Positions 1-35,420 of a stretch of 35,420 nt of DNA are shown here, piece by piece. Under the pieces are notes generated by a model. That model saw only the letters and a list, made by a program, of their open reading frames with translations. It had not been told where the DNA came from and made no database searches. Within the stretch, counting starts at the first letter, position 1, and every line of letters begins with the position of its first letter. The stretch is taken from contig CALVKO010000009.1 of the NCBI GenBank assembly GCA_944332725.1, positions 1 through 35,420 on the forward strand, written 5' to 3'. The DNA comes from an uncultured Bacilli bacterium. Lineage in GTDB: Bacteria > Bacillota_I > Bacilli_A > RF39 > UBA660. A program made the translations under genes and the position numbers.

Positions 1-101
1 AAATGTTAGGTCATAGTTCATTATCTACTACACAAATATATACTCATATTTCAAATCAAAAATTAAAAGATGAATATGCCAAATTCCATCCTCACGGATA
101 A
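1..101 (+). CDS. Tyrosine recombinase XerC/XerD-like, C-terminal tail (partial)
   Basis: An open frame enters from the left edge and stops at the TAA at 99-101. The visible residues contain [14 protein letters not shown], which is the last catalytic block of tyrosine recombinases: the GH of the His/Trp box and the active-site Tyr of the QIYTH segment. They end shortly afterwards in KFHPHG. In XerC/D this is the extreme C-terminus, so only about 32 residues are inside the window. The family resolves chromosome dimers at dif or moves integrative elements; which of these applies cannot be told from the tail. The end overlaps the start proposed for the next gene. Confidence 0.85.
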
Positions 102-771
102 TAATGAATTAATTAAATATTTGTATAGTATTAAAGATGATGAATATAAAAAATTTAATGAAAGAATTATTAAAACAAATAATATAATTGGCGTAAGACT
201 TCCTATTTTAAAAAAGATGGCTAAAGAAATAAGTAAATTAGATTATTTAACTTTTATTAAAAACAATAAACATAAATATTATGAAGAAATTATGTTACAC
301 GGGCTTGTTATTACATACTTAAAAGATTATGATGAATCAATTAAATTATTTAATGATTACATTAATTATATCGACTCGTGGGCTACCTGTGATTCAATTG
401 TTTTAAATTATAAGATAATTAATAAAAATTTAGATAAATATTTTATAAAAATAAAAGAATATTTAAAAAGTGATAAAACATTTATTAAAAGAGTAGGGAT
501 AGTATCTTTATTTTATTATTTAAATGACGATTATATCGATGAAGTATTTAATGTGGTTAATTGTATGAAGAGTGATGAATATTACGTTAAAATGGCTATT
601 GCATGGCTTATTTCGATATGTTTAATAAAATACTATGATAAAACATTGATATTTTTAAAAAATTGTAATTTAGATGATTGGACATATAATAAATCTTTAC
701 AAAAAGCTATCGAATCATATCGAATTAAAAATAAAGATTATTTAAGAAGTTTAAAACGGATTTTGACATAA
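70..771 (+). CDS. AlkD-like DNA alkylation repair protein
   Basis: A 233-residue all-helical protein of the DNA alkylation repair (HEAT-like repeat) family, whose members excise N3/N7-alkylated bases without flipping them. Seen here are [12 protein letters not shown]-type N-terminal residues, a SWATCD segment with Trp104 and Asp108 spaced exactly as the catalytic W/D pair of Bacillus cereus AlkD, Arg141 in [10 protein letters not shown], and Trp179 in AIAWLIS. These match the four key AlkD positions. Length is normal for the family (about 230). The ATG at 70 lies within the preceding recombinase tail (32-bp overlap) and lacks a clear ribosome binding site, so the exact start is uncertain; ATG 76 or TTG 121 are alternatives. 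Confidence 0.85.
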
Positions 772-808
772 TTAATTATGATATGATATACTCTATTTGG
801 GTGATGAT

Positions 809-1120
809 ATGAAAAAGATATTAGTTTTATTTGTTACGTTATTATTTGTAACAGGTTGTAGCACTAAAGTATATGACTATAAAGTAGAAGATTGGAAAAT
901 GGAAGTGACTGAATCAAGTGATAAACAAGATAGGATTGTAAAAGAAATTATTAATATTTGGGAAGATAATAATGAAGTTTATACTGTTAATATGGAAGTA
1001 ACTCAATCATCTGTTAAAAGACATATTAATCTTTACATTGAAGAAAATCTTGATACAGAAAAAACTATATTTGAAATTGCTTGTGAAATAGTTGGTGTAG
1101 ATTATAATAAATATAAATAA
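809..1120 (+). CDS. Small lipoprotein of unknown function
   Basis: 103 residues from ATG 809, chosen because GGGTGAT lies just upstream; the in-frame TTG at 797 lies before that site. The N-terminus is a classic lipoprotein signal: MKK, a hydrophobic stretch, then the lipobox VTGC with the modified Cys at residue 17. The mature part is hydrophilic (VYDYKVEDWK...) with no family I recognise. It is the last gene before a strong terminator and looks monocistronic. It probably sits outside the membrane; its role is unknown. Confidence 0.7.
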   Translation: MKKILVLFVTLLFVTGCSTKVYDYKVEDWKMEVTESSDKQDRIVKEIINIWEDNNEVYTVNMEVTQSSVKRHINLYIEENLDTEKTIFEIACEIVGVDYNKYK

Positions 1121-1145
1121 ATTGCAAAATAATGCAATTTTTTTT
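1119..1145 (+). terminator. Intrinsic terminator after the lipoprotein gene
   Basis: AAATTGCA and TGCAATTT pair as a perfect 8-bp stem with a six-base loop (AAATAA), followed by a run of T. It begins at the stop codon of the lipoprotein gene. Confidence 0.85.
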
Positions 1146-1222
1146 GCAAAAATGTGATTAATATTATAAAATATTATACAAAAGTGTGATAAATATATTA
1201 ATAATTCTTGCAAAAATGTGAT
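1145..1222 (+). repeat. Three direct repeats with 32-bp phasing upstream of the AAA ATPase
   Basis: The 14-mer TGCAAAAATGTGAT occurs at 1145-1158 and 1209-1222. A close variant, TACAAAAGTGTGAT, lies between them at 1177-1190. The start-to-start distance is exactly 32 bp twice, about three helical turns, so the copies face the same side of the DNA. The last copy runs into the -10 box. This is the look of a set of operator sites for one DNA-binding protein; no regulator is identifiable. Confidence 0.8.
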
Positions 1223-1227
1223 ATAAT
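1199..1227 (+). promoter_or_regulatory. Promoter of the DUF4143 ATPase gene
   Basis: TATAAT at 1222-1227 is preceded by TGA, making an extended -10. A poor -35 (TTAATA, 1199-1204) lies 17 bp upstream. The third 14-bp repeat overlaps the spacer and the extended -10, so a protein bound there would be expected to block or recruit polymerase. Confidence 0.65.
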
Positions 1228-1247
1228 GTTAAAAAGGGGATGATTTT

Positions 1248-2549
1248 ATGCAAAGATTTATGACTGATAAGCTAATTGAATGGAAAAGTAGCAAAACTAG
1301 AAAACCATTAATTTTGAAAGGTGCAAGACAAGTAGGGAAAACCTTTTTATTAAAGTCATTTGGTGAAAAATACTATAATAATGTTGCATATTTTAATTTT
1401 GACCATGATGAAGGATTAGCGGCTTTATTTAATAATACTAAAGATCCAAAAAGAATTATTGAGCAATTGATATTAGTAAACGGGGATAAAATTGAACCAG
1501 AAAATACTTTAATTATTTTTGATGAAATTCAAGAATGCCCTAATGCTTTAAATTCATTAAAATATTTTTGTGAAGAAGCTAATGAATATCATATCGCTTG
1601 TGCAGGCTCACTATTAGGAATAAGATCATCAAAAACTTCTTTTCCTGTTGGTAAAGTAGATTTTTTAAATTTATATCCAATGTCATTTAGTGAATTTTTA
1701 ATTGCTGATGATTGTCAAAATTTAGTTGATTATATGAGACAAAAAAAAGATGTATCGGAAATACCTTTAATTTTTGAAGAACAATTGATGGAAAAGTTAA
1801 AAGCATATTATATTGTCGGAGGAATGCCTGAAGCAGTTTATATTTGGGTTATGGAAAGAGATATTGCTAAAGTAAATTATATTCAAAAAAACATATTAAG
1901 CGCTTATGAAAGTGATTTTTCTAAGCATACTGATAGTAATGAAGCTAATAAAATATCTTTAATTTGGAATGGAATTCCTGCCCAATTAGCTAAAAAAAAT
2001 AAAAAATTTATTTATCAAGTTGTTAAAGAAGGAGCAAGGGCTCGTGAATATGAAAATGCTTTAAATTGGCTTAATGATGCTAATTTGATAACAAAATGTT
2101 ACAATGTATCTAAATGTGCTTTTCCTCTAAAAGCATATTATGATTTATCAGCTTTTAAAATATATATGAACGATGTTGGATTATTAAGACAAATGGCTAA
2201 TTTAGATAGTAAGATAATATTAGAAGGTAATAAATTATTAGAAGAATTTAAAGGTGCATTTACAGAAAATTATGTTATTAACACTTTAACATATTTATAT
2301 AATAATGTTCCTAATTATTATACATTTGATCGCAATGAAATTGATTTTGTGATTCAAAAAGAAAACAAAATTATTCCCATCGAAGTTAAATCTAATAAAA
2401 GCACTAATCATAATAGTTTAACAAAGTATAATTCGAATAATGATAATTTAATATCATATCGTTTTTCAGCTAATAATTTAAAAAAAGATGGAAAAATACT
2501 AAATATTCCTTTATATTTTATCGAATATATTGATAATCTTGATATTTAA
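1248..2549 (+). CDS. AAA-family ATPase with DUF4143 C-terminal domain (COG1373)
   Basis: 433 residues starting at an ATG behind AAAAGGGGA. The N-terminal AAA domain has Walker A GARQVGKT (25-32), Walker B LIIFDEIQ (Asp92, Glu93) and a sensor segment ACAGSLLG (118-124). The C-terminal DUF4143 region ends in a PD-(D/E)xK-like signature: EIDFV with Asp366, then IEVKS with Glu379 and Lys381. The family is common in bacteria and archaea and often occurs in several copies; its substrate is not established, and a link to mobile elements or stress is only suspected. The gene is monocistronic, with a repeat-bearing promoter in front and a terminator behind. Confidence 0.9.
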   Translation: MQRFMTDKLIEWKSSKTRKPLILKGARQVGKTFLLKSFGEKYYNNVAYFNFDHDEGLAALFNNTKDPKRIIEQLILVNGDKIEPENTLIIFDEIQECPNALNSLKYFCEEANEYHIACAGSLLGIRSSKTSFPVGKVDFLNLYPMSFSEFLIADDCQNLVDYMRQKKDVSEIPLIFEEQLMEKLKAYYIVGGMPEAVYIWVMERDIAKVNYIQKNILSAYESDFSKHTDSNEANKISLIWNGIPAQLAKKNKKFIYQVVKEGARAREYENALNWLNDANLITKCYNVSKCAFPLKAYYDLSAFKIYMNDVGLLRQMANLDSKIILEGNKLLEEFKGAFTENYVINTLTYLYNNVPNYYTFDRNEIDFVIQKENKIIPIEVKSNKSTNHNSLTKYNSNNDNLISYRFSANNLKKDGKILNIPLYFIEYIDNLDI

Positions 2550-2577
2550 CTTAATACTTGTTATTAAGTTTTTATTT
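2548..2577 (+). terminator. Intrinsic terminator after the DUF4143 gene
   Basis: A 9-bp perfect stem (AACTTAATA with TATTAAGTT), a five-base loop and a T-rich tail. It overlaps the stop codon at 2547-2549. Confidence 0.8.
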
Positions 2578-2604
2578 GCTCATATAATTTTATAGGTGAT
2601 ATCA

Positions 2605-3339
2605 ATGAATAACATATCATTTGCTTTTATTTTAACTATTATAGCGGGATTATCAACTATGCTTGGTACAATTTTTATATTTAAGAAAAAAAATGAAAAA
2701 ATAATTGTAGCATCTTTAGCATTTGCTGCAGGGGTTATGTTTACAGTATCACTTACTGATTTAATACCAGAATCATATAATTTATTAATTAATATTTTTC
2801 CTAAGTTTCCTTCTATTATATATGTGTTAATATTTGTTGTAAGTGGTATTTTATTTTCGATATTTATTGATAAATATATTCCTACCGATAATAATTTATA
2901 TAGAGTAGGGGTATTTGCGATGTTAGCTATAATAATTCATAATATACCAGAAGGAATTGCTACTTTTATGGCTACTAATACTAATATTATGTTAGGAATT
3001 TCTTTAACTATCGCTATTGCATTACATAATATACCAGAAGGTATTAGTATATCTATTCCTATTTATTATGCTACTAATAGCAAATTTAAGGCTATTTTTT
3101 ATACATTTATATCTGCTGTATCAGAACCATTTGGTGCATTATTGACTTATCTTTTTTTAAGCAATTATATTAATGATAGAATCATGGGATTTTTATTTGG
3201 TATTATAGCAGGTATTATGATACATATTGCAATGTATGAATTATTACCAACTTCTAAAAGTTATAATAAATTAAATATAACATATTTATTTTTTATTTTA
3301 GGAGTCTTACTTATGTTAATAAATCATTTTGTTTTTTAA
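2605..3339 (+). CDS. ZIP family divalent metal transporter (ZupT-like)
   Basis: A 244-residue membrane protein with about eight hydrophobic segments. The two transport-site motifs are present in consecutive helices as HNIPEGIATF and HNIPEGISIS, the signature of the GufA/ZupT branch that imports Zn2+ and other divalent metals. A later helix carries HIAMYELLP, another conserved block. ATG 2605 is preferred because AGGTGAT precedes it by five bases; the GTG at 2596 lies inside that ribosome binding site. The next gene's -35 lies in its last codons. Substrate specificity cannot be decided from sequence. Confidence 0.92.
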   Translation: MNNISFAFILTIIAGLSTMLGTIFIFKKKNEKIIVASLAFAAGVMFTVSLTDLIPESYNLLINIFPKFPSIIYVLIFVVSGILFSIFIDKYIPTDNNLYRVGVFAMLAIIIHNIPEGIATFMATNTNIMLGISLTIAIALHNIPEGISISIPIYYATNSKFKAIFYTFISAVSEPFGALLTYLFLSNYINDRIMGFLFGIIAGIMIHIAMYELLPTSKSYNKLNITYLFFILGVLLMLINHFVF

Positions 3340-3357
3340 TTTTGATTATGCTATAAT
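3329..3357 (+). promoter_or_regulatory. Promoter of the M3-like peptidase gene
   Basis: TTGTTT (3329-3334), a 17-bp spacer, then TATAAT (3352-3357) with an extended TGC before it. The -35 overlaps the end of the ZIP gene. A GGGGGA ribosome binding site follows before ATG 3378. Confidence 0.7.
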
Positions 3358-3377
3358 ATTCCCAATGGGGGAATTAC

Positions 3378-4604
3378 ATGAAATTAATTAGTGAAATGAA
3401 TCCAAAAGAAGTTTATTCAGAATTATTATTAAATGAAAAATATAATTTAAAACTGATATATCAAGACTTTAACATTTCTGAATTATATGATAGAGCAAGA
3501 GAATTATACAAAATTGAAACAGGTAATGAAAATATTTCAGATAAAGAATTAGAAAAATGGTTACATGATAAATGCTGTTATGAAGTTTTAAGTGATTTAT
3601 TATGGTTAATGATTACGAAATTAAAAGATAGCGATAATTATAAAGATGAGTTTATGTTTTATAATTTTCCTGTTATAATGGATATGATGAAAGATTTTCT
3701 TATCGATTGTCAAGTAGATGAACAATATGATATTAAAAATTTAACGAAATTAACTGAAGAAGAAATAAATAGTTATATTTGTGAAATATTAAAAGAAGTA
3801 GATCCTTCTTTAGAGTGGTTAAATATATATTTAAAGGCTAAAAAAGAAGGAAAAATAATAAATATTAATAACTATTCAAAAGAAGAATTAGAAAAAATAA
3901 GAATCAAATTAAAATTAGATAAAATTCCAAGTGATAGTAATTGTGTTATTATAGATGATGAAAATTATTATTTATTTCTTAAACTTAATAACACATTACA
4001 TGATGTTATCAGTATAATTCACGAATTAATTCATTTTATTATTGTAGAATACAACATTGATTTACCGCCAATTTTATCAGAATTTTTTTCTATTTTTTAT
4101 GAAATATATACTCTATCATATTTACAAAAACAAGGTTTTGATATTAATGAATTATTTGCTATTTATCAAAAAATAAGAATTATCGACTTATCACTTATTT
4201 CTTTAACATTCACACCATTATATAATTATTTAGAAGTTCTAGTTAAAAAAAGAAAAATATCTATAAATGAAGATATAAAATATTATGAAGATGTGTTAGA
4301 ATGGTTAAAAAGAATCAACCAACTTCCTATTAAAAACAACGAAACACAGCCAATTGATTTAGCTTATATGAAATGTGATAAATATATAAATTTTTTATTA
4401 GATGATGAATTTTATGATTTATATCCATATGTTGTTGGTAGTGTCTTAGCATTTGAAGCAATGAAAAAATGTAATAAAGATTTATTAAATAAAATAAGAA
4501 GTTTTATTAATCCAACAAGTATTATTGATCCATATGAAGTTTTTAGTGTAAGTGGTTGTGTGGAAGATGATTTAGTTAGAGTAGGGGAAGGGCGAATTAT
4601 TTGA
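3378..4604 (+). CDS. Putative M3-like zinc metallopeptidase
   Basis: 408 residues, no signal peptide, so cytoplasmic. The zinc-binding HELIH is at 215-219 and is followed by ILSEFFSIFYE, giving the E-x-x-S-x-x-x-E pattern (Glu235, Ser238, Glu242) that provides the third zinc ligand in oligopeptidase F/thimet-type M3 enzymes, 23 residues after the second His. The rest is a divergent helical body, and the protein is shorter than classical PepF (about 600), so it is a distant or minimal relative. It would be expected to cut short peptides. It has its own promoter, a GGGGGA ribosome binding site and a TGA stop, which shows that TGA is a stop codon in this organism. Confidence 0.65.
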   Translation: MKLISEMNPKEVYSELLLNEKYNLKLIYQDFNISELYDRARELYKIETGNENISDKELEKWLHDKCCYEVLSDLLWLMITKLKDSDNYKDEFMFYNFPVIMDMMKDFLIDCQVDEQYDIKNLTKLTEEEINSYICEILKEVDPSLEWLNIYLKAKKEGKIININNYSKEELEKIRIKLKLDKIPSDSNCVIIDDENYYLFLKLNNTLHDVISIIHELIHFIIVEYNIDLPPILSEFFSIFYEIYTLSYLQKQGFDINELFAIYQKIRIIDLSLISLTFTPLYNYLEVLVKKRKISINEDIKYYEDVLEWLKRINQLPIKNNETQPIDLAYMKCDKYINFLLDDEFYDLYPYVVGSVLAFEAMKKCNKDLLNKIRSFINPTSIIDPYEVFSVSGCVEDDLVRVGEGRII

Positions 4605-4623
4605 AAAAATTAAAACATTTAGG

Positions 4624-4653
4624 TTGCTGACATAGTCTGCTATATGGTATAAT
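4624..4653 (+). promoter_or_regulatory. Promoter of the HD-CYTH gene
   Basis: TATAAT at 4648-4653 with either TTGCTG (4624-4629, 18-bp spacer) or CTGACA (4627-4632, 15-bp spacer) as the -35. A strong AAGGAGG ribosome binding site lies at 4660-4666. Confidence 0.65.
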
Positions 4654-4671
4654 TTATTTAAGGAGGCTATT

Positions 4672-6801
4672 ATGGCATTTGGATATATTGAAAACGAAGA
4701 TAAGTCATTAATTGTGGAAGATCCAATTTATGGAAAGATAATTGTACCATATCCTTTTTCTGAAATAGTATTAACAAAAGAAATGCAACGACTATCAGAT
4801 ATTTCACAAAATGGTTTTTCTCAATTGGAATTTAAAGGGTTAGAACAAAATGATAGATTAAGTCATAGTATTGGTGCTTTTTATGTCATGTCTTTATTTT
4901 TAAAAAGATTAGAAGAAATATTGAAAAACTATGATATAGAACTTAGTAAAGATGATAAAGACATTGCCCTATGTTCTATGTTATTACATGATATAGGGCA
5001 TGGCCCATTTTCTCATTCATTAGAGTTGGTAACAAATTATTCACATGAAAAAAGAACCACAGATATATTGCTTGGAGATACAGAAGTAAATCATGTAATA
5101 ACAAAAATTTTTGGAAAACAAAAAGTAAAAAAAATTGCAGGTTTTATAGCAGAGATTAATGATAAAGATGAATTAGGAAAAGATAGTTTTACAAAACTAC
5201 TTAATAATCTTGTTTCCTATCAGTTAGATGCTGATAGAATTGATTACCTACTTCGTGATTCTCATTATGTTGGCATTTCTTCTGCAATAGATTTAAAACG
5301 AATTATTTCAAATATGAATGTTGTTGTTAATAACAATCAAGAATATGAACTTTTAATTGATAGAAAAGGATTGGCAGGCATAGAAAATGTTTTGCTACAA
5401 AGATATCAAATGTATAGAGACGTTTATTTGAGCCCAATATCTGTTTTGGGAGATTTTATATTTGAGAAGATTATAGAAAGATATAGGAATTCTACAATAT
5501 TACATTCAATTCCTGTTTCAAATAGTTTTAAAGTATTATCTTCTAATCCTAAAGTTAGTAATTTAGATGATTTTCTTAAAATGAAAGATGTAGATTTTAA
5601 AAAATCATTTGATATTTTAGCTAAAACAAATTTGGATTTAATCATGGCATATTTATGTGATTTTAGTAATATTAGTGATTATATTTTAATAGATAACGAT
5701 ATTTCAATTGATAAAATAAAAAGTAGATTAAAAGAAATATTTAGAAATATCGAATTAGATAATACTATGTCAATTGTAAGTATTGGAACTAAAACAAAAT
5801 TATATAAGAAAGAACAAAAATTAAATATTCAAAATGGTAATAGAATAATGGATTTAACAGAATGTACAAATCTAATTAGACCACAAGAGGTTTTAGAAGA
5901 TAGATATATATTTTTTAATCCTGAATTATTAAGGATAGAGCTTGGATTGAGTGTGGAAGAGTTTAAAAATTATGATAGTGAGGTAAGAAAGATGATAGAA
6001 GAATTAAATAAGAAACCAGAAGAATTTGAACTAAAGTATATTTTAGGGGATAATTTTGAAGAATCTAATATATTAGATCAAGATACTTTATTGAATCAAA
6101 TTATATCTGTTTTTATGGCAAATGGCTTTAAAATAATATCAACTACAGAAAAACAAAATAATGATGAATATTATGATACAAAAAATTTAGATTTGTATAG
6201 AAATGGTGGGTCATTAAGAATACGGAAAATTGACCAAAAGGGTAAAGAAAAAATAAAGGCTACATGTAAAATGCCACTTGAAAAAGGGGAAGTATATTCA
6301 TCTAGAATTGAAATAGAAGAAAATTTACCAGATGATAATTTTGAAACCTTTAGACAAAAAATGATTGCCTCAAATGCTGCAGTGAATTTTGAAGAAATTC
6401 TAAAATTTCCAATTTTAAATTCTCGTACAAAAAGAACGGATGTTGTGTTAGACAAAAATGGAATTCAAGTATGTCTATCATTTGATAATAGTCAATATAT
6501 TAACCATGCTTTGAATGAAACTTCAGTAACTGATAGAATGATTGAAATTGAAGCAATAGGAGAACTTAATAATAGGATTATACTTAACGAAATACATGAA
6601 TTTATAACATCATCTTTTAAAGGTCTATTATCAATTAACAAACAAAGTAAATATGAAAGAGGTATAAATCGCACATTGCAATTAAATAACTATATTTTAG
6701 CACAGAAAAGCTTTGTGAGTGAAATAAATATAGATAATAATCATTCAAATCCTAATATTGAAGTCTTAGTAAAAAAATTACAAAAAGAAAAAAGACCTTA
6801 A
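4672..6801 (+). CDS. HD-domain dNTPase-like phosphohydrolase fused to a CYTH (triphosphate tunnel) domain
   Basis: 709 residues. Residues 1-440 are a COG1078/SAMHD1-like HD hydrolase: RLSHSIG (His65), LLHDIGHGPFSH (His106, Asp107) and DADRIDYLLRD, where Asp188, Tyr192 and Asp196 match SAMHD1 Asp311, Tyr315 and Asp319. Residues 450-670 are a CYTH domain: EFELK (ExExK at 451-455), YYDT, SLRIRK, KATCK, RIEIEE, EIEAIG and a closing SKYERG. Both sets of catalytic residues look intact. SAMHD1-type enzymes release tripolyphosphate from dNTPs, and many CYTH enzymes hydrolyse tripolyphosphate, so the fusion may clear its own product; that is inference. The ATG sits behind a strong AAGGAGG. Confidence 0.85.
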   Translation: MAFGYIENEDKSLIVEDPIYGKIIVPYPFSEIVLTKEMQRLSDISQNGFSQLEFKGLEQNDRLSHSIGAFYVMSLFLKRLEEILKNYDIELSKDDKDIALCSMLLHDIGHGPFSHSLELVTNYSHEKRTTDILLGDTEVNHVITKIFGKQKVKKIAGFIAEINDKDELGKDSFTKLLNNLVSYQLDADRIDYLLRDSHYVGISSAIDLKRIISNMNVVVNNNQEYELLIDRKGLAGIENVLLQRYQMYRDVYLSPISVLGDFIFEKIIERYRNSTILHSIPVSNSFKVLSSNPKVSNLDDFLKMKDVDFKKSFDILAKTNLDLIMAYLCDFSNISDYILIDNDISIDKIKSRLKEIFRNIELDNTMSIVSIGTKTKLYKKEQKLNIQNGNRIMDLTECTNLIRPQEVLEDRYIFFNPELLRIELGLSVEEFKNYDSEVRKMIEELNKKPEEFELKYILGDNFEESNILDQDTLLNQIISVFMANGFKIISTTEKQNNDEYYDTKNLDLYRNGGSLRIRKIDQKGKEKIKATCKMPLEKGEVYSSRIEIEENLPDDNFETFRQKMIASNAAVNFEEILKFPILNSRTKRTDVVLDKNGIQVCLSFDNSQYINHALNETSVTDRMIEIEAIGELNNRIILNEIHEFITSSFKGLLSINKQSKYERGINRTLQLNNYILAQKSFVSEINIDNNHSNPNIEVLVKKLQKEKRP

Positions 6802-6815
6802 AATCGTCTTTTTTT
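6788..6815 (+). terminator. Weak intrinsic terminator after the HD-CYTH gene
   Basis: AAAAAAGAC and GTCTTTTTT pair around a nine-base loop. The stop codon lies in the loop and the T run follows. Mostly A-T pairs, so the stem is weak. Confidence 0.55.
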
Positions 6816-6828
6816 CTTGGGTTAAAAC

Positions 6829-6969
6829 TTATTCAAAATCATAATTTGAAGAAGTATTAGCATTACAATTTGTATTTTCTTTATTCATGTTAGAATTCAT
6901 TTTGTTTTCTTTGCATCCTTTACATGATTTGTTAGAATTACAATTTTTAGCTTGTTTATTCTTTTTCAT
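6829..6969 (-). CDS. Small cysteine- and asparagine-rich peptide
   Basis: A 46-residue frame on the minus strand from ATG 6967-6969 to TAA 6829-6831, preceded by GGGTGATAAA. The product starts MKKNKQAKNC, carries CKGC and two further single Cys, and is otherwise rich in Asn, Lys and Ser. There is no hydrophobic segment. It converges on the HD-CYTH gene and diverges from the gene at 7089. Low-complexity small proteins like this are common in Firmicutes, and CxxC suggests metal binding or redox chemistry, but no function can be assigned. The good ribosome binding site and clean frame argue that it is real. Confidence 0.5.
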   Translation of the reverse strand: MKKNKQAKNCNSNKSCKGCKENKMNSNMNKENTNCNANTSSNYDFE

Positions 6970-7023
6970 TTTATCACCCATTAATATTATTGACATATTA
7001 TTTAAAATTATTTATTAATATAA

Positions 7024-7052
7024 TTGTTAAATTATGGAATATTTGTTATAAT
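7024..7052 (+). promoter_or_regulatory. Promoter of the unknown gene at 7089
   Basis: TTGTTA (7024-7029), a 17-bp spacer and TATAAT (7047-7052) with an extended TGT. It lies inside the longest open frame, which shows that the gene starts downstream of about 7060. Confidence 0.7.
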
Positions 7053-7088
7053 AAAGTAAATAATAAATATAAAAGTAGGTGTTTGAAA

Positions 7089-8063
7089 GTGAAATTTTCA
7101 AATGAATTAGATAAATTTGAACAAACTATATTTGATGATTGCTATAATATGCTACTTTCTTTATTTGATAATAATAATAAAGAGAAAATTACAAATAAAT
7201 TAAATAAACAAAGTAAAAAAATATATAATTCAATTAAAAAAATAATCAACAAAGAGAATAATTTAGATAGTAATTATTTGTATTTATATGAATTAATTAA
7301 GTATCTAAGTATACCAGATTTTGATTTTGTTGAATTATATAATAAAGGAGCAAAAAGATTAGTATATAGTGGCTTAGTAATTGAAGAAAAAGATAAAGAT
7401 AAATATAATTATTATGGTGAGGCTTTTAATGAAATAGGTTTAATATTAATCACGAATATTTGTTTACTAAAAAAATATAATAATAATCAAATAAAATGTA
7501 TAGATGATCTATTATTTAATTCGAATTGGTTATGTAATGCAAATCAATTTAGTACAATTATTAGATTACTTGTATTTGCTATGAACAATGAATTTGATAA
7601 GCCATATAGTGATATTAATTATGTTATTGATTCAAAAATTAATTTAAGAACTAATAAAGGATATTTATATCAATCAGTACCAGTAAATGATTTTTTATAT
7701 GGTTTAATATATGATGGACTACATACAGAAAAACAATTTGACAAATATAGTAGTAGTGGGACATACAAACTATTATGTGAGAAAATAGACGATTTATTTA
7801 ACGATGTTATTAATAACGATAAATTAATTGATAATAATATTATTAAAGAATCAATAATTAATATAGCAGCAATGTTTAATAATAAAATGTATTATTTAGA
7901 ACATTATAAAGTAATTGATAAGGAAAATAAAAAAAGATTAATTCACGATTTTAATATTATATTTAAACAAAATATAAGAGAATATAAATTAGAGTTTACT
8001 AATGAAGATTTATTAAAAATAAATGAACTAGTAAATAAATCAAAAATAAGATTAGAAAATTAG
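7089..8063 (+). CDS. Hypothetical protein, 324 aa, helical, Asn/Lys/Ile-rich
   Basis: I do not recognise this family. The frame opens at 6990, but the promoter at 7024-7052 lies inside it. I therefore take the start as GTG 7089, seven bases after an AGGTG ribosome binding site. The product is predicted cytoplasmic (no long hydrophobic stretch), largely helical and very rich in Asn and Lys. No metal-binding or nucleotide-binding motif stands out. It is monocistronic and ends against a bidirectional terminator shared with holA. Confidence 0.7.
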   Translation: MKFSNELDKFEQTIFDDCYNMLLSLFDNNNKEKITNKLNKQSKKIYNSIKKIINKENNLDSNYLYLYELIKYLSIPDFDFVELYNKGAKRLVYSGLVIEEKDKDKYNYYGEAFNEIGLILITNICLLKKYNNNQIKCIDDLLFNSNWLCNANQFSTIIRLLVFAMNNEFDKPYSDINYVIDSKINLRTNKGYLYQSVPVNDFLYGLIYDGLHTEKQFDKYSSSGTYKLLCEKIDDLFNDVINNDKLIDNNIIKESIINIAAMFNNKMYYLEHYKVIDKENKKRLIHDFNIIFKQNIREYKLEFTNEDLLKINELVNKSKIRLEN

Positions 8064-8105
8064 TTAGTTAACATAATATATATTATCGGAAGTTGAATAA
8101 TTATT

Positions 8106-8133
8106 AAAAAAGGCTTATAAATTAAGTCTTTTT
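8106..8133. terminator. Bidirectional terminator between convergent genes
   Basis: AAAAAG/CTTTTT forms the outer stem and CTTA/TAAG the inner stem, with one mismatch between them and a five-base loop. A runs on one side and T runs on the other let it work for both the plus-strand gene ending at 8063 and holA on the minus strand. Confidence 0.7.
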
Positions 8134-9070
8134 ATAATGCCAAAATAAATAATTCTAATCCTAATTGCTTATCTATCTTACCAGTTTTAATAGATATATC
8201 TAAATGGGCTAATTCTTTTAAATAATTTAATAATATATTAGAATCATATTTTTTACTATTTTGATTGGCTAATTTAACACGATATGGATGTATTTTTAAT
8301 ATATTAGCAATATTATTCTCTGTATATCCATTTAAATATAATTGTTTAACTTGATACATTATCCTTATTTGATTTGCTAAAGCAATTATAATAGCAATTG
8401 GTTCTTCATTTAATTTAATTCGATCTTGATATAATGTAAATGCTTCATTTTTATTTTTATTTATAATAGCATCAATTAATTTAAAATTATTCACTTCTAA
8501 AGATTTTGAAGTTAAATTTGTAATATCTTCTTTTGTTATATTTTTATCATTATCTTTATATATTTTTATTTTTTCAATTTCGGTTGCAAGTAGGGTAGTA
8601 TCTTCCCCTACTCGTTCTAACAAATATTTTATATTGTCATTAGTAATATTATAATCATTAAATAATTGTTTAACTAATGATATGTTATCGATAGAATTAA
8701 ATTCTTTTACAATACCTATTTTTTTAACTAATTTAGTTATTTTTTTTCTTTCATCTAATTTATCATTATTAACTATAAATATTAATATTGTATTATCATT
8801 AATATTATTTAAATAATTTTCTAATATTATAGGATCTTGTTCTAAAGTTTTTTTTGTAGTACCAGTAAATATATAACTATTATCGACAATAATTATTTTT
8901 TTATCATCAAATAATGACATACTACTAGCATCATTTACTATATCATTTAAATATGTGTTGTTTAAATCATATTTATTAACATTTATTTCTTCAATATTAT
9001 TATCTTTGATTATTTTAGTAATTTCTTTATTTATTAAATAATTAATAGTTCCATATAATAAATATACCAT
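8132..9070 (-). CDS. holA: DNA polymerase III subunit delta
   Basis: 312 residues. HolA is the wrench subunit of the clamp loader that opens the beta clamp ring. It has a degenerate AAA fold, so no intact Walker motifs are expected. Recognised from the start VYLLYGTINYLINKEI, the early segment with MSLFDDKKIIIVDN, the middle IFIVNNDKLDERKKI and the C-terminal collar ending in LDISIKTGKIDKQLGLELFILAL, the usual HolA ending. Length is close to the family norm (about 340). ATG 9070 is preferred because AGGTGAG sits five bases before it; the GTG at 9079 is part of that site. Confidence 0.9.
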   Translation of the reverse strand: MVYLLYGTINYLINKEITKIIKDNNIEEINVNKYDLNNTYLNDIVNDASSMSLFDDKKIIIVDNSYIFTGTTKKTLEQDPIILENYLNNINDNTILIFIVNNDKLDERKKITKLVKKIGIVKEFNSIDNISLVKQLFNDYNITNDNIKYLLERVGEDTTLLATEIEKIKIYKDNDKNITKEDITNLTSKSLEVNNFKLIDAIINKNKNEAFTLYQDRIKLNEEPIAIIIALANQIRIMYQVKQLYLNGYTENNIANILKIHPYRVKLANQNSKKYDSNILLNYLKELAHLDISIKTGKIDKQLGLELFILAL

Positions 9071-9185
9071 ACCTCTCACCTACTTAATTATACTATATTT
9101 TTAAAAAAAACTAAAGTAAATTTATAGTTGACAAGCATTTGCAATGATTGTATTTTATACGGTTGTTGTTTTAAAAAACAAAGAT

Positions 9186-9303
9186 TAAAAATCAAAACAC
9201 CGACTCAACATTGATATCGGTGTTTGCCCAAAAATATGAGCATACATCTAATCTCTCAAAATTAAATGTATCTCTTTTTTATTATATGAAATTTCTTTCA
9301 TCT
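9186..9303 (-). ncRNA. Candidate small structured RNA upstream of holA
   Basis: A consensus promoter on the minus strand (9310-9338) would start a transcript near 9303. Three hairpins follow: ATGAAA-GAAA-TTTCAT; GAGATACAT pairing with ATGTAT-G-CTC around an 18-base loop; and AAACACCGA pairing with TCGGTGTTT, followed by TGATTTTT, which looks like a terminator. No ORF of note lies inside. The total is about 118 nt. It could be an independent small RNA or a long holA leader. The opposite strand also has TTGACA (9128-9133), a 17-bp spacer and TATTTT, and the middle hairpin is followed by six T in that direction (9275-9280), so the strand is not certain. I recognise no Rfam family. Confidence 0.45.
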
Positions 9304-9309
9304 ATATAC

Positions 9310-9338
9310 ATTATATAACATATAATTAATTTTGTCAA
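9310..9338 (-). promoter_or_regulatory. Consensus sigma-A promoter
   Basis: Read on the minus strand: TTGACA, exactly 17 bp, TATAAT. Both hexamers are perfect, among the best-matching promoters in the window. The -35 overlaps the stop codon of the gluzincin gene ending at 9335. Confidence 0.8.
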
Positions 9339-10045
9339 ATATTTTTATTCTTGATTTTTTCTTCATAATATTCAAAAGCATTTGTAATAACATTTTCCCC
9401 TATTTTTTTAATTTTATCAAAATTTGCCATTAAATTTTTAAATTCTGTTTCTGATAAAATTTCACTTAAATAACGGATAGCTATGTATGATAAATAATAA
9501 CCATTATAATCATCATTACAAAATGTATTGCCATGTTCTATATGATTCATATTAGGAATAAAATTAGTTCTCTTTCTAATATTATTAAAGAAATATTCAA
9601 AATTTTTATTTTCTTTCAAAAAATCATATTCTCCAGAACAAAATTGAGCCATACCTTCATCATACCATACAATTCTTTTAGAATAATCATCATTTAAGAT
9701 TAATTCTAAATACATAATATGAAAAAGCTCGTGACAAATAGTATGTAATATTCTATTTTTTAAGTTGTCATTTGTAATACAAAAATTAATCATACCTTCG
9801 TCATAAGTGCCAGTAGCATATTTTGGTAAGGTATCTTCTTTTCGTAAACTATAAATAAAATTTCTAAATTCTTGAATATCATCAAAACAATTAATTCTAA
9901 TTTTTCTAAATTTTTTAATTTTAAATAACAAACAATAATCTTTTAGTTTTTTCTCAAAAAATGGTATAACTTCAATGAAAATATCTTTTAAAGAATCTGG
10001 GTAATATAAACAATAATTTTCCGTTTCACTTTGAAATTTTATCAT
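9335..10045 (-). CDS. Putative gluzincin metallopeptidase (peptidase MA-like)
   Basis: 236 residues, no signal peptide. HELFH at 105-109 is followed 21 residues later by the Glu of WYDEGMAQF (Glu130), the pattern of gluzincins with a DEG third-ligand motif as in the M1/peptidase MA group. Two further conserved-looking stretches are ATGTYDEGMINF before the zinc site and GYYLSYIAIRYL after it. The substrate is unknown. The gene lies 14 bp downstream of the membrane protein gene at 10060 and is probably cotranscribed with it. Confidence 0.65.
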   Translation of the reverse strand: MIKFQSETENYCLYYPDSLKDIFIEVIPFFEKKLKDYCLLFKIKKFRKIRINCFDDIQEFRNFIYSLRKEDTLPKYATGTYDEGMINFCITNDNLKNRILHTICHELFHIMYLELILNDDYSKRIVWYDEGMAQFCSGEYDFLKENKNFEYFFNNIRKRTNFIPNMNHIEHGNTFCNDDYNGYYLSYIAIRYLSEILSETEFKNLMANFDKIKKIGENVITNAFEYYEEKIKNKNI

Positions 10046-10059
10046 ATCATTATTTCCTC

Positions 10060-10737
10060 TTACTTTCTTAAATATGGATAATTACCTAAACTTTTTTGAA
10101 ATTCTTTTTCTTCATAAGCATAAGGAATTGTTTCAAGAAAATCAAGAACATTTATTCCTTTCATATTTTCAATAAAATTTCTTTCTGGCTGTGGTTTAAT
10201 TTTTATATGTGTTAATAATTGCTCATCTAAACTTTCAATAAAAAATAATGACTTATTTTTTAGTTCATCAAAAGCAATTTGCATATTTTGAAATTCAATA
10301 AAGCTAGAAGTTTCAAAAATTTTAGTTACAGAAAATTTAGATTTATCTTGTTTTATTTCCATAATTAATTTAGCAAAATTATATATACCAAATCCAAAAT
10401 ATAGATAAAGAAATGCAGTATTTATACCAAATATAAAACCAATTATTAATAATGTCATAGTTGCTTTAAAAAGATTATCAGAAAAAATATTTATTTTATT
10501 TGATATATTATTTTTAATATCTATACTTTCTTCTTCTAATTGTTTAGCATTTTTATTTATTTTATCTTCACATTCAATACGATATCGATGAATAAAATAA
10601 GAAATTTTTCTTAATAATTCTAAATTATTTGGATAAGTATATTTAAGGATTTCATCTTTTGTATAAATTATTAAAGTTTTATCTAAAAATTCAAATGATT
10701 TTATATCTTCTAACAATATATCATCTAATCTTTTTAT
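10060..10737 (-). CDS. Membrane protein of unknown function, apparent AUA start
   Basis: About 225 residues. A coiled, charged N-terminal half is followed by two adjacent membrane segments (about residues 92-124, TMTLLIIGFIFG and FLYLYFGFGIY), then a cytosolic tail. The longest frame begins at a TTG (10785), but that codon lies inside a good promoter (10762-10790), so translation must begin later. The only sensible position after the TAGGGGGA ribosome binding site is the in-frame ATA at 10735-10737, giving the start (M)KRLDDILLED. The next in-frame candidate, a TTG, is more than 20 bases from the site. I recognise no family. Probably an operon with the downstream peptidase. Confidence 0.55.
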   Translation of the reverse strand: MKRLDDILLEDIKSFEFLDKTLIIYTKDEILKYTYPNNLELLRKISYFIHRYRIECEDKINKNAKQLEEESIDIKNNISNKINIFSDNLFKATMTLLIIGFIFGINTAFLYLYFGFGIYNFAKLIMEIKQDKSKFSVTKIFETSSFIEFQNMQIAFDELKNKSLFFIESLDEQLLTHIKIKPQPERNFIENMKGINVLDFLETIPYAYEEKEFQKSLGNYPYLRK

Positions 10738-10761
10738 ATATTTTCCCCCTATCAGTTTAAT

Positions 10762-10790
10762 ATTATAACAAAAATATATATTCAAATCAA
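10762..10790 (-). promoter_or_regulatory. Promoter of the membrane protein / peptidase operon
   Basis: On the minus strand: TTGATT, 17 bp, TATAAT, with an extended TGT. It lies directly behind the terminator of the Bax-inhibitor gene. Confidence 0.75.
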
Positions 10791-10812
10791 AAAGTAACCA
10801 TTTTAGTTACTT
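10789..10812 (-). terminator. Terminator after the Bax inhibitor-1 family gene
   Basis: AAGTAAC and GTTACTT form a 7-bp stem around a seven-base loop, followed by T residues. It overlaps the stop codon at 10811. Confidence 0.7.
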
Positions 10813-11452
10813 AATCTCTTCTTTTACCAAATAAACTTAATAATTTTAAGAACAAGTTAATAAAATCTAAATATAATTCTAAAGCGCCATAAATTGCTAA
10901 ATTATCTTCTGGAAATGTGTCTAAGTTATATTTTACTTTTTGAATATCATAGGCTGTATAACCTAAAAATATTACAATACCAATAATAGTTAAAATCAAA
11001 TCAAATGTTTCATTACCAATAAACATATTTATTAAACTACAAATTATTATTGCAAATAACCCCATAAATAGAAATGTACTAAATTTACTTAAATCAATTT
11101 TGGTAAAATAGCCTATTAAAGCAAATGTACCAAATAGTAATGAAGTTATACCAAAAACATAAATTAGTGAATATAATTCATAGGCTAAAAATAAATAAGA
11201 AAATGTAAGTCCTGTAACAAATGAATATAGTAAAAAGCATATTTTTGCTGTAATACTACTCATCGTCCTTATTTTTAATGAAAAAAATATTACTAATCCA
11301 ATTTCAATAATAGCATAAATAAGAAATGGAATTTGGACAACTAATAATAAAATATCATAACTATTAGAAACAACGTAACCAGTTAAAAATGTAACTAATA
11401 ATCCAATAAACATCCATCCGAACATTTTTGAATAAACTTCTCTTAATTCCAT
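10811..11452 (-). CDS. Bax inhibitor-1 family membrane protein (YbhL/YccA type)
   Basis: 213 residues with seven hydrophobic segments. Diagnostic parts are the N-terminal EVYSKMFGWMFIGLL, the late AYDIQKVKY segment carrying the conserved Asp, and the C-terminal ALELYLDFINLFLKLL ending in FGKRRD, the typical end of bacterial BI-1 proteins. The family forms pH-sensitive calcium-leak channels or modulates membrane proteases; the bacterial role is not settled. The ATG follows AGGAGG by seven bases, and a TATAAT just upstream suggests its own promoter. Confidence 0.9.
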   Translation of the reverse strand: MELREVYSKMFGWMFIGLLVTFLTGYVVSNSYDILLLVVQIPFLIYAIIEIGLVIFFSLKIRTMSSITAKICFLLYSFVTGLTFSYLFLAYELYSLIYVFGITSLLFGTFALIGYFTKIDLSKFSTFLFMGLFAIIICSLINMFIGNETFDLILTIIGIVIFLGYTAYDIQKVKYNLDTFPEDNLAIYGALELYLDFINLFLKLLSLFGKRRD

Positions 11453-11487
11453 ATAAATTCCTCCTATAATTAATTATATCATATAAA

Positions 11488-11524
11488 ATTAGAAAAACAT
11501 CTAATTAATAGACGTTTTTCTAAT
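11488..11524 (-). terminator. Terminator after the two-component operon
   Basis: ATTAGAAAAAC pairs with GTTTTTCTAAT (11 bp), then one mismatch, four inner pairs and a five-base loop. It begins inside the last codons of the kinase gene; T residues follow. Confidence 0.75.
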
Positions 11525-12877
11525 TTCAAAATAAAATGTAGTTCCTTTACCTACTTCACTAATAACTCCATATTTAAATTTATGGCTTTCTAATATGGTT
11601 TTTACGATAGATAATCCAATTCCCGTACCAATAACATTACGTTTATGTTTTTTCTTAGAATGGTAGTATTTTTCCCAAATATGAGGTAAGTCTTCTTCTT
11701 TTATTCCTTTACCAGTATCTTTTATTTCAACACGAATTTTTTTATCTTGAAAAATATTAATAATAATTTTATTATCATCACCAGTATAATTAATAGCATT
11801 GTTAATTAAATTATAAATAACTTGCTCTATTTTCTTTTTATCAGCATTAATAATTAATTTATTAGGAGTATTTATTTCAAAATTATAGCCTTCGGTTTCT
11901 TTATAAATACTATATCTTTTAATAATATTATTAATCAATTCAACTAAATCAAATTCTTCTTTATTTAAAGTATCTTTATTAGCTTGAATTTTAGATAAAG
12001 TTAATATATCTTCAACTAATATATTTAATCTTTCGGTTTCTTCAATAATTACATTTAGATTAGCATTTCTTTTTTCTTCATTGTCATAATTTAAATCTCT
12101 AATCATTTCAGCGTAACCTTTTATCATTGTAAGTGGAGTTTTAAGATCGTGAGACACATTAGCCATTAAATCTCTTCTTAATTCATCAGTATGCTCTAAT
12201 TCCTTTTTAGCATAATTTAAAGTACTAGCAAGTGTATCAATTTCCGTTATATTAGAATTATTATCAAATTGAAAATTATAATTTCCATTTGCTAATTTTA
12301 ATGCTTTTTCATTCATATTTTCAATTGGTTTACTTATTTTTTTAGATATAAAATAACCAATTATAAACGCTAAAATAATAACAATAAAACTTACTATTAT
12401 CAATTGATTTGATAAAATATTAATTGTTGTATCAAGTGGTTCTAGTGAAGCATTAACAAAAATCGTTATATCATCATTATACTTTCTAGCATATATTAAC
12501 GTTTTTGTATTAAATAATGGATTTATTAATTTAATTGTCTGTTCGGTTTCACCACTATTATAAAATTCATTTTTATATTTATAATTACTTGTTAAACAAC
12601 CACGATTAGATTCATTAGAACTATAAACAGTCATTTTATTTTTTACAATTTCAATACAAATATTATCTTCATAAGAAATTTTATCTAAATATTCGGAATC
12701 ATCGCTATAATTGCGAATAATTTTTAAAGTAGTATTTTTAATTTGATCAATTTTACTTAATTCATAGTATTTATTGATAAAAATAACTTGAAAAAGCCAC
12801 AAAAACAATATAATTATTAAAGTAAAAATTATCAAATATAGCCAGATATGTGATTTTAATTTTTTATTTAATTTCAA
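11501..12877 (-). CDS. Membrane sensor histidine kinase
   Basis: 458 residues. TM1 is at about 11-34, with an extracytoplasmic sensor region at 35-155 and TM2 at about 158-178, followed by HAMP (ISKKISKPIENM). HisKA follows with the phosphoacceptor His243 in NVSHDLKTPLT, then HATPase_c with the N box NLINNAINYT, G1 box DTGKGI (387-392) and G2 box GTGIGL (417-422). All catalytic boxes are intact. It resembles the PhoR/ResE class. It overlaps the response regulator gene by 14 bp, so the two are translationally coupled. It is followed by its own terminator, away from the flavinylation block upstream. The signal is unknown. Confidence 0.93.
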   Translation of the reverse strand: MKLNKKLKSHIWLYLIIFTLIIILFLWLFQVIFINKYYELSKIDQIKNTTLKIIRNYSDDSEYLDKISYEDNICIEIVKNKMTVYSSNESNRGCLTSNYKYKNEFYNSGETEQTIKLINPLFNTKTLIYARKYNDDITIFVNASLEPLDTTINILSNQLIIVSFIVIILAFIIGYFISKKISKPIENMNEKALKLANGNYNFQFDNNSNITEIDTLASTLNYAKKELEHTDELRRDLMANVSHDLKTPLTMIKGYAEMIRDLNYDNEEKRNANLNVIIEETERLNILVEDILTLSKIQANKDTLNKEEFDLVELINNIIKRYSIYKETEGYNFEINTPNKLIINADKKKIEQVIYNLINNAINYTGDDNKIIINIFQDKKIRVEIKDTGKGIKEEDLPHIWEKYYHSKKKHKRNVIGTGIGLSIVKTILESHKFKYGVISEVGKGTTFYFEIRKTSIN

Positions 12878-13520
12878 ATTTGTAACCCATTCCTCTTACA
12901 GTTTGAATCAAATCACGATAATCCCCTAAATTATTTCTTAACATTTTAATATGTGTATCGATAGTTCGGTCATCTCCGAAAAAATCATATCCCCATATTT
13001 TAGATAATAATTCTTCTCTTGATAAAGCAATATTTTTATTATTTATCAAATAAACTAATAAGTCATATTCTTTTGGTGTTAGTTTAATTTCTTGATCTTT
13101 AATGTAAACAACATGGCCTTTAAAATCAATTTTTAAATCTTTGTAAATATAAGTATCAGTTAAATTATTAAATCTTTTTGTAACTGCTTTTATTCTCGCC
13201 ATTAATTCTTTTGGGCTAAATGGCTTAGTTACATAATCATCTACTCCTAAATTAAAGCCAATTAATTTATCATATTCTTCAGTTCTAGCAGACAATATGA
13301 TTGTAGGAATATTATATTTTTTAATTTCATTATAAGCAGTTAAACCATCCATATTTGGCATCATTATATCTAAAATTACAACATCTATTTTATTATTTTT
13401 TATAATATCTAAGGCTATAATACCATCTTCAGCTTCTAAAACATTATAATTTTCATTTAAACAATATTCTTTTATTAATAATCTAATTCTTTCTTCATCA
13501 TCAACTATTAAAACTGTCAT
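12864..13520 (-). CDS. OmpR-family response regulator
   Basis: 218 residues. The receiver domain has the acidic pair Asp7/Asp8, phosphoacceptor Asp51 (VVILDIMMPNMDG), Ser77 and Lys99 (VTKPF). The C-terminal winged helix ends in the familiar RTIDTHIKMLRNNLG and TVRGMGYKFE. It is the partner of the overlapping kinase and should act as a transcription factor. The start follows GAGGTGAG, with TATAAT about 25 bp upstream, so the pair has a promoter separate from the lipoprotein gene before it. Confidence 0.94.
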   Translation of the reverse strand: MTVLIVDDEERIRLLIKEYCLNENYNVLEAEDGIIALDIIKNNKIDVVILDIMMPNMDGLTAYNEIKKYNIPTIILSARTEEYDKLIGFNLGVDDYVTKPFSPKELMARIKAVTKRFNNLTDTYIYKDLKIDFKGHVVYIKDQEIKLTPKEYDLLVYLINNKNIALSREELLSKIWGYDFFGDDRTIDTHIKMLRNNLGDYRDLIQTVRGMGYKFEIK

Positions 13521-13567
13521 TTTCTCACCTCAAAAATATTATACACTAAAAATGTGAAATATAAATG

Positions 13568-13593
13568 AAAAAAGATTTGAAAAATCAAATCTT
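13568..13593 (-). terminator. Terminator after the FMN-binding lipoprotein gene
   Basis: A perfect 9-bp stem AAGATTTGA/TCAAATCTT with a four-base loop, followed by five T on the minus strand. It separates the flavinylation block from the two-component genes. Confidence 0.85.
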
Positions 13594-14044
13594 ATTTAGC
13601 CTTGTTTAATGCATCTTCTAATGCCTTATATAAGGCATCTATTTTAATAGTACATTTACTTACAGCATCAGTATAACCATCTTCATCAACATTCAAGAAA
13701 TCGATTCCTTGATTGTCGATTACTGCTTGTTCTAAAGCTTCAACTTGTTCAAACCATTCAGCACCGCCTTCAATTACACCTTTATTAGCTGAAGTAGCCT
13801 TCATACCATAATCATTTCCTAATGTTTTTTTAGTTGTTTCTACACCATCTTTTGTATAAGTAGTATCTAAATATACATCAGTAATTTTACCATTTTCATC
13901 AACCGTAATTTTAGCAGTTGCAGTATTTTCTTGATCACCATAATTATCAACAGCACTACCTTCATAAGTTCCTTCTTTTAATCCTTTAGAACCACAACCA
14001 GTTAATAAAACTGTAACTAATAATAAACTTAAAACTTTCTTCAT
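13592..14044 (-). CDS. FMN-binding lipoprotein (PplA-like, single domain)
   Basis: 150 residues from ATG 14044, eight bases after AGGAGG; the TTG at 14050 is too close to it. The lipoprotein signal ends in LLTGC (Cys17). One FMN-binding domain follows. The acceptor motif for covalent flavinylation reads DAVSKCT, against the usual DAVSGAT; the threonine (Thr132) is kept while the G-A before it is K-C. An ApbE enzyme is encoded three genes upstream. In extracellular electron transfer such lipoproteins pass electrons from membrane quinol to outside acceptors. Listeria PplA has two FMN domains; this one has one. Whether the altered motif is still flavinylated is open. Confidence 0.85.
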   Translation of the reverse strand: MKKVLSLLLVTVLLTGCGSKGLKEGTYEGSAVDNYGDQENTATAKITVDENGKITDVYLDTTYTKDGVETTKKTLGNDYGMKATSANKGVIEGGAEWFEQVEALEQAVIDNQGIDFLNVDEDGYTDAVSKCTIKIDALYKALEDALNKAK

Positions 14045-14079
14045 ATACAATCCTCCTATGTTTAAATTATAAAATAAAA

Positions 14080-14583
14080 TTATTCAAAAGACAATACTTC
14101 ATCATAAAATTTGACTAATTGTTTACATATAATTCCTACTAAAATACCTGTTGGTATAGAGAATAATAATAGCCAAGGTAAGTAATAAATCATCGATGTC
14201 ATTTGTAATAATAAAATTGAAGTAATAATTTGTCCTATACTATGAGCAATAGACCCAATTATACTTACACCAATAATTGATAATTTAAATAAATTTTTAG
14301 CTAAATACATACAAGCAATACTCAATAATACACCACTTAAACTAAAGAAAAACGTTGTACTAAATAATCCTGTTCTTAAAATTCCTACTAAAAACACTCT
14401 TAAAATGCCAACGTAAAAAGCATCTTTTAAACTAAATTTATATATTATAAAAAGTGTTACTATGTTGGCTAATCCTAATTTTAAACCAGGTATGTAACCA
14501 TTAAATAACGGTAAACTTGCTTCAATTACATTTAAAGCAACAGATAACGCTAATAACATTGATAATCTTGTAAATTTTTTCAA
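14080..14583 (-). CDS. Gx transporter family / EetB-like membrane protein
   Basis: 167 residues, about five hydrophobic segments. It matches the family once called heptaprenyl diphosphate synthase component I, now seen as an ECF S-component-like membrane protein. Characteristic residues are LALSVALNVIEASLP, PGLKLGLANIVTLFIIY and FYVGILRVFLVGILRTG. In flavin-based extracellular electron transfer loci the EetB protein belongs to this family and works beside a NusG_II protein. That is exactly the neighbour here, one base away. Probably part of a membrane redox module rather than prenyl synthesis. Confidence 0.85.
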   Translation of the reverse strand: MKKFTRLSMLLALSVALNVIEASLPLFNGYIPGLKLGLANIVTLFIIYKFSLKDAFYVGILRVFLVGILRTGLFSTTFFFSLSGVLLSIACMYLAKNLFKLSIIGVSIIGSIAHSIGQIITSILLLQMTSMIYYLPWLLLFSIPTGILVGIICKQLVKFYDEVLSFE

Positions 14584-14584
14584 G

Positions 14585-14935
14585 TTAGCTCACCTCAGTA
14601 TCTAATTCATTGTTAGGTAATTCTATAATAATTTTGTTAGGTAGGCAAATAATCGATTGGCCACTATTACCAATAAATCCTTGTTTCGAGCATAAATGAT
14701 AAGGACTATTTTCTTCAACTACTCTAATTTGATTATTTAAAACTTCAATTACTACTTTACCATTATCGCCATCTACTTCATATGTTTTATTTATACTTAA
14801 ATCGATTTCTAATATTAAATCATTTTCGTGATAAACATTAGCAATACTTGCTTTTTTTTGAAATAATGATAAAGAAAATAACATTACTGTAATAAACAAA
14901 ACTATTATAATTAATTTAATATCATTTTTATTCAT
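14585..14935 (-). CDS. NusG domain II-containing protein (EetA-like)
   Basis: 116 residues from ATG 14935. One N-terminal membrane anchor (LIIIVLFITVMLFSLSLF) is followed by a small extracytoplasmic beta domain of NusG_II type: IEVLNNQIRVVEENSPYHLC...GFIGNSGQSIICLPNKIIIEL. The two Cys in this stretch may form a disulfide. EetA of extracellular electron transfer loci has this architecture. The start overlaps the end of the ApbE gene by 8 bp and the stop is one base from the Gx gene, so the block is one operon. Confidence 0.85.
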   Translation of the reverse strand: MNKNDIKLIIIVLFITVMLFSLSLFQKKASIANVYHENDLILEIDLSINKTYEVDGDNGKVVIEVLNNQIRVVEENSPYHLCSKQGFIGNSGQSIICLPNKIIIELPNNELDTEVS

Positions 14936-15839
14936 AATTATCACTTTTAATTATTTCATTATCATTTGTAAACCAAATAACTTTAACATCGTAATTTTTA
15001 ATAAAATCTTTACCATCTTCTATATTCATTAAAAATAAAGTAGTAGACAAAATATCACATAAACCACTATCGTCACCGATAACAGTTACACTTTTCATGT
15101 AATTTGCTGGATATTTAGTATTTGGATCAATAATATGATGATACATAACACCTTCATATTCATAAAATCTTTCATAGCCGCCAGAAGTTACTACACTAAT
15201 ATTTTCATCTTTTACGACCTCAAAAGTTTCATTACTAATAGGACTAGCGATTCCAATATTATAGTATCCTTTATTACTTTTACCAACCTTGACATTACCA
15301 CCAGCATTGATTAAATAATAATTAATTCCATTTTTTTCTAAATATTTACCTACTTTTTCTGTAACATAACCTTTTGTTATTGCGCCTAAATCAATATTTA
15401 CTTTATTATTTAATATTTTATTATCTTCTATTTCTAAATGTTCTACTTTAATATTATCTACATTTGGTAAACTAATAGGATTTTCTCTAAAATCATGCCA
15501 TATTTTAGTTAAATTTCCAATATTAATATTTAATAGGCCATCTGTTTTAACACTCCACTCATATCCAATCTTAATTAATTCTAATAATTCATCAGATATT
15601 TCATAGTTAACATCATTATTCAATTTAGATAATTCACTATTTTCATCATAAAAATTAGTTAACTGTTCGTATTTTTTATATATTTTTTCAATTTCGTCAA
15701 ATGCCTCGTTAGCCCTATTTTCACTTATATTGTATAATTTAACATTAATTATTGTATCCATATAAAATAAGTTTTTACTATATTCTTGTTTACCACAACC
15801 AGTTAATAGTAAAATAAAAATTATTAATACCTTCTTCAT
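14928..15839 (-). CDS. apbE: FAD:protein FMN transferase, lipoprotein form
   Basis: 303 residues from ATG 15839 (the GTG at 15848 is less likely). Transfers FMN from FAD to a threonine of target proteins outside the membrane. The signal peptide ends in LLLTGC. ApbE landmarks are FYMDTIINVKLY, DLGAITKGYVTEKV, YLINAGGNVKVG, VVTSGGYERFYE, YHHIIDPNTKYPA and GLCDILSTTLFLM, the last carrying the metal-binding Asp and Thr. All are present, so it should be active. Its likely substrate is the FMN-binding lipoprotein encoded downstream in the same operon. Confidence 0.93.
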   Translation of the reverse strand: MKKVLIIFILLLTGCGKQEYSKNLFYMDTIINVKLYNISENRANEAFDEIEKIYKKYEQLTNFYDENSELSKLNNDVNYEISDELLELIKIGYEWSVKTDGLLNINIGNLTKIWHDFRENPISLPNVDNIKVEHLEIEDNKILNNKVNIDLGAITKGYVTEKVGKYLEKNGINYYLINAGGNVKVGKSNKGYYNIGIASPISNETFEVVKDENISVVTSGGYERFYEYEGVMYHHIIDPNTKYPANYMKSVTVIGDDSGLCDILSTTLFLMNIEDGKDFIKNYDVKVIWFTNDNEIIKSDNYE

Positions 15840-15880
15840 AATTATCACTACTTAATTATAACAAAAAAAGACAAAATTTT

Positions 15881-17071
15881 CTATATAATTTCATCTTTAA
15901 GATTATTATTATTTAAAATTTTTACTAAATAATCAATTTCTTCTTTAGTATTATAAAAATACAAACTAATTCGACAAGTATTTTTAATGCCTAAATCATC
16001 TTTTAAAATCTTGGCACAGTGATTACCGGCTCTTACACATATATTATATTTATTAAGATAAATAGCTAGGTCTTGAGCAAAAATATCTTTAATATTAAAT
16101 GTAATAATCCCTGATTCACTATTTTCATTATATATTATAATATCTTTAACTTCTTTTAATTTATTAACTGCATATTTTTTCAAATCTTTTTCATATTTTG
16201 AGATATTATTCATACCGATATTATTTAAATATTTAATTGCTTCACCAAAACCAATTACCCCTGCTATATTTGGTGTGCCTGCCTCTAATAATGAAGGAAT
16301 TTCACTATAAATTCTTGTTCCATCAAATTGAAAACTAGAATTCATCCCCCCACCAAAAATAATCGGTTTAATATTATTTAATAATTCTTCTTTACCATAT
16401 AAAACTCCAACACCAGTTGGACCTAACATCTTATGCGCAGAAAATGCTAAAAAGTCTACATCTAAATCTTGGACGTCGATTTTAGTATGAGCTACACTTT
16501 GTGCTCCATCAATAATAACTAAAATATTTTTACTATGGGCATAATCGATTATTTCTTTAATTGGCCTAATATCACCAACTACATTTGTAATATGAGCAAT
16601 ACTTATTACTTTTGTTTTATCAGTAATACTATTTTTAACATTATCTAATGTAACTTCTAAATTAATTAATGGAATATATTTAACTTTTATTTTAATATCA
16701 TCTTGTAATTCAAACCAAGGCAATACATTAGATGCGTGTTCACTTTTAGTAATTAAAACTTCATCATCTTTATTTAAATAATTTTTAAAATATCCGAAAA
16801 TTATTTTATTTAAAGAATCGGTAGCGCCACTAGTAAAAATTATTTCTTTATTTTTTTTAGCATTTATAAATTCTTTCACTAAAGTTCTAGTTTCCTCATA
16901 TTTGCTATCAACTTCTAAAGATAAGTCGTAATCTCCACGATGAGCATTTGCACTATAATTATTATAATAATCGGCGATACTATCTGCTATACACTTTGGT
17001 TTTAATGAAGTAGCACCATTATCAAAATACACAATATTTTTACTTAAAATATTAAAATCTTCACGATTCAT
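15881..17071 (-). CDS. sufS: Cysteine desulfurase, SufS type
   Basis: 396 residues, class V aminotransferase fold with PLP. Start VYFDNGATSLKP, PLP lysine Lys214 in FSAHKMLGPTG, the Asp of VIIDGAQS, and the catalytic persulfide cysteine Cys352 in RAGNHCAK, followed by CRISLYFYNTKEEID. It mobilises sulfur from cysteine for Fe-S clusters or tRNA thiolation. No SufU, SufB, SufC or SufD is adjacent, so the rest of the pathway is elsewhere. ATG 17071 follows AGGAGGTG. The gene lies upstream of the ApbE block and may be cotranscribed with it (32-bp gap). Confidence 0.93.
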   Translation of the reverse strand: MNREDFNILSKNIVYFDNGATSLKPKCIADSIADYYNNYSANAHRGDYDLSLEVDSKYEETRTLVKEFINAKKNKEIIFTSGATDSLNKIIFGYFKNYLNKDDEVLITKSEHASNVLPWFELQDDIKIKVKYIPLINLEVTLDNVKNSITDKTKVISIAHITNVVGDIRPIKEIIDYAHSKNILVIIDGAQSVAHTKIDVQDLDVDFLAFSAHKMLGPTGVGVLYGKEELLNNIKPIIFGGGMNSSFQFDGTRIYSEIPSLLEAGTPNIAGVIGFGEAIKYLNNIGMNNISKYEKDLKKYAVNKLKEVKDIIIYNENSESGIITFNIKDIFAQDLAIYLNKYNICVRAGNHCAKILKDDLGIKNTCRISLYFYNTKEEIDYLVKILNNNNLKDEII

Positions 17072-17248
17072 ATTTCACCTCCTAAATCATGTCAATAACA
17101 TTTTATTCATAATATTTTTTTTCTCATATAACAAATAACTAAAATTAGACAAAAAATATAATTTAATTATACACTAAAATTAATATAATTTGTATATTTT
17201 TTAAATTAATTTAACAAAATTATTATAGAATATTCGCAGATATTCACA

Positions 17249-17274
17249 AAATCTAGATAAACTAGATTTTTTTT
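17249..17274 (+). terminator. Orphan intrinsic terminator upstream of the HIT gene
   Basis: AAATCTAG and CTAGATTT form a perfect 8-bp stem with a five-base loop and then five T. No plus-strand gene precedes it; it sits 27 bp before the HIT start codon. A TATAAT with extended TGA (17274-17282) follows at once and probably serves the HIT gene. The rest of 17072-17248 holds only A+T-rich sequence with possible promoters for sufS. Confidence 0.6.
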
Positions 17275-17300
17275 GATATAATTAATATGGAGGTAAAAAT

Positions 17301-17660
17301 ATGGATTGTTTATTTTGTAAAATTGTAAATGGAGAAATAAATTCATATAAAATATATGAAGACGATGTTGTTTTTGCTTTTTTAGACATAAATCCTGATA
17401 GTGCTGGTCATACATTAATAATTCCTAAAAAGCATTATTTAGATTTAGACGATATTGATTTAGATACTTTAACTCATATAATGAAAGTGGCTAAAATGTT
17501 AAAATTACGAATCGAAGAAAAGTTAAATTGTGATGGCCTCACTTTAATTCAAAATAATGGATTAGTACAAGAAGTGAAACATTTCCATTTACATTTAAAA
17601 CCATTTTATAAAATTAAAAAAGATAAAACTTTAGAAGAAGTATATAATTTATTAAAATAA
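17301..17660 (+). CDS. HIT family nucleotide hydrolase
   Basis: 119 residues. Histidine-triad proteins cleave nucleoside phosphoramidates and adenylates. Start CLFCKIVNGEI (the Cys3/Cys6 pair of the zinc-bearing Hint branch), YEDDVVFAFLDINPDSAGHTLIIPKKH, then the active triad EVKHFHLHLKP with His94, His96 and His98. Length is typical. The ATG follows GGAGG by seven bases and an extended -10. It converges tail to tail with the gene at 17661. Confidence 0.93.
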   Translation: MDCLFCKIVNGEINSYKIYEDDVVFAFLDINPDSAGHTLIIPKKHYLDLDDIDLDTLTHIMKVAKMLKLRIEEKLNCDGLTLIQNNGLVQEVKHFHLHLKPFYKIKKDKTLEEVYNLLK

Positions 17661-17673
17661 TTATACTTCTTTT
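17636..17673. terminator. Bidirectional terminator between HIT and the convergent gene
   Basis: AGAAGTATA and TATACTTCT pair as a 9-bp stem around a 17-base, partly self-complementary loop. T follows on the plus strand and A precedes. Both stop codons lie inside. Confidence 0.65.
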
Positions 17674-18506
17674 AATTTTATCTTAATATCATTAGAAATA
17701 AGTTTGTTATATGCTTCATCAATTTCGTTTTTTATTTCTTCATCAAATGAATTATACTCAAAAAAATCTGTTACTATTATTTCTATTAAATTAGGATCAC
17801 AAGATAAAGTATATAATATTTTATCTTGTGGATTACTTTCAACAATTTCAATTATGCTATCATCGATTCCAAATGTTAATTCTGGTTTTTTTAATTGAAG
17901 AATTTTTTTCCATTTATAAAATACTTGCAATATTTCTAACGTTAGCTTAGAAAAAGAATGAATGTTACCGATGAATAATACATCCAATAAATTAATTAAA
18001 TCTTCTACTTTATCCTGAGGATTTTTATTAATTGCTTCATGTATGATTTCATCAGTTGTTCTTTCTCTAAACATATTATATTTTTCAAATAAATAAAATT
18101 TATTAAATTTTAATGCATATTCATCAGAAGTAGTTAATAAAAGATTTGCTTGTCCTTTAATATTTAATCTGTCAAATTTAATTGTTCCTAAAATAAAAGA
18201 AATTAAATAACTTGGATTATCATCTAAAAATATTAGTAAATCATCTATATCTTCAATTTCATTTAAAATAGATACTAGTTCAATTTCTTTTAATGTTAAA
18301 TTATCATATTTTTCCTTGTCTTTTAAAATTCTATAACTGTCTAAAAATGTTAATCCAATTATATTTCTATATAAAGAATAGTTTTCTAATTTAATTTGTT
18401 CTAATACTTCATATAATTTTATATTGTTTTTTTTATTATTTATTTGATTATACATTGTTGCTAATATATTTCTTATTTCTTGATTGAAATCGTAAAAACT
18501 AATCAT
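17661..18506 (-). CDS. Hypothetical protein, 281 aa, helical
   Basis: No family recognised. ATG 18506 is chosen because AGGAG lies eight bases upstream; the GTG at 18515 abuts it. The product is acidic, soluble and predicted almost wholly helical, with several leucine-rich stretches (for example LINLLDVLFIGNIHSFSKLTLEIL). NPQDKVEDL and NPQDKILYTL recur about 60 residues apart, hinting at a degenerate repeat. The stop of pnp is 11 bases upstream of its start codon, so it is likely the last gene of the rpsO-pnp operon. Confidence 0.65.
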   Translation of the reverse strand: MISFYDFNQEIRNILATMYNQINNKKNNIKLYEVLEQIKLENYSLYRNIIGLTFLDSYRILKDKEKYDNLTLKEIELVSILNEIEDIDDLLIFLDDNPSYLISFILGTIKFDRLNIKGQANLLLTTSDEYALKFNKFYLFEKYNMFRERTTDEIIHEAINKNPQDKVEDLINLLDVLFIGNIHSFSKLTLEILQVFYKWKKILQLKKPELTFGIDDSIIEIVESNPQDKILYTLSCDPNLIEIIVTDFFEYNSFDEEIKNEIDEAYNKLISNDIKIKLKEV

Positions 18507-18517
18507 ACTACTCACTC

Positions 18518-20641
18518 CTATTTTAATGCTTCTTTACGAGATAAGTTTAATCTTCCTTTCTTATCATAGCCTAATGATTTAACAATTATTTCATCTCCTA
18601 CTTTAACTACATCACTTGGCTTTTCAACTCTTTCTTTGGCCAAATGTGATACGTGAACTAATCCTTCAACACCAGGCCATAATTCAACAAAGCACCCAAA
18701 ATCTTCAACTTTAACAACTTTACCTGTATATATTTTTCCTGTTTCTACTTCTTTAATGACATCTTTTATCATATTTGCTGTCTTTTCTATTACATCTTTA
18801 TCTGTATGATAGATTATTACTCTTCCATCATCTTCTAAATCAACTTTAACAGCATTGATATCAGTAACTGTCTTAACATTACTAGCCTCTAAAATAATTT
18901 TAGTAATCATTTCGCCACCTTTACCAATAACATCTTTAATTTTATTAGGATCAATTGTAAATGTCATCATTTTAGGCGCATATTTACTTACTTCCTTACG
19001 AGGCTCTTTGATTTGTTTAGCAATTACTTTTAAAATTTCTATTCTTGCTTTATGTGCTTGATCTAAGGCCTCTTTTAATATTTGCTTGGTAATACCTTTA
19101 ATTTTAATATCCATTTGTAAAGCACAAATACCATTTTTGGTACCTGCTACTTTAAAATCCATATCACCTAAATGATCTTCTAAACCTTGAATATCGGTTA
19201 AGATAGTATAATCATTACCACTAGTAATTAATCCCATAGCAATACCAGCTACTGGTGCTTTAATAGGTACACCTGCAGCCATTAAACTCATACATCCAGC
19301 ACATATACTTGCTTGACTACTACTACCGTTTGATTCTAAGATTTCAGATACAACTCTTATAGTATATGGAAATTCTTCTTCTGAAGGAATTACTTGTAAT
19401 AAGGCTCTTTCGCCCAACGCTCCATGACCAATTTCTCTTCTACCAGGAGCACCATATCTTCCAGTTTCTCCTACAGAAAATTGTGGAAAGTTATAATGTA
19501 AAATAAATCTTTTCGAATCTTCAATTCCTAAACCATCTAATATTTGATGCTCACCTAATGCACCTAATGTTGTTACGGATAAACTTTGAGTTTCCCCTCT
19601 TGTAAATAAAGCAGAGCCGTGCGTTCTAGGTAAAATATCGATAGCGGTAGATAAAGGTCTTATTTCGGTCATTTTACGACCATCTGCCCTTATTTTTTCT
19701 TTGACAACTATATTTCTAAATACTTCATATTTGACATTTTCAAATATATTGGCCACTTTAGTTAATAGTTCTTTTAATTCTTCTTCTTTCAACGATTCAT
19801 CAGTATATTTTTCTAATAATTTTTCTTTGATTTCATCTAATTTTGCATATTTTTCTAACTTATCTTTAATTCTTAAAGCAGAGTCAATATCATTTTTAAT
19901 TAAATTAGTTACTTCATTAGTTAGTTCTATAGATATTTCTAATTTAGGATAATCGTATTTTGGCACGCCAATTTCTTCAATAATTTTTTCTTGAAATTCA
20001 ATTAATTCTTTAATTGCTTCATGCCCGAACATTAATGCTTCTAGCATATCCTCTTCACTAACCTCTTTAGCACCTGCTTCAACCATATTAATTGCTTCTT
20101 TAGTACCAGATACAGTTAAGTCGATATCAGATTTTTCTGCTTCTTCTACAGTTGGATTAATAATAAATTTGCCATCAACTCTTCCTACTTTAACACCAGC
20201 CACCGGACCATTGAAAGGTACTTGACTTATACAAGTAGCTAAAGAAGAACCAAATAAAGCCGTTATTTCTGGACTATTATCTTGATCAACTGATAAAACT
20301 GTATTAACTATTTGTACTTCATTTTTAAAATCTTCTGGAAATAAAGGGCGCATTGGGCGATCAATCATTCGTGCCGCTAAAGTAGCATTTTCAGTTGGTC
20401 TTCCTTCTCTTTTAATAAAACCACCCGGTATTTTACCAACAGAGTATAATTTCTCATTATATAAAACCATTAAAGGAAAAAAGTCAGCTAATAAATTAAC
20501 ATTTTTTGACATTACAACAGTTGATAAAACAACCGTATCGCCATACCTTACTAAAACAGATCCATGAGCTTGTTTAGCGAGTTCTCCATTTTCAACTACT
20601 AATTTTCTTCCTCTAAAATCTAATTCAAATGTTTTTTTCAT
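18518..20641 (-). CDS. pnp: Polyribonucleotide nucleotidyltransferase (PNPase)
   Basis: 707 residues from ATG 20641, six bases after GGGAGGA; the longer frame's extra residues lie upstream of that site. Phosphorolytic 3'-5' exoribonuclease. Two RNase PH domains: the first has [26 protein letters not shown] and [12 protein letters not shown]; the second has [25 protein letters not shown] and [19 protein letters not shown] with the catalytic acidic residues. These are followed by KH ([12 protein letters not shown]) and S1 ([15 protein letters not shown]...LVHVSHLA) domains. Complete and of normal length. It lies directly after rpsO, the widespread gene order. Confidence 0.97.
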
Positions 20642-20652
20642 AAATCCTCCCA

Positions 20653-20679
20653 AAATAAAAGACACTTAAAAAGAGTGCC
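20653..20679 (-). terminator. Hairpin/terminator between rpsO and pnp
   Basis: GGCACT and AGTGTC pair (one G-U) around a seven-base loop, followed by TTTTATTTT on the minus strand. It ends at the rpsO stop and lies just before the pnp ribosome binding site, so it should attenuate pnp relative to rpsO. Confidence 0.7.
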
Positions 20680-20948
20680 TACTTTCTTAAATTTAATTCT
20701 TTAATTACTTTTCTATATCTTGTAACATCATGTTTTAATAAGTAATTTAATAAACTTCTTCTTTGACCAACTTTTTTAAGTAAACCACGTCTTGAATGAA
20801 AATCATGAGTGTGTTCTTTTAAATGAGCAGTCAAAGTATTTATTTCATCAGTTAAAATAGCAATTTGAACTTCAATACTACCAGTATCTTGATCATTTTT
20901 ACCAAACTTCTTAACTAATTCTGCTTTTCTTTCTTTTGTTAAAGCCAT
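20679..20948 (-). CDS. rpsO: 30S ribosomal protein S15
   Basis: 89 residues, full length. [52 protein letters not shown] and [13 protein letters not shown] are the S15 signature blocks that bind 16S rRNA helices at the central domain. The ATG follows AAAGGAG. It precedes pnp with a hairpin between. Confidence 0.98.
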
Positions 20949-21060
20949 TTTCTTTCTCCTTTCATATATATTTGCTTATATCCAAGAAATAATCCGGAGT
21001 AGATTCAATCCCTAGAAATAAGTACTATTTAATAATACACTATATTTTATAAAAAGTAAA
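20949..21060 (-). promoter_or_regulatory. rpsO promoter and structured leader
   Basis: On the minus strand: TTTACT (21055-21060), 17 bp, TATTAT (21032-21037), giving a leader of about 76 nt. The leader can pair CTTAT with ATAAG at its ends and GGGA with TCC in the middle (around GGGATTGAATCTACTCCGG). S15 commonly represses its own mRNA through leader structures, so this is a plausible autoregulatory element; the fold is by eye only. Confidence 0.5.
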
Positions 21061-21092
21061 TAGTTTAAGTAAATTTTTAATATATTATTTTA

Positions 21093-21587
21093 CTATATTC
21101 TTTTTGTATAACTTTTTTTACTATTTATAAATAATTTTAATGATGCAATTTGAACTTTGGATAATCCTTTAAAAATAATATTATACTTATTAAAACAAAT
21201 ATCGTTTAAATCATCAAAATTTGTAATAATATTTTTATAAACCACAATTCCATTTTCTATACAAAAGATTTTAATAACATTATTTTTTTGCATAAATAAA
21301 CAAATATTATTATTTTTCATTATTTCTTTAAAATTAAAATTGTAACTTTTTTTAAGGAATCCTATTTGATAATTTTGTTTTTTTCTACAATATTTAATTG
21401 AATCTTTTATAATACTTGCTATTTCAATTTTTGAAAATCCAATAAATATTATATTTTTGTTAGCAATATATTCAATTAAATTATCTTCAGAAACAAATAT
21501 AATATCACTTGTTCTAATATCTTTATCTATTTGAAATGATAAAAACTGTGGTTCAAATTCACTTTTTATTAAAATATAACTTATCAT
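21093..21587 (-). CDS. Hypothetical protein with an internal duplication
   Basis: 164 residues, no family recognised. A motif occurs twice: NIIFIGFSKIEIASI at residues 45-59 and NIIFKGLSKVQIASL at 136-150, 91 residues apart, so the protein looks like two copies of one beta-alpha unit. No membrane segment. It starts 13 bp after the end of truB and is probably the last gene of the cysS-yugP-truB run. There are no catalytic motifs to suggest an activity. Confidence 0.6.
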   Translation of the reverse strand: MISYILIKSEFEPQFLSFQIDKDIRTSDIIFVSEDNLIEYIANKNIIFIGFSKIEIASIIKDSIKYCRKKQNYQIGFLKKSYNFNFKEIMKNNNICLFMQKNNVIKIFCIENGIVVYKNIITNFDDLNDICFNKYNIIFKGLSKVQIASLKLFINSKKSYTKRI

Positions 21588-21600
21588 AATATTATTCCCT

Positions 21601-22461
21601 TTATTTAAACATTTTATAAGGTTTTAGTTTATTTTCATATTTTTTATATAACCCAATAACATCATCATCTACAAATAATACATATTCTTGATTATATATA
21701 TCATCTAAAACCTGCCCATTTACTATTTTAAATTTTAATTTTTCATCTACTTTTACAGTAAAATAATCTTTTAATGCTTCTTTAATTGATATTATTTTAA
21801 AATTATTATTTTTAATATCATCTAAGGTATAAGAATCTTTAATATTAAAATTACCTTGTTCTATTCTAATTAAATTTTTCATAGTTCCAATTGTATTTAA
21901 TTTAGTTGCTATATCATTAATTAAACTTCTAATATAAGTGCCTTTACTTACTTTACAAGTAAATTTAAATATAGTTTTGTTATCAATATAATTTAGTTCA
22001 TCTAATTTAATTTCTTTAATAGTTACCATTCTTTTGGGCAAAGTAACTTCTTCATTATTTCTAGCATATTCATATAATTTTTTACCATTTATTTTAACTG
22101 CTGAATAAATAGGAACCTCTTGATTGTATGTTCCTATAAATGAGTTTAACGTATTAACAATATCTTCTTTTGTATAATTTGTATTACATTTTTCTAAAAC
22201 GTTACCAGTTATATCTAAAGTATCTGTTTTAATACCTAAAACCACTTCTGCTTGATAAATCTTTTCTTCACTTGTTATTATTTCACTTAACTTTGTTGCT
22301 TTATTTATAGTTAAAACTAAAACACCTGTAGCAATCGGATCTAAAGTACCTGTATGACCAATTTTTTTAGTTTTAAATATTTTAGATACTTCGTTAACTA
22401 CATCTCTACTAGTTATACCTTTAGGTTTGTTTACAACCAATAATCCACTAATCACGGTCAT
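21601..22461 (-). CDS. truB: tRNA pseudouridine(55) synthase
   Basis: 286 residues. Makes pseudouridine 55 in the T loop of tRNAs. LLVVNKPKGITS, then GHTGTLDPIATGVL with the catalytic Asp41, KIYQAEVVLGIKTDTLD, and CKVSKGTYIRSLI are the family blocks. The C-terminus extends to FVDDDVIGLYKKYENKLKPYKMF, a PUA-like end. It overlaps the upstream protease gene by 14 bp. Confidence 0.95.
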   Translation of the reverse strand: MTVISGLLVVNKPKGITSRDVVNEVSKIFKTKKIGHTGTLDPIATGVLVLTINKATKLSEIITSEEKIYQAEVVLGIKTDTLDITGNVLEKCNTNYTKEDIVNTLNSFIGTYNQEVPIYSAVKINGKKLYEYARNNEEVTLPKRMVTIKEIKLDELNYIDNKTIFKFTCKVSKGTYIRSLINDIATKLNTIGTMKNLIRIEQGNFNIKDSYTLDDIKNNNFKIISIKEALKDYFTVKVDEKLKFKIVNGQVLDDIYNQEYVLFVDDDVIGLYKKYENKLKPYKMFK

Positions 22462-23128
22462 TTAATATAATGATTAACCTTAGTAATTGTAATAAATTTG
22501 ATATCAAACCAGCAACATAAGTTAAAGCAGCAGCAAATAAGACTTTACTTACTTGTTCGTGTTCAGATTCATCAATTAAACCTAAAGAAATCAATTGTTC
22601 TTTCGCTCTTTTCGAAGCATCAAACTCAACTGGTAAAGTTATTAATTGAAATAAAATTGTTACCGCTAAAACTAAAATACTTATTTTCAAATAACCAGTT
22701 AGTCCTGCAAAAATAGAAACAAATAAACCAAAATATCCCAAATATGTAACTAAGTTGACAAAAGGAACTAAAGCGGATCTGATTTTCATAAATGAATATC
22801 CTTCTTTATCTTGAATTGCATGACCACATTCATGTGCTGCAACACCAACTGATGAAATAGAATCTTCGTGAAAAATAGAAGTAGATAACCTAACAACTTT
22901 TCTAGAAGGATCATAGTGATCAGTTAATTCTCCTTTTGTTTCAACTACATAAACATCTTTTAATCCATTGGCATCTAATATTTTTCTAGCAACTTCTTGA
23001 CCAGTCATTTTAGTTTTAACACCGTATTTTAAATATTTTTTATAATTGCCAGTTACATTAATTTGTGCCCAAAGAACAATTATAAAACCTAATATTCCTA
23101 ATCCATAATATATTAATATATTTTCCAT
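22448..23128 (-). CDS. Membrane zinc metallopeptidase, YugP type
   Basis: 226 residues. N-terminal membrane segment (ILIYYGLGILGFIIVLW), zinc site AAHECGHAIQ (HECGH 99-103), two further membrane segments at about 120-165, then the conserved LPVEFDASKRA and a last hydrophobic stretch. This is the whole layout of the DUF/peptidase family of Bacillus YugP. The substrate is unknown. Its ATG overlaps the TAA of cysS by one base, so the two are coupled. Confidence 0.9.
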   Translation of the reverse strand: MENILIYYGLGILGFIIVLWAQINVTGNYKKYLKYGVKTKMTGQEVARKILDANGLKDVYVVETKGELTDHYDPSRKVVRLSTSIFHEDSISSVGVAAHECGHAIQDKEGYSFMKIRSALVPFVNLVTYLGYFGLFVSIFAGLTGYLKISILVLAVTILFQLITLPVEFDASKRAKEQLISLGLIDESEHEQVSKVLFAAALTYVAGLISNLLQLLRLIIILNDRD

Positions 23129-24519
23129 TATCTCACCTCGTATATAGTTCCTTCTCTTGTATCTTTTAAATAAATATTTTTATTTTCCAATTCTTTCCTT
23201 ATTTGATCTGCTTTATTATAATCCTTATTTTGTTTTGCTAAATTTCTTTCTTCTATTTTTTTATTAATGTATTCTATTAATTCACTATCTAATTCTTTTT
23301 CTGTTTGAAGTAAATTTAACGATAAAACTTTATCATAATCTTTAATTATTTTTAATTTAGTATTACCTGATGTACTTTCTTTTAAAATATCATATAAACA
23401 AGTTAACATTAATGAAGTGTTTAAATCATTACTAATTGCATCTTTAAATTTCTCTTGATATTTTTTAATAATATTATTATCAACAGTACCTTCATCTTCA
23501 ATATTTTTAATTTTATTTAATAATTTATTATATGTAGTAGTTGCTTTATCTAAAGCTTCATAACTAAATACTAACTGATTACGGTAATGAGATTGTAAGC
23601 AAAAGAAACGATATGATAAAGGGTTATAACCCTTATTTTCTAATAATGAAACAGTTAAAAATTCTCCTTTACTTTTACTCATTTTACCAGTAGCATCATT
23701 TAAATGTTCACCATGTAACCAATAGTTACACCATTTATGGCCTAAATATGCTTCAGATTGAGCAATTTCATTGGTATGATGAGGAAATATATTGTCAACA
23801 CCACCGCAATGAATGTCTAAATATTCTCCTAAATAATTAATTGCTAAACCAGAACATTCAATATGCCATCCAGGATAGCCAATTCCCCATGGACTATCCC
23901 ATTTCATTGCTTGATTTTCAAACTTACTAATTGTAAACCACAACCCAAAATCATAAGGATTTTTTTTATGTACATCTTCTGTAACATCTTCTCTAGCACC
24001 TATTATCAATTCATCAGGATTTTTACCAGACAATTTATAATAATCATTTGCTTTAGAAATATCAAAATAAACATTGCCATTTGATATATATGCATATCCC
24101 TCTTTTAATAATTTTTCAACCATTTTTATATATAAATCAATATGATCAGATGCTTTTTCGACAATTTTTGGCTTTCTAATATTTAATTTTTCACAATCAT
24201 TGAAAAAAGCATTAGTATAAAACTCTGCTATTTCATACACTGTTTTATGTTCTCTAATAGCGCCTTTAATCATTTTATCTTCGCCAGTATCAGCATCACT
24301 AGACATATGTCCCACATCAGTTATATTCATACACCTTTTAACATTATAGCCTATATATTCTAACCCTTTTTCTAATATATCTTCAAAAATATAAGTTCTT
24401 AAATTTCCAATATGAGCATAGTGGTACACTGTTGGACCACAAGTATATAAAGTAACTAAATCTTTATTATTTGGAATAAATTCTTCAACTTGTTTATCTA
24501 ATGTATTATATAATTTCAC
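23128..24519 (-). CDS. cysS: Cysteinyl-tRNA synthetase
   Basis: 463 residues, class I. The HIGH box reads HIGN (36-39) in TVYHYAHIGNLRTY; the zinc ligands are Cys27 (TLYTCGPT), Cys222 (GWHIECSGL) and the His of the FPHHTNEIAQSEA segment. The KMSKS loop is exact (279-283). The C-terminal DALR region ends in ADQIRKEL and YLKDTREGTIYEVR. Complete. It is the first gene of a run with the yugP-type protease, truB and the 164-residue unknown. Confidence 0.97.
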   Translation of the reverse strand: MKLYNTLDKQVEEFIPNNKDLVTLYTCGPTVYHYAHIGNLRTYIFEDILEKGLEYIGYNVKRCMNITDVGHMSSDADTGEDKMIKGAIREHKTVYEIAEFYTNAFFNDCEKLNIRKPKIVEKASDHIDLYIKMVEKLLKEGYAYISNGNVYFDISKANDYYKLSGKNPDELIIGAREDVTEDVHKKNPYDFGLWFTISKFENQAMKWDSPWGIGYPGWHIECSGLAINYLGEYLDIHCGGVDNIFPHHTNEIAQSEAYLGHKWCNYWLHGEHLNDATGKMSKSKGEFLTVSLLENKGYNPLSYRFFCLQSHYRNQLVFSYEALDKATTTYNKLLNKIKNIEDEGTVDNNIIKKYQEKFKDAISNDLNTSLMLTCLYDILKESTSGNTKLKIIKDYDKVLSLNLLQTEKELDSELIEYINKKIEERNLAKQNKDYNKADQIRKELENKNIYLKDTREGTIYEVR

Positions 24520-24562
24520 TATTAATCACCTTAGTAATATTATATCATAAGAATTTTAAAAT

Positions 24563-24590
24563 AAAACAAAAAACGCATTATTGCGTTTTT
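24563..24590 (-). terminator. Terminator after the J-domain-like gene
   Basis: AAAAACGCA/TGCGTTTTT, a 9-bp perfect stem with a four-base loop, with a T run on the minus strand. Confidence 0.85.
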
Positions 24591-25828
24591 GTTAATGTTT
24601 TATCATTTTCTAATTCTTGATTATCTTCTAAACATTGTAATGATTCATGATTTACAATTGAACCTAAATATTTAGAACCATTTATAACTGCATCTGTACC
24701 ATCAGTTCCATAAGACAATGTTTTGATATCAACAGCATTTTCTTTAGTTAGATATTTACTATTACTATATATTACTGAAAACATTGGCCAATATTGTTCA
24801 GATAATAAACCGCCACCAGCTGTTAATGAATAATTAGAGTATTCAGTACCATTTGTAGTTAAATAACCAAAACCATTATAAAATTCAGTAATATATTTAA
24901 ATGATTGTTGATATTCTTCACTAGTCATATCACCATGTAAATCATTTACTAAATCAACAAATTCAGTGTCCAATTCTCTTAATATTGCTTTATCTTCTTC
25001 ATCAAACGCTAAATTAGATAATGCAATATATTTTCCTTCTTTTTGGCCTAAGGCAACATTATTATTATGTGTTCCAACTGCTGATGTATAATTATACATA
25101 TTTTGAATTTCTTCAATTATATTTAAATCATTATTTTTCCACATTTTTTTGATATCTTCTTGATCTAAATAATCAATATTAGTAATAAATAAAGCAGATT
25201 TAATAAAAGTTGGATCAATATTTAAACCTCTAGATTTATTATCTTCTAATATTTCTTGTACTTTTTCATCAATATTTTCAGACGTTAATAATTTTGTTTC
25301 TTGAATTTGTTCTTCTTCATTATTATTTTCTGTTTCAGTAATTGTTGTTTCAGTAACTTTATCACTAGAATTTGCTTTACCTAGCTTATATCCAATAGCT
25401 AAAGCTGCAACAACTGCCAAACCTCCAGCAATTAATCTGTATTTATTTTTTCCTAAAGTTTCGGTTGCTTTTGGATAAACAGTTAATTTTTCTTTTTTAT
25501 TTTCATCTGGTTGAATATCTTTTTGTTCACTTTGTGGTTTACTTTCTTCTTTTACAACTGTTTTTTTTGAATCTTCGTATTCGAATGTATCAACATCATC
25601 AAATAGTTTTTTATCATATTTTTTTCTTTTTGAAACATCACTCAAAGTTTCATATGCTTTTTTTGCTTTTGAAAATGCATTTATTTTTTCTGGACTTAAA
25701 TCAGAAACCTTCTCTGGATTATAATATTCATCAATTAATTTAAATGCTTCTTCAATTTCTTGCTGACTTGCTGAATCACTAACACCTAAAATTTCATAAT
25801 AATTCTTTTTATCTTTAAATAAATTCAT
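24578..25828 (-). CDS. Membrane-anchored protein with a degenerate J-domain
   Basis: 416 residues. Residues 8-72 align with a DnaJ J-domain (NYYEILGVSDSASQQEIEEAFK, AYETLSDVSKRKKYDK), but the essential HPD tripeptide is replaced by NPE (37-39), so it should not stimulate DnaK. A charged linker (80-128) is followed by one membrane helix (RLIAGGLAVVAALAIGYKLG, 131-150) and a 265-residue C-terminal part, presumably outside the cell. That part has no family I recognise. The ATG follows AGGGGGA. Its promoter and leader nearly duplicate those of the surface-protein gene at 26760. Confidence 0.75.
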   Translation of the reverse strand: MNLFKDKKNYYEILGVSDSASQQEIEEAFKLIDEYYNPEKVSDLSPEKINAFSKAKKAYETLSDVSKRKKYDKKLFDDVDTFEYEDSKKTVVKEESKPQSEQKDIQPDENKKEKLTVYPKATETLGKNKYRLIAGGLAVVAALAIGYKLGKANSSDKVTETTITETENNNEEEQIQETKLLTSENIDEKVQEILEDNKSRGLNIDPTFIKSALFITNIDYLDQEDIKKMWKNNDLNIIEEIQNMYNYTSAVGTHNNNVALGQKEGKYIALSNLAFDEEDKAILRELDTEFVDLVNDLHGDMTSEEYQQSFKYITEFYNGFGYLTTNGTEYSNYSLTAGGGLLSEQYWPMFSVIYSNSKYLTKENAVDIKTLSYGTDGTDAVINGSKYLGSIVNHESLQCLEDNQELENDKTLTKTQ

Positions 25829-25900
25829 AATAAATTCCCCCTTCTATTTTTATGATATCTTCATCATAAAATATAAATTTAGACTATTTCCTCAGTTGTT

Positions 25901-25935
25901 GCCATATATTATAGCATATTTTTTAATTTTGTCAA
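25901..25935 (-). promoter_or_regulatory. Promoter of the J-domain-like gene (shared module, copy 1)
   Basis: On the minus strand: TTGACA, 16 bp, TATAAT with an extended TGC, then ATATGGCAACAAC. The segment from about 25896 to 25942 is nearly identical to 28296-28342. The leader then has a TTATGAT/ATCATAA hairpin and an AGAAGGGGGAATT ribosome binding region like that of the other copy. Confidence 0.85.
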
Positions 25936-25968
25936 ATTGATAATTTTTAATTTTTTTTCACAAAATAC

Positions 25969-25997
25969 TTGCATTATATAATTAAATGTGATATCAT
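25969..25997 (+). promoter_or_regulatory. tRNA operon promoter
   Basis: TTGCAT (25969-25974), 17 bp, TATCAT (25992-25997) with an extended TGA. It lies 21 bp before the first tRNA. Confidence 0.7.
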
Positions 25998-26018
25998 TTA
26001 GAAGTACCAATTGAAATT

Positions 26019-26095
26019 GGACCCTTAGCTCAGTTGGTTAGAGCATCCGGCTCATAACCGGGCGGTCGTAGGTTCGAGTCCTACAGGGTCCACCA
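26019..26095 (+). tRNA. tRNA with CAT anticodon (Ile2 or elongator Met)
   Basis: 77 nt with encoded CCA. Acceptor GGACCCT/AGGGTCC, D loop AGCTCAGTTGGTTAGAGC, anticodon loop CTCATAA (CAT), T arm with GGTTCGAGTCC. The G1-C72 pair rules out the initiator. The body resembles the tRNA-Ile whose C34 becomes lysidine as much as elongator Met, so identity is left open. Confidence 0.93.
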
Positions 26096-26100
26096 CTTAT

Positions 26101-26185
26101 GCGAGTGTGGCGAAATTGGCAGACGCACTAGACTTAGGATCTAGCGCCTTATGGCATGGGGGTTCAAGTCCCTTCACTCGCACCA
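26101..26185 (+). tRNA. tRNA-Leu (TAG anticodon)
   Basis: 85 nt, class II with a variable arm (GCGCCTTATGGC). Acceptor GCGAGTG/CACTCGC, anticodon stem CTAGA/TCTAG with loop CTTAGGA, so the anticodon is TAG. CCA is encoded. It lies five bases after the CAT tRNA in the same transcript. Confidence 0.95.
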
Positions 26186-26198
26186 GTAAGCAATAATT

Positions 26199-26221
26199 AC
26201 AGCCATAGTGGTTGTTTTTTT
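26199..26221 (+). terminator. tRNA operon terminator
   Basis: ACAGCCA/TGGTTGT (one G-U) around a TAG loop, followed by six T. Confidence 0.8.
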
Positions 26222-26237
26222 ATAATATTTTAGATAA

Positions 26238-26262
26238 TTAAAAAATCCTTACTTAAGGATTT
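26238..26262 (-). terminator. Terminator after the 139-aa gene
   Basis: AAATCCTT/AAGGATTT, an 8-bp perfect stem with a four-base loop and a T run on the minus strand. It overlaps the stop codon at 26261. Confidence 0.8.
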
Positions 26263-26680
26263 ATTTTTGTAACATTTTTAATAAATTAATTTTAAACATA
26301 TCTTTTTCTTGATTTTCTTTAGATACCATTACACCTTTATATGTTGTTAATTCAGATTGATGTCCTTCTCCTAATATTCCTTCAGGCGTTATTTTATCCA
26401 ACATTACTATTTTTTCGTTAAAATAAACCGTGTAATGTAATTTTATATCACCATGTACTTTAGAAAACATCGTATCTGTTGGCAATTTCAATTCATAATT
26501 TTTAGAATTATTTTGCTCATTAGTAGAAATAATTTCTCCTAAAAATTTACCTTCCTTAAAAGACGGATAAAATGAAAAATATAATTTTTTATACGCTAAC
26601 ATATTATACTTTTTTAAACTTCTTTCATATTTTCTGAATTCGTTTTCATTGACATATTCAAATAAATAATTATCTTTCAT
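26261..26680 (-). CDS. Hypothetical protein, 139 aa
   Basis: No family recognised. A soluble protein with a charged N-terminus (YLFEYVNENEFRKYERSLKKYN) and a predicted beta-rich middle (FSFYPSFKEGKFLGEI, YTVYFNEKIVMLDKITPEGIL). The ATG follows AGGTGGGT. It is monocistronic, with its own terminator, and stands between the tRNA pair and the surface-protein gene. Confidence 0.65.
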   Translation of the reverse strand: MKDNYLFEYVNENEFRKYERSLKKYNMLAYKKLYFSFYPSFKEGKFLGEIISTNEQNNSKNYELKLPTDTMFSKVHGDIKLHYTVYFNEKIVMLDKITPEGILGEGHQSELTTYKGVMVSKENQEKDMFKINLLKMLQK

Positions 26681-26745
26681 ATACCCACCTCGATTCTCTC
26701 CTATTCTTAATTAATTTTATCATAATAATATTTAAAAGTCAAACA

Positions 26746-26769
26746 TAAAAAGAAGAAGTTTACACTTCT
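26746..26769 (-). terminator. Terminator after the surface-protein gene
   Basis: AGAAGT/ACTTCT with a four-base loop, then TCTTTTT on the minus strand; it begins in the last codons. Confidence 0.65.
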
Positions 26770-28226
26770 CTTTTCTTTCCTGTTAATTCATAACCTAAAC
26801 TTATTAAGTTTTGATCATTTTTACTTGTACTCCATTTATAATAAGTACCAGCAACAGTTAATTGTTTACGAGTTCTATATCTATAATATGTAATCGCTTC
26901 ATAAATAGGTATTTTTCTTGTTTTTTCTACTTTAGTTGTAACTTCAACTGGTACAGTCGTTGTTACATCTTTGTATACAGGAACATCTTTATAAACTGTT
27001 ACAGTTTTAATGCAGTTAGATCCACTTAATTTATAATCACTACCATATGTTGAACAAGATAATGTTCCTGAACCACTTGTTACATATTTATAACATTTTG
27101 TATTAGCACCACTACCTTCTTTATTTGGATAATCAGTTGGGCAAGAATATGTAGTAGTTCCTGAATTATAAGTTCTTGTATATTTTTTATATGTATATGT
27201 AGTTACATTTTGACATACATTTGTACAATCTACTGTTGTTTTGTGACTGACATATTCATATTTTACTGTATTACTTGAAGATAAAGCATATTTTGATGTT
27301 GTATATCCTTGATATACCCAACTACCATAACTACCTGAAGTAGTATTTTTTATAACTTTACCATATTCTTTTTTAGTTGTTGTACCACCAGTAGCTGGTT
27401 TAGTATCAATAACTTTAGTACCAACTGCTTTTGATGTTGTACCAACTTGAACTTGCGTAGTTTGAGTTTTATATTCGATAGATGTTTCATAATCATAGTA
27501 AGTTTCTGTTCTATACCCAGTTAATTCATCACGTTTATCAATCTCAACTTGTCTTAATGTATCTGCAGTAACTTTAGTTGTAGACCAATCAGACCATGGT
27601 CCCCATTCAGAATAAGTATTTTTTGTAACTAATTTATATTCATATTCATATTTTTTATTTACAACTGGTGTTTCTGGATTAGATGGTTTTGAAGGTTTTG
27701 AAGGTTTTGAAGGTTTAGTAGTTGTTGTTGGTTGTTCTTCACAAATAGCGCCATCACAATAATCATAACATCCCATATAAACAATAATATAATCTGAATA
27801 ATCTGAACAAGTTAATTGAACTTTCATTTGATATTCATCGCTCATTTTTGTAACTTGAACATATGATTTAGATACATCACAAGATTGGTTGTTACTATCT
27901 TTAAATGGAATAACTAATTTTTTTTCTTCCATTTCTTCTAAAGTAAGAGTAACAGAATCGCCTATTTTTTTAGGTAATCTTTCATTTGTAAAGTATCCTT
28001 GTGCAGCATCACGCATGCTTTCAACATTATCAGTATACAATCTACCATATAATGATTGTAATTGCATAGCAATTTCACTTGTTAATTCATCTTTTCCTAC
28101 AAAGTTATCCTTTAAATAATTTTTTGTTGGAAATAACCAAATCATGACAAATACGAATAAAATTACTAGCATTAATTGTAAAACTATGTCTCTAAAACTT
28201 AATGTATTTCTTCTTTCTTCATACAT
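26760..28226 (-). CDS. Surface-exposed cysteine-rich protein with WxxW (thrombospondin-like) motif
   Basis: 488 residues. A short cytosolic start is followed by one membrane helix (IVLQLMLVILFVFVMIWLF, about 14-32), so the bulk is outside. Next come a helical part, a Cys pair region (GCYDYCDGAICEEQ), a proline linker of repeated SKP units, and then WGPWSDWSTTK, which has the spacing of a thrombospondin type 1 repeat. A long Thr/Tyr/Ser-rich region follows with six more Cys in CTNVCQN, YSCPTDYPN, TKCYK, LSCSTY and SNCIKT contexts, and then VYKDVPVYKDV. It is probably a disulfide-stabilised surface or adhesin-like protein. The ATG follows AGGGGGA, with the same promoter module as the J-domain-like gene. 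Confidence 0.75.
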   Translation of the reverse strand: MYEERRNTLSFRDIVLQLMLVILFVFVMIWLFPTKNYLKDNFVGKDELTSEIAMQLQSLYGRLYTDNVESMRDAAQGYFTNERLPKKIGDSVTLTLEEMEEKKLVIPFKDSNNQSCDVSKSYVQVTKMSDEYQMKVQLTCSDYSDYIIVYMGCYDYCDGAICEEQPTTTTKPSKPSKPSKPSNPETPVVNKKYEYEYKLVTKNTYSEWGPWSDWSTTKVTADTLRQVEIDKRDELTGYRTETYYDYETSIEYKTQTTQVQVGTTSKAVGTKVIDTKPATGGTTTKKEYGKVIKNTTSGSYGSWVYQGYTTSKYALSSSNTVKYEYVSHKTTVDCTNVCQNVTTYTYKKYTRTYNSGTTTYSCPTDYPNKEGSGANTKCYKYVTSGSGTLSCSTYGSDYKLSGSNCIKTVTVYKDVPVYKDVTTTVPVEVTTKVEKTRKIPIYEAITYYRYRTRKQLTVAGTYYKWSTSKNDQNLISLGYELTGKKREV

Positions 28227-28300
28227 ATGAATTCCCCCTTCTTTTTATGGCAATTATACTACCACAAATATGTATATTTGTCAATATTTTCTCCGTTGTT

Positions 28301-28335
28301 GCCATATATTATAGCATTTTTTTTTATTTTGTCAA
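28301..28335 (-). promoter_or_regulatory. Promoter of the surface-protein gene (shared module, copy 2)
   Basis: TTGACA, 16 bp, TATAAT with an extended TGC, then ATATGGCAACAAC, as at 25901-25935. The -35 lies in the last codons of the Smr gene. The leader has an ACAAATA/TATTTGT hairpin before AGAAGGGGGAATT. Confidence 0.85.
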
Positions 28336-28596
28336 ATTGATATTAACTAAAGTGCATCCCACATTAAATGGATGAATTTTATATTCAATAACTTTTTTAT
28401 TTCTAGATAAAGTTAATTGAGTAGTTTCTTTTAATGTTCCACTACCAATTCCATGTATTATCACAATAAATTTGTTTTTCATTTTTATATTATCATTAAT
28501 AAAATCATTTATCGCAACACGAGCAGTTTCACGATCAAAGCCATGCAAATCTAAACTAGGAAGACTATCTATAAATATTATATCATTTAAATTCAT
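28324..28596 (-). CDS. Stand-alone Smr domain protein
   Basis: 90 residues, essentially one Smr domain as found at the C-terminus of MutS2. LDLHGFDRETAR and the IIHGIGSGTLKE (HGxGxG) motif are intact, ending in NVGCTLVNINL. Smr domains nick or cut nucleic acids; in MutS2 they act on collided ribosomes or recombination intermediates. No MutS part is present and the upstream neighbour is a sugar kinase, so this is a solo Smr protein. It overlaps the PfkB gene by 14 bp. Its last codons carry the -35 of the next gene. Confidence 0.88.
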   Translation of the reverse strand: MNLNDIIFIDSLPSLDLHGFDRETARVAINDFINDNIKMKNKFIVIIHGIGSGTLKETTQLTLSRNKKVIEYKIHPFNVGCTLVNINLTK

Positions 28597-29470
28597 TATA
28601 TACTGCTTCCATTTCTTCTTTCAATGGAATTGAATTTCTAGTACCAATTCTACTTACTGATATAGCTCCTGCATAATTAGCTAACTGTAATGCAAATTTA
28701 GGATCATATCCATTTGCTAAATAATACGTTAAGGCCCCATGAAATATGTCGCCAGCACCAGTAGAATCAACTGCTCTTAGTTTTATTGATTTAATTATTT
28801 CATAATTATATAAGCAGCCTTTATCTTCTAAAGTTACAACTATTTCGTTTTTGAATATTTCTTTTAATTTAGTATAGACATTTTTAATTGTTTCAAAGTT
28901 ATCATAATCTATTTCTAAATTAGTTACATTTTCAGCAAAATCTTTAGAACAAGCAACCCATTTAACCATTTTACATAATTCTACCACTTCAGCAGTATCT
29001 CTTCCTGCATCAATTATACTTAATGCTTCCGGATATTTATTTAAAATATCTTTGCTCATTTCATATTCTTGACCATCGATTAATATAACATCAGGAGTAA
29101 AATCTAATTCAAATTTAGTCATTTCTACTTTTTTAGGTTTGTAAGCAAAAGTAGTTCTTGAACCATTTTGTTTATTGGCCAAAACAAAACTAGATGTTGT
29201 TTCATGTCCATTCCTTAATTCTAAATAATCAGTATTTACATTTACATTATTAAATTCTTCCTTTATTTTATGACCATAAAAATCATTTCCGACAATACCT
29301 GCAAAATATACATCGCTTCCCCAACTTCCTAATAAATAAGCAGCAGTACTAGCAGGGCCACCGCCACATTCTATTCTTTCTTGAACTCTATTTTTTGTAT
29401 TTTCAACTGGATATTCGTCCAATGGTAATGTCACATCATATGTAGCATGACCTAAACATAATATCTTCAT
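28583..29470 (-). CDS. PfkB family carbohydrate kinase
   Basis: 295 residues from ATG 29470 after GGGTGAT; the longer frame has no ribosome binding site. Ribokinase-fold sugar or nucleoside kinase. The N-terminal signature is ECGGGPASTAAYLLGSWG (substrate-binding glycines), with GIVGNDFYGHKI; the C-terminal ATP/anion-hole signature is DSTGAGDIFHGAL with catalytic Asp in GAGD. The substrate (ribose, fructose or a nucleoside) cannot be assigned. It is cotranscribed with the Smr gene. Confidence 0.9.
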   Translation of the reverse strand: MKILCLGHATYDVTLPLDEYPVENTKNRVQERIECGGGPASTAAYLLGSWGSDVYFAGIVGNDFYGHKIKEEFNNVNVNTDYLELRNGHETTSSFVLANKQNGSRTTFAYKPKKVEMTKFELDFTPDVILIDGQEYEMSKDILNKYPEALSIIDAGRDTAEVVELCKMVKWVACSKDFAENVTNLEIDYDNFETIKNVYTKLKEIFKNEIVVTLEDKGCLYNYEIIKSIKLRAVDSTGAGDIFHGALTYYLANGYDPKFALQLANYAGAISVSRIGTRNSIPLKEEMEAVYNEFK

Positions 29471-29515
29471 TATATCACCCAATATAATTTTAGCATTTTT
29501 TTTAAATAAAAACAA

Positions 29516-29538
29516 TAAAAAAGACAATTAATTTGTCT
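29516..29538 (-). terminator. Intrinsic terminator closing the accessory region
   Basis: AGACAA/TTGTCT with a five-base loop and six T on the minus strand. It would end transcripts from the toxin gene before the PfkB promoter. Confidence 0.7.
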
Positions 29539-29543
29539 CTTTT

Positions 29544-29575
29544 ACAACTGCTTGTACCACTGTCATATTCGTGGG
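29544..29575 (-). repeat. Diverged intergenic element, copy 1
   Basis: On the minus strand this reads CACGAATATGACAG, then TGGTACAAGCAGTTGT. It matches 32195-32227 (CACCAAATGAGACAG, then CAGCACAAGCTGTTGT) at most positions, with one indel. Both lie on the minus strand of the accessory region after a gene. Neither forms a convincing intact gene in this window. Confidence 0.45.
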
Positions 29576-29649
29576 GTGTTTTTTCCTTAAAAACGAATAC
29601 TATTTGACTTATTTTTTTCTTATATAAATAATAATATTTATAAGTAATT

Positions 29650-30117
29650 TTATTTTAATTCATCTAACATCTTTTGTTTTAAATTATCTATATCAGTAAA
29701 AAACAAATTTGTACCCCTCTTCTTTAAACCTAACATATTTTTAAACAATCTTTTGATTTCATGTTGCAAGTCAGTTGGAACCTTTAATGGAATACCATCA
29801 ACAGTATGCACATGATCTATGTATTTTTCTAATGTTGGAAATGCATTTTGCAGTAATATGGCAGCATCTTCATCTGCTATTTTTCTTATTATAATTGTAT
29901 TACAAAAACCATATTTTTCTTGTTTTTTATCTATTATCTTTCTATATTTATCTATTTTAGAACTTATTGGTATAAACCACAAAATATCTTTATCTTTAAT
30001 AGTAAAATAAGTTGGTCTTTTTTTACCCTTCTCATGATTTTGCATTAGATTTTCATCATTTACTATATCAAAGTATACGTCTTTTATATGATATAAATAT
30101 CCTGTTTTAATTTCCAT
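29650..30117 (-). CDS. Type III toxin-antitoxin system toxin, CptN/ToxN-like endoribonuclease
   Basis: 155 residues from ATG 30117, nine bases after GGAG; the longer frame runs back into the terminator. The sequence GYLYHIKDVYF, then RPTYFTIKDKDILWFIPISSKIDKY (Ser52, Ser53, Lys54), YIDHVHTVDGIPLKV and a closing IDNLKQKMLDEL fit the CptIN branch of the ToxN/AbiQ family from memory of those proteins. PISSK is the counterpart of the catalytic Ser/Lys patch of ToxN. Such toxins cut mRNA and are held by a repeated pseudoknot RNA. The upstream 2.1 RNA repeats and the terminator between them and the gene give the whole type III layout, which strongly supports the call. Confidence 0.85.
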   Translation of the reverse strand: MEIKTGYLYHIKDVYFDIVNDENLMQNHEKGKKRPTYFTIKDKDILWFIPISSKIDKYRKIIDKKQEKYGFCNTIIIRKIADEDAAILLQNAFPTLEKYIDHVHTVDGIPLKVPTDLQHEIKRLFKNMLGLKKRGTNLFFTDIDNLKQKMLDELK

Positions 30118-30152
30118 ATGCATCATCTCCGTAAAAATTATATCATAAAACA

Positions 30153-30179
30153 AAAGAAAACTCCATCTTACGATGAAGT
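30153..30179 (-). terminator. Terminator between antitoxin RNA repeats and toxin gene
   Basis: ACTTCATC/GATGGAGT (one G-U) with a GTAA loop, followed by TTTCTTTT on the minus strand. In type III systems a leaky terminator at this point sets the RNA-to-toxin ratio. An extended -10 (TGATATAAT, 30137-30145) follows and might give extra toxin mRNA. Confidence 0.85.
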
Positions 30180-30186
30180 TATTCTG

Positions 30187-30291
30187 CATTTTCAACCAGG
30201 ATCATTTATTAGTCGCACCACCTGGAAGCGAAAAACATTGTCGCCTGGAATCACTTATTATTCGCACCATCCAGAAGCGAAAAACATTTTC
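30187..30291 (-). ncRNA. Type III antitoxin RNA: 2.1 tandem 49-nt repeats, pseudoknot-forming
   Basis: Read on the minus strand, repeat 1 is 30291-30243, repeat 2 is 30242-30194, and a third copy is cut after its first seven bases GAAAATG (30193-30187). Each unit is 49 nt. Within a unit, bases 12-15 (TCGC) pair with 27-30 (GCGA), and bases 18-22 pair with 43-47. The two stems interleave as an H-type pseudoknot, as in ToxI and CptI RNAs. Between units the second stem changes at three of five pairs and stays paired: CTGGA/TCCAG versus CCAGG/CCTGG. Transcription would start near 30305, where CACT-GAAA-AGTG forms a short 5' hairpin. Confidence 0.88.
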
Positions 30292-30311
30292 ACACTTTTC
30301 AGTGCAATATA

Positions 30312-30340
30312 AATATACTATATTTTTATGAAAATGTCAA
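30312..30340 (-). promoter_or_regulatory. Promoter of the type III toxin-antitoxin locus
   Basis: On the minus strand: TTGACA (30335-30340), 17 bp, TATATT (30312-30317), about 20 bp before the first repeat. Confidence 0.8.
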
Positions 30341-30397
30341 TTAGTATACATTTATATTATATTCATTTTTCTAAGTAACAATTCATTTTATATTCAC

Positions 30398-30841
30398 TTA
30401 TTGTTCGTTTTGACTTATTTCTTCTACTAATTTATCATTAGTTAATTCCCCATCAGTTAATTCATTAGTTAATTTCTTTATTAATATTGCTTCATCACCT
30501 ATTCTGATTGTTTTATCACCAGTTCCCGATATATCTGTTGGCTCAACATTCATTTTTTTTTGTTTGGTAGAAAAAAGTGAATTTGATAATAATGTAGGTA
30601 AATATGTTGAGACATATGTAGTTTCACATATACACATTTTTTCATATACTTTTGCCACTGTTAACTTATCCTTAACAATATCAAACTTGCCTAAGTCTTC
30701 TTTTGTTAAAGGATCAAAAATAGTCTCGCTTTTCCCATGAATCTCCATTAAATCTCCAACTTCAACATTATTATCACTTCCACCATTAATTATTAATGAT
30801 GTATCGTCTATGATTTTTACTACTCTAAACTGATTATTCAT
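30398..30841 (-). CDS. FlgT C-terminal-domain-like protein
   Basis: 147 residues from ATG 30841, behind GGAAGGTGG. The central part, VVKIIDDTSLIINGG, VEVGDLMEIHG, IFDPLTKEDLGKFDIVKDKLTVAKVYEKM, follows the pattern of the FlgT C-terminal domain (G..GG.V..GD.., ..DP.T.E.LG, V.KV). A low-complexity tail rich in Thr, Asn and Glu follows. There is no signal peptide and no flagellar context. It overlaps the upstream membrane-protein gene by 8 bp, so the two form a coupled pair in the accessory region. Family assignment is by motif memory and moderate. Confidence 0.6.
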   Translation of the reverse strand: MNNQFRVVKIIDDTSLIINGGSDNNVEVGDLMEIHGKSETIFDPLTKEDLGKFDIVKDKLTVAKVYEKMCICETTYVSTYLPTLLSNSLFSTKQKKMNVEPTDISGTGDKTIRIGDEAILIKKLTNELTDGELTNDKLVEEISQNEQ

Positions 30842-31274
30842 TGTTTCCACCTTCCTTTGTTTTTCCATTAATAAAATTAGTGATTAATTCCTTTTTAAGG
30901 TTAGTTCTTTCCTCTTTTGTTAAATCATTATAGCATAACAATAATCCAATTACCTTATTTGAAAATTCGCGAAGAAGTTCATTATTATATTGTTCTTGCT
31001 TTAATTCCATAATATTATCTTTATAATTCTGAGCCAGTGCTTGATTTTTACTATACAACTCCTCGTATTTTTTATAAAGTTTTTTTACTTTCATACAATA
31101 TTTTATTGAATTAACAATTAATATAATCACTATAAAAGGTATCACAATATATAATATTTTTTCCAAGTCGTCCAGCTTATTCCAAAAACTAAATATTGCA
31201 ATAAATGGTATGACTGTGAGAATAATATTTATTATATCAAAAGTAAAAAAATTTGGATTACTCTCTTTTTGCAT
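30834..31274 (-). CDS. Two-helix membrane protein with cytosolic coiled coil
   Basis: 146 residues. Two membrane segments (IINIILTVIPFIAIFSFW and ILYIVIPFIVIILIVNSI) are followed by a long charged coiled-coil region (YKKYEELYSKNQALAQNYKDNIMELKQEQ) and a helical tail. The ATG follows GTAGGTGG. It is the upstream member of a coupled pair with the FlgT_C-like gene and lies between the type III toxin-antitoxin locus and recombinase remnants, so it is likely cargo of a mobile element. I recognise no family; a membrane-associated defence or stability role is only a guess. Confidence 0.6.
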   Translation of the reverse strand: MQKESNPNFFTFDIINIILTVIPFIAIFSFWNKLDDLEKILYIVIPFIVIILIVNSIKYCMKVKKLYKKYEELYSKNQALAQNYKDNIMELKQEQYNNELLREFSNKVIGLLLCYNDLTKEERTNLKKELITNFINGKTKEGGNNE

Positions 31275-31398
31275 TATGCCACCTACTTCATCAAATCAAC
31301 TAAATTAATTATATCACGAAATACTAATTTTTTTACTTAATTATTGTTTGTTTAAGTTAGCATTATATTTTTTATTACAAAAAAGCTATTTCTAAAAA

Positions 31399-31424
31399 AG
31401 ACCAAGATTTTGAAATCTTAGTCT
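31399..31424 (-). terminator. Terminator after the recombinase remnant
   Basis: A 12-bp stem (AGACTAAGATTT with AAATCTTGGTCT, one G-U on the minus strand) and a T run. The G-U pairing shows that it acts on the minus strand. Confidence 0.75.
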
Positions 31425-31427
31425 AAT

Positions 31428-31604
31428 TTATATATAAATATCAATTATAATAGGCTTTTTTAATTTTATAAAACTAGTATCTTCCTCTTCATCTGAATAT
31501 CTTAAAATATCATCTTTTGTAAGGATTATACGGGTTAAAAAGAATCTTTTCTCACTGCCTATTTGTTTGTCTTTTGACGGATACTTGCTTGTGCCACAAA
31601 ATAC
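31428..31604 (-). pseudogene. C-terminal remnant of a large serine recombinase
   Basis: An open frame of 58 codons without a start, ending TAA at 31428. Its last residues, FLTRIILTKDD...FIKLKKPIIIDIYI, align with the end of the intact recombinase at 32326, FLGRIVITKDD...VHLTKPLLVDLYI: same length, same endings, clearly homologous but well diverged. The N-terminal rest of the gene is missing. It is evidence of an older element at this place. It keeps its own terminator. Confidence 0.75.
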
Positions 31605-31644
31605 TTAGGAATACTATAAAGAACGATATACCGTTCTATTTTGA

Positions 31645-32164
31645 CTAAAATGACCATTTCTGCCAATCCCAAACATTATTTGAAAATAGTATATTATCCA
31701 TTTGCTTAATAAAAATATTTGAATAATCATTAGAAAAATTATTTGTTAGCAGATAAAGTAATAATCCACATCCAAATAAATTTTCATTTTCTTTTTTATG
31801 ATTTGAATAGTCTTTATAACAATTTCATTGTATTCTGTTTGATCATAACTATCCCAATCGAAATTTATTTCATAATATGAAAATTCTTCTTCTAACCACA
31901 TCAAATTATAAATGACATCTATTGGATTAGAAAAATCATATTTTTTAATTGTATTAATACTTACTTTATATAACTTTGCTATATCATTTAGTCTTTCTTT
32001 ACTCGGTTCTCTATAGTTGGTTTCATAACTTTTAAACGTTTTACGTGGATACATTCCTCTGAATCCAAAGTATTCAGCAACATCATCTTCATTCATGTGC
32101 CTTAATCTCCTAACATACTCAAGTCGAGCACCTTTTTGTTCTTTTTGATTTTAATTATTTCCAT
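31645..32164 (-). pseudogene. Frameshifted XRE-type regulator
   Basis: The intact piece (31746-32096, 116 residues from ATG 32096) begins MNEDDVAEYFGFRG, in the middle of what should be a helix-turn-helix. In frame upstream, without any start codon, stand GARLEYVRRLRH, the expected first helix. An ATG at 32162-32164 in another frame gives MEIIKIKKNKK, which would join there if one base were changed in the A run at 32133-32137. At the other end a different frame continues as GLLLYLLTNNF to WDWQKWSF and a TAG at 31645. Two frameshifts therefore break the gene. ERLNDIAKLYKVSINTIKKYDF is typical of XRE C-terminal halves. Confidence 0.6.
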
Positions 32165-32194
32165 GCTTATGCGTTCTAATTTTGGTCTTCCTTA

Positions 32195-32227
32195 ACAACA
32201 GCTTGTGCTGCTGTCTCATTTGGTGGG
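32195..32227 (-). repeat. Diverged intergenic element, copy 2
   Basis: The partner of 29544-29575. On the minus strand ACAGC and GCTGT can pair around AGCACAA. It lies between the operator dyad and the broken XRE gene. Confidence 0.45.
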
Positions 32228-32231
32228 CAGT

Positions 32232-32250
32232 TTATACAATAATTGTATAA
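32232..32250 (-). promoter_or_regulatory. Perfect dyad, probable repressor operator
   Basis: TTATACAATtATTGTATAA: two perfect 9-bp half-sites around one central T. It lies about 20 bp downstream of TATAAT (32271-32276, minus strand, with a weak TTAACT 17 bp upstream) and before the XRE gene, where an autoregulatory operator is expected. Confidence 0.6.
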
Positions 32251-32280
32251 CCTTACCTGAATACATTAACATTATACTAT

Positions 32281-32316
32281 AAAAATCAGAAATAGTTAAC
32301 TCTACTCCTGATTTTT
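32281..32316 (-). terminator. Terminator after the large serine recombinase
   Basis: AAAAATCAG/CTGATTTTT, a 9-bp stem with an 18-base loop, T-rich on the minus strand. Confidence 0.7.
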
Positions 32317-32325
32317 TCAAAGTTA

Positions 32326-34047
32326 TTAAATATAAAGATCTACTAATAATGGCTTAGTCAAGTGAACTCTAGATAACTCATCGTGATACTTTGCGTAGTT
32401 ATCTGCATCATCTTTTGTTATCACAATTCTACCAAGAAATATATCCTCGTCATTTATTCTATCCGATGTCTTATCTATTCTTCCTAATTCATTTGCAAAA
32501 TTTAGGTGCCATTCTATATGATCATTATCTACTACTATTTTTCTTACAAAAGAATCAACTAACTCATCAGAAACTTCACCCCTCTTATAATTAAGCTTAC
32601 TAGTAATAATTCTTTCACACTCTCTTAATCTCTCTTCAACAGTAATAATAGAAGTTGGTGTTTCAACATCATACTTTAACAATTGTAAACGAAGATCCCC
32701 AATTTCCTTTTCAAGTTCCCCATTCTTCAAAGTGTATCTTTCTTTATCGATAGTACCAGATATTAATGCATCCAATAAGTTATCTGATTTCTTATTTAAA
32801 GAATCTATTTGCTTCTTAAGATTCAACTTTTCCGTTTCTATTTTATCAACCTTATCCTCCTTTACAGATTCCTTAAGCAATGATTCAATAATACTTAATA
32901 TTTGCTCCTTCTCATACCATATCTTATTAAAAACGATAAAGGCTACAATTCTCAGTTTCCACTCTGGAATAGACCTAGTTGAACAAATACCATCAATACT
33001 CAAGCCGTGTTTCATTCTTGAAGAAATCGTACCAGTTCTTCTTTGTGCATAACATTGATAACACAATGTAATTTCACCATCTTTACTAATATGATATTTT
33101 CTCTTTTGCATAGTTGAGCCACATTGACATATTAATTTCTTACCATAAATAGTAGTAGGTAATTTACCTGCTCTTTTCTCACCATCTTGACAATTAACAC
33201 GATGACCAGCAATCATTTCCTGTACTTTGTTGAACTCTTCTTTACTTACAATAGGTGTATGACTACCCTCTACAACTATTTGCTCTACTTCACCATTATT
33301 TTTCTTAGGTTTTTGCTCTAAAAAATCTGGAATATATGATTTGTTATATACAATAGTACCACAATAAAATGGATTACGAAGTATTCTAATGATAGTAGCA
33401 GGATCCCAATGAGCAAGACCACTAGCAGTTAAATATCCAGCCTTTTCTAACTCGTATTGAATACTCTTGCTTTTATTGCCTTTAAGGTACAAATCAAAAA
33501 TCAATCTTACTGACTCTGCCTGTTTCTCATTTATAATCATCTTTCCATCTACTCTGTCATAACCCAGTATATTTCCATTACCATAAGGAACACCATTTAA
33601 AAATGTAATCTTTTGTCCAGCCTTAATCCTTGCTGAAATTTTGCCAGATTCATTTTGGGCTAGTGTAGCCATAATACTTAATCTAAGTTCACCATCTTGT
33701 TTGTTAAAAGTCCAAATATTATCTTCAGTAAAATAAACTTCTACACCCATCTTTGCTAGTTCTCTTGTCTTGCTCAAAGTATCAACAGTATTACGTGCAA
33801 ACCTAGAAACTTCACGAGTCACTATCAGATCAAAGCAACCATTTTTTGCATCTTCCATCATTCTCATAAAGTTTGGTCTTTTTTCAGTTGACGTTCCTGT
33901 AATTCCTTTATCTATGTACCTTTCAACTAATATCCAATCATGATGTCTTGCCATTAGTTCATCGTAATATTGAATCTGATTTTCTAACGCTGATAATTGC
34001 TCTTTATGTTCAGTTGATACACGAGCATAAATAGCGACCTTTCTCAT
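32326..34047 (-). CDS. Large serine recombinase (site-specific integrase, TndX-like)
   Basis: 573 residues, full length. The resolvase domain has the nucleophile Ser11 in YARVSTEH, the conserved DLIVTREVSRFARN and the segment MATLAQNES. The recombinase domain contains GYDRVDGKMIINEKQAESVRLIFDLYLKG and RILRNPFYCGTIVYNKSY. A zinc ribbon has CQCGS and CYQC pairs. A coiled coil (IETEKLNLKKQIDSLNKKSDNLLDAL) and a C-terminal tail end in KPLLVDLYI. It integrates and excises an element by attP x attB recombination. The ATG follows AAGGAGATG. The base composition is clearly less A+T-rich than the chromosomal genes to the left, as expected for transferred DNA. Confidence 0.95.
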   Translation of the reverse strand: MRKVAIYARVSTEHKEQLSALENQIQYYDELMARHHDWILVERYIDKGITGTSTEKRPNFMRMMEDAKNGCFDLIVTREVSRFARNTVDTLSKTRELAKMGVEVYFTEDNIWTFNKQDGELRLSIMATLAQNESGKISARIKAGQKITFLNGVPYGNGNILGYDRVDGKMIINEKQAESVRLIFDLYLKGNKSKSIQYELEKAGYLTASGLAHWDPATIIRILRNPFYCGTIVYNKSYIPDFLEQKPKKNNGEVEQIVVEGSHTPIVSKEEFNKVQEMIAGHRVNCQDGEKRAGKLPTTIYGKKLICQCGSTMQKRKYHISKDGEITLCYQCYAQRRTGTISSRMKHGLSIDGICSTRSIPEWKLRIVAFIVFNKIWYEKEQILSIIESLLKESVKEDKVDKIETEKLNLKKQIDSLNKKSDNLLDALISGTIDKERYTLKNGELEKEIGDLRLQLLKYDVETPTSIITVEERLRECERIITSKLNYKRGEVSDELVDSFVRKIVVDNDHIEWHLNFANELGRIDKTSDRINDEDIFLGRIVITKDDADNYAKYHDELSRVHLTKPLLVDLYI

Positions 34048-34073
34048 ACTATATCATCTCCTTCACTAAAATA

Positions 34074-34253
34074 TTAATCAATTTTAGTGTTTAATTTAAC
34101 ACTTCGATTGGCAACACTAATTACATTGTCTAGTTCCTTAGAAGAAATTTCATTATTTCTATATAGAAACTTCTTTATCAATTCAACTGCTATACCAACA
34201 TTGAACTTATATTGATTTCCATCTGAAAAAACTAACATAATTTCATTTCTCAT
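34074..34253 (-). CDS. Small protein upstream of the recombinase
   Basis: 59 residues from ATG 34253 (AAGGTAAG upstream) to TAA 34074, 26 bp before the recombinase start and in the same direction. MRNEIMLVFSDGNQYKFNVGIAVELIKKFLYRN is followed by a basic C-terminal part. No family recognised. Genes of this size beside large serine recombinases can encode directionality factors or conserved fillers; nothing in the sequence decides. The frame is clean and has its own ribosome binding site, so I take it as real. Confidence 0.6.
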   Translation of the reverse strand: MRNEIMLVFSDGNQYKFNVGIAVELIKKFLYRNNEISSKELDNVISVANRSVKLNTKID

Positions 34254-34314
34254 AACTTACTTACCTTTCCAATCTTTAATAAAGAATAATAATCTAGTTA
34301 TTCTTCCTTTGCTT

Positions 34315-34698
34315 TTAAATGTTTTTCCTATTCCTAGGATTGTAATCCGGTGGGAATATCTTATTATCAGGTTGATTAATTAGATCATAAATTTCCTTTT
34401 CGTGAATCCAATTAATAACTCTCGCAGTAGTTTTTCCACCTACACCAGGAGGCATAAAAGCCCAAGCATTGATGTATAACGCTCCAGGAACATACTCATC
34501 ATTTGCATCACAAATATTTTTTTCTAAATATTCTGCATTATCTCTAAGCAACTTTCTAAGTTCTATATAATGCTTTTTCTTAAGTTGTTTGTAAACCAAC
34601 GGTTTAACTCTCCTATCCTTAATTTTACCTGTATTGTAAATAACAAATTCATCTGCATATTTACATGTCTTAGTCTTTTTACAAATCATTTGTCTCAT
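34315..34698 (-). CDS. Hypothetical protein, 127 aa, basic
   Basis: No family recognised. A highly basic N-terminal half (CKKTKTCKYADEFVIYN, KQLKKKHYIELRKLLRDNA), a middle GALYINAWAFMPPGVGGKTTARVINWIHEKEIYDL, and a PDYNPRNRKN tail. GVGGKTT recalls a P-loop but lacks the GxxxxGK[ST] spacing, so I do not call it one. The start (ATG 34698, next ATG 34689) has a weak ribosome binding site and lies nine bases after a leader peptide with a strong one, which suggests coupled translation. It belongs to the mobile-element cluster. Confidence 0.6.
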   Translation of the reverse strand: MRQMICKKTKTCKYADEFVIYNTGKIKDRRVKPLVYKQLKKKHYIELRKLLRDNAEYLEKNICDANDEYVPGALYINAWAFMPPGVGGKTTARVINWIHEKEIYDLINQPDNKIFPPDYNPRNRKNI

Positions 34699-34707
34699 AT
34701 TTCCATC

Positions 34708-34743
34708 TTAGACTATTTTAAGCATACACTTAAAATAGTCCAT
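34708..34743 (-). promoter_or_regulatory. Leader peptide and 12-bp inverted repeat upstream of the 127-aa gene
   Basis: AAAGGAGG then ATG 34743 opens a frame of 11 codons (MDYFKCMLKIV) ending TAA 34708. Codons 2-11 are themselves a perfect inverted repeat: GACTATTTTAAG and CTTAAAATAGTC around TGTATG (34711-34740). The downstream start follows nine bases later. This could be a translational attenuator, or the repeat could be a DNA operator that happens to lie here. Upstream, CACCGC/GTGGTG (around 34765-34781) forms another short hairpin. Confidence 0.5.
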
Positions 34744-34845
34744 AAATCCTCCTTTCTGATCTCACCACTTCTCGCGGTGTTATATAAGTCACTTATTATT
34801 TTTAATTAGTCAAGACCATTTGTTAAATTAATTCATAAAATCTCT

Positions 34846-34870
34846 AAAAGTTTTAAAAACCCCTTAAAAC
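34846..34870 (-). terminator. Terminator-like hairpin in the resolvase intergenic region
   Basis: GTTTTAA/TTAAAAC around a seven-base loop GGGGTTT, followed by TTTT on the minus strand. The whole 34744-35003 stretch holds no gene I can support; it has this hairpin, the terminator at 34941 and a TAGTAAT/ATTACTA dyad near 34905. Confidence 0.45.
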
Positions 34871-34940
34871 AAAGCATAGTCCCTACATAATAAGTATAGT
34901 AATGACTATTACTAGTGGTATCAGAATAAATAAATGAAGA

Positions 34941-34964
34941 AAAAAGAAGAACATAATATTCTTC
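34941..34964 (-). terminator. Terminator after the resolvase gene
   Basis: GAAGAA/TTCTTC around a seven-base loop, then a run of T on the minus strand, 40 bp after the resolvase stop. Confidence 0.65.
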
Positions 34965-35003
34965 CCCTGTTCGACTGCGATTATAAAATCACTAATAGTA
35001 TAA

Positions 35004-35420
35004 TTATTGATTACCCTTCAAGATTTTTAAATACCTATAACCAGTATTACGACTAATAACACATAATCTACAAAACTCGGTAAAGTTAATCCTATGTTCA
35101 ACATAATCGATATAATACTTAGCAACATCCGGATTCTTATTATAAATACGTTCTCTTGTAAGTTTAGGTTGTCCACCAATACGACCTTCTTCACGTGCTG
35201 CATCAACTCCTTCTTTCACTGCCTCAACAATCATTAAGCGATTTATCTCATTAATCATCCCCAGCATCATGAGTTGACCTTGTGTAAGCACTGAAAGAGA
35301 ACCCGTGCAATCTAAAATAAAATCTCCCATGACTAATTTTAATTTCTTAGATTTTGCAAAATCTAATATTTCTAATAATTGTTGCAAACTTCTTGTTAAT
35401 CTTGAAGCTTCAATAACATA
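35004..35420 (-). CDS. Small serine recombinase / resolvase, 5' end beyond the window
   Basis: The frame is open to the right edge, so about 138 C-terminal residues are seen, beginning YVIEASRLTRSLQQLLEIL. Resolvase landmarks are the LVMGDFILDCTGSLSVLTQGQLMMLGMINEINRLM segment of the catalytic domain's end and long E helix, the basic EGVDAAREEGRIGGQPKLT hinge, and a helix-turn-helix with FTEFCRLCVISRNTGYRYLKIL. The catalytic serine lies outside the window. Probably a resolvase or invertase of the element or plasmid that supplied this region. Confidence 0.85.
   Translation of the reverse strand, partial: YVIEASRLTRSLQQLLEILDFAKSKKLKLVMGDFILDCTGSLSVLTQGQLMMLGMINEINRLMIVEAVKEGVDAAREEGRIGGQPKLTRERIYNKNPDVAKYYIDYVEHRINFTEFCRLCVISRNTGYRYLKILKGNQ

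What the first reader, a model, noticed from the sequence alone, without database searches (positions are those of the whole stretch)
4672..6801. dNTPase-like HD enzyme fused to a CYTH triphosphate-tunnel domain
One chain carries an intact SAMHD1-like HD site (His65, His106, Asp107, Asp188) and an intact CYTH signature (ExExK at 451-455, RIRK, RIEIEE, SKYERG). SAMHD1-type enzymes make tripolyphosphate; several CYTH enzymes split it. The fusion could convert dNTP to nucleoside plus smaller phosphates in one protein, or the CYTH part could sense a triphosphate and control the HD site. Such an enzyme could limit phage DNA synthesis.
Basis: partly seen in the sequence, partly recalled or inferred. 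Interest (0 to 1): 0.65.

Follow-up and report, generated by a model that had tools for sequence, protein, structure and literature searches.

The report
dNTPase fused to triphosphate-tunnel enzyme
A gut bacterium carries a single protein that joins a DNA-building-block-destroying enzyme (SAMHD1/EF1143 type) to an enzyme fold that typically splits the very waste product, triphosphate, which the first enzyme releases; the same joined protein recurs in at least 15 other gut bacteria, so the pairing is real and kept by selection, but what it does in the cell is untested.

Summary
Window 4672-6801 (+) encodes one 709-aa protein. Residues 7-450 match the complete EF1143 dNTPase fold, and 451-668 form a CYTH/triphosphate-tunnel (TTM) domain whose best structural match is E. 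coli YgiF, a tripolyphosphatase. I found 15 more members, all fused, in MAGs of Bacilli and Clostridia. Every catalytic residue tested is invariant in both halves, both halves evolve under purifying selection, and their trees agree. Motif rules exclude class IV adenylate cyclase and thiamine triphosphatase and leave inorganic triphosphatase. The best-supported mechanism is dNTP -> deoxynucleoside + PPPi (HD), then PPPi -> PPi + Pi (CYTH). This is inferred, not assayed. The rival, that CYTH senses a triphosphate and gates the HD site, stays open: residues matching SAMHD1's AL1 activator site (D137, R145) are lost. In the window the gene is a single-gene insert of about 2.18 kb with its own promoter, absent from the same place in two congeners that keep both flanking genes. 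No defence role is shown; the patchy, mobile distribution would fit one. CYTH-HD fusions were noted generically before (PMC8233210, citing Iyer and Aravind 2002), so I call this a new variant of a known kind.

The parts
4672..6801 (+). HD-CYTH fusion gene, 709 aa
   Evidence: continuous ORF, same fusion in 16 assemblies
4672..6021 (+). dNTPase half (residues 1-450): complete EF1143/SAMHD1-type fold; R62, H65, H106, D107, H110, H115, E118, H125, D188, Y192, D196, R244, Y252
   Evidence: Z 37 to 3irh/4lrl over model residues 7-450
6022..6675 (+). CYTH/TTM half (residues 451-668): ExExK 451-455, RIR 516-518, RxExE 545-549, EIE 625-627, K657, K660
   Evidence: best match YgiF 5a60 Z 16.6
6676..6798 (+). 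variable C-terminal tail (residues 669-709), not conserved; the last codons (..QKEKRP) equal the original end of the upstream gene
4648..4653 (+). extended -10 promoter element TGG-TATAAT (TG at 4645-4646), followed by Shine-Dalgarno AAGGAGG at 4660-4666; the gene carries its own promoter
   Evidence: sequence read directly; similar elements upstream of most other members; the generic promoter scan did not pick it
4591..6770 (+). insert of about 2.18 kb absent from congeners G006 and G001; holds only the promoter and the HD-CYTH gene
3378..4604 (+). upstream 408-aa orphan gene; its last codons (..EGLKEFQKEKRP in G006) were cut off by the insertion (now ..EGRII)
6990..8063 (+). downstream 357-aa orphan gene; neighbour in the empty site too; lies inside the stretch that is 91-100% identical between the window and sister G002

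Best explanation
A bifunctional dNTP-degrading enzyme. The N-terminal EF1143-type HD domain cleaves a (deoxy)nucleoside triphosphate into nucleoside and inorganic triphosphate (PPPi). The appended YgiF-like triphosphate-tunnel domain then hydrolyses PPPi to PPi + Pi, using metal-binding glutamates E451/E453/E627 (water-activating metal) and E625 (substrate metal), by analogy with YgiF. SHOWN: domain identity, complete folds, intact and invariant catalytic residues, purifying selection on both halves, co-inheritance, and insertion as a single gene. INFERRED: the dNTP substrate, the PPPi substrate, the coupling, and the cellular purpose (nucleotide-pool control).
For: The full EF1143 fold spans residues 7-450 (Z 37.0, 408-411 residues aligned; sequence E 2.9e-29). 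All metal and catalytic HD residues, plus the extra residues that match SAMHD1 H210/D218/H233 (here H110/E118/H125), are invariant. The CYTH half matches the tripolyphosphatase YgiF best (Z 16.6; next 13.8). Motif rules of PMC8233210: no HF before ExExK, so not a class IV cyclase; S514 instead of W/Y in xRxR, so not a ThTPase; ExE kept, so a TTM triphosphatase. dN/dS is about 0.10 for HD and 0.14 for CYTH against two relatives. HD and CYTH trees share their supported splits. The window genome has no other CYTH protein. A second, separate HD-CYTH combination, with a P-loop kinase, occurs in G527 (L051 7592-10216).
Against: No activity was measured. TTM folds also act on ATP, ThTP and polyphosphate, and some CYTH domains may only bind. 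The two active sites belong to separate folded domains whose relative placement is not well determined (pTM 0.63), so channelling is not shown. PPPi hydrolysis is not needed for dNTPases that work without a CYTH partner.
Confidence: 0.5

Rival explanations
1. Sensor model: the CYTH half binds a triphosphate (PPPi, polyphosphate or a nucleotide) and gates the HD dNTPase allosterically; hydrolysis is slow or incidental.
For: The positions of the SAMHD1 AL1 activator residues D137 and R145 (activator role) are L34 and a variable small residue or N/E at 42 in this family, never Arg, so the usual guanine-nucleotide activation may be replaced by something else. CYTH is also fused to an HTH in a putative regulator directly upstream of one member (L025 2478-3215).
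Against: All catalytic metal ligands are invariant; a pure sensor would be free to lose some. BT4208 (2q14), a plain HD homologue, also lacks the Arg, so its loss does not demand a new regulator.
Confidence: 0.25
2. Anti-phage effector: a mobile single-gene dNTP-depletion system that starves phage DNA synthesis, with CYTH disposing of or sensing PPPi.
For: Patchy distribution (2 of 18 congeners; about 8 full-length or near-full-length copies among 386 same-family genomes), single-gene insertion, recombination of the insert between species. Known dNTPase defences such as dGTPases and Clover work by nucleotide depletion (PMC12265719). HerA lies next door in L046, and candidate defence genes lie near L060 and L066.
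Against: Most neighbours are housekeeping genes (holA, rplQ, parA, leuS, proS, ileS, ftsZ, secA). No conserved partner gene. Not matched by PADLOC beyond the HD motif. PADLOC 'PDC' families are only candidates.
Confidence: 0.15
3. Two unrelated activities on one chain: the HD half acts on dNTPs, while the CYTH half acts on polyphosphate or another triphosphate (general phosphate metabolism), with no mechanistic coupling.
For: CYTH domains fuse with many partners (CHAD, exopolyphosphatase, nucleotidyl kinase; PMC8233210), and CYTH+DJ-1-like open frames were seen here.
Against: Co-inheritance of just this pair across Bacilli and Clostridia, and a second HD-CYTH pairing in G527.
Confidence: 0.1

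Closest known systems
EF1143 (Enterococcus faecalis dNTPase; PDB 2O6I, 3IRH, 4LRL)
   Same: Whole fold over residues 7-450 (Z 37), HD catalytic set, HD-associated region
   Different: 21-23% identical; no CYTH domain; position of the SAMHD1 AL1 Arg kept in EF1143 (QRLR) but lost here
SAMHD1 (human; R. irregularis 9MR6)
   Same: Catalytic HD residues and H210/D218/H233 equivalents (H110/E118/H125), R366/Y374 equivalents (R244/Y252)
   Different: D137/R145 activator-site residues not conserved; no SAM domain; CYTH added
E. coli YgiF (CYTH-CHAD tripolyphosphatase; PDB 5A60)
   Same: TTM fold (Z 16.6, 192 residues), ExExK, RxR and ExE metal and phosphate ligands
   Different: Carries CHAD, not HD; 16-17% identity
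CYTH-HD hydrolase fusions noted by Iyer and Aravind 2002 (as cited in PMC8233210)
   Same: General domain pair CYTH + HD
   Different: The original paper was not held, so it is unknown whether the HD there is EF1143-type or the arrangement the same
Clover CloA and Dgt-type dGTPase defence proteins
   Same: HD-type dNTPase chemistry
   Different: Dgt-type proteins; no CYTH; Clover needs the CloB partner; sequence similarity here limited to the HD motif

Membership tests
EF1143/SAMHD1-type dNTPase | HD metal-binding set H..HD..D | tested here: met
   H65, H106, D107, D188; invariant wherever the stretch is present
EF1143/SAMHD1-type dNTPase | Extra catalytic residues H210/D218/H233 (SAMHD1) | tested here: met
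   H110, E118 (acid kept as Glu), H125 invariant
EF1143/SAMHD1-type dNTPase | Complete fold including the C-terminal lobe | tested here: met
   Z 36-37, about 400 residues aligned, model 6-450
EF1143/SAMHD1-type dNTPase | Guanine-nucleotide activator site residues (SAMHD1 D137, Q142, R145) | tested here: not met
   L34, Q39, variable non-Arg at 42; only Q142 kept. BT4208 also lacks the Arg, so this bears on regulation, not on the fold family
EF1143/SAMHD1-type dNTPase | dNTP -> deoxynucleoside + PPPi, tetramer | not testable with these tools
   needs purified protein
CYTH/TTM inorganic triphosphatase | ExExK on strand 1 | tested here: met
   E451-F-E453-L-K455 invariant in 16
CYTH/TTM inorganic triphosphatase | RxR without the ThTPase aromatic before it | tested here: met
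   S514-L-R516-I-R518 invariant
CYTH/TTM inorganic triphosphatase | ExE for both metals | tested here: met
   E625-I-E627 invariant
CYTH/TTM inorganic triphosphatase | Triphosphate tunnel fold | tested here: met
   AF2 pLDDT 87.3; YgiF Z 16.6, SaTTM Z 13.8
CYTH/TTM inorganic triphosphatase | PPPi hydrolysis | not testable with these tools
   assay needed
Class IV adenylate cyclase | HFxxxxExExK and ExA instead of ExE | tested here: not met
   LN at the HF position (445-446), ExE kept
Thiamine triphosphatase | W/YxRxR | tested here: not met
   SLRIR
Dgt-type anti-phage dGTPase | Full-length match to dGTPase models above curated cut-off | tested here: not met
   TIGR01353 23.3 bits vs cut-off 152; NF041026 18.9 vs 400; PADLOC dGTPase 64 residues only

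The most novel reading that the evidence does not exclude
A self-contained, mobile nucleotide-depletion gene: one protein destroys dNTPs and immediately splits the PPPi it makes (or reads it as a signal), spreading between gut Bacilli and Clostridia as a single-gene insert, possibly as phage defence; it would also name a direct source for PPPi, the substrate of TTM triphosphatases whose presence in cells has been questioned.
Probability: 0.15. Interest if true: 0.75.

Novelty: new variant of a known kind. Interest (0 to 1): 0.5.

Why it matters
TTM/CYTH tripolyphosphatases are common, but whether their supposed substrate PPPi exists as such in cells has been questioned (PMC3440374). SAMHD1-type dNTPases release exactly PPPi. 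A family in which the two are one chain, with both sites kept intact, makes that link directly testable with one purified protein, and gives a defined case in which a dNTPase may have swapped its nucleotide-activator site for another control.

Tried and rejected
Viral contigs (three scans), the phage collection and the plasmid collection: no copy of the fusion, only HD-alone homologues in the last two. Class IV adenylate cyclase and ThTPase readings rejected on motifs. Profile search of PDB sequences with the CYTH half gave only insignificant hits; the fold search did find relatives. Assembly or frameshift artefact rejected: same junction in 16 assemblies. Long open frames with CYTH in other genomes (G055, G134, G173) are not HD fusions but CYTH with PLP-enzyme-like or DJ-1-like sequence (read by eye). 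The generic promoter scan was uninformative in this AT-rich region. Iyer and Aravind 2002 and the EF1143 paper are not held. The AF2 model gives no reliable inter-domain geometry (pTM 0.63) and no coordinates were available in the Python box, so the distance between active sites was not measured. CYTH family not listed among whole-model fold matches because the HD half fills that list; hence the separate CYTH model.

Full report
Observation. Window 4672-6801 (+) is one uninterrupted ORF of 709 aa. Pfam finds HD (63-140), HD_assoc_2 (206-275) and CYTH (487-579), all above curated cut-offs.

The HD half. Sequence search puts it nearest to EF1143 (2o6i, E 2.9e-29), BT4208 (2q14) and Aquifex O67745 (2hek), and then SAMHD1. 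The AF2 model of the full protein on a 16-sequence alignment (pLDDT 82.7, pTM 0.63) matches EF1143 over residues 7-450, with about 410 residues aligned and Z 37. So this half is a complete dNTPase, not just an HD motif. Catalytic residues are invariant in the family where scorable: R62, H65, H106, D107, H110, H115, E118, H125, D188, Y192, D196, R244, Y252. H110/E118/H125 line up with SAMHD1 H210/D218/H233, which are proposed to matter for catalysis (PMC7045340). In contrast, the SAMHD1 activator-site residues D137 and R145 are L34 and a variable non-Arg residue; only Q142 (Q39) is kept. EF1143 keeps the Arg, BT4208 does not.

The CYTH half. Modelled alone (pLDDT 87.3), its best match is E. coli YgiF with tripolyphosphate (Z 16.6, 192 residues), clear of the next group at 13.8. 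It keeps ExExK, RxR and ExE, lacks the HF motif of class IV cyclases and the aromatic residue of thiamine triphosphatases; by the published rules this leaves a triphosphatase (PMC8233210). In YgiF the equivalent glutamates bind the two metals and activate water (PMC4641920).

Distribution. One scan of 84,980 species genomes with the CYTH half returned 15 loci, all full-length or contig-cut HD-CYTH fusions, from MAGs labelled Bacilli/Bacillales/Mycoplasma and Clostridia. Several isolate names point to rabbit, goat or sheep gut samples (my reading of the record titles). Within the window's own family (386 genomes) there were about eight full-length or near-full-length hits including the window and one copy cut off after residue ~350 (G460), plus standalone CYTH relatives (G314, G539). 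Among 295 phylum genomes with 116 CYTH matches, only this family's two members lie in an HD fusion (other long frames checked, except G167 and G095). The window genome has no other CYTH protein. HD and CYTH trees share their supported splits (Bacilli and Clostridia clades both 100/100), and the fusion HDs form one clade, which fits one fusion inherited as a unit. Nei-Gojobori dN/dS is about 0.10 (HD) and 0.14 (CYTH) against two relatives; only the tail is free to vary.

Mobility. In congeners G006 and G001 the DNA is collinear with the window up to 4590/4591 and again from 6770/6771. The piece in between, about 2.18 kb, holds just an extended -10 promoter and the HD-CYTH gene. In these congeners the upstream orphan gene ends ..GEGLKEFQKEKRP or similar; in the window it ends ..GEGRII, and the fusion gene now ends ..LQKEKRP with the following sequence shared with the empty site. 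The right junction thus lies in a shared A-rich stretch, CAAAAAGAAAAAAGA. Sister G002 has the same left and right junctions; the gene is 97-100% identical while upstream sequence is about 85%. So the gene arrived as a single-gene insert and was then probably exchanged between species by recombination (inference). Other members sit in unrelated, mostly housekeeping contexts, and most have their own -10 element.

Second architecture. G527 encodes an 874-aa HD-CYTH-P-loop kinase protein (L051 7592-10216). G024 has, at the syntenic place, a CYTH-kinase of 472 aa that starts with the same MTVNDIWG but lacks the HD. The CYTH call there is weaker: hhalign E 2.4e-4 with probability 44%; Pfam 23.1 bits against a cut-off of 23.2.

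Interpretation. The most economical reading is a two-step enzyme, dNTP -> deoxynucleoside + PPPi -> PPi + Pi. Steps shown: folds, intact sites, selection, co-inheritance. Steps inferred: substrates, coupling, purpose. A sensor role for CYTH is the main rival. A defence role is possible, given the patchy, mobile distribution, HerA beside one member and PADLOC candidate genes near two, but it is unproven; no conserved defence partner exists.

Novelty. CYTH fused to 'HD hydrolase' is mentioned in the literature (PMC8233210, citing Iyer and Aravind 2002). My searches of the held library found no paper on a dNTPase-CYTH fusion, but the library is partial. Hence: new variant of a known kind.

Noticed in passing
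window 4591-6770; L097 around 5033-5036; L098 around 4530-4535: Single-gene insert with an empty site in two congeners; it cut off the end of the upstream orphan gene, and the inserted gene now ends with that gene's last codons (QKEKRP).
   Followed up: yes
L051 7592-10216 and L076 1682-3100: HD-CYTH-P-loop kinase protein in G527, and the syntenic G024 protein in which the HD domain has been deleted, leaving CYTH-kinase.
   Followed up: partly
L025 2478-3215; L060 3286-3798: Directly upstream of two HD-CYTH genes lies another CYTH gene; in L025 it is an HTH-CYTH protein (possible triphosphate-responsive regulator).
   Followed up: partly
L047 2710-4044: HD-CYTH gene cut off after residue ~350, followed by a tail that by eye resembles the C-terminus of a large serine recombinase: a likely mobile-element insertion in the gene.
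   Followed up: no
L046 1967-3778: HerA-type ATPase gene directly downstream of HD-CYTH (same strand); HerA occurs in defence pairs.
   Followed up: partly
L060 1157-2357: PADLOC candidate pair PDC-M04A/B upstream of the CYTH and HD-CYTH genes.
   Followed up: no
window 3378-4604 and 6990-8063: Two orphan genes with no Pfam family above cut-off, found in the same order in several congeners; function unknown.
   Followed up: partly
L080 and L081: CYTH domain in one open frame with a DJ-1/PfpI-like sequence (read by eye) in two other Bacilli genomes.
   Followed up: no
L050 7014-8408: 464-aa protein with an unknown N-terminal part and a C-terminal CYTH, at the rplQ-parA spot where G307 carries HD-CYTH: possible shared insertion spot.
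   Followed up: no

Follow-up and report, generated by a model that had tools for sequence, protein, structure and literature searches.

Does the minus-strand segment 29650-30340 of the window (the whole 35,420-nt stretch of DNA analyzed here, from an uncultured Bacilli bacterium) hold a complete type III toxin-antitoxin locus, is its antitoxin RNA of a new kind, and what might the locus do where it lies? The initial annotation had proposed, at these coordinates and without naming a strand, a promoter (TTGACA-17-TATATT), 2.1 copies of a 49-nt repeat, an intrinsic terminator and a gene for a 155-residue CptN/ToxN relative. The coordinates fit, and every one of these elements is present on the minus strand, in the order TTGACA-17-TATATT, short hairpin, two 49-nt units, terminator and 155-codon gene. 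From sequence comparison and structure prediction, the segment is very probably a CptIN-family type III toxin-antitoxin locus. Its anatomy is complete, which we state with high confidence, and we infer its activity. The sequence of its antitoxin RNA is new, and the shape and kind of that RNA are known. The features of the locus are as follows.

30335..30340, minus strand: antitoxin promoter, -35 element TTGACA (promoter scan; similar site in relatives)
30312..30317, minus strand: antitoxin promoter, -10 element TATATT (promoter scan; similar site in relatives)
30292..30305, minus strand: 5' leader hairpin GCACU-GAAA-AGUGU (from the sequence; starts about where transcription should begin)
30241..30289, minus strand: antitoxin (CptI) unit 1, 49 nt, H-type pseudoknot (tandem repeat, unit profile, alignment, covariation)
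30192..30240, minus strand: antitoxin (CptI) unit 2, 49 nt, H-type pseudoknot (repeat, profile, covariation, alignment with CptI_Er)
30159..30180, minus strand: intrinsic terminator stem-loop between antitoxin and toxin (9-bp stem, then T's)
30137..30145, minus strand: toxin-proximal extended -10, TGA-TATAAT, TGATATAAT (between the terminator and the toxin ribosome site)
29650..30117, minus strand: CptN-family toxin gene, putative endoribonuclease of 155 aa (ATG at 30117, stop ending at 29650; profile, PDB sequence, predicted fold)

The toxin belongs to the CptIN family. NCBIfam NF047359 (CptIN) scored 159.5 bits against a cut-off of 90 and was the only curated family above its own cut-off, and a search of PDB sequences gave one significant match, E. 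rectale CptN (4RMO chain A, E 4.3e-21), with 53 of 137 aligned positions identical (39%). The same search returned no ToxIN or AbiQ sequence at E <= 10, and Pfam held nothing significant for either the toxin or the repeat. An AlphaFold2 model of the toxin, built from 16 window and locus proteins, reached a pLDDT of 88 and a pTM of 0.84, with the lowest confidence at residues 26-32. Its top match in a structure search was again 4RMO (Z 19.8, 147 aligned residues, 2.2 Å), followed by ToxN/AbiQ at Z 13.1-13.3 and MazF-like mRNA interferases at Z 10.1 and below, so that the predicted fold is closer to CptN than to ToxN or MazF. The profile, the PDB sequence match and the predicted fold agree with the CptN kinship proposed in the initial annotation.

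The earlier choice of PISSK as the Ser/Lys site also finds a counterpart, as IPISSK of the toxin aligns with IPLSSR of CptN_Er. In this mapping, which is our own, S52-S53-K54 stands opposite S51-S52-R53 and probably corresponds to the published Ser-Ser-(Arg/Lys) active site. Among the positions equivalent to the adenine-binding Asp81, Ser85 and Tyr104 of CptN_Er, D82 is kept while Ala85 and His104 differ; these residues are not known to be a defining trait of the family. His104 is found in 15 of 16 aligned toxins, including that of the window. The tyrosine of CptN_Er is described as binding and stacking at the scissile region, where it contacts the scissile adenine (PMC4627078). Given the changes from Tyr104 to His104 and from Ser85 to Ala85, cutting specificity may differ from that of CptN_Er, and the base at the cut site may be read differently by the window toxin.

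The repeat was detected as two 49-nt copies, 78% identical, at 30187-30284. In the register of the RNA, the units run from 30289 to 30241 and from 30240 to 30192, and the AAAUG left over after the second accounts for the 2.1 copies counted previously. Tandem identity peaked at 0.80 for a period of 49; in dinucleotide shuffles of these 300 nt, 500 in all, it averaged 0.55 and never rose above 0.68. The repeat was also the best tandem of period 40-55 across the 300-nt tiles of the window; it was absent from the list of Tandem Repeats Finder at score 30. In Rfam 15, the repeat region reached the gathering score of no family, the lowest E value (0.063) being that of ncr952 with 20 bits against 100. 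This and the other sub-threshold matches (CRISPR-DR26 and others) were taken as chance.

A unit profile found paired units upstream of most relatives with upstream DNA available. Matches were kept at E <= 1e-3 if they spanned more than 40 model positions, weaker or partial ones being discarded, and the resulting 127 units from 63 loci were reduced to 75 distinct units and aligned. The alignment supports an H-type pseudoknot of 10 pairs that has a short L1 and an A-rich L2, with S1 formed by columns 9-13 and 27-31 and S2 by columns 16-20 and 44-48, in which 94.8% of cells are paired. Cells changed on both sides numbered 104, where shuffles gave 32.2 (sd 4.0) and slid registers 0-10; these controls carry no correction for descent, though the slid registers have the same descent. 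Such double changes occur in 8 of the 10 pairs and in both stems, and the two copies in the window themselves show paired changes in S2 (CUGGA/UCCAG in the first, CCAGG/CCUGG in the second). Further standard pair types, 13 in number, were not above the 15.1 of the shuffles, and the outer pair of S1 fails in 29 of the 75 units, the second copy of the window included.

The kinship of these units with CptI_Er is seen at several levels. In the E. rectale system, A29 and U30 of CptI_Er are both reported to be required for antitoxicity (PMC4627078); all 75 units have A at the counterpart of loop A29, and 71 of them have T at the counterpart of kink U30. Aligned with CptI_Er, the second copy of the window outscored 1000 of 1000 shuffles; the first copy did no better than its shuffles, of which 83 in 1000 scored at least as high. 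Units of the loci L103, L074 and L078 bridge to CptI_Er (z 5.0 and 6.2; two L078 units, z 11.8 and 10.0). The unit boundaries in the window, GA/AAAUG, GA/CAAUG and GA/AAAUG, resemble the CptI_Er processing site, given as A45 with flanks GA and AAG (PMC4627078). Across the alignment, 62 of 75 units end in GA and 13 in GU or GC, so that the GA cut site does not hold throughout the clade. Since no Rfam family was reached, and since covariation, the kept loop bases and the kinship with CptI_Er all point the same way, the repeat is, on comparative sequence grounds, a CptI-type H-pseudoknot whose sequence is new but whose kind is known. The idea of an undescribed antitoxin RNA therefore holds for the sequence and falls for the kind, given a pseudoknot of CptI type whose parts follow the order seen in E. 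rectale CptI, with its A-rich loop and tails.

How strictly the units accompany the toxin was judged on 61 distinct genes of the clade with at least 58% identity, window included, of which 54 are intact and 7 broken. They remain from 85 gene rows after removal of five repeats of one record, of L044 (cut by a contig end, two units), of nine genes whose upstream region is absent (L017, L018, L027, L030, L032, L033, L035, L046 and L094) and of nine distant genes (L073-L075, L078-L081, L084 and L095); the count also excludes further CptN matches with no assigned locus and the genes of later-added loci, including those from IMG/VR. Two units are present at all 54 intact genes. The 7 broken genes comprise three with two units, three with one and one with none, so units are missing in 4 of 7 (Fisher p 6.7e-5, not corrected for descent). 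Loss of units only beside a dead toxin is what would be expected of an essential antitoxin, and the presence of repeats beside homologous toxin genes, together with the profile, PDB and fold evidence, bears out the type III layout proposed at the outset. The labels intact and broken were assigned by hand: L037 was taken as broken (early stops, though at a contig end), L036 as having one unit, and L021 as intact, yet it carries ATA where the other genes have a start codon. L024 and L011 have just 156 and 212 nt upstream, and a further unit past the contig end is possible.

Because the repeats lie within the leader of the same transcription unit, ahead of the terminator, they might instead be a cis-acting leader of the toxin gene (an attenuator or mRNA-stability element) and not a trans-acting antitoxin, but this is most improbable given a pseudoknot conserved unit by unit with boundaries like cut sites, two full copies where a leader would not need them, and the kinship with CptI_Er, whose single repeat is antitoxic according to the published work (PMC4627078). 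Slightly better placed, although still unlikely, is a decayed or silent CptIN remnant with the right anatomy and its activity gone. Decay does occur in the clade, as the broken genes show, and the att junction of the window (see below) has diverged from those of its relatives; nevertheless, the frame is open over its full length, both units, the promoter, the terminator and the ribosome site are all in place, and the gene of L002, whose toxin is 99% identical to that of the window, is likewise intact.

The elements that would drive the locus are shared with its relatives to differing degrees. The antitoxin promoter, with its 17-nt spacer and 11 of 12 matches, is the best of 13 promoter-like sites in a scan whose count is not above chance (11.4 expected, sd 3.1). 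TTGAC-16..19-TAnnnT, a loose pattern with no shuffle control, occurs in 51 of 52 distinct intact genes having at least 300 nt upstream, the window included. The leader pattern matched in 39 of the 54 intact genes. A 5' stem forms in 35 of these leaders, weakly in L002 and L039, and not in L041 or L042; among relatives, the stem shows paired changes (GCACU/AGUGU, GCUACUU/AAGUGGU, GCCAUU/AAUGGU and GCACA/UGUGU). The terminator is the only one found by the scan, where 0.2 (sd 0.6) were expected, and a custom scan found a terminator-like stem with a T run in 47 of the 54 intact genes. By eye, direct and inverted TATACTA-like repeats surround the antitoxin promoter in the window (30312-30370, minus strand) and in relatives (GAATATACTATnAATGTATACTA ... 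TAGTATATT), and could possibly form an operator. Similarity between loci seems to start near GAATATACTA.

Type III toxins have been described as placed behind a terminator (PMC5086642), and the toxin here has the same position. It is also preceded by the extended -10. The pattern TGnTAnnnT lies within 50 nt of the toxin start in 48 of the 54 intact genes, against 9.6 in shuffles, an excess that relatedness inflates, and in 30 of these 48 it stands at -28; on inspection, three distant genes (L073, L074 and L078) apparently lack it. This element is possibly a second promoter serving the toxin, which would depart only slightly from the type III layout.

By analogy with E. rectale CptIN and ToxIN, which are our guides for RNA cutting, inhibition and toxicity, the locus may operate as follows. 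One promoter would give an RNA carrying the 5' hairpin and the two CptI units; most transcripts would stop at the terminator and some would read through into CptN, the expression of which is perhaps aided by the extended -10. CptN, acting as an endoribonuclease, would cut this RNA behind the terminal GA of each unit, and the pseudoknotted products would stay bound to CptN and keep it inactive; the complex expected of a CptIN system is a 2:2 toxin-RNA heterotetramer. If transcription stopped or the RNA ran short, free CptN would cut cellular RNA and growth would halt.

The closest known system is E. rectale CptIN (4RMO; PMC4627078), and as described there it shares with the window the toxin family and, by prediction, the fold, two repeats, the H-type pseudoknot, an A-rich L2 loop with AUAAAUG, and 5' AA(U)GUUU and 3' UUGA tails (window unit 2). 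Both also have a terminator ahead of the toxin gene (for E. rectale, PMC5086642). The window differs in a unit of 49 nt instead of 45, with a longer L2, in the residues at positions 85 and 104 of a toxin with 39% identity, and in its place at a ppdK junction and its additional toxin-proximal -10. The ToxIN systems of Pectobacterium, B. thuringiensis and E. coli, and AbiQ, have in common with it the type III layout and a Kid/MazF-like toxin fold, whereas their units, as listed in PMC5086642, measure 34-36 nt and are repeated 2.8-5.5 times. The CptIN family, for which the 2015 paper (PMC4627078) validated three loci, gains a deep clade here, with natural variation enough to back the pseudoknot by covariation, and a possible second toxin promoter, the 5' hairpin and a possible cassette system are leads that the locus opens.

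The surroundings of the locus bear on how it arrived and why it might be kept. They comprise three further features.

29527..29568, minus strand: island/chromosome junction (attR), with homology to the empty ppdK 3' end from CAAGC at 29554-29550
28583..29470, minus strand: chromosomal PfkB-family kinase, which follows ppdK in the empty site (domain search, L061 comparison)
32326..34047, minus strand: large serine recombinase with Resolvase and Recombinase domains (assigned to the island by position)

The sequence 3' of the toxin, CAAGCAGTTGTAAAAGAGACAAATTAATTGTC, equals the 3' end of ppdK and leads into the PfkB-family kinase as in the congener L061, whose empty site (1501-1640) has ppdK running straight into that kinase; this comparison places the CptIN locus next to the ppdK 3' end. 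The ppdK gene was identified on L009 by TIGR01828 (1414.5 bits) and elsewhere by its C-terminal motif, which was not found in the window's genome (71% complete). In our reading, a genomic island has inserted into the ppdK 3' end, the window holds one end of this island, and CptIN is its last cargo; the contig stops at 35420, and the other end of the island was not observed. The recombinase, taken by its position to be part of the island, resembles CcrB (E 2e-42, but 145.6 bits against a model cut-off of 900). It was not found in the loci of the first-collected relatives, which mostly have short flanks, and in L128 a serine recombinase 42% identical to it ends about 160 bp before the att site. 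A fragment of a second resolvase-like gene lies near the contig end (35004-35387, minus strand). The conserved block after the toxin had also been considered as a coding remnant (LFIPNEIVVQAAIKE) and as an integron attC-like hairpin. Both readings were dropped for that of an att site, with the displaced ppdK 3' end as its right half, which explains the block better.

In six relatives (L003, L005, L006, L009, L013 and L029), 263-275 nt separate the end of ppdK from the start of the toxin. In all of these but L003 the att core follows the toxin, so that in L005, L006, L009, L013 and L029 CptIN alone fills the insertion. In L028 (100-993), an 844-bp CptIN unit is flanked by direct repeats of the att site, 50 nt long and perfect. 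In 22 of 69 gene rows (21 of 66 when the duplicates L083, L086 and L087 are removed), the att core follows the toxin start at a distance of 514-572 nt. The core matched 34 times in 0.97 Mb of sequence, both strands counted, and 3 times when that sequence was mononucleotide-shuffled once. A strict att pattern matched none of 40 relatives and 18 of 291 genomes of the family, its reversed control matching none. AbiD/Abi_2 genes, too, are followed by this att site, 170 nt away in L016 (1227-2096), 129 nt in L118 (390-1370) and about 760 nt in L014 (1236-1877), and other att sites, e.g. in L112 and L120, follow no recognized gene.

The hotspot itself is not new, since the same ppdK codons are a published attB of conjugative transposons of Bacteroidota (PMC11005914). 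As described there, these PvCTn elements use the same codons at the ppdK 3' end, with the stop regenerated. They differ in belonging to another phylum and in being full conjugative elements, whereas the window has a large serine recombinase nearby and some insertions among its relatives carry nothing but CptIN and measure about 830 bp. A literature search gave no paper linking ppdK with type III systems among the matches listed (e.g. the best 20 of 611). A bolder proposal, which we regard as rather doubtful, is that CptIN moves between gut Bacilli genomes as a gene cassette with no recombinase of its own: single genes such as CptIN or AbiD, less than about 1.3 kb long and each closed by the same ~50-nt site, would be mobilized in trans by the large serine recombinase of an island and accumulate at the ppdK 3' end. 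If true, this would amount to an integron-like array for defense and addiction built on serine recombination.

The ppdK context suggests a route by which small type III modules get into the chromosomes of gut Bacilli and a reason why they are kept. By analogy with E. rectale, the most likely service of CptIN would be to stabilize its island, with abortive phage defense as a second possibility. That the latter is instead the main service, with the same locus and biochemistry, is a serious contender but not the favored reading: the AbiD/Abi_2 genes share the att site, and ToxIN, AbiQ and TenpIN loci are described as aborting phages (PMC5086642). However, PADLOC gave no significant match for toxin or repeat, the toxin matching an unrelated model only weakly (E 0.01), and CptIN_Er is reported to keep a plasmid in E. 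coli and to have stopped none of over 200 coliphages (PMC4627078), which is why we rank island stabilization first.

Among sampled genomes, CptIN above the cut-off occurred in 33 of 193 from the window's family, in 8 of 392 from its phylum and in 7 of 60 from a mixed set of relatives, samples that overlap, and L003 and L013 each have two CptIN in tandem. GenBank phages gave no match, and plasmids gave four distant ones. One scan of IMG/VR with two short patterns returned four CptN loci (L136-L139). Their upstream tandem identity was 0.88 in L136 and 0.79 in L139; L137 and L138, with the same upstream sequence, gave an ungapped tandem of only 0.61 but, by eye, two similar units. All these values are without a shuffle control. 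In L136 (3001-5642), on a contig classed as viral in IMG/VR, CptIN lies beside conjugation-like genes (scores under curated cut-offs), and it therefore looks like an integrative element and not a phage.

Among the distant CptN genes, L079-L081 have no upstream repeats, and their CptN-like domain, under the cut-off, sits in open frames of 274-279 aa. The upstream tandem of L084 does not exceed its null, and that of L095 is marginal (0.65 against a null maximum of 0.61). In L073, L074, L075 and L078, whose identity is 41-43%, clear tandem repeats with units of 46-50 nt bridge to CptI_Er, and the genes of L074, L075 and L078 are interrupted or short under table 11. The CptN genes of L074 and L075 (G113 and G131) contain in-frame TGA and come from single-contig genomes of 0.9-1.0 Mb, in which TGA is perhaps read as Trp. 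In L095, a tRNA-Gly(TCC) predicted by ARAGORN (2134-2207, minus strand) lies directly before the CptI-like repeats, as if co-transcribed with them.
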